Positions 1-45,320 of a stretch of DNA of 45,320 nucleotides are shown here, piece after piece; position 1 is the stretch's first letter, and every line of letters starts with the position of its first letter. Origin of the DNA: Minisyncoccota bacterium (GTDB lineage Bacteria > Patescibacteriota > Minisyncoccia > Phycocordibacterales > UBA1550); contig JAQTPS010000004.1 in the NCBI GenBank assembly GCA_028712595.1, forward strand, positions 1-45,320. Reading direction: 5' to 3'. The notes beneath the pieces were generated by a model that worked only from the letters and a program-made list of their open reading frames with translations, had not been told where the DNA came from and searched no databases. The position numbers were made by a program, and so were the translations under genes.

Positions 1-180
1 GAAAAAGTCCAAAAATCAAATAGCGCACCAAAAACTCCCAAGAAAGTTCCGGCCGTAAGTACATCCACTCCTCCTAGCATAATATCTGCCACAGCTACGC
101 CGACACCAGAGATAACAGAGCCGACCCCGCAAGAGCACAAATCTTTCTTCTCGAAGATTTTGGATTTTTTGGGGTGGTAG
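1..180 (+). CDS. C-terminal end of a protein with Pro/Thr/Ser-rich linker (partial, 5' end outside window)
   Basis: Open frame 1 reads EKVQKSNSAPKTPKKVPAVSTSTPPSIISATATPTPEITEPTPQEHKSFFSKILDFLGW* with stop at 178-180. Confidence 0.55.
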   Translation, partial: EKVQKSNSAPKTPKKVPAVSTSTPPSIISATATPTPEITEPTPQEHKSFFSKILDFLGW

Positions 181-451
181 GGAGAATAAGTCGGGGAATC
201 TCCTACAACTCTCGGCTCGTCGCACGCCGGGAGAGGGAATCTCCCTCGACTAAACTTTTGTCGTCGCAAAAATTTGTCTGGGCACTGGCTCGTGCGCACT
301 TGTGGTCACGAGTTACTAAGTCTGCTCGGATGAATACATCCTCCGCGGACTAAGTACTCGCGACCCCGGCTCGTGGTTTTTGATTACAAAAACATCACTG
401 CGCCTCGCACAACTAAAAAACCTCGCGCAGGCGAGGTTTTTCTTTACGTTG
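181..451 (-). repeat. tRNA-tail element of tRNA-Lys (modular hairpins plus T-arm copies)
   Basis: Read on the tRNA strand: terminator hairpin, partial inverted tRNA end (GTTGTGCG), palindrome GTTTTTG-TAAT-CAAAAAC, GGTCGCGAGTACT...AGTAACTCGTGACC, 31-nt GAC..GACG..GTC hairpin (248-278), then GATTCCCTCTCCCGGCG and GATTCCCCGAC, which resemble the tRNA 3' end GATTCCCTCCGGGCG. Confidence 0.8.
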
Positions 452-524
452 TGCGCCCGGAGGGAATCGGACCCCCGACCATCTCCTTAAAAGGGAGCTG
501 CTCTACCGACTGAGCTACGGGCGC
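452..524 (-). tRNA. tRNA-Lys (anticodon TTT)
   Basis: Reverse complement GCGCCCGTAGCTCAGTCGGTAGAGCAGCTCCCTTTTAAGGAGATGGTCGGGGGTCCGATTCCCTCCGGGCGCA; cloverleaf with loop CTTTTAA. Confidence 0.93.
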
Positions 525-629
525 ATATTTATGAGAAAAAGAAGAGAAACCCCAAGAAGCTTTTTCTATTTTTATTAACCAAAAAATACTAACACAAAAG
601 GTCAAAATACGGAACCCCCTGCGCCTATT

Positions 630-1043
630 TTAGACAGGCAAGTCAAAAGCGAAAGATCCTGGGCCAAGGAAAATCAACACCCCCAATACTATTGCAAGAA
701 GAACAAAAAAGCTTGCTGTGTTCTCTGGCAATAGTTCTGGTCGTCGACGTTTGATAAAAACTGCGACGACCATGAGTACAAATCCGAGAAGGGCAACGCC
801 TTGAGTATAGAATCCCAAGAGGAGTCCAATACCAATAATTAGTTTTGCTATTGCTACAACCCAAAAGAAAAAATTACCTGGGCGTAATCCTAGCTTGTCG
901 AAAAAAGCAATTTCGTTTTCTCGATTACCAGAAAACTTAAGGTATGCGAAGCGTATAAAAAATAAACCAAGAGAAGCGCGAAGAATAAACGTCGCAAAGA
1001 ATCCATAGCTTAGAAGTTGGGGAAAGAGACTTACTGATTGCAT
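630..1043 (-). CDS. DoxX-like small membrane protein
   Basis: 137-aa, four hydrophobic segments, DoxX-like pattern (ILRASLGLFFIRFAYLKFSG; LIIGIGLLLGFYTQGVALLGFVLM). Confidence 0.6.
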   Translation of the reverse strand: MQSVSLFPQLLSYGFFATFILRASLGLFFIRFAYLKFSGNRENEIAFFDKLGLRPGNFFFWVVAIAKLIIGIGLLLGFYTQGVALLGFVLMVVAVFIKRRRPELLPENTASFFVLLAIVLGVLIFLGPGSFAFDLPV

Positions 1044-1076
1044 ATATGAGATTGTAGCAAAAATAACTTTATTTTC

Positions 1077-2363
1077 CTACTTTTTAAATCCAAGCTTCGC
1101 AAGCTCTTCTCGCGCAACATCCGCATCGTCCCAAGGTGTTTTTGTTCCGTTCGGACCCATTATGTAGGGGTCTGTGCCCTTGCCTGTGATAATGACAGCA
1201 TCGCCTTTCTTGGCGTATTTTAATCCTTTAGCGATTGCCTTCCTGCGGTCCATAATAATTTCCGCTTTCCCTTTGGGGATTCCTCCCATAATATCTGACA
1301 CAATTTTTTTCGGGTCTTCGTCGTAAGGGTCTTCGTCCGTCAAAATTATTTTTTCGCAATTTTCGGATGCGACACGTCCCATAGCAGGGCGTTTCCTAGT
1401 ATCACGCCCACCGCCTGTGCCACCGAGAATACAAATTTTTCTTGAGCCCTCAAAAACTCCATAAACTTTTTCAAGAGAATCGACTGTGTGCGCATAGTCA
1501 ACAATAACATCGAATTCCTGCCCGGCATTTACACGCTCTACGCGCCCGCGAATACCTTTGAAATTTTGAATAGCATGACGAATGGCATCATCTGAAACAC
1601 CTAGTGTTTTTGCAAATGCTATTCCCGCAAGAATATTTGAAAGGTTAAATATCCCATAAAGATGCGCTTCTAGCGGTGCTCCACCAAACATAAATACTGT
1701 TTTATTTTTCTCGAGATTGTATGGCTCGCCGTCTTTTAGAGAATAAGTCTTTTTAATATCTGCATCAAAAGCAAGGAAATCTTTTGCGTGAGGGTCGTCA
1801 GAGTTTGCAATGAGAATGCGTGGACGTTTTGGCGAAGAAGTGAGCGCCTTTGCAAGAGAAAGTTTCGCCTTTTTGTAATTTTCGAAAGAGCCGTGCGACT
1901 CTATGTGCTCGGGAGAGAGGTTGGTAAACAAAAGTGCGTCAAATTCTATAAACTTATGACGGAAAACTTTTGCCGCTTCCGAAGTCATTTCAAGAATAGC
2001 GAAGTCGCACCCCGCTTTGACTGCGCGATGCAAGAAATTTTGCACAAAGAAGCGTCCCGGCATTGTCATCTTGAAAAGATTTCGTTCTTCTTGTTCGCCT
2101 ACTTTGAAACGAAGGGTTCCTGCGAGAGCTGTTTTGTAACCCGCCTCCTCGAGTATTGCGTTTACTACCTCGGCGGTGGAAGTTTTGCCCTTGGTGCCCG
2201 TTATAGCAATTACTTTTATATATCGAGAAGGAAAGCGATAAACAATCGCGCTCAAAAGCGCAAGAAAATAGTGGTATATTGGCTGGATTTTTTTGAAAAG
2301 ATTGCGCGGAATTAAACGCTTTACGAAATTCAGAATTTTTTCAGCAGTGCTATTTGGTCTCAT
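1077..2363 (-). CDS. Mur ligase family protein (MurE-like UDP-N-acetylmuramyl peptide synthetase)
   Basis: P-loop ITGTKGKTSTAEVVNAIL, LEMTSEA, FTNLSPEHIESHGSFENYKKAK, VDYAHTVDSLEKVY, ILGGTGGGRDTRKRPAMG; short N-terminus with a hydrophobic stretch. Confidence 0.85.
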   Translation of the reverse strand: MRPNSTAEKILNFVKRLIPRNLFKKIQPIYHYFLALLSAIVYRFPSRYIKVIAITGTKGKTSTAEVVNAILEEAGYKTALAGTLRFKVGEQEERNLFKMTMPGRFFVQNFLHRAVKAGCDFAILEMTSEAAKVFRHKFIEFDALLFTNLSPEHIESHGSFENYKKAKLSLAKALTSSPKRPRILIANSDDPHAKDFLAFDADIKKTYSLKDGEPYNLEKNKTVFMFGGAPLEAHLYGIFNLSNILAGIAFAKTLGVSDDAIRHAIQNFKGIRGRVERVNAGQEFDVIVDYAHTVDSLEKVYGVFEGSRKICILGGTGGGRDTRKRPAMGRVASENCEKIILTDEDPYDEDPKKIVSDIMGGIPKGKAEIIMDRRKAIAKGLKYAKKGDAVIITGKGTDPYIMGPNGTKTPWDDADVAREELAKLGFKK

Positions 2364-2375
2364 ATTTGTTTATCT

Positions 2376-2957
2376 TTATTTTCCTAATTGTTTTAATGCT
2401 TGTTTTATACGACCACTCGTTCCTTTTATATCTCCCGGCACTTTTTTCAATGCTTCTCGCGCTTCTCTATCTGTGTATCCCATTGCGACAAGACCTTCTA
2501 TCGCATCGTGCTCTTCCCTTAGCGCGCCGACTCCAGTTTCGCCCTCACCACTACCGCCAACTTTCTCGCGAAGCTCAAGAATTATTTTTTGCGCGCTCTT
2601 TGATCCAATTCCTGAAACTTTTGTAAGCGCTCCGGCATCTCCATTTGAGATTGCTTCTTTTATGTGGTCGATTGGAGCTGTATTCATTATGCCGAGCGCG
2701 GACTTTGGACCGATACCCGAGACACTGATAAGCATTTCAAAAAAATCTATCTCGTTTTCATCTTGAAATCCGTAAAGGTCTAGCGCGTCTTCTCGAACAA
2801 CGAGATGAGTCCAAAGAGAAACTTTTTTGTCGGTAGTTTTACGGAGCGCTTGCAGGGTGTCGACAGTGACTCTAACTTTATAACCCACTCCGCCAACGTC
2901 GACTACGATAAAACGGTCGTTTGCGGATAATAGTGTGCCCGAAAGGTGAGATATCAT
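2376..2957 (-). CDS. ruvA: Holliday junction branch migration protein RuvA
   Basis: MISHLSGTLLSANDRFIVVDVGGVGYKVRV; HhH motifs SGIGPKSALGIM and SGIGSKSAQKIILELR. Confidence 0.93.
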   Translation of the reverse strand: MISHLSGTLLSANDRFIVVDVGGVGYKVRVTVDTLQALRKTTDKKVSLWTHLVVREDALDLYGFQDENEIDFFEMLISVSGIGPKSALGIMNTAPIDHIKEAISNGDAGALTKVSGIGSKSAQKIILELREKVGGSGEGETGVGALREEHDAIEGLVAMGYTDREAREALKKVPGDIKGTSGRIKQALKQLGK

Positions 2958-3054
2958 TCTTCTATAGTACAGGGTTTTTCGCTATTTTGCACTTTCGTGA
3001 TTTTCCTCGTAACCTATTGCAAAATCTCAGTAATAATGTATAGTATCTCCACAT

Positions 3055-3318
3055 ATGGCAATTATTCAATCAGCAAAACGCGCAATTCGTGGTTCCGAAA
3101 GGAAGCGCGTGTACAACGAACGTCGTAGCAAAGCTATGAAGGAAGTAGTAAAAGAGGTAAAAGCTCTCGCTACCGCCAAGGATAAAAAAAGCGCTCAAGC
3201 GCTCCTCGCCAAGGCCTTCAAGGCAATAGACAAGGCAGCAAAGACAAACTTTATCAAGAAAAATACAGCTTCTCGAAAAAAGTCCCGCCTTGCAAAAATG
3301 ATTAAAAAGTTAGCGTAA
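3055..3318 (+). CDS. rpsT: 30S ribosomal protein S20
   Basis: MAIIQSAKRAIRGSERKRVYNERRSKAMK... typical bS20. Confidence 0.93.
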   Translation: MAIIQSAKRAIRGSERKRVYNERRSKAMKEVVKEVKALATAKDKKSAQALLAKAFKAIDKAAKTNFIKKNTASRKKSRLAKMIKKLA

Positions 3319-3327
3319 TAAAATAAA

Positions 3328-3362
3328 AAAACCGAGCGCCATTTTGGCGCTCGGTCTTTTTG
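3328..3362 (+). terminator. Rho-independent terminator after rpsT
   Basis: aaaaaaccgagcgccattttggcgctcggtcttttt inverted repeat plus T-run. Confidence 0.8.
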
Positions 3363-3376
3363 TATATACTTATTGT

Positions 3377-3691
3377 ATGAACAATATTATCCCAGCAGAA
3401 GCGCAAGACCTCATACAAAAAGAAGGCGCAACCGTGATAGATGTTCGTACTCCCGAAGAGTATGCATCTGGACACATACAAGGTGCAATAAATCTCAATA
3501 TTCAATTTTCTAATTTTGAAGATGAACTAAAAAGGCTTGATACCCAAAAATGTTACATTGTAAATTGCCAGCACGGATTTAGGTCAAGCAGGGCATCTAA
3601 GCGAATGAAAAATCTCGGCTTCTCGAATGTGAATAATCTTTTGGGCGGATTGGATGCGTGGAGGAGTTATGGGTTGGGGGTGGAGGTTTGA
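3377..3691 (+). CDS. Rhodanese-like domain protein
   Basis: MNNIIPAEAQDLIQKEGATVIDVRTPEEYASGHIQGAINL...VNCQHGFRSSRASKRMKNLGF; Cys-containing active loop CQHGFRS. Confidence 0.88.
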   Translation: MNNIIPAEAQDLIQKEGATVIDVRTPEEYASGHIQGAINLNIQFSNFEDELKRLDTQKCYIVNCQHGFRSSRASKRMKNLGFSNVNNLLGGLDAWRSYGLGVEV

Positions 3692-3696
3692 ATTGA

Positions 3697-4121
3697 TCGC
3701 ACTTGTGGTCACAAATATTTATTCGCCGTCGCTCATAAATTTTCTCACGGTAGGAATGCCCCCGCCTCTCGCCTCGTCGCCACTCGGCTCGGGCTAGGCG
3801 CCGGCTCATGGCCTCGCAAGCTTGCTTGGCACTCGGACGCACTTGTGGTCACAAGTTACTAAGTCTGCTCGGATGATTACACCCTGCGCGGACTAAGTAC
3901 TCGCGACCCCGGCTCGCGGTCTCGCAAGCTTGCTCGACATCGCTCGGTAGGATCTCCTTCGAGTTTTTCCTCGTCGCCACTCGGAAAACTCTAGGCACTG
4001 GCTCGATTGTTTTTTCTGCTGAAAAAACATATCTCCGCCATTCGATTCCTACACGCAAGGCAAGAAGTTGCCTTGCTCGGGAGCACAATAAAAAACCACC
4101 TTTCGGTGGAATTTTTTATTG
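3697..4121 (-). repeat. tRNA-tail element of tRNA-Arg(GCG), multi-module
   Basis: On the tRNA strand: ..TTGTGCTCCCG-[AGCAAGGCAACTTCTTGCCTTGCGT]-GTAGGAATCGAA-TGGCGGAG.. inverted tRNA 3' end split by a 25-nt hairpin; later direct partial copies GATCCTACC and ATTCCTACCG. Confidence 0.85.
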
Positions 4122-4193
4122 TGCTCCCGGTAGGAATCGAACCTACATCGCAGGCTCCGCAAGCTTGCGTCCTATCCATTGAACGACGGGAGC
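4122..4193 (-). tRNA. tRNA-Arg (anticodon GCG)
   Basis: Reverse complement GCTCCCGTCGTTCAATGGATAGGACGCAAGCTTGCGGAGCCTGCGATGTAGGTTCGATTCCTACCGGGAGCA; loop TTGCGGA. Confidence 0.85.
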
Positions 4194-4246
4194 ATGTCTC
4201 TAAAACTTCAACACTGTAACACAAAACCAAGAAAAATCAAAAGTTT

Positions 4247-4723
4247 CTAGAATCCTAGTCGTCTCATAACGCGGTCAGGCAATGGCTCTGCTTGTGGGTG
4301 TTCAGGAAGTATTGACGAGAGAGCTTTGTGCACTTCTTCGGTTGATGTGTCTCCGAGAGGAACTACAATGAGCGGCATAAAAGATTTTTTTGAAGTAAGA
4401 AGAATTTTTCCATTAGAATGTTTCCCATCTTTGTATTCTTCAGTTATCCAAAATGATTCAAGAAATTTCCACGGATAAAATGTTTTTCCGGCGCGTACGC
4501 CTTTTTTGGAAAGCTCATATTCTAGAATTTGTGGTGGATGAGTACTACTTGCCAGAAGTAGCCCCATACCAAGGAGGAGAATTATAGAAAGAAGGGCATT
4601 GCCAAAAACAAAAAACACCGCAGAAAGTACCACTACAATACCTCCGGTCCACCAATACCAACTTTGGGTGTGTTCTCGGTGCTCATATTCCGGCGCATGC
4701 CACTTAATGCGATAGTCGTCCAT
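4247..4723 (-). CDS. Hypothetical membrane protein
   Basis: MDDYRIKWHAPEYEHREHTQSWYWWTGGIVVVLSAVFFVFGNALLSIILLLGMGLLL...; probable start at internal Met of ORF 4247..4759. Confidence 0.65.
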   Translation of the reverse strand: MDDYRIKWHAPEYEHREHTQSWYWWTGGIVVVLSAVFFVFGNALLSIILLLGMGLLLASSTHPPQILEYELSKKGVRAGKTFYPWKFLESFWITEEYKDGKHSNGKILLTSKKSFMPLIVVPLGDTSTEEVHKALSSILPEHPQAEPLPDRVMRRLGF

Positions 4724-4761
4724 ATTGTTTAGTGTATCAGGGGCTTCTCTTATGTGCAATT

Positions 4762-5970
4762 TTATTTATCTTCTTTTAAATATTTTTTACCTTTCAATTT
4801 TTCTGGAAGTAAATCTTTCTCAGTATATTTTTCATAACCTTTTCCGTAGCCGAGATCCTTCATCAACTTTGTTGGCGCGTTAAGAATCTCCATTGGAATC
4901 GGCAGGTTTCCGTGTTCTTTTGCGTCTGACATTGCCGATACATACGCCTCATAGCCCGCTCTGTTTTTTGGAGCTTTGCAAAGATAAATAACTCCATGAG
5001 AAAGATTGATGCCTGCTTCTGGGTAGCCGATAGTTTCCACCGCTCGGAAAACAGCATTGGCAACTACAAGCGCATTTGAATCCGCCATTCCAATATCTTC
5101 CGAAGCAAATATCACCATTCTTCTCGCGATGAATTTTGGATCTTCGCCAGCTTCAATCATTCGCGATAAATAATAGAGAGCAGAATTCGGCTGGCTCGCG
5201 CGCATGCTTTTTATGAATGCTGAAATGGTATTGTAGTGCTCCTCTCCTTTTTTATCATAACGCAGGAATTTTGATTGGAGAGTTTGTTTAAGATTTTGGA
5301 GAGTTAGGTCGCCGTAAAGTTTTTTTGTATTTTCAATCATCGCAAGAGCTTGTCTTGCGTCACCTCCAGCCATAGAGAGTAGCCATTCCAGAGCGTCCTC
5401 CATAAATTTTGCTCCAGAACGAGCAATAATTTGTCGCATATTCTTTTCTGACAATTCTTCCAGTACAAAAACTCGGCATCGCGAAAGAAGGGGAGGAATA
5501 ACTTCAAAAGAAGGGTTCTCGGTAGTTGCGCCTATCAAGGTAAGTTTACCGGACTCTACTGCAGGCAAAAGAAAATCTTGTTGCGCTTTATTGAAACGAT
5601 GAATTTCGTCGAGGAAAAGTATTTTTGGTCCAAAGAGGTCGCCGTGCGCGTCAATTATTTTCTTTATATCCTCTTTCCCCGCAGATACTGCAGAAAGTTC
5701 GTGATAGTCGGCGTTGAGAGCTTTTGCGTAGATGCGAGCGAGTGTGGTTTTTCCTACTCCGGGAGGTCCCCACAAAATAAATGAGAACAAATGTTTTTCT
5801 TCGATGGCCACGCGAAGGGGCCCCTTCGCGTGGCCCTTCGAAGGGTCTCCTTTCCCAACCAAGTGTTCCTGCCCAACGAATTCATCGAGGTTTTTTGGCC
5901 TTATTCTTGAAGCTAGTGGTTCCATACATAACATTATACTCTTATCTTTGTGTGCTTGAGCTATCAACAA
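4762..5970 (-). CDS. rarA: Replication-associated recombination protein A (AAA+ ATPase, MgsA/RarA)
   Basis: MEPLASRIRPKNLDEFVGQEHLVG, Walker A WGPPGVGKTTLA, Walker B ILFLDEIHRFNKAQQDFLLPAVE, C-terminal MKDLGYGKGYEKYTE. Confidence 0.92.
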   Translation of the reverse strand: MLIAQAHKDKSIMLCMEPLASRIRPKNLDEFVGQEHLVGKGDPSKGHAKGPLRVAIEEKHLFSFILWGPPGVGKTTLARIYAKALNADYHELSAVSAGKEDIKKIIDAHGDLFGPKILFLDEIHRFNKAQQDFLLPAVESGKLTLIGATTENPSFEVIPPLLSRCRVFVLEELSEKNMRQIIARSGAKFMEDALEWLLSMAGGDARQALAMIENTKKLYGDLTLQNLKQTLQSKFLRYDKKGEEHYNTISAFIKSMRASQPNSALYYLSRMIEAGEDPKFIARRMVIFASEDIGMADSNALVVANAVFRAVETIGYPEAGINLSHGVIYLCKAPKNRAGYEAYVSAMSDAKEHGNLPIPMEILNAPTKLMKDLGYGKGYEKYTEKDLLPEKLKGKKYLKEDK

Positions 5971-6014
5971 AAAAGACCGAAAAACCGGTCTTTTTTAAAC
6001 AACCACTAAAACTT

Positions 6015-7265
6015 TTATTCGTACCTTAATGCGTCCACAGGATTTTTCTTGCCAGCTTTGCGCGCTGGGTAAATTCCGAAAACAATACCAGCAACACCCG
6101 ATACTCCAAGCCCAAGAAGAACAGCAGAGAGGGGGAAAGCAAACCCCCACCCAAGAGAAGAAAAGAAAGTTGAAATAACCAAGTATGCGATTCCGACGAT
6201 GATTGCGCCAAAAGCGATTCCGGCAGTGCCTCCAAGAAGGGTTAATAAAACCGATTCAATTAAAAACTGTTGCAAGATATCTCCGTCTGTTGCTCCAACA
6301 GCTTTTCGCAGTCCGATTTCGCGGGTTCTTTCTGTAACAGACACGAGCATTATATTCATAATTCCAATACCGCCAACGACAAGAGAAATCGATGCTATCG
6401 CTGCCAAGAAAATTGTAAGGATTGAAGTTATATTCCCAAGAATCGACAAAATATCCGCTTGGGTCATTATGTTGAAATCGTCTTTGTTTGGGTCGGTTAT
6501 GCCATGATTCTGACGCAAAACAAATTTCATTCGTGATTCCACAAAATTAAGATCATACTGTGAATTTGCTTGAACAATGACCGCGCTAAAATGAGAAATT
6601 CCGAGTAATTGTTTTTGGGCAACTGTTATCGGTACGATGACGACATTTCCTTGGTCAACGCCAAACATACCAGTACCGCCCTTCTCAAGTATTCCAACGA
6701 CGCGGAATGATAAATTTTTCAGTCGAATTGTTTTGTTGATTGGGTTAAGTGCGGAGCCAAAAAGAGTTTTTGCAAGTTCGGGCCCGATGACAACTACATG
6801 ATTTGCAGAATCAACATCTGCTTTGGTAAAGGCAGACCCAACTCCGATAGTTAGTTTTCGCACTGGGAACATGCTGGCAGATACCCCCTGATAAGTTATT
6901 GTTTTATTATTATTTCCATACACAACTTCGGCTTGCCCGTTGACTACTGCCGCCGCCGCATCGATAGAAGGCTCGCGCTCCAGAGAATCTATATCTCTTT
7001 GTTTGAGTGTAGTGATGATTATTCCTTGCTCGGATGCAGGTGGGGAGAATTTGCCGTTACTTGGCGCTCCTGGGATGACAATAACAAGGTTGGAACCGAC
7101 ACTTTGAACCTGATTCAGAATTAAATCTTGCGCTGACTGTCCAATCGACATAAGAATAATCACGGAAGATATGCCGATAACAATACCAAGCATTGTCAAA
7201 GCTGAACGCATCTTGCTTTGCGTCAGACTTCGAGTTGAAGTTTTGAATGCATCTCTAAAAAGCAT
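6015..7265 (-). CDS. ABC transporter permease (MacB/FtsX-like)
   Basis: ALTMLGIVIGISSVIILMSIGQSA and VVGGIGIMNIMLVSVTERTREIGLRKAVGAT motifs. Confidence 0.92.
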   Translation of the reverse strand: MLFRDAFKTSTRSLTQSKMRSALTMLGIVIGISSVIILMSIGQSAQDLILNQVQSVGSNLVIVIPGAPSNGKFSPPASEQGIIITTLKQRDIDSLEREPSIDAAAAVVNGQAEVVYGNNNKTITYQGVSASMFPVRKLTIGVGSAFTKADVDSANHVVVIGPELAKTLFGSALNPINKTIRLKNLSFRVVGILEKGGTGMFGVDQGNVVIVPITVAQKQLLGISHFSAVIVQANSQYDLNFVESRMKFVLRQNHGITDPNKDDFNIMTQADILSILGNITSILTIFLAAIASISLVVGGIGIMNIMLVSVTERTREIGLRKAVGATDGDILQQFLIESVLLTLLGGTAGIAFGAIIVGIAYLVISTFFSSLGWGFAFPLSAVLLGLGVSGVAGIVFGIYPARKAGKKNPVDALRYE

Positions 7266-7266
7266 A

Positions 7267-7974
7267 TTATTTTAAATTGCCGGTGTGGTGATGGCGGGCG
7301 ACAATTGCTTTGTCGCTCTCGACCGCTCCATCTTTTATTTTAATAATTCGGTTTGCAAATCCCGCGGTCTCCGTCTCATGCGTCACCAAAATCACAGTTC
7401 GACCTTTTTTGTTGAGTGATTCAAGTATCTCCATAACCTGAAGGCCAGACTGTGAGTCAAGATTCCCGGTTGGCTCATCGGCAAAGATAACATTTGGGTC
7501 TGTTACAAGCGCTCTCGCGATAGCAACGCGTTGTTTTTGTCCGCCAGAGAGTCTACCAGCTTCAGTGTGGATTTTATCTTCGAGCCCAACTGCTTTGATT
7601 GCATTTTCAATCAAGCCCTTTCTTTTTGATGAAGGAATATCTGAATACAAAAGAGGAATTTCGACATTGCTATAAACAGTAAGTCGAGAAAGAAGATTAA
7701 ACGACTGAAAAACAAATCCCATATCTTTGTTGCGAACGCGCGCAAGCTCATGGTCCGTCATATCGTCGATACTTTTTCCTTGAAATTTGTAAGAACCCCC
7801 GCTTGGTCTATCTAAAAAGCTAAGTATGTGAAGAAGCGTTGACTTGCCAGAACCCGAAGGTCCCATGATAGAAACAAACTCTCCCTTTTCAACAGAAAAA
7901 GTCACGCCACGCAGGGCCTGCGTTGGTGTTTCTTCTTCAAAATATTCTTTTTTTAAATTGTTTACCTCAATCAT
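7267..7974 (-). CDS. ABC transporter ATP-binding protein (MacB/LolD-like)
   Basis: [41 protein letters not shown]. Confidence 0.93.
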
Positions 7975-9524
7975 TGTGCCTTAAGTCCGATATTGATAAC
8001 TTGTTCTCCGAGAGTGACGCCGGAAGTCACCTCAACGTTTCCTTTCTGGTCTTGTATGCCGAGGGTCACAGGATTTTGTTTTACCTGATTGTTTTCAAAT
8101 GTTTTCACAAATGTTCCTTGGTCGTCTTGTAGGATGGCATATTGCGGAAGAATGAGCACGTTATCCTTATGCTTTGTTTGTATCTCAATATTTGCTGTCA
8201 GACCACTCTTTAGTCGTGGGTCGGGCTTGCTGAATGAAATTTTGATTTTATAATTTACAACTCCTTGGGTATTTGTTTCTGCTGGAGCGATATAAAACAC
8301 AGACCCTTCAAATGTTTCGTTGAAGAAAGCATCCAGTGTCATTGTAACTGTATCGCCGACCGAGACCTTGCCAATATCAGTTTCAGAAACGCCAGCGTCC
8401 ACTTCGTATCCTGCGTCCGACATTATAGAAACAAGTGGTACGTTCGGCGATGCAAGCTGTCCTATTTTTGCGTCAAACTGCGTGATTGTGCCACTGATAG
8501 GCGCGACAATCTGCGCATTCTCCAGTTTAGCCAAAACGCTCTGAACGCTAGCTTTTGCCTGCTCGACTTGTGCCTCTTGCGCGGATATGTCGGTTGATAA
8601 AGACCCGGCATTTTTGAGGTCAAGTTCTGCCTGCTTCTGTGTCACGACCGCTTCCTTTTGCGCGACCGTAGTACTTTCTGTTGTTAGGGCAGAGTTATAA
8701 AGATTTAAGTTTGTGATGTATGTACTTGCTTGCGTGTTTGGCATTGGTATCTTCCAGCTTGCTCCCGAACCAATATTGTAGCCAGCAGGGAAGGAAATAT
8801 AGAGCCCACTTGTTCCGAGCGGAACTGAATTTGTGCTTACGGGCCCTGTTCCCGAGACAAGTCCACTGGCATTGAAATATCCCTCTCCACCACTTACAGT
8901 ATCAACCGTGATTAAACCCTCCGCGTCTCCTTCATAAGTTCCTGAAATAGTTGGCGCAGTGGCTGTCGAAGCAGTAGTCCCGGTATTTATAGTCGAGTAT
9001 GCTGTGATACTTGAGTTTAAGAGCGCGCGATGGGCGTTTGCTACGAGTGTTGCTTGTTGAGCCTTAGTATTTTCTAAATCAATTTTAGCGTTGGTCAAAC
9101 CTATTTGAGCAAGGTTGATATCTTCTGGTCGTGATCCGTTTTGTAAACCGTCGAGCCGAGCCTGTTGCGCATCAACGGTTGCCTCTGCTTGACGAAGTTG
9201 GGCAATAAGGTCGCTTGTATTTAGCTCTGCCAAAACTTGTCCTCTATAGACCTGTTTCCCGAGATCGGAATAAATATGAGAAATAGTGCCACTGCTACCA
9301 AAAGACAAAGACACATCTTGAGTAGGGGTGGTGTTTCCAGTGAGAGAAACTGATTCGACGATTGATCCTTTCTCTACTGTTACGAATTGGTATGTTGTGC
9401 CCCCGCGGAAAAATAGAAGATAACCACAAACAAGCACGACGAAGGCAACTATTATACCAACTCCGGTTTTTGTTTTGAGTAATTTTTTGGAAGTCTTTGA
9501 AATTGATGAAAATATTTTTGACAT
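7971..9524 (-). CDS. Periplasmic-adaptor-like / MacA-HlyD family protein
   Basis: N-terminal TM, VEKGSIVESVSLTGNTTPTQDVSLSFGSSGTI, coiled-coil, IVAPISGTITQFDAKIGQLA; forms an operon with the ABC genes. Confidence 0.88.
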   Translation of the reverse strand: MSKIFSSISKTSKKLLKTKTGVGIIVAFVVLVCGYLLFFRGGTTYQFVTVEKGSIVESVSLTGNTTPTQDVSLSFGSSGTISHIYSDLGKQVYRGQVLAELNTSDLIAQLRQAEATVDAQQARLDGLQNGSRPEDINLAQIGLTNAKIDLENTKAQQATLVANAHRALLNSSITAYSTINTGTTASTATAPTISGTYEGDAEGLITVDTVSGGEGYFNASGLVSGTGPVSTNSVPLGTSGLYISFPAGYNIGSGASWKIPMPNTQASTYITNLNLYNSALTTESTTVAQKEAVVTQKQAELDLKNAGSLSTDISAQEAQVEQAKASVQSVLAKLENAQIVAPISGTITQFDAKIGQLASPNVPLVSIMSDAGYEVDAGVSETDIGKVSVGDTVTMTLDAFFNETFEGSVFYIAPAETNTQGVVNYKIKISFSKPDPRLKSGLTANIEIQTKHKDNVLILPQYAILQDDQGTFVKTFENNQVKQNPVTLGIQDQKGNVEVTSGVTLGEQVINIGLKAQ

Positions 9525-9529
9525 GATTG

Positions 9530-9967
9530 TTATTTTTTTAAAAGCTTATCAATGATTTTTTTATTAAGCAAGATATATTGGTCAAATTCTTTGTCGTTCA
9601 GTGATTTGAAAAGTTCTAAAAACTTTCGCAAGCCTTCCTTTTTCATTTTGTCGACTTGCGCTCTGGTCTTTTTCGAAAGTGTCAGTATGACCGTGCGTCT
9701 GTCTTCGTCCGATGCCTCTCTAGTCACGTATCCGCTAGAAACTAAACCATCGACGAGCTGTGTTGTGGCGCTACTGGTTATTCCTAATGTTCTTGCCACA
9801 TCTTTGACTGTGCTCTCGCCTTGCTGTTCGATAAACATAAGCACACCCCACTGAGAAGGAGTGACTCTCGGCACGGTGATAGTTCCGTGGGCGTGAAATG
9901 CCATGATACGCCTTAAGCAATGTAGGTTGTCCAAAAATTCTTTAACTTTTTCTTTTCTATTGGTCAT
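9530..9967 (-). CDS. MarR family transcriptional regulator
   Basis: TPSQWGVLMFIEQQGESTVKDVARTLGITSSATTQLVDGLVSSGYVTREASDEDRRTVILTLS. Confidence 0.9.
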   Translation of the reverse strand: MTNRKEKVKEFLDNLHCLRRIMAFHAHGTITVPRVTPSQWGVLMFIEQQGESTVKDVARTLGITSSATTQLVDGLVSSGYVTREASDEDRRTVILTLSKKTRAQVDKMKKEGLRKFLELFKSLNDKEFDQYILLNKKIIDKLLKK

Positions 9968-10051
9968 ATTGATAAGATACTAAATATGTAAGTATCTTAT
10001 CAAATTGAATGTGAGTGTCAACAGAAGGCGAGGTTGTTAGTGGCTAAAAAG

Positions 10052-10675
10052 CTATTTTATAATCTGGCCTCGCAAACTTTCCGGATTTTTGCCGTCCCAC
10101 GATATTTCGCCCATCAGAACTTTTTCGGTAATAATTGGTTGCCATTTATGCTCTGTTTCAATGACTTTTTTTGCTAGGGTTTCGGCGGTGTCATTCGGAG
10201 AAATTTTCACAGGTTTAGAGAAAAACAAAGGCCCGCGATCGTATTCGTCGGTAACAAAATGCATCGATACGGCAGAATGAGTGACTGTGCCCGCTTTGTA
10301 TGCCTCCACAACAGCTTCGTGCACGTGGTGCCCGTACATTCCTTGTCCACCAAATCTCGGTAACGGCCCAGGGTGAATGTTAATTGTTTTTTGCGGGTTT
10401 AAACCAACGACGAGTTTAAGCCATCCTGACAGGCAAACCAAATCTGCATCTTTTGTGATTTCTTTGTATCTTTCGGCTGTGTAGGGTGGGAGGAAGTGAA
10501 TAAATTTAATGCCAAGCTTGTCGGCACGCTGTCTTACACCACCATTTTCGTGATTTGAAACCACGGCAGAAATTTTGCAGTTCAAAACTCCGCCTCTAGA
10601 AGCGTTTACCATATTTTCAAACCCTGAACCGCCACCGTCTTTTGTGCCGGAGGCGAAAATGATTATTTTTTTCAT
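10052..10675 (-). CDS. purN: Phosphoribosylglycinamide formyltransferase-like (GART/PurN family)
   Basis: IIIFASGTKDGGGSGFENMV..., INIHPGPLPRFGGQGMYGHHVHEAV..., SAVSMHFVTDEYDRGP. Confidence 0.85.
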   Translation of the reverse strand: MKKIIIFASGTKDGGGSGFENMVNASRGGVLNCKISAVVSNHENGGVRQRADKLGIKFIHFLPPYTAERYKEITKDADLVCLSGWLKLVVGLNPQKTINIHPGPLPRFGGQGMYGHHVHEAVVEAYKAGTVTHSAVSMHFVTDEYDRGPLFFSKPVKISPNDTAETLAKKVIETEHKWQPIITEKVLMGEISWDGKNPESLRGQIIK

Positions 10676-11217
10676 GCGCGTTTTGGACTAAAAATCGCAA
10701 TCAAAGATTCTGTTTCAAGCTTTTTATTTTGAATAACAAATTTGTAAATTAGTGGAGAGAGGAAAACCGCAAAGCTTACATTTCCAACAAGATGCATTGC
10801 AGTAAATGGAATTTGTCCGACGAGCGCCTCCATAAAAGGTTGATTGAAAAATAGTGGTCCAATAGAAAGGCCCGTAACTATGTCAAAAGCAAGCGTTCCC
10901 AGAACGGCAAACTTCGCATAGTTCCATGAGTTGCTATTTTTGTTTTTTAAATAAAACGACGCCCACAATCCCAAGAATCCATAAGCGCTCGCCGTTATAA
11001 AAGTCCACATTCCAACTTTTCCGGTTAAAACGTCGTACAAAACCATGCTTAAAAATGGGAACAGAAATCCAGCGATTTTCCCGTACACTTTTGAGAATGG
11101 CATTTGTGTTGCGAGAATTGGTTCAATGTTTGGCGGACGAAACGGAATAAGTCGAATCACAAGGCAAGCAATAAATCCTAGAACGTATTTAAACCAATCT
11201 TTTTTGTATGTTTGCAT
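10672..11217 (-). CDS. Integral membrane protein (resembles ECF-transporter S-component-type proteins)
   Basis: Polytopic hydrophobic 181 aa; RLIPFRPPNIEPILATQMPFSKVYGKIAGFLFPFLSMVLYDV. Confidence 0.55.
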   Translation of the reverse strand: MQTYKKDWFKYVLGFIACLVIRLIPFRPPNIEPILATQMPFSKVYGKIAGFLFPFLSMVLYDVLTGKVGMWTFITASAYGFLGLWASFYLKNKNSNSWNYAKFAVLGTLAFDIVTGLSIGPLFFNQPFMEALVGQIPFTAMHLVGNVSFAVFLSPLIYKFVIQNKKLETESLIAIFSPKRA

Positions 11218-11236
11218 GGGGGGGGTTGGAATTAAT

Positions 11237-11429
11237 GTGAGATGCGGTCACGAGTTACTAATGAGCCCAAGATGAGAGATTCTCCCTCGAGTTTCCCCTC
11301 GTCGTCACTCGGAGAACTCTGGGCACTGCCTCGCTTGTTTTTTCTGCTGAAAAAACATAGCTCCGGCATTCGAATCTCACACGGAAGTCGTGCAGACGAC
11401 TTCCTATCCTCCGCTTTCGCGGGCTCAAG
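11237..11429 (-). repeat. tRNA-tail element of tRNA-Ser(ACT)
   Basis: On the tRNA strand: CGGAGGAT-[AGGAAGTCGTCTGCACGACTTCCGT]-GTGAGATTCGAA-TGCCGGAGCTAT-GTTTTTTC-AGCA-GAAAAAAC..., ends near GAATCTCTCATC and GCATCTCACATT. Confidence 0.85.
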
Positions 11430-11516
11430 CGGAGGATGTGAGATTCGAACTCACGGACCCGATTAAGGGTCGACGGTTTAGTAAACCGTTGATTTAAGCC
11501 ACTCATCCAATCCTCC
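11430..11516 (-). tRNA. tRNA-Ser (anticodon reads ACT)
   Basis: Reverse complement GGAGGATTGGATGAGTGGCTTAAATCAACGGTTTACTAAACCGTCGACCCTTAATCGGGTCCGTGAGTTCGAATCTCACATCCTCCG; long variable arm, loop TTACTAA. Confidence 0.85.
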
Positions 11517-11592
11517 AGTATTGAAAGTTTAGCATACTAGAAAATGAGGCGGATTGCACGACTTATCTCACAGAACTATTTTAGTCAAAAAA

Positions 11593-12267
11593 CTACCAAG
11601 CGACGTGTTCGTCTTTGAACCAAAACTGTCCCGTCTCTGGTTTTGAAATAGCAATGTTATAAATTCCTAACGCCGATTCTTCGGGAGACATATCTGCATC
11701 AGGCCCACCAATATCTGTCCGTACCCAACCCGGATGAACAGACGAAACTGTGATGTCGGATTCTTTGAGTCGCAAAGCCAGAGTTCTCGTGTACATATTG
11801 ATGCCCACTTTTGAAATCTTGTAGCTTGGATAGTGGTATGGATTGTGACTCAATCCTTTATCAACCATTTCTAAAGACCCAGCGGTGGAAGATATATTAA
11901 TAATATGCCCGCCTTTGTTGACCAGCGGAATAATGCGTTCCGCGAAATCTATCGCGCCGATGAGGTTGACCTCCAACGTTTTTCGCAATTTTTCTATCAC
12001 TACCTTGGTCTCATCTTCGTCTATGTTAATTCCGGCAAGATTGATTAGTATATCGATTTTCTTGCCAGACTTTATTATCTCTTCACTGCAAACGGCGATA
12101 CTTTCTCCCGACGACAAATCGAGTTTGTAAACCAGCAGATTATTGTTGGAGAGGGGAGCATTTTCGAAAAGAGTTGTTCCAATGACAAAAAATTGTTCTT
12201 TCAAGAATTTTTCCGCAAGCGCCTCGCCGATTCCTCTGTCGATACCGGTAATTAGAACTGTTTTCAT
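11593..12267 (-). CDS. SDR family oxidoreductase
   Basis: MKTVLITGIDRGIGEALAEKFL, NLAGIN, YPSYKISKVGINM; start trimmed to 12267. Confidence 0.88.
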   Translation of the reverse strand: MKTVLITGIDRGIGEALAEKFLKEQFFVIGTTLFENAPLSNNNLLVYKLDLSSGESIAVCSEEIIKSGKKIDILINLAGINIDEDETKVVIEKLRKTLEVNLIGAIDFAERIIPLVNKGGHIINISSTAGSLEMVDKGLSHNPYHYPSYKISKVGINMYTRTLALRLKESDITVSSVHPGWVRTDIGGPDADMSPEESALGIYNIAISKPETGQFWFKDEHVAW

Positions 12268-12331
12268 AAGGAGATTATAGCAGAATTTAAAACAGTCGTC
12301 TTTCTTCATGGCTTTTAAATAGAATGTTAGA

Positions 12332-12358
12332 TTGACAGATACCCCTAGGGGGTATACA
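12332..12358 (+). promoter_or_regulatory. Promoter with overlapping CsoR-type operator
   Basis: TTGACA at 12332-12337, perfect palindrome ATACCCC-TAG-GGGGTAT at 12339-12355, TATACA at 12353-12358. Confidence 0.8.
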
Positions 12359-12367
12359 CTAATGGAT

Positions 12368-12643
12368 ATGAAATACATGAACGACCAAAAGAAGGGGAAA
12401 CTTATAAGACGACTTAAGATTATTGAGGGACAAGTTAGAGGATTGCAGGAAATGATAGAGAAAGATACTTATTGCATCGATGTTATTACCCAAACATCGG
12501 CCGTGAAGCAAGGGCTTTCGAATATAGAAGATTTATTGCTTGAAAATCACTTGAGTGGTTGTGTACTACACCAAGTAAAAGCAGGTCATCCAGATAAAGT
12601 AAGAGAAGAAGTGCTCAAAGTTTACAAACTTAAAAGAAAATAA
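12368..12643 (+). CDS. csoR: CsoR/RcnR-family metal-sensing transcriptional repressor
   Basis: [57 protein letters not shown]; start 12362, 12368 or 12377. Confidence 0.9.
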
Positions 12644-12647
12644 AAAT

Positions 12648-14942
12648 TTGAATATATTTCAAACATACAAAATCAAAGGAATGCACTGCGCTTCTTGCGC
12701 CGGTATCATTGAAAGAGCTTTTAAGAAAATTGATGGAGTTTTTTCTGCAGAAGTAAACTATGGCACAGAAGCTGTCAAAGTTTCTTTTGATGAATCCAAA
12801 ACTAATCCTGAAAATCTATCCAAAAAAATAGAACCGCTTGGGTATTCTTTGATTGTTCCAACCGCAAGCGAGATGGGAATGAGTCCCGACGAACACCAAG
12901 CGCACCTCGGATTAAACCAATCGAAAAAAGATAAGCTTGCCGAGCTAAAAGATATGCGTAGTAAGCTTTACTCTCTCATTCCCATCGTTGTCGTCAGTAT
13001 TTTTGTAATGAGTTGGGATATTTTTGCTCAATTTAAATTGTCGCCAGAGATGTCTTATTTTTGGAGCGAATTTTTTCATCATCTTCTACCGGTGCTTGCC
13101 ACATACACACTTTTTGTAGTTGGGAAGCCGTATCTTCTTGGCTTGTATCGCTTTTTACGCTATGGCAAAGCAAATATGGATACGCTCATCGGACTTGGTA
13201 CCGTAGCGGCATTTCTTTATAGTTTTGTTATTGGCGCTTTTGAAGAAAGTTTGAAGCCGTTTATAAATGTTGACCAAAGTTATTTTGATGTGGTCATCGT
13301 AGTTATTGCTTTTATCACGCTTGGAAAATATCTTGAAGCGCGCTCAAAACTTAAAACGGGCGATGCTATCGAAAAACTTCTCAATCTTCAAGCAAAGACA
13401 GCTCTCGTTATGCGAGATGGCAAAGAAATTGAAATTCCTGTGAACCAAGTGGTACACGGCGACTTAATTATAGTAAAACCCGCAGGGAAAATTCCTGTTG
13501 ACGGGGTTATTGTCGACGGAACCTCTTTCGTTGACGAAGCTATGGTTACTGGTGAACCGATGCCGGTTGAAAAGAAAATCGGGGACAGCGTTGTTGCGGG
13601 AACGATGAATACAAATAGCGCTTTTACATTCAAGGCGACGAAAATTGGGGCGGAAACTTTTCTTGCGCATATAATAAAAATGGTAGAAGAAGCGCAGGGG
13701 AGCAAGGCACCCATACAAGCCCTAGCTGACAAAATCTCAAGTGTATTTGTGCCGGTCGTTCTCGCGCTCGCATTCGTTACTCTCGGTGTGTGGCTTATCG
13801 TTGGCACGCAAATTTTGGGATTCTCGCAAGCGTTCTCTCTTGGATTGGTTTCGTTTGTTGGAATTTTAGTAATTGCTTGTCCTTGCGCGCTTGGACTTGC
13901 GACGCCGACGGCTATCATTGTCGGTGTAGGTAAAGGAGCAAAAGAAGGCATTCTAATCAAGGATGCAGCAACGCTCGAAAAATTGCACAATGTAGATGTA
14001 ATTGTGGTTGACAAGACAGGAACTATCACAAAAGGGAAGCCGGAACTGGTTAGCATCAAAAATTATTCTCAAAAAAGCGAACAAGAAATTATTTCGATAC
14101 TTGCGTCGCTTGAAAATAAATCGGAACACCCCATTGCTCACGCTGTAATAAATTACTCGAAAGAAAAAAATATAAAAATTGGTGAAATTAAGAATTTTGA
14201 AATCATTAAAGGAAAAGGTTTGAAGGGGGTAATAGGCGATACAGAATATTTTGCAGGAAATACAAAACTGATTGCCGATCTCAACCTAAAATTCGACAAA
14301 GATGTGCTGGGAAAAGAAACATTGGAAGGAAAAACGCCAATAATTCTTGCAACGAAAGATTCTGTTCTTATGGTGGCTATGGTTGCTGATGCGGTCAAGC
14401 CAGAGGCAGTTGAAGCGATTAAAAATCTCCATAAAGTTGGAATTAAAATCGTGATGCTTACGGGAGATAACAAAAATACAGCAAAATATATTGCGAAACT
14501 TGTTGGTATCGACGAAGTGGTTGCGGAAGTAATGCCGGAAGATAAACTAAACAAAATAAAAGAACTCCAAAAAGGCGGACACCTCGTGGCAATGGCGGGA
14601 GATGGAGTAAATGATGCGCCGGCGCTTGCGCAAGCTGATGTTGGTATCGCTATGGCGACAGGGACGGATGTCGCGATAGAATCAGCCGGCATAACGCTTC
14701 TACACGGCGACATCTCAAAGATTGTTAAAGCGATTCGTCTGTCAAAAATGACAATGCGTGGAATAAAACAAAATCTTTTCTGGGCATTTATTTACAATAT
14801 TGTGGGCATTCCACTCGCCGGAGGATTGTTTTACCCTGTTTTTGGGTGGACACTCTCTCCTGTATTTGCCGGACTTGCAATGGCAGGGTCAAGCGTCTCT
14901 GTCGTGACGAATTCTTTAAGAATTAAAAGTAAAAAATTATGA
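12648..14942 (+). CDS. copA: Copper-translocating P-type ATPase
   Basis: HMA motif [60 protein letters not shown] start. Confidence 0.95.
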
Positions 14943-15949
14943 AAAAATACACATTCCATGTTTCTGGCACACACTGCGCATCATGCAAAATCTTGATTGA
15001 GGATATTTTGCTCGAGCAGGATTTTATTGAAGGTTCAAATGTGAATTTGAAAAAAGAGACTGTAGAAATTGAAATCAACACCGGTATGGGCGTTGAAGAA
15101 ATCGCAAATATTTTGACAAGCAAAATAAAATCTCATGGATATACGCTGTCGGTAGAGAAAACTGCGCAAGGGGATAAGAATAATGATGTTCTTTGGAGAG
15201 CAATACCCATCGGCCTCGTGTTCCTCATTTCGTTTTTCTTTTTACAGAGGTCTGGGATTCTCAACTTTGGCATTGGTGGCCAAACAACGCCGGTGACTGC
15301 TTTCATTATTGGTCTTATTGCTTCGGTCTCGAGTTGTTTGGCTATTGTCGGGGGATTGGTGCTTTCTCTTTCCGCAAAAGTTGCGCAAGACGAAAATGGA
15401 CCAAACAAAAAACCATTTATTCTTTTTCACGCGGGAAGATTATTCGGATTTGCTTTGCTCGGCGGAATTCTCGGCTTAATAGGACAAGCCATCGGAATAA
15501 ATTTTCTATTTTCCGCGATTCTCGGACTCGTTGCTTCGATAGTTATGATTTTGCTTGGGCTCAATTTACTTGGCGTCTTCAAGAAAAATAAAATTACTCT
15601 GCCTAGCAACATATTTTCTTTTTTTAGAAAAGTGGAACATGCAACATGGTCGCCGATTGTCATAGGAGTAGGCACTTTTTTCTTGCCGTGTGGTTTTACA
15701 CAGTCAATGCAGATATCGGCGCTCTCTACGGAATCATTTAATTCTGGAATGTTGATTATGTTTTCTTTTGCGCTTGGAACTCTACCAATGCTCGCGCTAA
15801 TTTCATTCGGTTCGGTGTCCTTCGCTCATTCAAAACATGCTCCGCTTTTCTTCAAATCCGCTGGCGTGGTGGTATTTGGACTCGGAGTGTTTGCGTTTCT
15901 TGCCGGACTTGCTGGAATAGGAATTATTAATCCATTATTTAATATATAA
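14939..15949 (+). CDS. HMA domain fused to TauE/SafE / DsbD-like membrane protein
   Basis: N-terminal [20 protein letters not shown] (HMA), then six or more TM segments with [39 protein letters not shown]. Confidence 0.85.
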
Positions 15950-15964
15950 CTTTTACAAAATCGC

Positions 15965-16363
15965 ATGAACAAAACCGCTTCAATTATTATCACTCTCGGA
16001 CTCGTTGGCGCTCTAGGTATTGTTTTTCTTGGTAGTTCAAAATCAAATACCGGCGCAAGCGATACAGGAACAACGCAAAATACTGAAATAAAAGATGGTG
16101 TTCAATATGTAACGATTGACGTCAAGGGTGGTTATTCTCCGCGAGTAGCAACGGCAAAAGGAGGCATTCCTACAAAACTTATTATGAAAACTGATGGCAC
16201 CTATGACTGCTCGTCGTCACTCGCGATCAATTCTATTGGTTATAGAAAAATATTGCCACAAACCGGAGAGACAGAAATTGACCTCGGTATTCCAAAAGCA
16301 GGGGAACCATTGCGTGGGGTATGCGGAATGGGAATGTATAGTTTTGTGATTAATTTTGAGTAA
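15965..16363 (+). CDS. Secreted/anchored cupredoxin-like domain protein
   Basis: N-terminal hydrophobic segment; VQYVTIDVKGGYSPRVATAKGGIPTKLIMKTDGTYDCSSSLAINSIGYRKILPQTGETEIDLG...CGMGMYSF. Confidence 0.75.
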   Translation: MNKTASIIITLGLVGALGIVFLGSSKSNTGASDTGTTQNTEIKDGVQYVTIDVKGGYSPRVATAKGGIPTKLIMKTDGTYDCSSSLAINSIGYRKILPQTGETEIDLGIPKAGEPLRGVCGMGMYSFVINFE

Positions 16364-16368
16364 AATTT

Positions 16369-16932
16369 TTATAAAGATTTTGCAAGGAATATTATAAATA
16401 AAATACCAAGGAAATTAAGAGTAAAAGAAAGAATAAGGAATTGCCATGTTTTTATTTTTGAAACACCCATAAGACCTATCCCTACTTCATCCGGAAAAGG
16501 TGAGGCGATAATAATGGCGCCAAGCACTGGAGCAAGCCATCCAAAATAAGGAGTAGTAAGAAGATGTGAAAAATAAGAACCCCCAAACTTCATAAACACA
16601 GGCTTTATCTCTTCAAATATTCGATCTTTTAAAAAACGAAGAATAATATAGTCCCCAAATACAGAACCCAGCCCTGCGATCAAAGCAACTTCGGCAAAGT
16701 TCAGTTCCTTTGCAAGATAAAACAACACAACGCCAGCTGGGGCAACAGTAAAAGTGGACACAAAAAGCATCCCCATAATAAATGCCCCAAAATAACCCAA
16801 GTTTCCTATGTCGTAGATTATGTTTTTTATGAATGGAGTATCAGCAAAATAAAAAAATAAAACCATACTCACAATAAGAAAAGATGTGTTTTTAAATTTC
16901 CAGTTTTTGTATTTTTCTATTGATTTGTTCAT
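16369..16932 (-). CDS. Membrane protein, SNARE-associated/VTT-like small multidrug-export-type
   Basis: GYFGAFIMGMLFVSTFTVAPAGVVLFYLA...GLGSVFGDYIILRFLKDR. Confidence 0.55.
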   Translation of the reverse strand: MNKSIEKYKNWKFKNTSFLIVSMVLFFYFADTPFIKNIIYDIGNLGYFGAFIMGMLFVSTFTVAPAGVVLFYLAKELNFAEVALIAGLGSVFGDYIILRFLKDRIFEEIKPVFMKFGGSYFSHLLTTPYFGWLAPVLGAIIIASPFPDEVGIGLMGVSKIKTWQFLILSFTLNFLGILFIIFLAKSL

Positions 16933-17026
16933 TTTCACGCATCATAACACAAACAGCTCATCTAAGGAGAATAGAAAACTACACCGAAATAGCCTTTGTT
17001 GCAACTAATTAAAGCGGTTAACATTT

Positions 17027-17389
17027 CTAACTTTTTAATTGATCAGCACTATCGTCTATAGCCCCCTGTTCAATTTTTGAAATAATTTCTTCAGTTGGTT
17101 TGTCTTTTTTTGCAAAAAGAGTCAATTGTTTTTGCTTCTCAAGCTCTTCCTCAAGTTTTTTGTTTTCCTTCTTTAGGCTATTACAAATAAAGTACCTTTT
17201 TATAATTTCTGGGAGTACAAAAAGAGCGGTCATAAGAATTCCAACACTAATAGTTGCTAATAATATTAACGAAACAGGACCAGTTAAGTTCCAAGAAAAA
17301 AAAGTTACCGTTATAATATCGGTGTTTTGTAAAACAAAGACAACAAAAACTACTCCGAGTGTTAAGCCAGAAATTAAAGATAAAATCAT
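17027..17389 (-). CDS. LapA/DUF1049-like membrane protein
   Basis: SLISGLTLGVVFVVFVLQNTDIITVTFFSWNLTGPVSLILLATISVGILMTALFVLPEII followed by a coiled coil. Confidence 0.6.
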   Translation of the reverse strand: MILSLISGLTLGVVFVVFVLQNTDIITVTFFSWNLTGPVSLILLATISVGILMTALFVLPEIIKRYFICNSLKKENKKLEEELEKQKQLTLFAKKDKPTEEIISKIEQGAIDDSADQLKS

Positions 17390-17490
17390 TTTATAATTAT
17401 ATACTTTTTGTTGTTTATTTCAATAATAGAAAAAACATGATAGGGCGAGAAGTAACCAATTTTGATTTTTTTAAGATGTGATTCTTGATG

Positions 17491-17563
17491 GAGGAGATTA
17501 GGTTCTCTCCCTCAATTAAATTTTTGAATACATAGATTTAGTCTATGCAAAAATGTTGTATGT
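17491..17563 (-). repeat. Orphan, degenerate copy of the tRNA-tail hairpin module
   Basis: On the minus strand AGACATACAACATTTTTGCATAGACTAAATCTATGTATTCAAAAATTTAATTGAGGGAGAGA resembles the module GACAAATTTTTG..CAAAAGTTTAGTCGAGGGAGA; no tRNA adjacent. Confidence 0.45.
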
Positions 17564-17580
17564 CTGATAGTATGTAAATT

Positions 17581-19026
17581 ATGAGACGAATTCTATTATT
17601 TGCTACATCATTTTTTTTGTTGCCATTTTTAATGCCGTTGAGTGCTCTTGCGGTTGTTCGTTCGCTTTCCCTCGGAATGTCCGGTAGTGATGTTACGGCT
17701 CTTCAAACAGAGCTTATCGCAAAGGGGTATCTCGCCACGGGCAAAAATACCGGCTACTTTGGTTTGCTTACACAAATTGCGTTAGAAAAATTTCAGTGCG
17801 ATCAGAAAATTACTTGCGCAACCTCTGCAATTTCAGGCTATGGTATATATGGACCAAAAACCCGGCAGGCTCTCTTGGGTGTCGGCTCTTCTGCGGGCGT
17901 TGTTACTACAAGCAAACTTGAGTTCTCCGGGTGGATACCGTATTGGCGTACTGATGCAGGCATACAGGATGTTACACCTCACTTATCGCAACTCACTAGC
18001 GTGATGCCGTTTGGTTACACGGTAAAAAGCAACGGCACTCTTTCTGATACAGCAAAAATTACAGAAGAACCATGGAAAAGCTTCATCGCGACCGCTAAGA
18101 AAAATAAAGTGAGAGTAATTCCAACAGTAATGTGGGGAAACGGCGACACGATACATAAAATATTGAGCAACACTAAAACACGCATAGCCCTTGAAGATGA
18201 AATTGCAAATATGGTAAAGAAAAATGGGTTCGATGGTATCGATATAGATTTTGAAGCCAAAAAACACGAAACGGTTGATTATTTTTCCACGTTTCTAAAA
18301 GGTCTTTACCAAAGAATGGGAAACAAATGGGTTTACTGCACCGTTGAAGCGCGTATGCCACTTAACGACCGATATAGTCCCAGCGCTACCATACCAGCTG
18401 ACGCTACTGACTACGCCAACGACTATGCGCAAATTAATAAATACTGCGACCGCGTGGAGATAATGGCTTATGACCAAGGGGTTATAGATGTGCGTCTTAA
18501 CAAAGCAAGGTCGGCGCCGTATGCGCCAGTTGCCGACCCGGGATGGGTGGAGAGTATGGTTACTTTGGCGATGAATGATATTGCAAAAAATAAAATAATT
18601 ATAGGAATTCCAACTTACGGATACGAATACACGGTGACGCCACTCGCTACCGGTGGTTACAAATACGACGTGTTGTGGCCTTTCAATTTGAAATATGCGA
18701 CAGACATCGCGACAAAACTTGGCATAACACCTACTCGCACGAGCGCAAACGAAATTGGTTTTTCATATGACCCGAAGAAACTTGAAGCAATAGCTCCTAC
18801 CGGTAGCGAGTCCACCCAAACACAACAAAATACAGTATCTTCCTCTGTTGCTCAAAATGCGGGGTCACAAGTAGATACTAGCCAGCCATTTAATTATTTA
18901 TCGTGGAGCGATGCCACGGCTATCGCCGACAAGGTTGCTCTGGCACGCAAATTGGGAGTGCGAGGAGTTGCAGTATTTAAATTTGATGGGGGAGAAGATC
19001 AGGGAATGTGGAATGTGTTGAAATAA
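17581..19026 (+). CDS. Secreted glycoside hydrolase family 18 protein with N-terminal peptidoglycan-binding-like domain
   Basis: Signal peptide; LGMSGSDVTALQTELIAKGYL; GH18 motif GFDGIDIDFEAK; VEIMAYDQG; GVRGVAVFKFDGGEDQGMW. Confidence 0.85.
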   Translation: MRRILLFATSFFLLPFLMPLSALAVVRSLSLGMSGSDVTALQTELIAKGYLATGKNTGYFGLLTQIALEKFQCDQKITCATSAISGYGIYGPKTRQALLGVGSSAGVVTTSKLEFSGWIPYWRTDAGIQDVTPHLSQLTSVMPFGYTVKSNGTLSDTAKITEEPWKSFIATAKKNKVRVIPTVMWGNGDTIHKILSNTKTRIALEDEIANMVKKNGFDGIDIDFEAKKHETVDYFSTFLKGLYQRMGNKWVYCTVEARMPLNDRYSPSATIPADATDYANDYAQINKYCDRVEIMAYDQGVIDVRLNKARSAPYAPVADPGWVESMVTLAMNDIAKNKIIIGIPTYGYEYTVTPLATGGYKYDVLWPFNLKYATDIATKLGITPTRTSANEIGFSYDPKKLEAIAPTGSESTQTQQNTVSSSVAQNAGSQVDTSQPFNYLSWSDATAIADKVALARKLGVRGVAVFKFDGGEDQGMWNVLK

Positions 19027-19118
19027 TTTTGTATTAAAAAACGATAGCTGTAATTACAGTTGCAACGGCTAAAACAATTCCAATTAAATTGCAGATAATT
19101 ATTGGTCAATCTTTCTTT

Positions 19119-20132
19119 TTATTTTTTCGGCAATAACGATTTAAGCTCCCCGGCTTTTAATGTGTATGCTCGCACAAATGAATCATCAACGTGGGCATAT
19201 AAAATCCCTTCGCCCTTTTTTGTTTCTACAAATTGGCTAGCGAATGTAATTGTTATTGCTTCAGTATCTTGGATAAGCGGTTTTGGAGAAACCCAATCAA
19301 TTTTTCCATTTTCGTAATCATAAATAAATAATCCCACCGAAAACATCCCGTATTTTGTTTTATCGCCAATTTTCTGGTTTGCTTCACGTCCATTTATTAC
19401 ACCCAATAATTTCCCTTCACCAACATCAATAAAATTCTTTGAAAAAAGAGGGCCGGGCGAAGCATGTCCTGCAATCCAAGGAATATTATGTTCTCCCGGA
19501 TGAAATACTGTGTCACCATATTTCCATGCTTTTCCCATATCCTCGGCTATGGCAACCTTAATTATTGAATAAGTTATATTCGTCTTGCGGTCTCGGGATT
19601 CAATCAAATTATAACGAATACCTTTATTGTTGGGTGGGGCGACAGAAACTTCTTTTGCACTCAAGTCGTAGGTATCCAAAAGCACAGGCGCGGTCATTTC
19701 TAGGGAATCCAGATCTTTGCCAACTGCGTGCCCAAGATGAACTTTAATTTTTTTAGTTTTATCAATATATTTAATGGGAATTGTGAAATACACATGCATT
19801 AAACCAGTTTCTTTGTCTATCCAAATATCAGGATCTTCCAGCCCAATAAAATCCCAATCTTTTTCGACAATCTGATTTAAAATTTCCTTTTCATTTTTTA
19901 TATTTAAACGTTCGCCAATTTTAAAAGATTCAAGGGAACTTCCTGTCAATTTATGTAACTCACTTTGGTCAACGTAGCCCTTGACCGTGACATCGCCCTC
20001 ACGACTTGTTATACATCTAACTATTCCTTCTTTGTAATCCGCTTGTGGATTAAGGGTGATAGCCATAACGTGCTTAAACTTGTTGTCGGTATTTATAACT
20101 TTCCCTGCATGTTGAAAATAGTGCTTTTCCAT
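19119..20132 (-). CDS. Glycosidase-like five-bladed beta-propeller protein (GH130/GH43-like)
   Basis: FIGLEDPDIWIDKETGLMHVYFTIPIKY; WIAGHASPGPLFSKNFIDVGEGKLLGVINGRE; start at MEKHYFQHAGK. Confidence 0.5.
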   Translation of the reverse strand: MEKHYFQHAGKVINTDNKFKHVMAITLNPQADYKEGIVRCITSREGDVTVKGYVDQSELHKLTGSSLESFKIGERLNIKNEKEILNQIVEKDWDFIGLEDPDIWIDKETGLMHVYFTIPIKYIDKTKKIKVHLGHAVGKDLDSLEMTAPVLLDTYDLSAKEVSVAPPNNKGIRYNLIESRDRKTNITYSIIKVAIAEDMGKAWKYGDTVFHPGEHNIPWIAGHASPGPLFSKNFIDVGEGKLLGVINGREANQKIGDKTKYGMFSVGLFIYDYENGKIDWVSPKPLIQDTEAITITFASQFVETKKGEGILYAHVDDSFVRAYTLKAGELKSLLPKK

Positions 20133-20156
20133 ATATGTATTATAGCAAAGTTTTTT

Positions 20157-20174
20157 GAGGTGAGATGCGGTCAC
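20157..20174. repeat. Orphan 18-nt tRNA-tail element end
   Basis: gaggtgagatgcggtcac is identical to 21012-21029 (distal end of the tRNA-Ser(TGA) element). Confidence 0.55.
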
Positions 20175-20176
20175 TT

Positions 20177-20593
20177 TTACGACAAAACAACATTACCGGC
20201 ACTGTCACTGTATCCTTCGGTGGCTTCGACGAAGAAGGGCTCTTTGAGCATTTCAAGTGTTCCGTTTTTTGATGCCTTCTCCAATAATTCGTTTGAATAA
20301 GTTGGTGGAATATTTTCTGCGCAAGAGATAGTTATATGTGGGTATTTGTTTTTTGACTTGGCGTTTTCGACAAGAAGAGCATCGCCGTTCTCGTCAAAAG
20401 CGCGTCCAATAATTTTAATTTTCACCAATTTGCCCACCTCGATACCTTTTAAAGACGCCGGCTTGAATTCAATAGTTGAATGATGGGCAAATACTTTTGA
20501 ATGTTTGGGCGCAAATTTTGAAATAAGTTTTTCAGGGTCAACAACAAATAAAGCGGTGTAGAGAATATCTTTTTCTGAAGGTTTGTTTCCCAT
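20177..20593 (-). CDS. Small protein with two H-x-S/T motifs (possible 2H-phosphoesterase-like / RNA-repair-like)
   Basis: FAHHSTIEFKP and YPHITISCAENIPP spaced about 50 aa apart. Confidence 0.45.
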   Translation of the reverse strand: MGNKPSEKDILYTALFVVDPEKLISKFAPKHSKVFAHHSTIEFKPASLKGIEVGKLVKIKIIGRAFDENGDALLVENAKSKNKYPHITISCAENIPPTYSNELLEKASKNGTLEMLKEPFFVEATEGYSDSAGNVVLS

Positions 20594-20649
20594 AGTTTTA
20601 TTGTAGCACTATTCTTTTTCTGGCAGTTTGATGTGTGGTTAACACCAGT

Positions 20650-20979
20650 CTAGCTATTAAGAATCTCAACAGACCTTTTAATAGCAACAAAACCATAGGC
20701 CCACAAAAATGGTAACCAAATAGGCATGAGACCAAGTAATGAATTTCTTGTAAAAGTTTCTACACCCGTACTCACAAAAAGATATTCCGAAGCAATCATT
20801 ACGAAGAAGCCAAAAACAAGTACCAAAAAATCATTCGCGGTCTTCTTGGCGAGCAAGGAAACTACAATAATTCCAAAATAAACCAAAGCGAGGATATAGT
20901 CGTTTGCTATTAATGGTATTAATCCAATCATTACTATAATCGGAAGTGCGTTTTTTAAAATTTTTAAAACTTTTTGCAT
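20650..20979 (-). CDS. Hypothetical membrane protein
   Basis: 109 aa, about four hydrophobic segments. Confidence 0.6.
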   Translation of the reverse strand: MQKVLKILKNALPIIVMIGLIPLIANDYILALVYFGIIVVSLLAKKTANDFLVLVFGFFVMIASEYLFVSTGVETFTRNSLLGLMPIWLPFLWAYGFVAIKRSVEILNS

Positions 20980-21008
20980 AAATGCATTATATCATGCACT
21001 AAGATTGA

Positions 21009-21294
21009 GAGGAGGTGAGATGCGGTCACGGCATAAGGAGAGATTCGCCCGCGACTAAATTTTTGCCGTCGCAAAAATTTGTCTGGGCACTGGCTCGTCT
21101 ATTTTAAAGCCGGAGGAGAGATTCTCCTTCGAGTTTTTCTTCGCCGTCGCTCAGAAAACTCTAGGCACTGCCTCGCTTGTTTTTTCTACTGAAAAAACAT
21201 AGCTCCGGCATTCGAATCTCACACGGAAGTCGTGCAGACGACTTCCTCTCCTCCGCCAAATCAAAAAACCGCCCCTACGGACGGTTAGATTTGG
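21009..21294 (-). repeat. tRNA-tail element of tRNA-Ser(TGA), multi-module
   Basis: On the tRNA strand: GGCGGAGGAG-[AGGAAGTCGTCTGCACGACTTCCGT]-GTGAGATTCGAA-TGCCGGAGCTAT..., direct partial copies GAATCTCTCCTCC, GAATCTCTCC, GCATCTCACCTCCTC; 31-nt GACG-loop hairpin at 21053-21083. Confidence 0.87.
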
Positions 21295-21381
21295 CGGAGG
21301 AGGTGAGATTCGAACTCACGGTCCGGTTGCCCAGACTCCTGTTTTCAAGACAGGTGCGATCGACCACTCCGCCACTCCTCC
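21295..21381 (-). tRNA. tRNA-Ser (anticodon TGA)
   Basis: Reverse complement GGAGGAGTGGCGGAGTGGTCGATCGCACCTGTCTTGAAAACAGGAGTCTGGGCAACCGGACCGTGAGTTCGAATCTCACCTCCTCCG. Confidence 0.95.
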
Positions 21382-21448
21382 AATTCGTCTATACTAGCAG
21401 AAAAAGCATAAAAGGCAATGGAGGCAAGAGATGCTATACTGTACATAT

Positions 21449-21853
21449 ATGCGATATTTGGGTATTGATTATGGGAGTAAACGCGTAGGCGTGGCCGTTT
21501 CCGACGAGGGTGGCAAGGTGGCTTTTCCGTACGCAATACTTCAAAACGGCAAAGGGCTCGTGGGGGAGATAAAAACCATCTGCGCTCACGAGTATGTCGA
21601 GAAGCTTGTCATTGGCGAGTCACTCGATTACAAAGGGAGTCCGAACCTGATAATGAAAGAAATCAGAGCTTTCATATTGGAGCTTAAAAAAGTTATCAAA
21701 ATTCCTATTTTAAACGAGCGTGAATTTATGTCGACTCAACAGGCGCGATTTTTCCAAGGAAAGAAAAAAAGAGTGGACGATTCCGCCGCCGCAATTATTT
21801 TACAAAGTTATTTAGACCGCAAAAACAACAAATCAATTTTAGAATCTATTTAA
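21449..21853 (+). CDS. ruvX: RuvX/YqgF-like Holliday junction resolvase
   Basis: MRYLGIDYGSKRVGVAVSDEGG...VIGESLDYKGSPN...DDSAAAIILQSYLDRK. Confidence 0.92.
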   Translation: MRYLGIDYGSKRVGVAVSDEGGKVAFPYAILQNGKGLVGEIKTICAHEYVEKLVIGESLDYKGSPNLIMKEIRAFILELKKVIKIPILNEREFMSTQQARFFQGKKKRVDDSAAAIILQSYLDRKNNKSILESI

Positions 21854-21857
21854 AGAC

Positions 21858-22184
21858 ATGATTACTTTTGAAGAATTTAAAAAAGCAGAAATAAAAACAG
21901 GGAAAATTCTTTCAGCGGAAAAAGTTCCCGACGCCGACAAGCTAATTAAACTTATGGTTGATATTGGTGAAGAAACTCCTCGCCAAATACTTTCTGGCGT
22001 TGCTTTGCATTATCCAGACCCATCTGTTTTGGTTGGTAAGCGCGTGCCAGTGCTCGCAAATCTACCTACACGCACAATCCGCGGGCTTGAAAGCCAAGGA
22101 ATGGTGCTTTACGCAGTAGGGGAAGGATTTGTAACGACCGTGGAACCGGCAACTGAAATACCAACCGGAACACCGATCCAGTAA
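21858..22184 (+). CDS. tRNA-binding (EMAPII/Trbp111-like) domain protein, MetG beta-like
   Basis: ITFEEFKKAEIKTGKILSAEKVPDADKLIKLMVDIGEETPRQILSGVALHYPDPSVLVGKRVPVLANLPTRTIRGLESQGMVL. Confidence 0.88.
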   Translation: MITFEEFKKAEIKTGKILSAEKVPDADKLIKLMVDIGEETPRQILSGVALHYPDPSVLVGKRVPVLANLPTRTIRGLESQGMVLYAVGEGFVTTVEPATEIPTGTPIQ

Positions 22185-22193
22185 TTTCCCCAG

Positions 22194-22793
22194 ATGCAGA
22201 GTATTTTCAACCCAAATCTAATTGCACTTATAGAGATATCCGGATATCTTGGCTTATTCACTATTGTATTTGCAGAATCCGGACTTTTCTTTGGTTTTTT
22301 TCTGCCGGGTGACAGCTTGCTTTTTACCGCGGGTCTTCTTTCTTCGCAAGGGCTTCTTAATATTTTTTATCTCGTTCCTTTGGTAGTTTTGGGAGCAATC
22401 CTTGGAGACAGCGTCGGATATTGGTTTGGCAAAAAAGTTGGTCCCAAAATTTTTTTTCACGAACATTCTTTTTTGTTTAATAAACGTCATCTCGAACGCA
22501 CAAAATCTTTTTACTTGAAGTATGGCCCGCGGGCAATAATTCTCGCGCGCTTCGTGCCGATAGTTCGTACTTTCACCCCGATTTTTGCCGGAGTTGGCGA
22601 AATGCCGTACAGCATGTTCCTCCGCTATAACGTTATAGGAGGAGTTGTATGGGCGGCAGGTGCCACCTTGCTCGGATATTTTTTGGGCGCTGTCATTCCG
22701 AATGCCGAAAACTATCTTTTGCCAATAGTTCTTGTGATTATTTTTGTATCTTTCCTGCCTATTATTTTTGAGTTTTGGAAAAACCGTAAATAA
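22194..22793 (+). CDS. DedA family membrane protein
   Basis: FFLPGDSLLFTAGLL, GDSVGYWFGKKVG, ARFVPIVRTFTPIFAGVGEM. Confidence 0.9.
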   Translation: MQSIFNPNLIALIEISGYLGLFTIVFAESGLFFGFFLPGDSLLFTAGLLSSQGLLNIFYLVPLVVLGAILGDSVGYWFGKKVGPKIFFHEHSFLFNKRHLERTKSFYLKYGPRAIILARFVPIVRTFTPIFAGVGEMPYSMFLRYNVIGGVVWAAGATLLGYFLGAVIPNAENYLLPIVLVIIFVSFLPIIFEFWKNRK

Positions 22794-22794
22794 T

Positions 22795-22840
22795 CCAGCT
22801 GGGTGTCGGGCTCTCGGTGGAGAGTCCTAACCTAGCTGGG
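22795..22840. repeat. Intergenic hairpin / imperfect palindrome without poly-T
   Basis: ccagctgggtgtcgggctctc-ggtg-gagagtcctaacctagctggg; arms pair nearly throughout. Confidence 0.7.
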
Positions 22841-22876
22841 TACATTTTCTTCCTGTAGTGATGTATACTGTATATA

Positions 22877-23950
22877 ATGTCGCGTAGTAAATTCTACCAA
22901 TTTTTTCCGCCACCACAGTTGCTTCAAATGTCTGCCGTCGGACTTGATATTTCTGATGCTTCAGTACGTTTCGCAGAGCTTCTTGAGACACGTGATGGTT
23001 TTGTCATTGGGCGATACGGGGAACGACCAATTCCGCGCGGAATTATCGAGTCAGGAGAAGTAAAAAAACCAACCGACCTACGCGCAATTTTGACGGAACT
23101 TAAAAAGGCCTACAATCTCGAGTTTGCGATTATGTCCCTTCCCGAAGAAAAAGCATATCTTTTTGATTTACATTTGCCGAAAATGAAATACAGCGAGATT
23201 CGTGATGCCATAGAGCTTGTGCTTGAGGAGCGCGTGCCTCTAAAAAACCAAGAAGCGCTATTTGACTATGAAATAGAAAAAGAAACGAAGGACAGTATTC
23301 ACTTGGCCGTGTCTGCTGTGTCGCGAGTGTTTGTTGACGGTTATCTGGAGGCGTTTTCTGGAACGGGAATTACCCCAACAGCATTTGAAATAGAAGCGCA
23401 ATCCACTGCGCGGGCAATTATTCCAATGTGGGACATGGGCCCATCTATGATTGTTGATTTTGGAAAGACACGCACAGGAATTGCTATTGTGTCGAACGGC
23501 GTGGTGCGTTTTACGTCAACTTTACCGATAGGAGGCACTTCTCTCACCGATATAATCGCGAGAAAATTTGGAATCCCCTTTGACGAGGCCGAGAAACTAA
23601 AACGCGAGAAAGGGGTGGTGGGGGAGAGGGGAAAAGAAGATTTGTCGCTCACTCTTACTTCAACGATATCGATTCTTCGGGACGAGATAAAAAAACATTG
23701 TGTATTTTGGCGAACCCATGATGATTATGGAGAAAAACCTACACCCATACAAAAAATTTATTTATGCGGTGGTGATTCAAACTTGTCGGGATTCTCAGAC
23801 TATCTTTCCAAAGGGCTTGGAATCCCAATTTCTCTTGGAAATGTTATGGTTAATGTGAATTCTCTGGAACATTACGTGCCGGAGATTAACTTTAGTGACT
23901 CGCTTCGATATGCGACGGCAATCGGGCTTGCCCTTCGTCGGTTACGTTAA
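22877..23950 (+). CDS. pilM: Type IV pilus assembly protein PilM-like
   Basis: VGLDISDASVRFAEL, VDFGKTRTGIAIVSNGVVRFTSTLPIGGTSLTDIIARKFGI, IYLCGGDSNLSGFSDYLSKGLGI. Confidence 0.85.
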   Translation: MSRSKFYQFFPPPQLLQMSAVGLDISDASVRFAELLETRDGFVIGRYGERPIPRGIIESGEVKKPTDLRAILTELKKAYNLEFAIMSLPEEKAYLFDLHLPKMKYSEIRDAIELVLEERVPLKNQEALFDYEIEKETKDSIHLAVSAVSRVFVDGYLEAFSGTGITPTAFEIEAQSTARAIIPMWDMGPSMIVDFGKTRTGIAIVSNGVVRFTSTLPIGGTSLTDIIARKFGIPFDEAEKLKREKGVVGERGKEDLSLTLTSTISILRDEIKKHCVFWRTHDDYGEKPTPIQKIYLCGGDSNLSGFSDYLSKGLGIPISLGNVMVNVNSLEHYVPEINFSDSLRYATAIGLALRRLR

Positions 23951-23959
23951 AATTATTTT

Positions 23960-24520
23960 ATGTTAAACATTTTACCAACTGAAGAAAAGAAAAAAGTAAT
24001 CTCGGAATACCATCTCCGACTCGGAATTGTTTTAGTTTGCGCAATAACAGCCCTCGTTATTGCAAGCTTAATTCTTTTGATTCCGTCATATATTCTCGCT
24101 ACATCCAAATATCATTTGGTTGCCGATAATTTTGCAAAACTTGAATCAATGCAGAACAACATTGATGAACAAAAAGGAATAGATGCCAAAATTACAGAAG
24201 TAAACAAAAAAATTTCTATGCTTCTAAACACAGATAGTTACACCTCTGCCACTGTCTCTAGTGTGATTTTAAAAATTATTGCGGAAAAAGGATCTGCTGT
24301 AAAAATAAAAAGCATATTGTATGACAAAAATTCTGATAGGGAACGCTATGTTGTTTCTGGCACAGCTGATACGAGAGACGGCATGGCTTCGTTTGTGGAA
24401 TCATTGAAAAAAGATTTATTTTTTACTAGGGTCGATATTCCAATTGGTAGTTATGTAAAGAGCGCTAATATTGATTTTGGCGTTGTTCTTGAGCACGGCA
24501 CTCCTCCAAAGACATTATGA
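23960..24520 (+). CDS. PilN-like protein
   Basis: MLNILPTEEKKKV + single TM; follows pilM. Confidence 0.65.
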   Translation: MLNILPTEEKKKVISEYHLRLGIVLVCAITALVIASLILLIPSYILATSKYHLVADNFAKLESMQNNIDEQKGIDAKITEVNKKISMLLNTDSYTSATVSSVILKIIAEKGSAVKIKSILYDKNSDRERYVVSGTADTRDGMASFVESLKKDLFFTRVDIPIGSYVKSANIDFGVVLEHGTPPKTL

Positions 24521-25089
24521 AAAAAAACAAAACAAAAACCCTTTTCTTTGTTGCTCTCGCCGTAATGGTTATCTCCGGCGGAGTGTATGCGTTTTTCTTC
24601 GTTGCCATGAAGGACAAGATTGGTTCGATAACGGATCTTTCTATAAAAGCTGAAGAACTTTCAGGGAGTGAATTTCAAAAAGTCTCCAGCGCTTATGCTG
24701 TTAGTATCGAAAGCGCCAATATCGAAAAACTTTCAACATACGATATTAAAGAAAGCGACATTGTAGAATTTACTAAAAAAATTGAATCACTGGGTCCGGA
24801 TTCGTCCACAGAACTTTCTATAGAATCATTGGATCAACAGACCGGCCAGAATGGTGAGCCAGTTCTCGTTTTTCGCCTTAAGGCGTCAGGAAAATTCCAA
24901 GACGTAATGCGCCTTATTTTGCTTCTTGAAAATTATCCTGCGCAATTTGAGTGGGCGGGGGTGGAATTAGCCCGCGAAGATAAGATGTTTACAGAGGTCG
25001 ATTCAAAAGGAGTATCTAAGGTCGTTGCCGGGCCGACAAAATGGAAGGTAAGGATTTCCTTGGTTGTCCTTAATTTTATAAAAGCATAA
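24517..25089 (+). CDS. PilO-like protein
   Basis: N-terminal TM, periplasmic domain, overlaps the pilN-like gene. Confidence 0.55.
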   Translation: MKKNKTKTLFFVALAVMVISGGVYAFFFVAMKDKIGSITDLSIKAEELSGSEFQKVSSAYAVSIESANIEKLSTYDIKESDIVEFTKKIESLGPDSSTELSIESLDQQTGQNGEPVLVFRLKASGKFQDVMRLILLLENYPAQFEWAGVELAREDKMFTEVDSKGVSKVVAGPTKWKVRISLVVLNFIKA

Positions 25090-25091
25090 AT

Positions 25092-25421
25092 ATGCCTAAA
25101 AAAGATTTAACCAAAAACTTCAAAAAACTATTTTCGAGCCGTGAGGCGGATTCCTCTAGGGCGGAAATCACGCCGTATCGTGATTGGCTAATAATAGTAA
25201 TAGTATTTTTTGTTGGAATTGTGGCATCGGTCTTGTTTAATATTTATCTATCGATGCAAATTAACAGCGATAGTTTTTCTGTAGCAGGGCAGAAAAATCC
25301 GGAAGGGTTGAAATTAAACCACAAAGGACTCACGGAAGTTCTTGATAATTTTTCCGCGAAAGAAACTGCATTTGAAAAATTAAAAACCGAAGGCGTGACG
25401 GTGGTTGACCCTTCGCTCTGA
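25092..25421 (+). CDS. Hypothetical single-TM protein of the pilus operon
   Basis: MPKKDLTKNFKKLFSSREADSS...WLIIVIVFFVGIVASVLFNIYL; 2-nt spacing to the upstream gene. Confidence 0.65.
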   Translation: MPKKDLTKNFKKLFSSREADSSRAEITPYRDWLIIVIVFFVGIVASVLFNIYLSMQINSDSFSVAGQKNPEGLKLNHKGLTEVLDNFSAKETAFEKLKTEGVTVVDPSL

Positions 25422-25456
25422 TGTGGTAGAGTTCGTGTGTTGGAAGTCTATTGGTT

Positions 25457-25528
25457 GCCCTTGTAGTTCAATGGATAGAACTGCGGACTTCTAAGCCGTC
25501 AATGTTGGTTCGATTCCAACCGGGGGCA
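25457..25528 (+). tRNA. tRNA-Arg (anticodon TCT)
   Basis: GCCCTTGTAGTTCAATGGATAGAACTGCGGACTTCTAAGCCGTCAATGTTGGTTCGATTCCAACCGGGGGCA; loop CTTCTAA. Confidence 0.93.
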
Positions 25529-25898
25529 CAGCTAAAAAATACTGCTTTAGGGCAGTATTTTTGTTGACGCTGTGCCCCCGGTTGGAATCGAACGGGAGGG
25601 GGTCGGGGAACGGTAGTTCCCCGTGGAGGAAAACAACGAGCGAAGCGAGTGTTAGAAACCGTGGGTTTCTAAAGAGCCCGAGTGAAACGCGGGCGAGTTC
25701 GATAGCGAAGCGTCCAACCAGTTGTGCCGGGCGTAGCGATGTTTTGCGAGCTCGCAAAACCGCGAGCCGGGGTCGCGAGTACTTACATTTTTTGCGAATT
25801 TATGAAGCAAAAAATTTAGTAACTCGTGACCACAAGCGTCACCACAGAAAACAACGAGTGAAGCGACGGCGAGTAAAATATTCGTGACCACAAATTAT
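25529..25898 (+). repeat. tRNA-tail element of tRNA-Arg(TCT)
   Basis: Hairpin ATACTGCtttaGGGCAGTATTTTT, then GCTGTGCCCCCGGTTGGAATCGAAC (inverted tRNA 3' end), palindrome GTTTTGCGAGCTCGCAAAAC (25741-25760), GGTCGCGAGTACTTA..TTAGTAACTCGTGACCACAAG. Confidence 0.85.
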
Positions 25899-25980
25899 CT
25901 CCATTGTTTTTCTTTCGAAATCTGATATAGTGCCAAAATGATACCGGGCAAGAAGGGGATATAAGTTAAAAATTGAATAC

Positions 25981-26053
25981 GGGCGATTAGCTCAGTTGGT
26001 AGAGCAGCGCTTTTACACAGCGAAGGTCAGGGGTTCAAATCCCTTATCGCCCA
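25981..26053 (+). tRNA. tRNA-Val (anticodon TAC)
   Basis: GGGCGATTAGCTCAGTTGGTAGAGCAGCGCTTTTACACAGCGAAGGTCAGGGGTTCAAATCCCTTATCGCCCA. Confidence 0.95.
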
Positions 26054-26340
26054 CAAATATTAGCTCCAAATGCGGAGCATTTGAGCTGTATATTTGTGTG
26101 GCGATAAGGGATTTGAAAGCCGGAGCGCGACGGCGCGAGGCGGGGTCGAGGAATTTTTCAGCAGAAAAATATCCGTGACCGAATCCCTTATCGCCCACAA
26201 ATATTAGCTCCAAATGCGGAGCATTTGAGCTGTATATTTGTGTGGCGATAAGGGATTTGAAAGCCGGAGCGCGACGGCGCGAGGCGGGGTCGAGGAATTT
26301 TTCAGCAGAAAAATATCCGTGACCGAATCCCTTATCGCCC
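26041..26340 (+). repeat. 144-bp tandem tRNA-tail units of tRNA-Val (two full units plus terminal partial copy)
   Basis: CCCTTATCGCCC recurs at 26041, 26185 and 26329 (period 144). Each unit = direct tRNA 3' end, hairpin, inverted copy (TGTGTGGCGATAAGGGATTTGAA), core AGCCGGAGCGCGACGGCGCGAGGC..CAGCAGAAAAATATCCGTGACCGAAT. Confidence 0.95.
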
Positions 26341-26348
26341 CCCATACC

Positions 26349-27134
26349 ATGTCCTCAACTATCCAAATCCCCATCCTCTACGAAGATTCCGAAGTGGTTG
26401 TTATCAATAAACCAGCTGGTCTTGTTGTGCACCCTGACGGTCGCACCAATGAAGAAACTCTTGTTGATTGGATTTCCTCTCATTATCCAGATATCGCCCA
26501 AAAAGAAGTGGGTGAGTCGATAAAACTCACCGATGGAGGTGAAATAAAAAAACCAGGAGTAGTTCACCGCATTGACCGCGAAACTTCGGGCGTGCTTTTG
26601 ATTGCAAAGACCCAAGAATCTTTTTTTAATTTAAAATCGCAATTTCAAGCGCGCACAATAAAGAAAAATTACAAAACTATTTGCTACGGATTTTTCAAAG
26701 AGCCGAAAGGTATGATAAATAAAGTAATTGGTCGCTCTGCTAGCGATTTCAGAAAATGGTCTGCGGAGTTTGGCGCAAGGGGAGAGCTTCGTGAGGCCTC
26801 AACAGAATACAAAGTGCTGGGTCAAGGTGAAGTTGATGCTACTGAAAGCAAAGACAGGAGCGAAGGAGAAATAAAACTTTCATACCTTGATGTTTTTCCT
26901 CACACCGGACGCACACACCAAATACGTGTTCACTTGAAGGCGATTGGCCACCCTATTGTTTGTGACGCTCTTTATGCTCCGAAAATGCCGAGAGTTTTGG
27001 GCTTTAAACGCATAGCTCTCCACGCGTCCTCTATTGTCTTTAAACTTCAAAATGGGAGAGAAAAAAAAGTTGAAGCGCCCCTACCTCCCGATTTCCAAGA
27101 CGGTCTTGCCACGTTAGAAATCGCGGGCGTTTAG
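26349..27134 (+). CDS. RluA family pseudouridine synthase
   Basis: VVINKPAGLVVHPDGRTNEETLVDWI, HRIDRETSGVLLIAKT, PHTGRTHQIRVHLKAIGHPIVCDALY. Confidence 0.92.
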   Translation: MSSTIQIPILYEDSEVVVINKPAGLVVHPDGRTNEETLVDWISSHYPDIAQKEVGESIKLTDGGEIKKPGVVHRIDRETSGVLLIAKTQESFFNLKSQFQARTIKKNYKTICYGFFKEPKGMINKVIGRSASDFRKWSAEFGARGELREASTEYKVLGQGEVDATESKDRSEGEIKLSYLDVFPHTGRTHQIRVHLKAIGHPIVCDALYAPKMPRVLGFKRIALHASSIVFKLQNGREKKVEAPLPPDFQDGLATLEIAGV

Positions 27135-27283
27135 AGACATCTCGTCTGTAGTTGTGCAAAGAAAATCAATATATAAATGTTATTTGTCAGTGGAACTAAT
27201 GGGCGGAACGCCCTATTTCTAACGTGGCTTGCAGAACTCGGTCTCGTGTGATAGAGTAGCGATTACTTGGTTTAGAAAAATTT

Positions 27284-27706
27284 ATGGGAAAAACAACTAT
27301 ACAAATGAGCCCCGTAGCCGTAGCAGATCGCAAAGATTTGCCTATTCGCGCTGGCGCAACCGTCAAGGTTTATCAAAAGATTGAAGAAAAGGGTAAAATC
27401 CGTCTTCAGGTTTTTGAAGGTCTTGTTCTCGGAATAAAAGGTGGAAAGAGCAACGGTTCTATGTTCACTGTTCGCAAGACAGCAAGTGGTGTTGGTGTTG
27501 AAAGAATTTTCCCTCTCTACTCTCCTTCGATAGACAAGATAGAAATTGTTCGACAATCTGACGTTCGTCGCGCAAAACTTTCATATTTGAGAGCAAAAAC
27601 AAGTCACGACATCCGTCGCAAAATGCGTCACACAAAGACAGGTAGCACAGTTCCTGTTCAGGAAGGTGAAGTGGTAGAAACAGAAGCAGCAGAAGCAAAA
27701 GCATAG
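27284..27706 (+). CDS. rplS: 50S ribosomal protein L19
   Basis: GATVKVYQKIEEKGKIRLQVFEGLVLGIKGG...FTVRKTASGVGVERIFPLYSPSIDKIEIVRQSDVRRAKLSYLR. Confidence 0.95.
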   Translation: MGKTTIQMSPVAVADRKDLPIRAGATVKVYQKIEEKGKIRLQVFEGLVLGIKGGKSNGSMFTVRKTASGVGVERIFPLYSPSIDKIEIVRQSDVRRAKLSYLRAKTSHDIRRKMRHTKTGSTVPVQEGEVVETEAAEAKA

Positions 27707-27708
27707 AG

Positions 27709-27741
27709 ACGACAAGCGGGCACAAGCCCGCTTTTGTTTTT
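27709..27741 (+). terminator. Rho-independent terminator after rplS
   Basis: acaagcgggcacaagcccgcttttgttttt. Confidence 0.75.
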
Positions 27742-27793
27742 AACTTGAAATTTGGTGGGTATTCCTCTATGATGTGGAAGTTATTGAAAATAT

Positions 27794-27877
27794 GCCCAGG
27801 TGGCGAAACTGGTAGACGTACTACCTTGAGGTGGTAGCGCCCGCAAGGGCATGGAGGTTCGAGTCCTCTCCTGGGCA
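27794..27877 (+). tRNA. tRNA-Leu (anticodon GAG)
   Basis: GCCCAGGTGGCGAAACTGGTAGACGTACTACCTTGAGGTGGTAGCGCCCGCAAGGGCATGGAGGTTCGAGTCCTCTCCTGGGCA; long variable arm. Confidence 0.95.
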
Positions 27878-28036
27878 CTAGCAAAAACCGCGTAAGCGGT
27901 TTTTTAGTGCCCAGGAAGCAAAGCGGAGCTTTGCGTGAGGACTCGAACGCCGGAGCGATAGTGAGCAAGCTTGCGAGTCCGCGAGGCGGTGCCTAGCCCG
28001 AGTTGAGTGGCGACGAAACGAGAGGCGAGGGAGAGT
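27878..28036 (+). repeat. tRNA-tail element of tRNA-Leu(GAG)
   Basis: Terminator AAAAACCGCgtaaGCGGTTTTTT; GTGCCCAGGA-[AGCAAAGCGGAGCTTTGCGT]-GAGGACTCGAAC-GCCGGAGCGAT; GAGGCGGTGCCTAGCCCGAGTTGAGTGGCGACGAAACGAGAGGCGAGGGAGAGTC. Confidence 0.85.
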
Positions 28037-28108
28037 CACAGAATCTAATATAAAAAAATCCCAAGTAGACCGAAGTCGTACTTGAGATTTTTCGCCGAAA
28101 CTAAAGAA

Positions 28109-28810
28109 CTAATGGTGGTCATCCTTGTCGAACCAAATTCTTGGCGCTGCGATGAATATCATGTATGCAGTAAGACCCCATGACAATGTACAGTCAATCC
28201 ACCGAATGACCAGGTTGTACAACTCTTTGTCTATTTCTCGATGAAATAGCAACAGCCCCAGCCAAAGCAAAAGTGTTCCAACTAGGCCAAGAAGTGCCGT
28301 TATGGAAACAATTGCACTGTGCCACATGTCAGCATTCACATGTTCGTATAAACCGCGCACAGTTGTTGTGTCATTGTGTGTCCGCGCGTTTGTTAGAACA
28401 AGCATTCTTATCAAATCTACTGAGAATCCCAACATTCCAAAAAATAAAACTGCCCACAAAGAAACTTGATAATCTGCTCCTACCAATTTTTGGTATGTTT
28501 CTATTGCAATCCATATTGCCCCTCCCACGAGAAGAAGAGCAATTATTTTCTTTGCGGTGTTACGCATCTCCTCTTTGTCTTTTCTGAGTGTGAAGAAGGC
28601 CGCAACAATATCAGCAACACCGTCGGACAACGAATGCAGGGCGTCAGACAAAAGTGACATGCTATAAAACCAACCAACAAAAAGCTGTACAGTTCCGGCC
28701 ATGAATGCGAAAAGACCGGTTATAAAATAAGTTATTGGTTCGCAAGCTTTGGAAGTACAAGGGTTACCTTGGCAATGAGGGGAGTATCCCCTCATGATCC
28801 GTTTGAGCAT
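28109..28810 (-). CDS. Cation diffusion facilitator family transporter
   Basis: SMSLLSDALHSLSDGVADIVAAFFTL...VNADMWHSAIVSITALLGLVG. Confidence 0.85.
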   Translation of the reverse strand: MLKRIMRGYSPHCQGNPCTSKACEPITYFITGLFAFMAGTVQLFVGWFYSMSLLSDALHSLSDGVADIVAAFFTLRKDKEEMRNTAKKIIALLLVGGAIWIAIETYQKLVGADYQVSLWAVLFFGMLGFSVDLIRMLVLTNARTHNDTTTVRGLYEHVNADMWHSAIVSITALLGLVGTLLLWLGLLLFHREIDKELYNLVIRWIDCTLSWGLTAYMIFIAAPRIWFDKDDHH

Positions 28811-28921
28811 GGGGGATTGGGGAAGAAAATAAAGAGTTTATTACTACATCAAAGAACTGCGTATATTATAACAAAAATTACTAGGATTGTCAATTGTGCC
28901 GATTTCTGCTATATTGTAACA

Positions 28922-29491
28922 ATGCTCTACACAGGCAAGGGCGACAAAGGCACTACAAAAACTTTTGGCGAATGCGACCAGCGCATTTCAAAAAGTTCTG
29001 CGGTTGCAGAAGCGCTAGGTACTCTCGACGAGATTAATTCTTTTCTTGGTGTTGTGAAAATGAAACCGCGTTCGCGAGAAATTACTGTTCCACGTGGTGA
29101 TGGAATGCGAAGCAAAATTGTCGATGTCGTATCGCAAGCCCAGCAGAATCTTTTTATCGTTCAAGCAGAAGTTGCTGGGGCGGACAAACACATAACTCTT
29201 GAAAAAATTTCAGAGCTAGAAGTAATCATAAATGCAACCGAACTTGAACTTCCGCCGATAAAAACTTTTTTTGTCTCTGGCGGAACGGAACTCGGAGCAT
29301 TGCTTGATGTCGCGCGTACGTTTGCAAGGAGAGCAGAGCGTCGTGTGGTAGCGGTTTCAGAGGAGGGGAAGGTTCCCGTCGGCAAAGACACTCTCGCGTA
29401 CTTGAATCGTTTGTCGAGTTTACTTTACGCAATGGCTCGACAGGTGAACCATAAATCTGGTATAACAGAGGAGCCTCCGACTTATTGGTAG
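28922..29491 (+). CDS. ATP:cob(I)alamin adenosyltransferase (PduO type)
   Basis: MLYTGKGDKGTTKTFGECDQRISKSSAVAEALGTLDEINSFLG; FFVSGGTELGALLDVARTFARRAERRV; LNRLSSLLYAMAR. Confidence 0.92.
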   Translation: MLYTGKGDKGTTKTFGECDQRISKSSAVAEALGTLDEINSFLGVVKMKPRSREITVPRGDGMRSKIVDVVSQAQQNLFIVQAEVAGADKHITLEKISELEVIINATELELPPIKTFFVSGGTELGALLDVARTFARRAERRVVAVSEEGKVPVGKDTLAYLNRLSSLLYAMARQVNHKSGITEEPPTYW

Positions 29492-29510
29492 CATATTTTG
29501 TAGTTAATAT

Positions 29511-29583
29511 GGTGGCTATGGTGTAAAGGTTAACACTAGAGCTTGTGGAGCTTTCGATCAGGGTTCGATTCCCTGTAGCCACC
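29511..29583 (+). tRNA. tRNA-His (anticodon GTG), with G-1
   Basis: GGTGGCTATGGTGTAAAGGTTAACACTAGAGCTTGTGGAGCTTTCGATCAGGGTTCGATTCCCTGTAGCCACC; loop TTGTGGA. Confidence 0.93.
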
Positions 29584-29876
29584 CAAAATGACAACCCGCT
29601 TTATGCGGGCTTTGTCATTTTGGGTGGCTAAGCAAGCAATTGGTATTGCTTGCGTCAGGGAATCGAATGGCGGAGCGATGTTTTGCAAGCTTGCAAAACC
29701 GCGAGCCAGTGCCTAGCCCGAGCCGAGTGGCGACGAGGCGAGAGGCGAAGGAGATTCCCTGCACCCAAAAATAAAGCGAAGCGAAAATTATACCTAGTAA
29801 CTCGTGACCGATTCCCTGTAGCCCCCCAGACAAAACTTTTTGACGAAAAAGTTTTAGTCGAGGGAGATTACCTGTA
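29584..29876 (+). repeat. tRNA-tail element of tRNA-His, multi-module
   Basis: GTGGCTA-[AGCAAGCAATTGGTATTGCTTGCGT]-CAGGGAATCGAA-TGGCGGAGCGAT-GTTTTGCAAGCTTGCAAAAC (29680-29699); direct copies GATTCCCTG (29753) and GATTCCCTGTAGCC (29810); 31-nt GACG-loop hairpin (29829-29859); GATTACCTGT. Confidence 0.9.
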
Positions 29877-29925
29877 TCAATTTCCGTCACAGAATTTTAA
29901 TGTTAATCTGATATACTTAAAAAAC

Positions 29926-30285
29926 ATGAAAAACAGAACTGTTGCTTTTTGGACTATTTTTATGATTATTTTTGGAGGGGTAATTTTGTTTTTTTCTCTA
30001 AGTAAGAATCAAATCTCTCAAAATATAAATACTCCAACCGTTGTAAATAATGCTGTACAAATGCTCTATACTTTGGCTGATGTGTCAAAACATAGTGGGG
30101 AGACAAGCTGTTGGACTGTCATTGACGGCAAGATTTATGACATTACGAGTTTTATTTCTTCACATCCAGCCGGTGTGCAAAAAATCTTGCAAGGATGTGG
30201 CATAGACGCAACCACTCTCTATGGTCGCGTGGGCGCGCACGACATTTCTAAATTAACGAACTTTGTCGTCGGAACACTAAAATAA
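29926..30285 (+). CDS. Membrane-anchored cytochrome b5-like heme-binding domain protein
   Basis: TLADVSKHSGETSCWTVIDGKIYDITSFISSHPAGVQKILQGCGIDATTLYGRVGAHDISKL. Confidence 0.88.
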   Translation: MKNRTVAFWTIFMIIFGGVILFFSLSKNQISQNINTPTVVNNAVQMLYTLADVSKHSGETSCWTVIDGKIYDITSFISSHPAGVQKILQGCGIDATTLYGRVGAHDISKLTNFVVGTLK

Positions 30286-30289
30286 AAAA

Positions 30290-31576
30290 GTGAAAAAAAT
30301 ATTCTGGAATTCAATAATAATACTGAACTTTTATCTCATATTGTATTTTTGGTTTTCAAATTCCCATTATTTGATAACCGGAATCAATCCGGGGAGTTTT
30401 TTGATAGCATTGGGCAGATTAGCCGGGCTTTTGAGCGAATTTTTAATTCTAATTCAACTTTTATTGATTAGCAGATTTTCTTTTGTTGAAAAGGAATACG
30501 GTTTTGATAAACTAGCCGACCTTCACAGAAAAATTGGATTGTTCCTGGGTATTTTTTTGATAAGCCACCCGCTTCTTTTGACTTTTGGGTATGCGAAACT
30601 AAACAATATTAATTTTGCGAAACAATTCATCACTTTTCAAACAGGATGGAGCGGTGTCTTTACTGCGACGGTAGCTTTTTTGATAATAGTTATTACCGCT
30701 TTTATTTCCACAAAAGCAATTAGAAATAAGATTAAATATGAAGTATGGTATTTCGCTCATCTGCCATTATACATTGCGGTGGCTATCGCTTTTGGCCACC
30801 AAGTAAATACTGGGGATATGTCGCAAGGAGGGGCAATATTCTACTGGTATTTGATTAATCTAGTTGCGGTGGGGACTTTAGTAGCTTTTAGATTTATTAA
30901 ACCCGCATATTCATTTTTTAAACACTCGTTCGTCATAGAAAAAATAGTAAAAGAAAATGACAATGTTTATTCTATTTACATTGCTGGCAAAAAAATGGAG
31001 CAATACAAATTCGCAAGTGGCCAGTATGCAACTTTGATTTTTTTGCAAAAAAATATGTGGTTTCATCATCCGTTTTCTTTTTCTGATTCGCACAATGGGG
31101 AGAATCTGAGATTTACAGTAAAATCTTCCGGCGACTTCACTTCAAAAATAGAAAACCTAAAGAAAGGTACACGTGTTTGGATAGATGGGCCACTTGGAAC
31201 GTTTACGTTAGAAAAATCTATTAATAAAAAATATTTATTTATAGCTGGAGGCATAGGCATAACTCCAATATTGTCTATCATGAAATCTATTGAAGATAAA
31301 AAAAGTGCTATTTTACTTTATTCGAATAAAAGAAAGGAAGAAATAATTTTTCAAAAAGAAATAGCCGAAAGTGGAATAGAAACTTACTACTTTAACACAG
31401 ACCCTGGTGTTGGCAATAGAATTAATGACCAAAAAATAGCTAAATTCTGCTCAGATTATAAAGATAGAGATATTTATCTTTGCGGTCCGATACAAATGAC
31501 ATCGAGTTTAATGCAAAGTATAAAAAATAATGGAGTTTCGTCCGAGCAAATTCATTTTGAAAAATTTAACTACTAA
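30290..31576 (+). CDS. Ferric-reductase-like transmembrane protein with FAD/NAD(P)-binding (FNR-like) domain
   Basis: TM histidines (LADLHRKIGLFLGIFLISHPLLL; WYFAHLPLYIAVAIAFGHQ), FASGQYATLIF..HHPFSFSDS, GGIGITPILSIMKSI, YLCGPIQMTSSLM; GTG start. Confidence 0.88.
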   Translation: MKKIFWNSIIILNFYLILYFWFSNSHYLITGINPGSFLIALGRLAGLLSEFLILIQLLLISRFSFVEKEYGFDKLADLHRKIGLFLGIFLISHPLLLTFGYAKLNNINFAKQFITFQTGWSGVFTATVAFLIIVITAFISTKAIRNKIKYEVWYFAHLPLYIAVAIAFGHQVNTGDMSQGGAIFYWYLINLVAVGTLVAFRFIKPAYSFFKHSFVIEKIVKENDNVYSIYIAGKKMEQYKFASGQYATLIFLQKNMWFHHPFSFSDSHNGENLRFTVKSSGDFTSKIENLKKGTRVWIDGPLGTFTLEKSINKKYLFIAGGIGITPILSIMKSIEDKKSAILLYSNKRKEEIIFQKEIAESGIETYYFNTDPGVGNRINDQKIAKFCSDYKDRDIYLCGPIQMTSSLMQSIKNNGVSSEQIHFEKFNY

Positions 31577-31743
31577 AACGTAGATAATGAATTATAAAAG
31601 ATAGTAAGCTAGCCCTTTTTAGGATAACTTCTTTCCGTTGTGTTGCAATGAACAAAAATTTAATAGTGGATTGTTACTTTCCATTTTGATGTTACAATCA
31701 GAAAATACATCGACAAAGGAAAAAGCTTCGTGACTAATTAACG

Positions 31744-33240
31744 ATGATTACCTTACCAATTTTTTTATCGGTTCTCCCATTTTTGGTTTTTACCGTGCTG
31801 TTAATTTTCAGGGAAACCTCTCTTCTAAAGGCCTCTATTATTACACTGGTTTTGTTTACCGTTCTAGCGATTTTTTATTGGGGAATTCTTCCTGCTTCGC
31901 TGATGGTTTCTTATGGAAAGGGATTTTTTGTCGCCCTCGATATTTTTATTATCATTTTTGGCGCGATTTTTTTCTTACTTTTACTTGAAGAAATTCAAGT
32001 TATTGAAAATATTTCATACTACCTTGAGCACTTCTCGGGGGACTACAGATTACAGATAATTTTATTGGCTTGGCTCTTTGAAGCTTTTTTGGAAGGAACA
32101 GCGGGGTTCGGAACTCCTGTGGCTATAGTTGCTCCGCTTTTGGTGGGACTTGGGCTTACCCCGATTAGAGCTTTGATAGTGTCTCTCTTGGGTAACAGTA
32201 TTGCCGGAGTCTTTGGTGCGGTTGGTACTCCGATTAGAATAGGATTTGCAGGTCTTGATACCACCTCTGTCCCGGTTATTTCAGCACTCATAAATTGCGC
32301 GGGTTTTATAGTCCCAGTTTTTATGTTGTGGATAATTACCACAGGTCGAGTCAATCGTAAAAAAGAATTTTTAAGCGCGTTGCCGTTTGCGATTTGGGCG
32401 GGAATTGTTTTTGTTTTGCCGTCGGTATTTGTATCCCTATGGAGTCAGGAATTTGCAACGATACTCGGCTCGATCATTGGCATAATTCTTGTGTTCTTAA
32501 CGACAAAATTAGGGTTGTTTGTTCCTAAAGACAAAATTTCTCTAAAACAAGTGGGAGAAAAATTGTTTAAATCAATGTCTCCAGCGCACGCTTTTTTGCC
32601 CTATGTCTTTCTTGTATTTTTACTTGTGGCGGGGAAGATTTTTATTGGTAATGCCGGCATAAATATCTCTCTCGGGTTTTCTCATTTTTTTAATTTATTT
32701 AATCCCGGGTTTGCTTTCATTTTGGCTGGGCTTTTGGTCGCTATCATCTGGCGAAGGAAAAAAGAGGCAGTTGTTCCTTTGGTATCAAAATCTTTTATTG
32801 AAGCGCTGAATCCATTTTTTGTAATTATCTCTACATCAGTGTTAGTGCAACTAATGATAAATTCCGGACAAAATCGCTCTGGCCTTCCTTCGGCAATTTC
32901 TATCTTGTCTAAAGTTTTTGAAACTCCTTTATTGCCATTTTTTGCTCCCTTTATTGGCGCCTTCGGTAGTTTCATAACTGGAAGTGTCACCATTTCCAAT
33001 ATTATGTTTGGTAGTTTTTTTGATACAGCTGCGACGAATTTGGGAAACAGTACGGCCGTGATATTATCTCTTGCAATCGTGGGCGCGGGAGCTGGTAGTA
33101 TGATTGCTTTGGCCGATATGTTGGCAGCACAAGCTGTTCTACGATTAAAAAATCAAGAGAGAAAAATTTTAAGAGGCGTCTTTGTTCCTTGCTTCTTGTT
33201 TTTGATAATCGTAGGTGGAATTGGATTGTTTTTAAGTTAA
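31744..33240 (+). CDS. lctP: L-lactate permease family transporter
   Basis: LLAWLFEAFLEGTAGFGTPVAIVAPLLVGLGLTPIRALIVSLLGNSIAGVFGAVGTPI; GAFGSFITGSVTISNIMFG; ADMLAAQAV. Confidence 0.9.
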   Translation: MITLPIFLSVLPFLVFTVLLIFRETSLLKASIITLVLFTVLAIFYWGILPASLMVSYGKGFFVALDIFIIIFGAIFFLLLLEEIQVIENISYYLEHFSGDYRLQIILLAWLFEAFLEGTAGFGTPVAIVAPLLVGLGLTPIRALIVSLLGNSIAGVFGAVGTPIRIGFAGLDTTSVPVISALINCAGFIVPVFMLWIITTGRVNRKKEFLSALPFAIWAGIVFVLPSVFVSLWSQEFATILGSIIGIILVFLTTKLGLFVPKDKISLKQVGEKLFKSMSPAHAFLPYVFLVFLLVAGKIFIGNAGINISLGFSHFFNLFNPGFAFILAGLLVAIIWRRKKEAVVPLVSKSFIEALNPFFVIISTSVLVQLMINSGQNRSGLPSAISILSKVFETPLLPFFAPFIGAFGSFITGSVTISNIMFGSFFDTAATNLGNSTAVILSLAIVGAGAGSMIALADMLAAQAVLRLKNQERKILRGVFVPCFLFLIIVGGIGLFLS

Positions 33241-33297
33241 TAATTACACACAAAAACCCCGCAGGGAGGGCCTTTTTCGTGTGTTATAATGCCGATT

Positions 33298-33651
33298 ATG
33301 TATAAAATTTCCAAAATTCCCCACAAAGAACAAAGATACAATACCGTCGGGGATTGGGTGTTTGAAGGTGATGAAATAAAAATAATGGTTTCCGATACCG
33401 GCGACCCCAGGATGAACGCCTTAGTGGGTGTTCATGAATTAGTGGAAGTTTTGCTCTGCAAAGACAGAGGAATATCCCAATCAGATGTAGATAAATTTGA
33501 CATGGGTCATCCAGAATTAAGCGACCCAGGCAGCCACCCAGACGCTCCATACAAAAAAGAACACGAGTTTGCCACAAAAGTTGAAAAAATGCTATGTGAT
33601 GAGTTTGGTATAAAATGGGAGGAATATGAAAAAATTTTGCATAATTTGTAA
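33298..33651 (+). CDS. Hypothetical protein with VHELVE motif
   Basis: MYKISKIPHKEQRYNTVGDWVFEGDEIKIMVSDTGDPRMNALVGVHELVEVLLCKDRGIS. Confidence 0.65.
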   Translation: MYKISKIPHKEQRYNTVGDWVFEGDEIKIMVSDTGDPRMNALVGVHELVEVLLCKDRGISQSDVDKFDMGHPELSDPGSHPDAPYKKEHEFATKVEKMLCDEFGIKWEEYEKILHNL

Positions 33652-33727
33652 TATTGATATATAGAATTATCGCCAATATCTAGACTTCTTTTTTGGACTT
33701 TTTCCTCAAAACTGATAGTATTTTAGT

Positions 33728-34231
33728 ATGGAAAAAGAAATTTCAAATAAGAGAAAGTTCTCCAGTTTTCTAGCGCTCATAGTATCTATTGCTATTTGTG
33801 AGTTTGCAGGAATTGTCGGCTCCTTTTTCACCTTTTCGGAAATTCCAACATGGTACGCGACAATAACCAAGCCAGCAATCAATCCACCATCATGGGTTTT
33901 TGGTCCAGTTTGGACGACCCTATTTTTCTTGATGGGCATATCAGCATTTCTTGTTTGGAGAAAAATGGAAACCAATCGCGAAGATGTAAAAATGGCCCTC
34001 TCAATTTTTGGTTTTCAATTAATATTAAACACCCTTTGGTCGATCATTTTTTTCGGTATGCATAATATAGGTCTTGCTCTTGCAGAGATCGTTGTCCTCT
34101 GGCTTGCGATAGTTTGGACAATAGTTGAATTTTATAAACTCTCTCGTGCCTCGGCGTACCTTCTCTTGCCATACATCGTCTGGGTAACTTTTGCCGGCTA
34201 CCTTACTTATAATCTTTGGGTTTTAAATTAA
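33728..34231 (+). CDS. TspO/MBR family protein
   Basis: WYATITKPAINPPSWVFGPVWTTLFFLMGISAFLVWR; LNTLWSIIFFGMHNIGLALAEIVVLW; YIVWVTFAGYLTYNLWVLN. Confidence 0.93.
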   Translation: MEKEISNKRKFSSFLALIVSIAICEFAGIVGSFFTFSEIPTWYATITKPAINPPSWVFGPVWTTLFFLMGISAFLVWRKMETNREDVKMALSIFGFQLILNTLWSIIFFGMHNIGLALAEIVVLWLAIVWTIVEFYKLSRASAYLLLPYIVWVTFAGYLTYNLWVLN

Positions 34232-34235
34232 AATT

Positions 34236-35174
34236 ATGAATAAAAGATATATTTTTGGCCTCTGCCTACTCGGGATTGTAATCTTGATTGTCACGGTTTT
34301 TGTGATAAATCTTCCAAACAGACCACTACCTCAAACAAAAACAGAAAAGCTTAGCGTTGTCACAAGTTTTTACCCACTTTATTTTTTCTCGGAACAGATA
34401 GGAGGGGATAAGGCGGAAATAATAAACATAACACCCGCTGGAGCTGAACCTCACGACTACGAACCATCACCTCAAGACATTATTAGTATTACAAAGGGTA
34501 AACTTTTGATACTGAACGGAGGAGGTCTTGAAGCGTGGGGCCCTAAGGTAATTCATATCATCGATCCAAACCATACTCTCGTTGTAACCGCCGGTGAGGG
34601 GTTGGCAATGCAAGAATTTAAACAAGATGAGCAGACTGTTACCGATCCGCACATTTGGCTCTCTCCTCGTCTTGCGCAGAAAATGGTGGATAAAATCACT
34701 GAAGGTTTTGTGAAAGCTGACCCAGCAAATAGCGGGTTTTACACGCAAAACAGCGAACTGCTGAAAATCAAATTAAATGTTCTGGATCAAGAATATCAAA
34801 CCGGACTCAATGTGTGCGCCAGCAGAAACATCGTCACTTCTCATTCAGCGTTTGGATACCTAGCAATGGATTATAATTTGAACCAAGTTCCAATCACGGG
34901 GTTGTCTCTTGATGCTGAGCCGTCGCTTAAGAAACTTGGCGAAATCGCAAAGTTTGCAAAAGATAATAAAGTGAAATATATATTTTTTGAAAGCCTTGTG
35001 AGCCCAAAACTTTCCGATGTTATAGCAACAGAAATAGGTGCAAAAACAATGGTGCTCGATCCTATTGAAGGGCTTACTCCTGATGCCATAAAACTCGGGA
35101 GAAACTACCTTAGTGTAATGCGCGACAATCTTGCAAATCTAGAGATTGCGCTTGAGTGCGCGCCTATGAATTAA
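34236..35174 (+). CDS. Metal (Zn/Mn) ABC transporter substrate-binding protein (ZnuA-like)
   Basis: VVTSFYPLYFFSEQIGGDKAEIINITPAGAEPHDYEPSPQD; DPHIWLSPRLAQKMV; VTSHSAFGYLAMDYNL. Confidence 0.92.
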   Translation: MNKRYIFGLCLLGIVILIVTVFVINLPNRPLPQTKTEKLSVVTSFYPLYFFSEQIGGDKAEIINITPAGAEPHDYEPSPQDIISITKGKLLILNGGGLEAWGPKVIHIIDPNHTLVVTAGEGLAMQEFKQDEQTVTDPHIWLSPRLAQKMVDKITEGFVKADPANSGFYTQNSELLKIKLNVLDQEYQTGLNVCASRNIVTSHSAFGYLAMDYNLNQVPITGLSLDAEPSLKKLGEIAKFAKDNKVKYIFFESLVSPKLSDVIATEIGAKTMVLDPIEGLTPDAIKLGRNYLSVMRDNLANLEIALECAPMN

Positions 35175-35219
35175 AGTGTTCGGATTGCACCTCCTTGGCG
35201 TCGTTGGTATACTTGTCTT

Positions 35220-36068
35220 ATGAAAACCTTCTTAAAAATCTTCAAAGATAGCGCTTATAATCCGTTTTTCTATACTACTATACCTAGTATCCCAGCAAAA
35301 AAAGTTTTTAAAGACTACTTTAAGATTGCTGTATTCTTGTCTTTTGTTATGACGCTGGTTTTCTCTGCTTTTTTGGTGCCTCGCGGGGTCTCTTTCGTAA
35401 AAGATGATGCTCCAATGCTTGTGAAAGAATATTATCCTTCGGAGCTCGAGATAAATATTGAAAAAGGACAAGCCTCCGCCAATGTCCCAATGCCGTATTT
35501 CATTCCTGCTAAACACGAAGGAACTCCTCCTGCAAACAGTCAAATAGAAAATATTTTAGTCATTGATACGGAGAATAATTTTGACACAAAGAAATTTGAT
35601 GAATACAAAACCTATGCTCTCCTCACAAAGACTGATCTGGTAACGCAAGATAGCAGTGGAAGCATAACCATAAAAAGCGTCAACACTTTGCCCTCTGGAG
35701 TCATAAACCAAGACAAACTTCTTTCGTGGGTTGGGAAGGTCGATGGGGCGTTAGTTTATGTCGTTCCGGTGGTCATTCTTTTGATGTTCGTGTTATTCTT
35801 TCTTGGTTATTCTCTTTATTTAATCCCCCTATTTTTCTTTGCGCTCATCACTTTTCTTATTTCGTGGGTGAAAAAAGCTCCGACGCTTACTTATGGCAAT
35901 GCATATAAAATAAGTATGTATGCAATTGTGCCAAGTCTCGTTCTCAAATCATTTCTAAATATGGTTGGTTTCTTGTTTGTGCCGCCATACCTTACGCTCT
36001 TTGTTTTTCTTCTTGTAGTTTCTCTTAATATGAGAGAAAATCAAACGCTAACCTCTTCTGCCCAATAA
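35220..36068 (+). CDS. DUF1189-like membrane protein
   Basis: FKDSAYNPFFYTTIPSIPAKKVFKDYFKIAVFLSF; multiple TMs; AYKISMYAIVPSLVLKSFL. Confidence 0.7.
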   Translation: MKTFLKIFKDSAYNPFFYTTIPSIPAKKVFKDYFKIAVFLSFVMTLVFSAFLVPRGVSFVKDDAPMLVKEYYPSELEINIEKGQASANVPMPYFIPAKHEGTPPANSQIENILVIDTENNFDTKKFDEYKTYALLTKTDLVTQDSSGSITIKSVNTLPSGVINQDKLLSWVGKVDGALVYVVPVVILLMFVLFFLGYSLYLIPLFFFALITFLISWVKKAPTLTYGNAYKISMYAIVPSLVLKSFLNMVGFLFVPPYLTLFVFLLVVSLNMRENQTLTSSAQ

Positions 36069-36137
36069 ACCCCCTTGCGCTTCTGGTTCTCTCGCCCATT
36101 TTGTTTTAATCTTTGGTGTACTATACTATAGCTAGAT

Positions 36138-36515
36138 ATGACGAAAAAAATATTAATTATTGACGACGATAAGATTTTCTCGAAAGTTCTTCGTGATGCT
36201 CTTTTGGCGAAAGAAAAAGATGCTTATGAAGTTACTACGGCTTTTGATGGCAAAGAAGGACTCGAAATTGCTAGTAAAGTAAAGCCGGACCTTATCTTAT
36301 GCGACCTCGTTATGCCAAATATGGGGGGCATCGATTTTATAAAACAGCTTAGGTCGGAGGAGTGGGGGAAGCTTCTTAAGGTTGTCGTTGTCACTCAAAT
36401 TTCGGACATAGAAAAGATGAGTGAAGGTCTCGAGCTCGGGATACACGGGTATATTCTTAAGTCAGATTATTCGATAGATGAAATCCTCCATCAGATTGAG
36501 GAAGCTCTTAAATAG
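36138..36515 (+). CDS. Stand-alone response regulator receiver protein
   Basis: KILIIDDDKIFSKVLRDAL, LILCDLVMPNMGGIDFIKQLR, VVVTQISDIEKMSEGLELGIHGYILKSDYSIDEI. Confidence 0.92.
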   Translation: MTKKILIIDDDKIFSKVLRDALLAKEKDAYEVTTAFDGKEGLEIASKVKPDLILCDLVMPNMGGIDFIKQLRSEEWGKLLKVVVVTQISDIEKMSEGLELGIHGYILKSDYSIDEILHQIEEALK

Positions 36516-36571
36516 TTTATAAGCGTCGCGTTTCAGTGGAAGATTGCGCGACATAATTATTGTTAAATTAT

Positions 36572-37372
36572 ATGGATAAAGATAAAACAAGATTTTTTAA
36601 AGCGCTCACAGTTCTTGCTGTCGTAGGCGCAGTGCTTTTATTCGCGATGACTATCACTGAAATAAAAGGGTACAGGTTTATTGGTGGTGGAGTTTCTGCA
36701 TCCAATACTATTTCAGTCAGCGGAGATGGAGAGGTCTATGCCGCTCCAGATATTGCAACAGTTTCTTTTACTGTAACCGAAGAATCAAAAAAAGTTGCTG
36801 ATGCGCAAGACAAGGTGACAACAAAAGTAAAAACTGCCCTAACGGCTATTCGTAGTTTGGGCGTAGCGGATAAAGATATTAAAACAGAAAACTATTCTTC
36901 ATATCCAAAGTATGAATATCGACAAGGAGGGACTGTGGTCTGCATGAGTTTGGATTGTCCGTCTCCGGTAAGCAAGCAAGTTTTGGTTGGATACGAAGTT
37001 TCTCAATATGTGTCCATAACTGTGCGGGATTTGGATTCTGTGAATTCGGTTGTAGATGCTCTCGGCACGGCAGGAGTTACCAACATGCAAGGTCCGGATT
37101 TTGCAATAGACAAACAGGATGCTTTTAAAGCAGACGCGCGAAAACAAGCTATAGACAAAGCAAAGGAAAAAGCAAAAGTTCTCGCCCGAGACCTTGGAGT
37201 TTCGCTTGTTCGCATCGTTTCTTTCTCTGAAGGAGGAGATTATCCAGTATATTATGACCGCGCGATGATGTCGTCTGGCAAGGGAGTATCTGCTCCACAG
37301 GCGCTACCCGAACTGCCTCAAGGCCAGGAAAAGATTACTTCTCAAGTCACTATTACGTACGAAATTCGCTAA
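36572..37372 (+). CDS. SIMPL (DUF541) domain protein
   Basis: NTISVSGDGEVYAAPDIATVSFTVTEESKKVADAQDKV; SQYVSITVRDLDSVNSVVDALGTAGVTN; ARKQAIDKAKEKAKVLARDLGVSL. Confidence 0.9.
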   Translation: MDKDKTRFFKALTVLAVVGAVLLFAMTITEIKGYRFIGGGVSASNTISVSGDGEVYAAPDIATVSFTVTEESKKVADAQDKVTTKVKTALTAIRSLGVADKDIKTENYSSYPKYEYRQGGTVVCMSLDCPSPVSKQVLVGYEVSQYVSITVRDLDSVNSVVDALGTAGVTNMQGPDFAIDKQDAFKADARKQAIDKAKEKAKVLARDLGVSLVRIVSFSEGGDYPVYYDRAMMSSGKGVSAPQALPELPQGQEKITSQVTITYEIR

Positions 37373-37390
37373 ATCCCTTAATTCTAAAGG

Positions 37391-37428
37391 ATAAAAACCC
37401 GGCACCATTTATGGTGCCGGGTTTTTGC
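37391..37428 (+). terminator. Rho-independent terminator
   Basis: aaaaacccggcaccatttatggtgccgggtttttgc. Confidence 0.85.
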
Positions 37429-37530
37429 ATTGACTTTTTATTGGCTATGGAGTACTGTGAATTAAAGCCCTGCGGGGCGGTTTTTTAAATGGGAAGTAGT
37501 TAAAAATAAGTAGCTACAATCAAATTGATT

Positions 37531-37710
37531 ATGAACTTTATCCAATATTTACGAGATACAAAAAGTGAAATGAAGCACGTTGTGTGGCCAACACGCCGTC
37601 AGGCGGTAGCTTTTACCGTGCTTGTGGTAGTACTCTCTGTCTTTACCGCTCTTTATCTCAGCACTTTTGACACGCTGTTTACATCTCTTATTAAAAAGTT
37701 GATCGGTTAA
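37531..37710 (+). CDS. secE: Preprotein translocase subunit SecE
   Basis: MNFIQYLRDTKSEMKHVVWPTRRQAVAFTVLVVVLSVFTALYL upstream of nusG. Confidence 0.92.
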   Translation: MNFIQYLRDTKSEMKHVVWPTRRQAVAFTVLVVVLSVFTALYLSTFDTLFTSLIKKLIG

Positions 37711-37728
37711 TTTTTTAAAACTAACTCT

Positions 37729-38274
37729 ATGGTAAAACAAGAAACAACCGGCGAGCGACATTGGTATGCAATTCATACTTACGTTGGATATGAAAATGCT
37801 GTTTTGCGCAACTTAAAACAGCGCATTGAGTCTTTGGGAATGGAAGACAGGATTTTCAACACCATTATTCCAGTTGAGAAAAAAATAAAAGTAAAAGGAG
37901 GCAAACGAGTCGAGGTGGAAGAAAAAATCTATCCCGGTTATGTTCTCGTAGACATGATTGTAACCGATGATTCTTGGTATGTTGTCAGAAATACTCCTCG
38001 TGTGACCGGATTCGTTGGCGCCGGGGTAACCCCTGTTCCTCTTGAGAAAGCGGAAGTTGATTCTCTGTTTAGCAGAATGTCAGCAGGCACTCCAAAACAC
38101 AATATCGACCTCGTAATAGGAGACCAAGTAACAATCGTAGACGGCCCGTTCAAAGAACTCGAAGGGAAAGTTGCTGAATTGGATGATGAGCGCGGGCGTG
38201 TAAAAGTTCTCGTATCAATGTTCGGTCGCGAAACGCCGGTTGAGCTTGATTTCCTTCAGATCCGAAAGATGTAA
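37729..38274 (+). CDS. nusG: Transcription termination/antitermination protein NusG
   Basis: WYAIHTYVGYENAVLRNLKQRIES, YPGYVLVDM, VRNTPRVTGFVG, VTIVDGPFKELEGKVAEL. Confidence 0.95.
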   Translation: MVKQETTGERHWYAIHTYVGYENAVLRNLKQRIESLGMEDRIFNTIIPVEKKIKVKGGKRVEVEEKIYPGYVLVDMIVTDDSWYVVRNTPRVTGFVGAGVTPVPLEKAEVDSLFSRMSAGTPKHNIDLVIGDQVTIVDGPFKELEGKVAELDDERGRVKVLVSMFGRETPVELDFLQIRKM

Positions 38275-38327
38275 TTAACAGACTTGATAAAGACCACAAA
38301 CTAAGGTAGACTCTCTAAACTATAAAT

Positions 38328-38753
38328 ATGGCAAAGAAAATAACAAAAAAGATAAAGGTAGTAATCCCAGCCGGCAAAGCAACCCCAGCTCCTCCTTTGG
38401 GGCCCGCACTCGGACAGGCAGGCGTAAATATCGGTGAATTCGTAACGAAATTCAACGACGCTACTCGCGCTCAAATGGGCGACATTGTTCCGGTAGTTAT
38501 TACCGTCTATGAAGATCGCTCTTTCACGTTTGTCACAAAGACTCCTCCAGCTTCCTCTCTTATCTTCAAAGCCGCTAAAGTTGAGAAAGGTTCTGGCAAA
38601 AATAAAATAAGTTCAGCCGGAAGTATTACAAAAGCTCAATTGCGTGAAATTGCAGAAAAAAAGATGAAAGACTTGAATGCTAATGATGTCGATGCAGCAA
38701 TGAAAATTATTGCAGGCTCAGCTCGTTCAGCAGGAATAGAGGTTAAAGGATAA
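38328..38753 (+). CDS. rplK: 50S ribosomal protein L11
   Basis: [62 protein letters not shown]. Confidence 0.96.
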
Positions 38754-38767
38754 TTTTTATACAAATG

Positions 38768-38803
38768 AAAAACCCGGCGTCGTTCACGATGCCGGGTTTT
38801 TTG
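38768..38803. terminator. Rho-independent terminator between rplK and thyA
   Basis: aaaacccggcgtcgttcacgatgccgggttttttg. Confidence 0.8.
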
Positions 38804-38813
38804 TTGCAAGTTT

Positions 38814-39608
38814 TTAGACTGCTATTTGAGCTTTTATCGCTTCGTGGGGATTGTAGCCCACAAGCTTGAAGTCCTCAAATTTGAATTTAAAAATATCTTT
38901 TATTTTTGGATTGATTACCACACGCGGGAGCGGTCGTGGCCTGCGAGACAAGAGGAGCTTCGCCTGCTTTATGTGGTTTAGATAGAGATGAACATCTCCG
39001 CCATCCCAGACAAATTCTCCGGGACGTAAACCGCACACCTTCGCAATCATCATCGTGAGAAGGGAATAGGAAGCGATATTGAAAGGCACTCCTAGGAACG
39101 TATCGCAACTCCGTTGATAGAGCTGGCATGAAAGTTTTCCCTTTGCCACATAGAACTGGAAGAGGCAATGGCAAGGTGCCAATGCCATCTTTGGCAAATC
39201 GGCCACATTCCACGCTGAGATGATCAACCGACGCGAGCTTGGGTTATTCTTGATCTGTTCGATGAGCGATGAGATCTGATCGTGGATCTTGCCGTCCGCA
39301 CCCTGCCACTTGCGCCATTGGTGGCCGTACACTGGACCCAGATTTCCGTCCTTGTCCGCCCACTCATCCCAGATGTGGACATCATTGTCCACCAAATATT
39401 TAATATTGGTGTCTCCTTTTAGAAACCACAGAAGTTCGTGGACAATAAGTCGAAACGGAACTTTCTTTGTGGTAAGGAGCGGGAAGCCCTTGCTCAAGTC
39501 AAACCGCATATTGTATCCAAAGACGCTCAATGTGCCGACTCCAGTTCTGTCTTTCTTTTTGACGCCATTTTTCAATATATGTTTTAAGAGGTCCTGATAC
39601 TGCTTCAT
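38814..39608 (-). CDS. thyA: Thymidylate synthase
   Basis: [82 protein letters not shown]. Confidence 0.96.
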
Positions 39609-39783
39609 GGGATGAAGGTGGGGAAAAAGTAAAAGCGGTCTGCACTCCACGCAAACCCTTATATTAGCTCCTCAGCTCGGAAATAAGAAAGATTACTTTC
39701 TCATTTCTCTCGCCTTACGTCGCTAATAAAACAGCCCTTTTGAAAAGAGCTGATCTAAAAGGATTACATCAAATTGGAACCTA

Positions 39784-40470
39784 TTAGTCAATCAATATAG
39801 ATTTTTTCGTTTCGCGGTCGTTGTAAAGTTTTGGGAGCATATCCTCCGGCTTCCACGAAGCTTTCATGCTTGCGAAAGAAGAAGCTTTTTGGTATTTCCC
39901 GGTTTTTGTGTAATCGCTTTTAAGAATTGGCCCTGTTTCAAAAAATATAATTTGCGCAATGCGTCTTCCAACGACGATAGGTATCGCGTAATGGCGAGAA
40001 TTGTTTGTGATTTCCATAGTCCAGCGATTTGTATATCCGACGTCGCCCCAGCCGGCGCATTTGCAGACTTCGATGAAGTTTCTGCCGAGAGAGGAACGCG
40101 CTTTCATCATTGTTGTGATGTGCTCGCGACCGCCGATAAATTCATCTGTGTGAGCGAGGATAGTCTCGCCTGGTTGGATAAGGATAACTTTATCATTCGG
40201 CTTGATACCCTCCCATTTGAATTTGAATTTTTTGAATACCTCTTTAGCTTTTTCAGCGCGAATTGCTTTTGTACCCCAGACATGGTCTGTGTGGGCCTTG
40301 CTCCAAATATTATAGATGAGGTTATTGTACTTAGAGGGCTGTTCTCGGAAATACCATTCACCGAGCGAAACGTCATAACTAGAAGTGGCAAGATTTTCTT
40401 TCTTGAAGGGCTCGATTACAATATCGCCCTTTTTCATCTGCTCTAGAATTGTTTTATCTGAAAGCGCCAT
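39784..40470 (-). CDS. dcd: dCTP deaminase/dUTPase family protein
   Basis: LATSSYDVSLGEWYF; PGETILAHTDEFIGGREHITTMMKARSSLGRNFIEVCKCAGWGDVGYTNRWTMEITN. Confidence 0.85.
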   Translation of the reverse strand: MALSDKTILEQMKKGDIVIEPFKKENLATSSYDVSLGEWYFREQPSKYNNLIYNIWSKAHTDHVWGTKAIRAEKAKEVFKKFKFKWEGIKPNDKVILIQPGETILAHTDEFIGGREHITTMMKARSSLGRNFIEVCKCAGWGDVGYTNRWTMEITNNSRHYAIPIVVGRRIAQIIFFETGPILKSDYTKTGKYQKASSFASMKASWKPEDMLPKLYNDRETKKSILID

Positions 40471-40536
40471 AGTTTAGATAGTGTATCATGCTCCACACAT
40501 TTTTTGACAGACATCTATGATAAAATATCATGATAT

Positions 40537-41091
40537 ATGCGCATCGCTGTTATAGGCCCCCAAAACACCGGCAAATCAACCTTTATTAGGGATTTTCTCG
40601 TTGCGTTTCCAAAATATAGAACCTCCAAAGAAACTTATCGGGACATTGTGAGAGGGGGCGAGCTCGCAATCAATCAAAACGCCACAGAAGAAAACCAGCG
40701 CTTGATTCGCGATTTTTTAGCTCGTCAAGCCAAAGAAAATAAAATAGAAAATATTATTTTTGATAGATGCATTGTTGATAATTACATTTACACACTAGCG
40801 CAGACCGAAAAAGGAGCCATCAGTCAAAAATTTCTCAAGGAGAGCGAAGCTGTTATGTACGAAACTCTAAAATTTTTTGATGCGCTGATTTTTATTCCCA
40901 CTGCAACATCCGTTTCATTAGTTAAAAACAAATTTAGAGACACAGATACAATCTTCATTGACCAAATTAATACATTTTTCATTGAAACTCTGTTCCAAAT
41001 TGCAAAGCACTCTCAAGTAAAAATAATTATAGTGTCCGGAACACGAAAAATACGCATAGATAAAGTAAAGAAGGAGCTAGTGGCAAATTAG
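40537..41091 (+). CDS. AAA/P-loop nucleotide-binding protein (NadR/deoxynucleoside-kinase-like)
   Basis: MRIAVIGPQNTGKSTFIRDFL; IIFDRCIVDNYIYTLAQ. Confidence 0.75.
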   Translation: MRIAVIGPQNTGKSTFIRDFLVAFPKYRTSKETYRDIVRGGELAINQNATEENQRLIRDFLARQAKENKIENIIFDRCIVDNYIYTLAQTEKGAISQKFLKESEAVMYETLKFFDALIFIPTATSVSLVKNKFRDTDTIFIDQINTFFIETLFQIAKHSQVKIIIVSGTRKIRIDKVKKELVAN

Positions 41092-41121
41092 GCATAATTT
41101 GCTATTGTTTAAGGTGATTAT

Positions 41122-42828
41122 ATGATAACCAAAAAATTGGAAACTTTAATACGCGAAGCCCTAAAGAAAATGGGCATCGAGTCGAGCGAGATAAAACTCG
41201 AACGTCCAGAGGATGCCAGTCACGGGGATTATGCAACAAATGTAGCTCTTGCGTGCGCTAAAACTCAAAAAATCGCGCCGAAACAATTTGCGGAAAAGCT
41301 TGTAGCAGAACTTTTGAACGCGCCTCACGAAGGTATTGAGAAAATAGAAATAGCAGGTCCGGGATTTATCAATTTTTTCTTTGATGATGCATATTTTTCA
41401 AAGTCGCTTGAAGACGCTCTTGGAGCTGGCGATAAATGGGGGACTAACGCAACGCTTAAAAATAAAAAAGTTTTGGTTGAATATACCGACCCAAATATTT
41501 TAAAAGAATTTCATATCGGGCATTTGATGTCCAACACAATAGGAGAATCAATAGCTTGCATAATGGAGACCACTGGCGCAGAGGTTAAGAGAGCTTGTTA
41601 TCAAGGAGATGTTGGAATGCATGTAGCTTGCGCTATTTGGGGAATAATTGATCTCAAAAAAGATGGAAGCGCAGAACCAATGAACTCTAAGTTTTTGGGT
41701 AAAGCCTATGCTCGTGGAGCGACAGCTTCGAAGGAAAACGAAAATGCAAAAAAAGAAATTATTGAAATAAATAAAAAAATTTACACTCGCTCTGACGAGA
41801 AGATAAATAAACTTTACGATCTTGGTCGCCAAGTAAGCTTGGATGATTTTGAAGGGAAATATAAAAAACTCGGAATGAAGACTCGCCTAAACGGAAAGTC
41901 ATTCGATTTCTATTTTTTTGAATCCAAGACGTGGGAGTTCGGCAAAAAAATCGTGCTAGACAACCCAAAAATATTTGAAAAAAGCGATGGCGCTATCATT
42001 TATAAAGGAGACGAATCCAAAGGCCTTCACACAAGAGTGTTTATAAACAGTGAAGGAATTCCTACATATGAGGCAAAAGACCTTGGTTTGTCAAAAATAA
42101 AATACGAAACATATCCATACGAAATATCAATAGTTGTTACAGCAAACGAGCAAAAAGAATATTTCAGGGTAGTTTTGGACGCAATGGCAAAAGTTTCTCC
42201 CGAGCTCGCAAAAAAGACCGAGCACTATTCTCACGGAATGCTCCGACTTCCTACCGGCAAAATGTCTTCACGAACGGGCGATGTTGTAACTGCCGAAGCA
42301 CTGCTCCGCGACGTGAAAGGGCTTGCTATTGGTAAAATAAAAGATTCTAATTTTTCTTCGGAAGAAAAAAATGATATTGCCGAGAAAGTTGCGCTTGGCG
42401 CAATTAAATATTCCATTCTTCGTCAATCGTCCGGCAAAGACATTATTTTTGATTTTGAAAAGTCGCTCTCATTTGAGGGGGACTCTGGTCCGTATCTTCA
42501 ATATTCATACGCTCGAGCTCGGTCACTCCTAGAAAAGGCAAGTGGAAAGAAAATTGACGTAACAAACTATAAAGAAATCTCTCCGCTTCATAAATACATT
42601 GTCCGCTTTCCAGAAGTTGTTCTTCGCGCGGGCGAAACACGCCAGTCGCATTACATCACCACGTATCTGATTGACCTTGCTCGCGAGTTTAATTCATTTT
42701 ATGGAAATACTCTTGTGCTCGATGGTTCGCCTGACGAGGCATACAAGCTCGCTCTTGTAAAAGCGACATCGCAAACTCTCAAAAATGGTCTTGAACTTCT
42801 CGGTATTCCTGTTCCAGAAAGAATGTAA
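41122..42828 (+). CDS. argS: Arginyl-tRNA synthetase
   Basis: VEYTDPNILKEFHIGHLMSNTIGESIACIME; RLPTGKMSSRTGDVVTAEALL; C-terminal anticodon-binding domain. Confidence 0.96.
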   Translation: MITKKLETLIREALKKMGIESSEIKLERPEDASHGDYATNVALACAKTQKIAPKQFAEKLVAELLNAPHEGIEKIEIAGPGFINFFFDDAYFSKSLEDALGAGDKWGTNATLKNKKVLVEYTDPNILKEFHIGHLMSNTIGESIACIMETTGAEVKRACYQGDVGMHVACAIWGIIDLKKDGSAEPMNSKFLGKAYARGATASKENENAKKEIIEINKKIYTRSDEKINKLYDLGRQVSLDDFEGKYKKLGMKTRLNGKSFDFYFFESKTWEFGKKIVLDNPKIFEKSDGAIIYKGDESKGLHTRVFINSEGIPTYEAKDLGLSKIKYETYPYEISIVVTANEQKEYFRVVLDAMAKVSPELAKKTEHYSHGMLRLPTGKMSSRTGDVVTAEALLRDVKGLAIGKIKDSNFSSEEKNDIAEKVALGAIKYSILRQSSGKDIIFDFEKSLSFEGDSGPYLQYSYARARSLLEKASGKKIDVTNYKEISPLHKYIVRFPEVVLRAGETRQSHYITTYLIDLAREFNSFYGNTLVLDGSPDEAYKLALVKATSQTLKNGLELLGIPVPERM

Positions 42829-42840
42829 TAAAAGCCCCCA

Positions 42841-43021
42841 GGGTCTGTTCAAAATCTAACCGCAAAACAAATTAAAGATAATGCTTGTCTGCCAAAACTT
42901 TTAAATTTCGGCTGCAAATCGCCAATTCCTCCTCAGCATATATCTATATGCTTCGTCGGACTTCGCGGTTTTCGCTCGAAATTTGAAAGTTTTAGCTAGA
43001 CATTAGATTTTTAACAGACCC
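42841..43021. mobile_element. MITE-like fold-back element with 19-bp terminal inverted repeats
   Basis: GGGTCTGTTCAAAATCTAA ... TTAGATTTTTAACAGACCC; subterminal arms TGTCTGCCAAAACTTTTAAATTTCGGC / reverse complement TGTCTAGCTAAAACTTTCAAATTTCGAGC; centre gcatatatctatatgc. Confidence 0.75.
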
Positions 43022-43077
43022 TTGCACAGCAAGGGGCTTTTTGATAGTCGCTCCCTTTTGTGGTATTCTCAATAAAT

Positions 43078-45320
43078 ATGGATGAATTGGGGAAAAAATC
43101 AGATATAGCAAAACGAGAAGAAGAAACACTGGCAAAATGGGAACGCGAGCATATTTTTGAAAAATCTCTGGCGCAAACCAAAAAAGGCAAACCATTTGTT
43201 TTTTACGACGGACCTCCTTTTGCTACAGGACTTCCTCACTATGGGCACATTGTTGCAAGTACAATAAAAGACACAATTCCTCGCTATCAAACTATGCGCG
43301 GGCGTTATGTTCGTCGTGTGTGGGGCTGGGATTGTCACGGACTTCCTATTGAGAACTTGATAGAAAAAGAACTTGGTCTTGAGCATAAACAAGATATTGA
43401 AAAATACGGAGTCGCGAATTTTAATGAAGCCGCTCGTAAATCAGTGACTCGTTATGAAACAGAGTGGAAGAAAATGATTCCACGCATTGGAAGGTGGATT
43501 GACATGGAGCATTCATACAAGACGATGGATGCAAGCTATACAGAGTCAATCTGGTGGTCATTTAAAGACCTTTATGCGAAAGGACTCATCTATCAAAACT
43601 TCAAATCGATGCACATTTGCACGCGATGCGAAACGACTCTTTCAAACAACGAAGTTGCCGAAGGGTATAAAGAAATTAGCGATATCTCGGTAACAATAAA
43701 GCTTGAACTTATAGACGAACCCAAGACTTTTGCTCTCGCTTGGACCACGACTCCATGGACGTTGCCGGGGAACGTTGCTCTCGCAGTAAACCCAGACGAG
43801 AAATATTCTATTGTGAAAATGGAAGATGAGAAATATATTCTCGCCACACCATTCCTCGAAAAAGTTTTAGCCGGTAAAAAATATGAGACAATAAAAACAA
43901 TAAAAGGCAGAGAACTTGTTGGGAAATCCTACAGACCACTTTTTGACTATTATTCTAGTGACAAAAAACTTGAGAATCGCGAGAATGGTTGGAAAATTTA
44001 CGGAGCAGACTTTGTAACAATGGAAAGCGGTACGGGAATTGTGCATGTGGCTCCTGCTTTTGGTGAAGACGACATGTTGCTCGGCAAGCGTGAGAATTTG
44101 CCTTTTGTTCAGCATGTTCGCGTAGACGGAATAATGAAGCCAGAAGTAAAAGATTTTGCAGGAATGCATGTAAAGCCAAAATCTGAGGATGAAAAAACAC
44201 GTCTTGCCACCGACATTGCCGTATTAAAATATCTACAAGAACACGGAACATTTTTCTCGAAAGAAAAAATTAAGCACGCATATCCGCACTGCTGGCGTTG
44301 CGACACACCGCTACTAAACTACGCGGCGGAGTCATGGTTCGTAAAATCCCCAGCTCTAAAAGATAAACTTCTTTCCGAAAATGTGAAAACAACATGGGTT
44401 CCAGATACTTTGCGTGATGGACGTTTTGGCAAATGGATAGAAAACACTCGCGATTGGGCAATTTCCCGCTCCCGCTATTGGGGCGCGCCACTTCCGGTGT
44501 GGAACTGTACAAAATGTGACAAGCGTTTAGTAATTGGTTCACGCGACGAGCTCGAAAGACAAACCAAAAAATCCGGCAACAAATATATTGTAATGCGTCA
44601 CGGAGAAGCAGAAAGCAATGTTTCCGGTATCGTAAGTTCAAAAATAAAAGGCAGTGACGCATTTAAGTTGACCACAAAGGGTTGCGCGCAAGCCAAAAAG
44701 ACGGGCATTAAACTAAAGAACAAAAAGATTGACATCATTTTCGCTTCGCCACTTGGACGAACGAAGGAAACTGCAAATATTGTTTCCGAAGTCATAGGGT
44801 ATGACCCAAAAAAGATAATTACAGATGAACGCATAAAAGAAATAGATGTTGGAGTATTCAATGGGCGTTTAATAGGGGAATATCGCAAGCACATTTCTTC
44901 TGATGAAGAAAAAATCAACAAACGTCCCGATGGTGGAGAAAATCTTTTGGATGTTAAGCGTCGTGTCATGGCGTTCCTCGCAGAGATTGAAGAGCATTAC
45001 GAAAATAAAAATATACTTATAGTTACACACGAATATCCGGCATGGATGCTTGCATCCGGATCTCGTGGTCTAACATCGGAAGAAACAATAGCCCTAAAGG
45101 GCGACAAAGATGAATTTGTTGAAACTAGTGATTTCTTTGATTTAAAGTTTGCTCCGTTTCCACGCAATGACAATTTCGAGTTTGACCTTCACCGTCCATA
45201 TATCGATGATGTTCCTGTCGTATGTTCTTGCGGAGGCGCGATGACTCGCGTTCCGTATGTTTTCGATTGTTGGTTTGAGTCTGGCTCTATGCCACACGCT
45301 CAATTCCATTATCCTTTTGA
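43078..45320 (+). CDS. ileS: Isoleucyl-tRNA synthetase with embedded histidine-phosphatase domain (3' end outside window)
   Basis: GPPFATGLPHYGHIVASTIKDTIPRYQTMRGRYVRRVWGWDCHGLPIE; TTPWTLPGNVALAVNPDEKY; ISRSRYWGAPLPVWNCTKC; phosphatase-like block at 44581-45168 (KYIVMRHGEAESN...SPLGRTKETA...VTHEYPAW); then DLHRPYIDDV...VFDCWFESGSMPHAQFHYPF. Confidence 0.95.
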   Translation, partial: MDELGKKSDIAKREEETLAKWEREHIFEKSLAQTKKGKPFVFYDGPPFATGLPHYGHIVASTIKDTIPRYQTMRGRYVRRVWGWDCHGLPIENLIEKELGLEHKQDIEKYGVANFNEAARKSVTRYETEWKKMIPRIGRWIDMEHSYKTMDASYTESIWWSFKDLYAKGLIYQNFKSMHICTRCETTLSNNEVAEGYKEISDISVTIKLELIDEPKTFALAWTTTPWTLPGNVALAVNPDEKYSIVKMEDEKYILATPFLEKVLAGKKYETIKTIKGRELVGKSYRPLFDYYSSDKKLENRENGWKIYGADFVTMESGTGIVHVAPAFGEDDMLLGKRENLPFVQHVRVDGIMKPEVKDFAGMHVKPKSEDEKTRLATDIAVLKYLQEHGTFFSKEKIKHAYPHCWRCDTPLLNYAAESWFVKSPALKDKLLSENVKTTWVPDTLRDGRFGKWIENTRDWAISRSRYWGAPLPVWNCTKCDKRLVIGSRDELERQTKKSGNKYIVMRHGEAESNVSGIVSSKIKGSDAFKLTTKGCAQAKKTGIKLKNKKIDIIFASPLGRTKETANIVSEVIGYDPKKIITDERIKEIDVGVFNGRLIGEYRKHISSDEEKINKRPDGGENLLDVKRRVMAFLAEIEEHYENKNILIVTHEYPAWMLASGSRGLTSEETIALKGDKDEFVETSDFFDLKFAPFPRNDNFEFDLHRPYIDDVPVVCSCGGAMTRVPYVFDCWFESGSMPHAQFHYPF

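Follow-up and report, generated by a model that had tools for sequence, protein, structure and literature searches.

Results

The ileS gene at the contig end

The window, meaning the whole stretch of DNA analysed here, is the entire contig C10, 45,320 bases long, from a genome of 660 kb, whose closest named relatives in our search were Candidatus Yonathbacteria (Patescibacteria). Near the contig end, argS (41,122–42,828, + strand) lies immediately upstream of ileS, the N-terminal part of which (approximately 747 codons; 43,078–45,320, +) reads as a type-2-like isoleucyl-tRNA synthetase (IleRS). The reading frame 43,060–45,318 (+) is open with zero internal stops and passes from IleRS through a phosphatase domain back into IleRS. 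The ATG at 43,078 is the start conserved in relatives (INMDELEKKSD). The gene is cut by the contig end at 45,320, and contig C34 of the same genome picks up exactly there, first with HYPF and then with the KMSK region and the C-terminal domains, interrupted by one NNNN assembly gap. Both IleRS motifs are present: HYGH, the HIGH-type motif of the synthetase active site, was read directly from the window sequence (43,237–43,248, +), and KMSK is on C34. In Pfam, tRNA-synt_1 matched the ileS frame with 307 bits. TIGR00392 gave 600.7 bits (cut-off 621.4) on the window fragment, from which the C-terminus is missing, and 873 bits on the full-length IleRS of a congener.

The AlphaFold model of a full-length congener IleRS had a pLDDT of 90.5 and a pTM of 0.81, and the best Foldseek matches of a full-length relative model were to Priestia megaterium IleRS2. 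Like P. megaterium IleRS2 (8C8V) and the Thermus thermophilus enzyme (1ILE), the window-type IleRS has the whole synthetase fold with HIGH, KMSK, editing-domain sequence, zinc ribbon, anticodon domain, and C-terminal domains, but it differs from both in carrying approximately 200 additional residues in the zinc-ribbon loop. Of the zinc ribbon, the first half (WNCTKC) is at 44,500–44,517 (+), with the Cys codons of CTKC starting at 44,506 and 44,515, as seen in the sequence and the alignment with relatives. The synthetase resumes with FDLHRPYIDDV at 45,181–45,231 (+), a segment that ends in the second half of the ribbon, CSC (Cys codons from 45,223 and 45,229); insert-less relatives are continuous here. 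The insertion site is the CP2 zinc-ribbon loop, between CxxC and CxC, where the insert stands in place of a few loop residues: insert-less relatives have GSRQELGVDEKFDLHRPYIDEIKLKCKCGG, and the window has GSRDELERQTKKSG-domain-FEFDLHRPYIDDVPVVCSCGG.

NCBIfam family NF040702, IleRS with an N-acetyltransferase domain, is a precedent for an additional enzyme within IleRS. The added enzyme is a different one, however; the window scored 241.9 bits against the NF040702 cut-off of 1999, and Pfam/NCBIfam profile searches gave no GNAT match in the window IleRS. None of the IleRS structure entries returned by the fold search mentioned a phosphatase in its description.

The inserted phosphatase domain

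From the sequence alone, the initial annotation had placed a histidine phosphatase domain, absent from canonical IleRS, at 44,581–45,168. Both points held: Pfam finds tRNA-synt_1 and His_Phos_1 in one open frame, and comparison with relatives set the boundaries of this 199-residue domain (branch 1, PF00300) at 44,578–45,174 (+), a few bases from those first given. His_Phos_1 scored 118.7 bits (115–119 across runs; cut-off 21.7), and our family profile A1 scored 284 bits. The active site, which had been described as intact, comprises the RHG Arg (44,596–44,598) and nucleophile His (44,599–44,601), the second phosphate-pocket Arg in SPLGR (44,758–44,760), the Glu of KEID as the expected general acid (44,839–44,841), and the second pocket His in THE (45,028–45,030), all on the + strand. 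These five residues are unchanged in all 135 distinct IleRS-embedded copies, and loss of the catalytic His, which had been named as an observation that would speak against the annotation, was seen in none of them. The position of the KEID Glu is occupied by Asp in some separate (non-embedded) copies.

A structure prediction, also proposed in the initial annotation, yielded a confident branch-1 fold for the insert alone (pLDDT 95.5, pTM 0.92). Its top PDB matches in Foldseek were all branch-1 histidine phosphatases or mutases, the best being PspA, the phosphoserine phosphatase of Hydrogenobacter thermophilus (4IJ5, 4IJ6). PspA is also the nearest solved relative by sequence (3.1e-15); it superimposed on the insert model with a TM-score of 0.73 at 29% identity, and the catalytic residues are identical, although PspA is a free-standing enzyme. 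The fold and catalytic residues are likewise shared with branch-1 enzymes of the PhoE, CobC, and dPGM types, from which the insert differs by its own signature, NxYxxRHGxAExN...SSxPE...LT.

The insert reached the cut-off of none of the NCBIfam phosphatase families examined. The best match was archaeal-type dPGM (NF038349; 97.8 bits, cut-off 225), followed by PspA phosphoserine phosphatase (NF045917; 80.5 bits, cut-off 350), CobC alpha-ribazole phosphatase (TIGR03162; 73.8 bits, cut-off 162.9), and SixA phosphohistidine phosphatase (TIGR00249; 32.7 bits, cut-off 74.5). Judged by profile, catalytic residues, and predicted branch-1 fold, we concluded that the insert is a complete branch-1 histidine phosphatase domain.

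Conservation and occurrence among relatives

In a 30-sequence subset, the mean pairwise identity was 43% for the insert and 66% for the remaining protein. Six independent close pairs gave dN/dS values of 0.035–0.105 for the insert, similar to those of the synthetase core. These values and the invariant residues indicate that the insert is under purifying selection that preserves its active site, and the embedded phosphatase is apparently active, as judged from this conservation. A frameshift or assembly chimera had been raised as a possible source of error; in 30 relatives from many families, as well as in Candidatus Yonathbacteria records, one frame runs through the insert. Together with the continuation on C34, the intact residues, and the low dN/dS, these frames ruled out an artefact, whether frameshift, chimera, or pseudogene.

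The embedded insert was found in 56 of 61 genomes (the window genome and 60 relatives). The domain profile matched 209 of 293 genomes of the class and 53 of 294 genomes sampled across the phylum (Patescibacteria); the two samples overlap, and a minority of the matches are separate genes. Most matches lay within frames of approximately 1,150–1,230 residues, and approximately 75 of 80 loci taken from the GTDB genome collection were embedded in IleRS frames. We concluded that the embedded arrangement is old and common. The sampled genomes are incomplete, some more than others, so absences are provisional. Insert-less ileS with no separate copy nearby was seen in G036, G043, and others. In two genomes of the window's genus (G008 and G009), neither this type of ileS, at the threshold applied, nor His_Phos was matched; either their IleRS is of another kind or the assembly has a gap. 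A shortened IleRS insert was observed in genome G333 (locus L222, residues ~519–690 of the frame). One embedded copy (L125) is on a contig labelled Spirochaetia bacterium, possibly mis-binned Patescibacteria.

Separate genes and gene neighbourhood

At nine loci of the class and its relatives (L077, L078, L079, L081, L082, L083, L085, L185, and L190), a phosphatase of this family is encoded separately, with argS before it, an insert-less ileS after it, and often recO next. L183 resembles these loci but is cut off, and at L080 the separate phosphatase gene follows argS and ileS is absent. These gene neighbours point to a link between the phosphatase and tRNA charging. Separate copies away from synthetases also occur (L086–L088 and the archaeal L178); L178 (1581–2171, +) is in a record named archaeon GW2011_AR19, with no synthetase neighbour seen. 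In a quick domain tree, the separate copies were scattered among the embedded ones. A quick FastTree of IleRS required at least 16 changes between the fused and non-fused states, counting gain and loss alike; shuffled labels gave a mean of 26. The history may have been a single ancient insertion that was later excised or lost in places, or several separate insertions.

Inserts in ValRS and other variants

A histidine phosphatase at the equivalent loop of valyl-tRNA synthetase (ValRS) was found in five sampled genomes (G531, G213, G391, G049, and G026), and in G026, G049, and G213 both IleRS and ValRS carry inserts. Most ValRS inserts sit on long, separate branches of the quick domain tree, which suggests that ValRS captured the histidine phosphatase independently. 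In the ValRS insert at L116 (940–3906, −), the second catalytic His is replaced by Ser and the Glu by Asp; it is perhaps a decaying copy.

Two further arrangements were observed in IleRS. L073 (2253–6641, +) encodes a 1,462-residue IleRS whose zinc loop holds two histidine phosphatase domains in tandem, and frames of similar length occur in other genomes of its family. L084 (2135–6415, −) encodes an IleRS with a GNAT domain (residues 641–739) and a histidine phosphatase (895–1043) at a site outside the zinc loop.

Discussion

Here, we propose that the window encodes a bifunctional IleRS, in which a type-2-like synthetase carries a competent phosphatase in its CP2 loop, and that aminoacylation by enzymes of the IleRS/ValRS type most likely either generates the substrate or is disturbed by it; we put the chances of this proposal at about even. 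In its favour, besides the conservation and the gene neighbourhood, the insert was the sole histidine phosphatase detected in 24 of the 61 sampled genomes. The chemistry would follow the usual branch-1 route, with a phosphohistidine intermediate on the RHG His, the phosphate gripped by the two Arg residues and the second His, and the Glu serving as acid/base. The substrate would belong to the small phosphorylated molecules. As the association spans both IleRS and ValRS, a shared aminoacylation product, analogue, or poison is the leading guess. Among such molecules we tentatively favour AMP, or an adenylate product or analogue akin to it, though this choice is itself rather doubtful. A phosphatase of the charging machinery, present in IleRS and independently in ValRS, may thus remove a phosphorylated product, analogue, or poison and provide a second clean-up besides the editing domain in much of Patescibacteria; in this full form the idea is speculative and somewhat improbable.

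The initial annotation had suggested the hydrolysis of a phosphorylated by-product or signal coupled to aminoacylation. Its embedded phosphatase with an intact active site, foreign to canonical IleRS, stood, and coupling is plausible, being indirectly supported by the separate phosphatase gene flanked by argS and ileS and by the similar ValRS inserts in the same loop. Two of its candidate substrates, PPi in the sense of a substitute for a missing pyrophosphatase and a signal, taken here as ppGpp in a conserved role, are disfavoured as described below; AMP, AppppA, and phosphoproteins stay on its list as candidates. Against our proposal, the sequence points to no particular substrate, given the scores under all NCBIfam cut-offs, the link with synthetases may have arisen by chance from operon order and a permissive loop, the L116 ValRS insert is without the second His, and the function of the insert is dispensable in some relatives, because G036, G043, and others have neither the insert nor a nearby separate copy.

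The main rival, which we consider possible but on balance unlikely, is operon compaction: a metabolite phosphatase of general purpose, its gene next to ileS, was taken up by a permissive surface loop and is still active, with a substrate unrelated to aminoacylation. The order argS-phosphatase-ileS does exist as separate genes, the trees intermix separate and embedded forms, the same loop accepts tandem or unrelated histidine phosphatases (L073 and the ValRS cases), and some separate copies are unlinked to synthetases. However, the repeated, seemingly independent capture of one fold by IleRS and ValRS exceeds a single accident. Moreover, phosphoglycerate mutase (PGM) activity is not the role of the insert where it is the sole histidine phosphatase, as 16 such genomes are without both enolase and an iPGM-type metalloenzyme.

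Returning to a substrate connected with aminoacylation, the domain might detoxify inhibitors of IleRS/ValRS that are nucleotide-like or phosphoramidates, in analogy to protection of the GNAT type. Natural inhibitors target IleRS, the distant relative L084 combines GNAT with a histidine phosphatase, and NCBIfam holds the IleRS-with-GNAT family mentioned above. We know of no inhibitor for these organisms, however, and the near-universal occurrence of the insert across large clades points to a housekeeping substrate; this reading appears very improbable.

Local clearing of PPi made by the synthetase seems very improbable. PPi is a product of both the IleRS and ValRS reactions, and its removal would draw the synthetase reaction forward, as is established in enzymology; but a search with PF00719 found a separate pyrophosphatase in the window genome and in all 15 congeners, which disfavours a need for a substitute, and the closest structures belong to phosphomonoesterases and mutases rather than to pyrophosphatases. 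We give equally little credence to turnover of ppGpp or a similar amino-acid starvation signal. A RelA/SpoT-family protein is encoded in the window genome and in 51 of the 61 sampled genomes, yet the insert is retained in all 10 sampled genomes that gave no RelA/SpoT match, which argues against ppGpp as the conserved role, and to our knowledge no branch-1 histidine phosphatase is a ppGpp hydrolase.

Least credible is a glycolytic PGM parked inside IleRS: although archaeal dPGM is the best NCBIfam match and an iPGM-type enzyme is missing from most sampled relatives, the score is far under the cut-off, the window genome already encodes an iPGM-type enzyme as well as a dPGM fused to pyruvate kinase, and the 16 genomes without enolase and iPGM disfavour such a role. 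This fusion, the second unusual one in the window genome, is at locus L004 (G000, contig C6, 2606–4021, −), where a dPGM-like histidine phosphatase was observed at the N-terminus of a pyruvate kinase barrel, adjoining enolase.

IleRS, an essential enzyme, ranks among the most thoroughly studied. Full-text searches of open-licence PMC papers returned none whose title and abstract describe an IleRS-phosphatase fusion. A natural comparison set is available in the relatives with a separate gene, with the embedded form, or with no insert, and in the ValRS cases. In the organisms studied here, a second, apparently active enzyme lies in the catalytic half of IleRS, and most sampled members of a large bacterial class have retained it. 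Either the tRNA charging of minimal cells includes an unrecognised phosphate-removing step, or operon neighbours have been swallowed whole by an essential enzyme and are still working.
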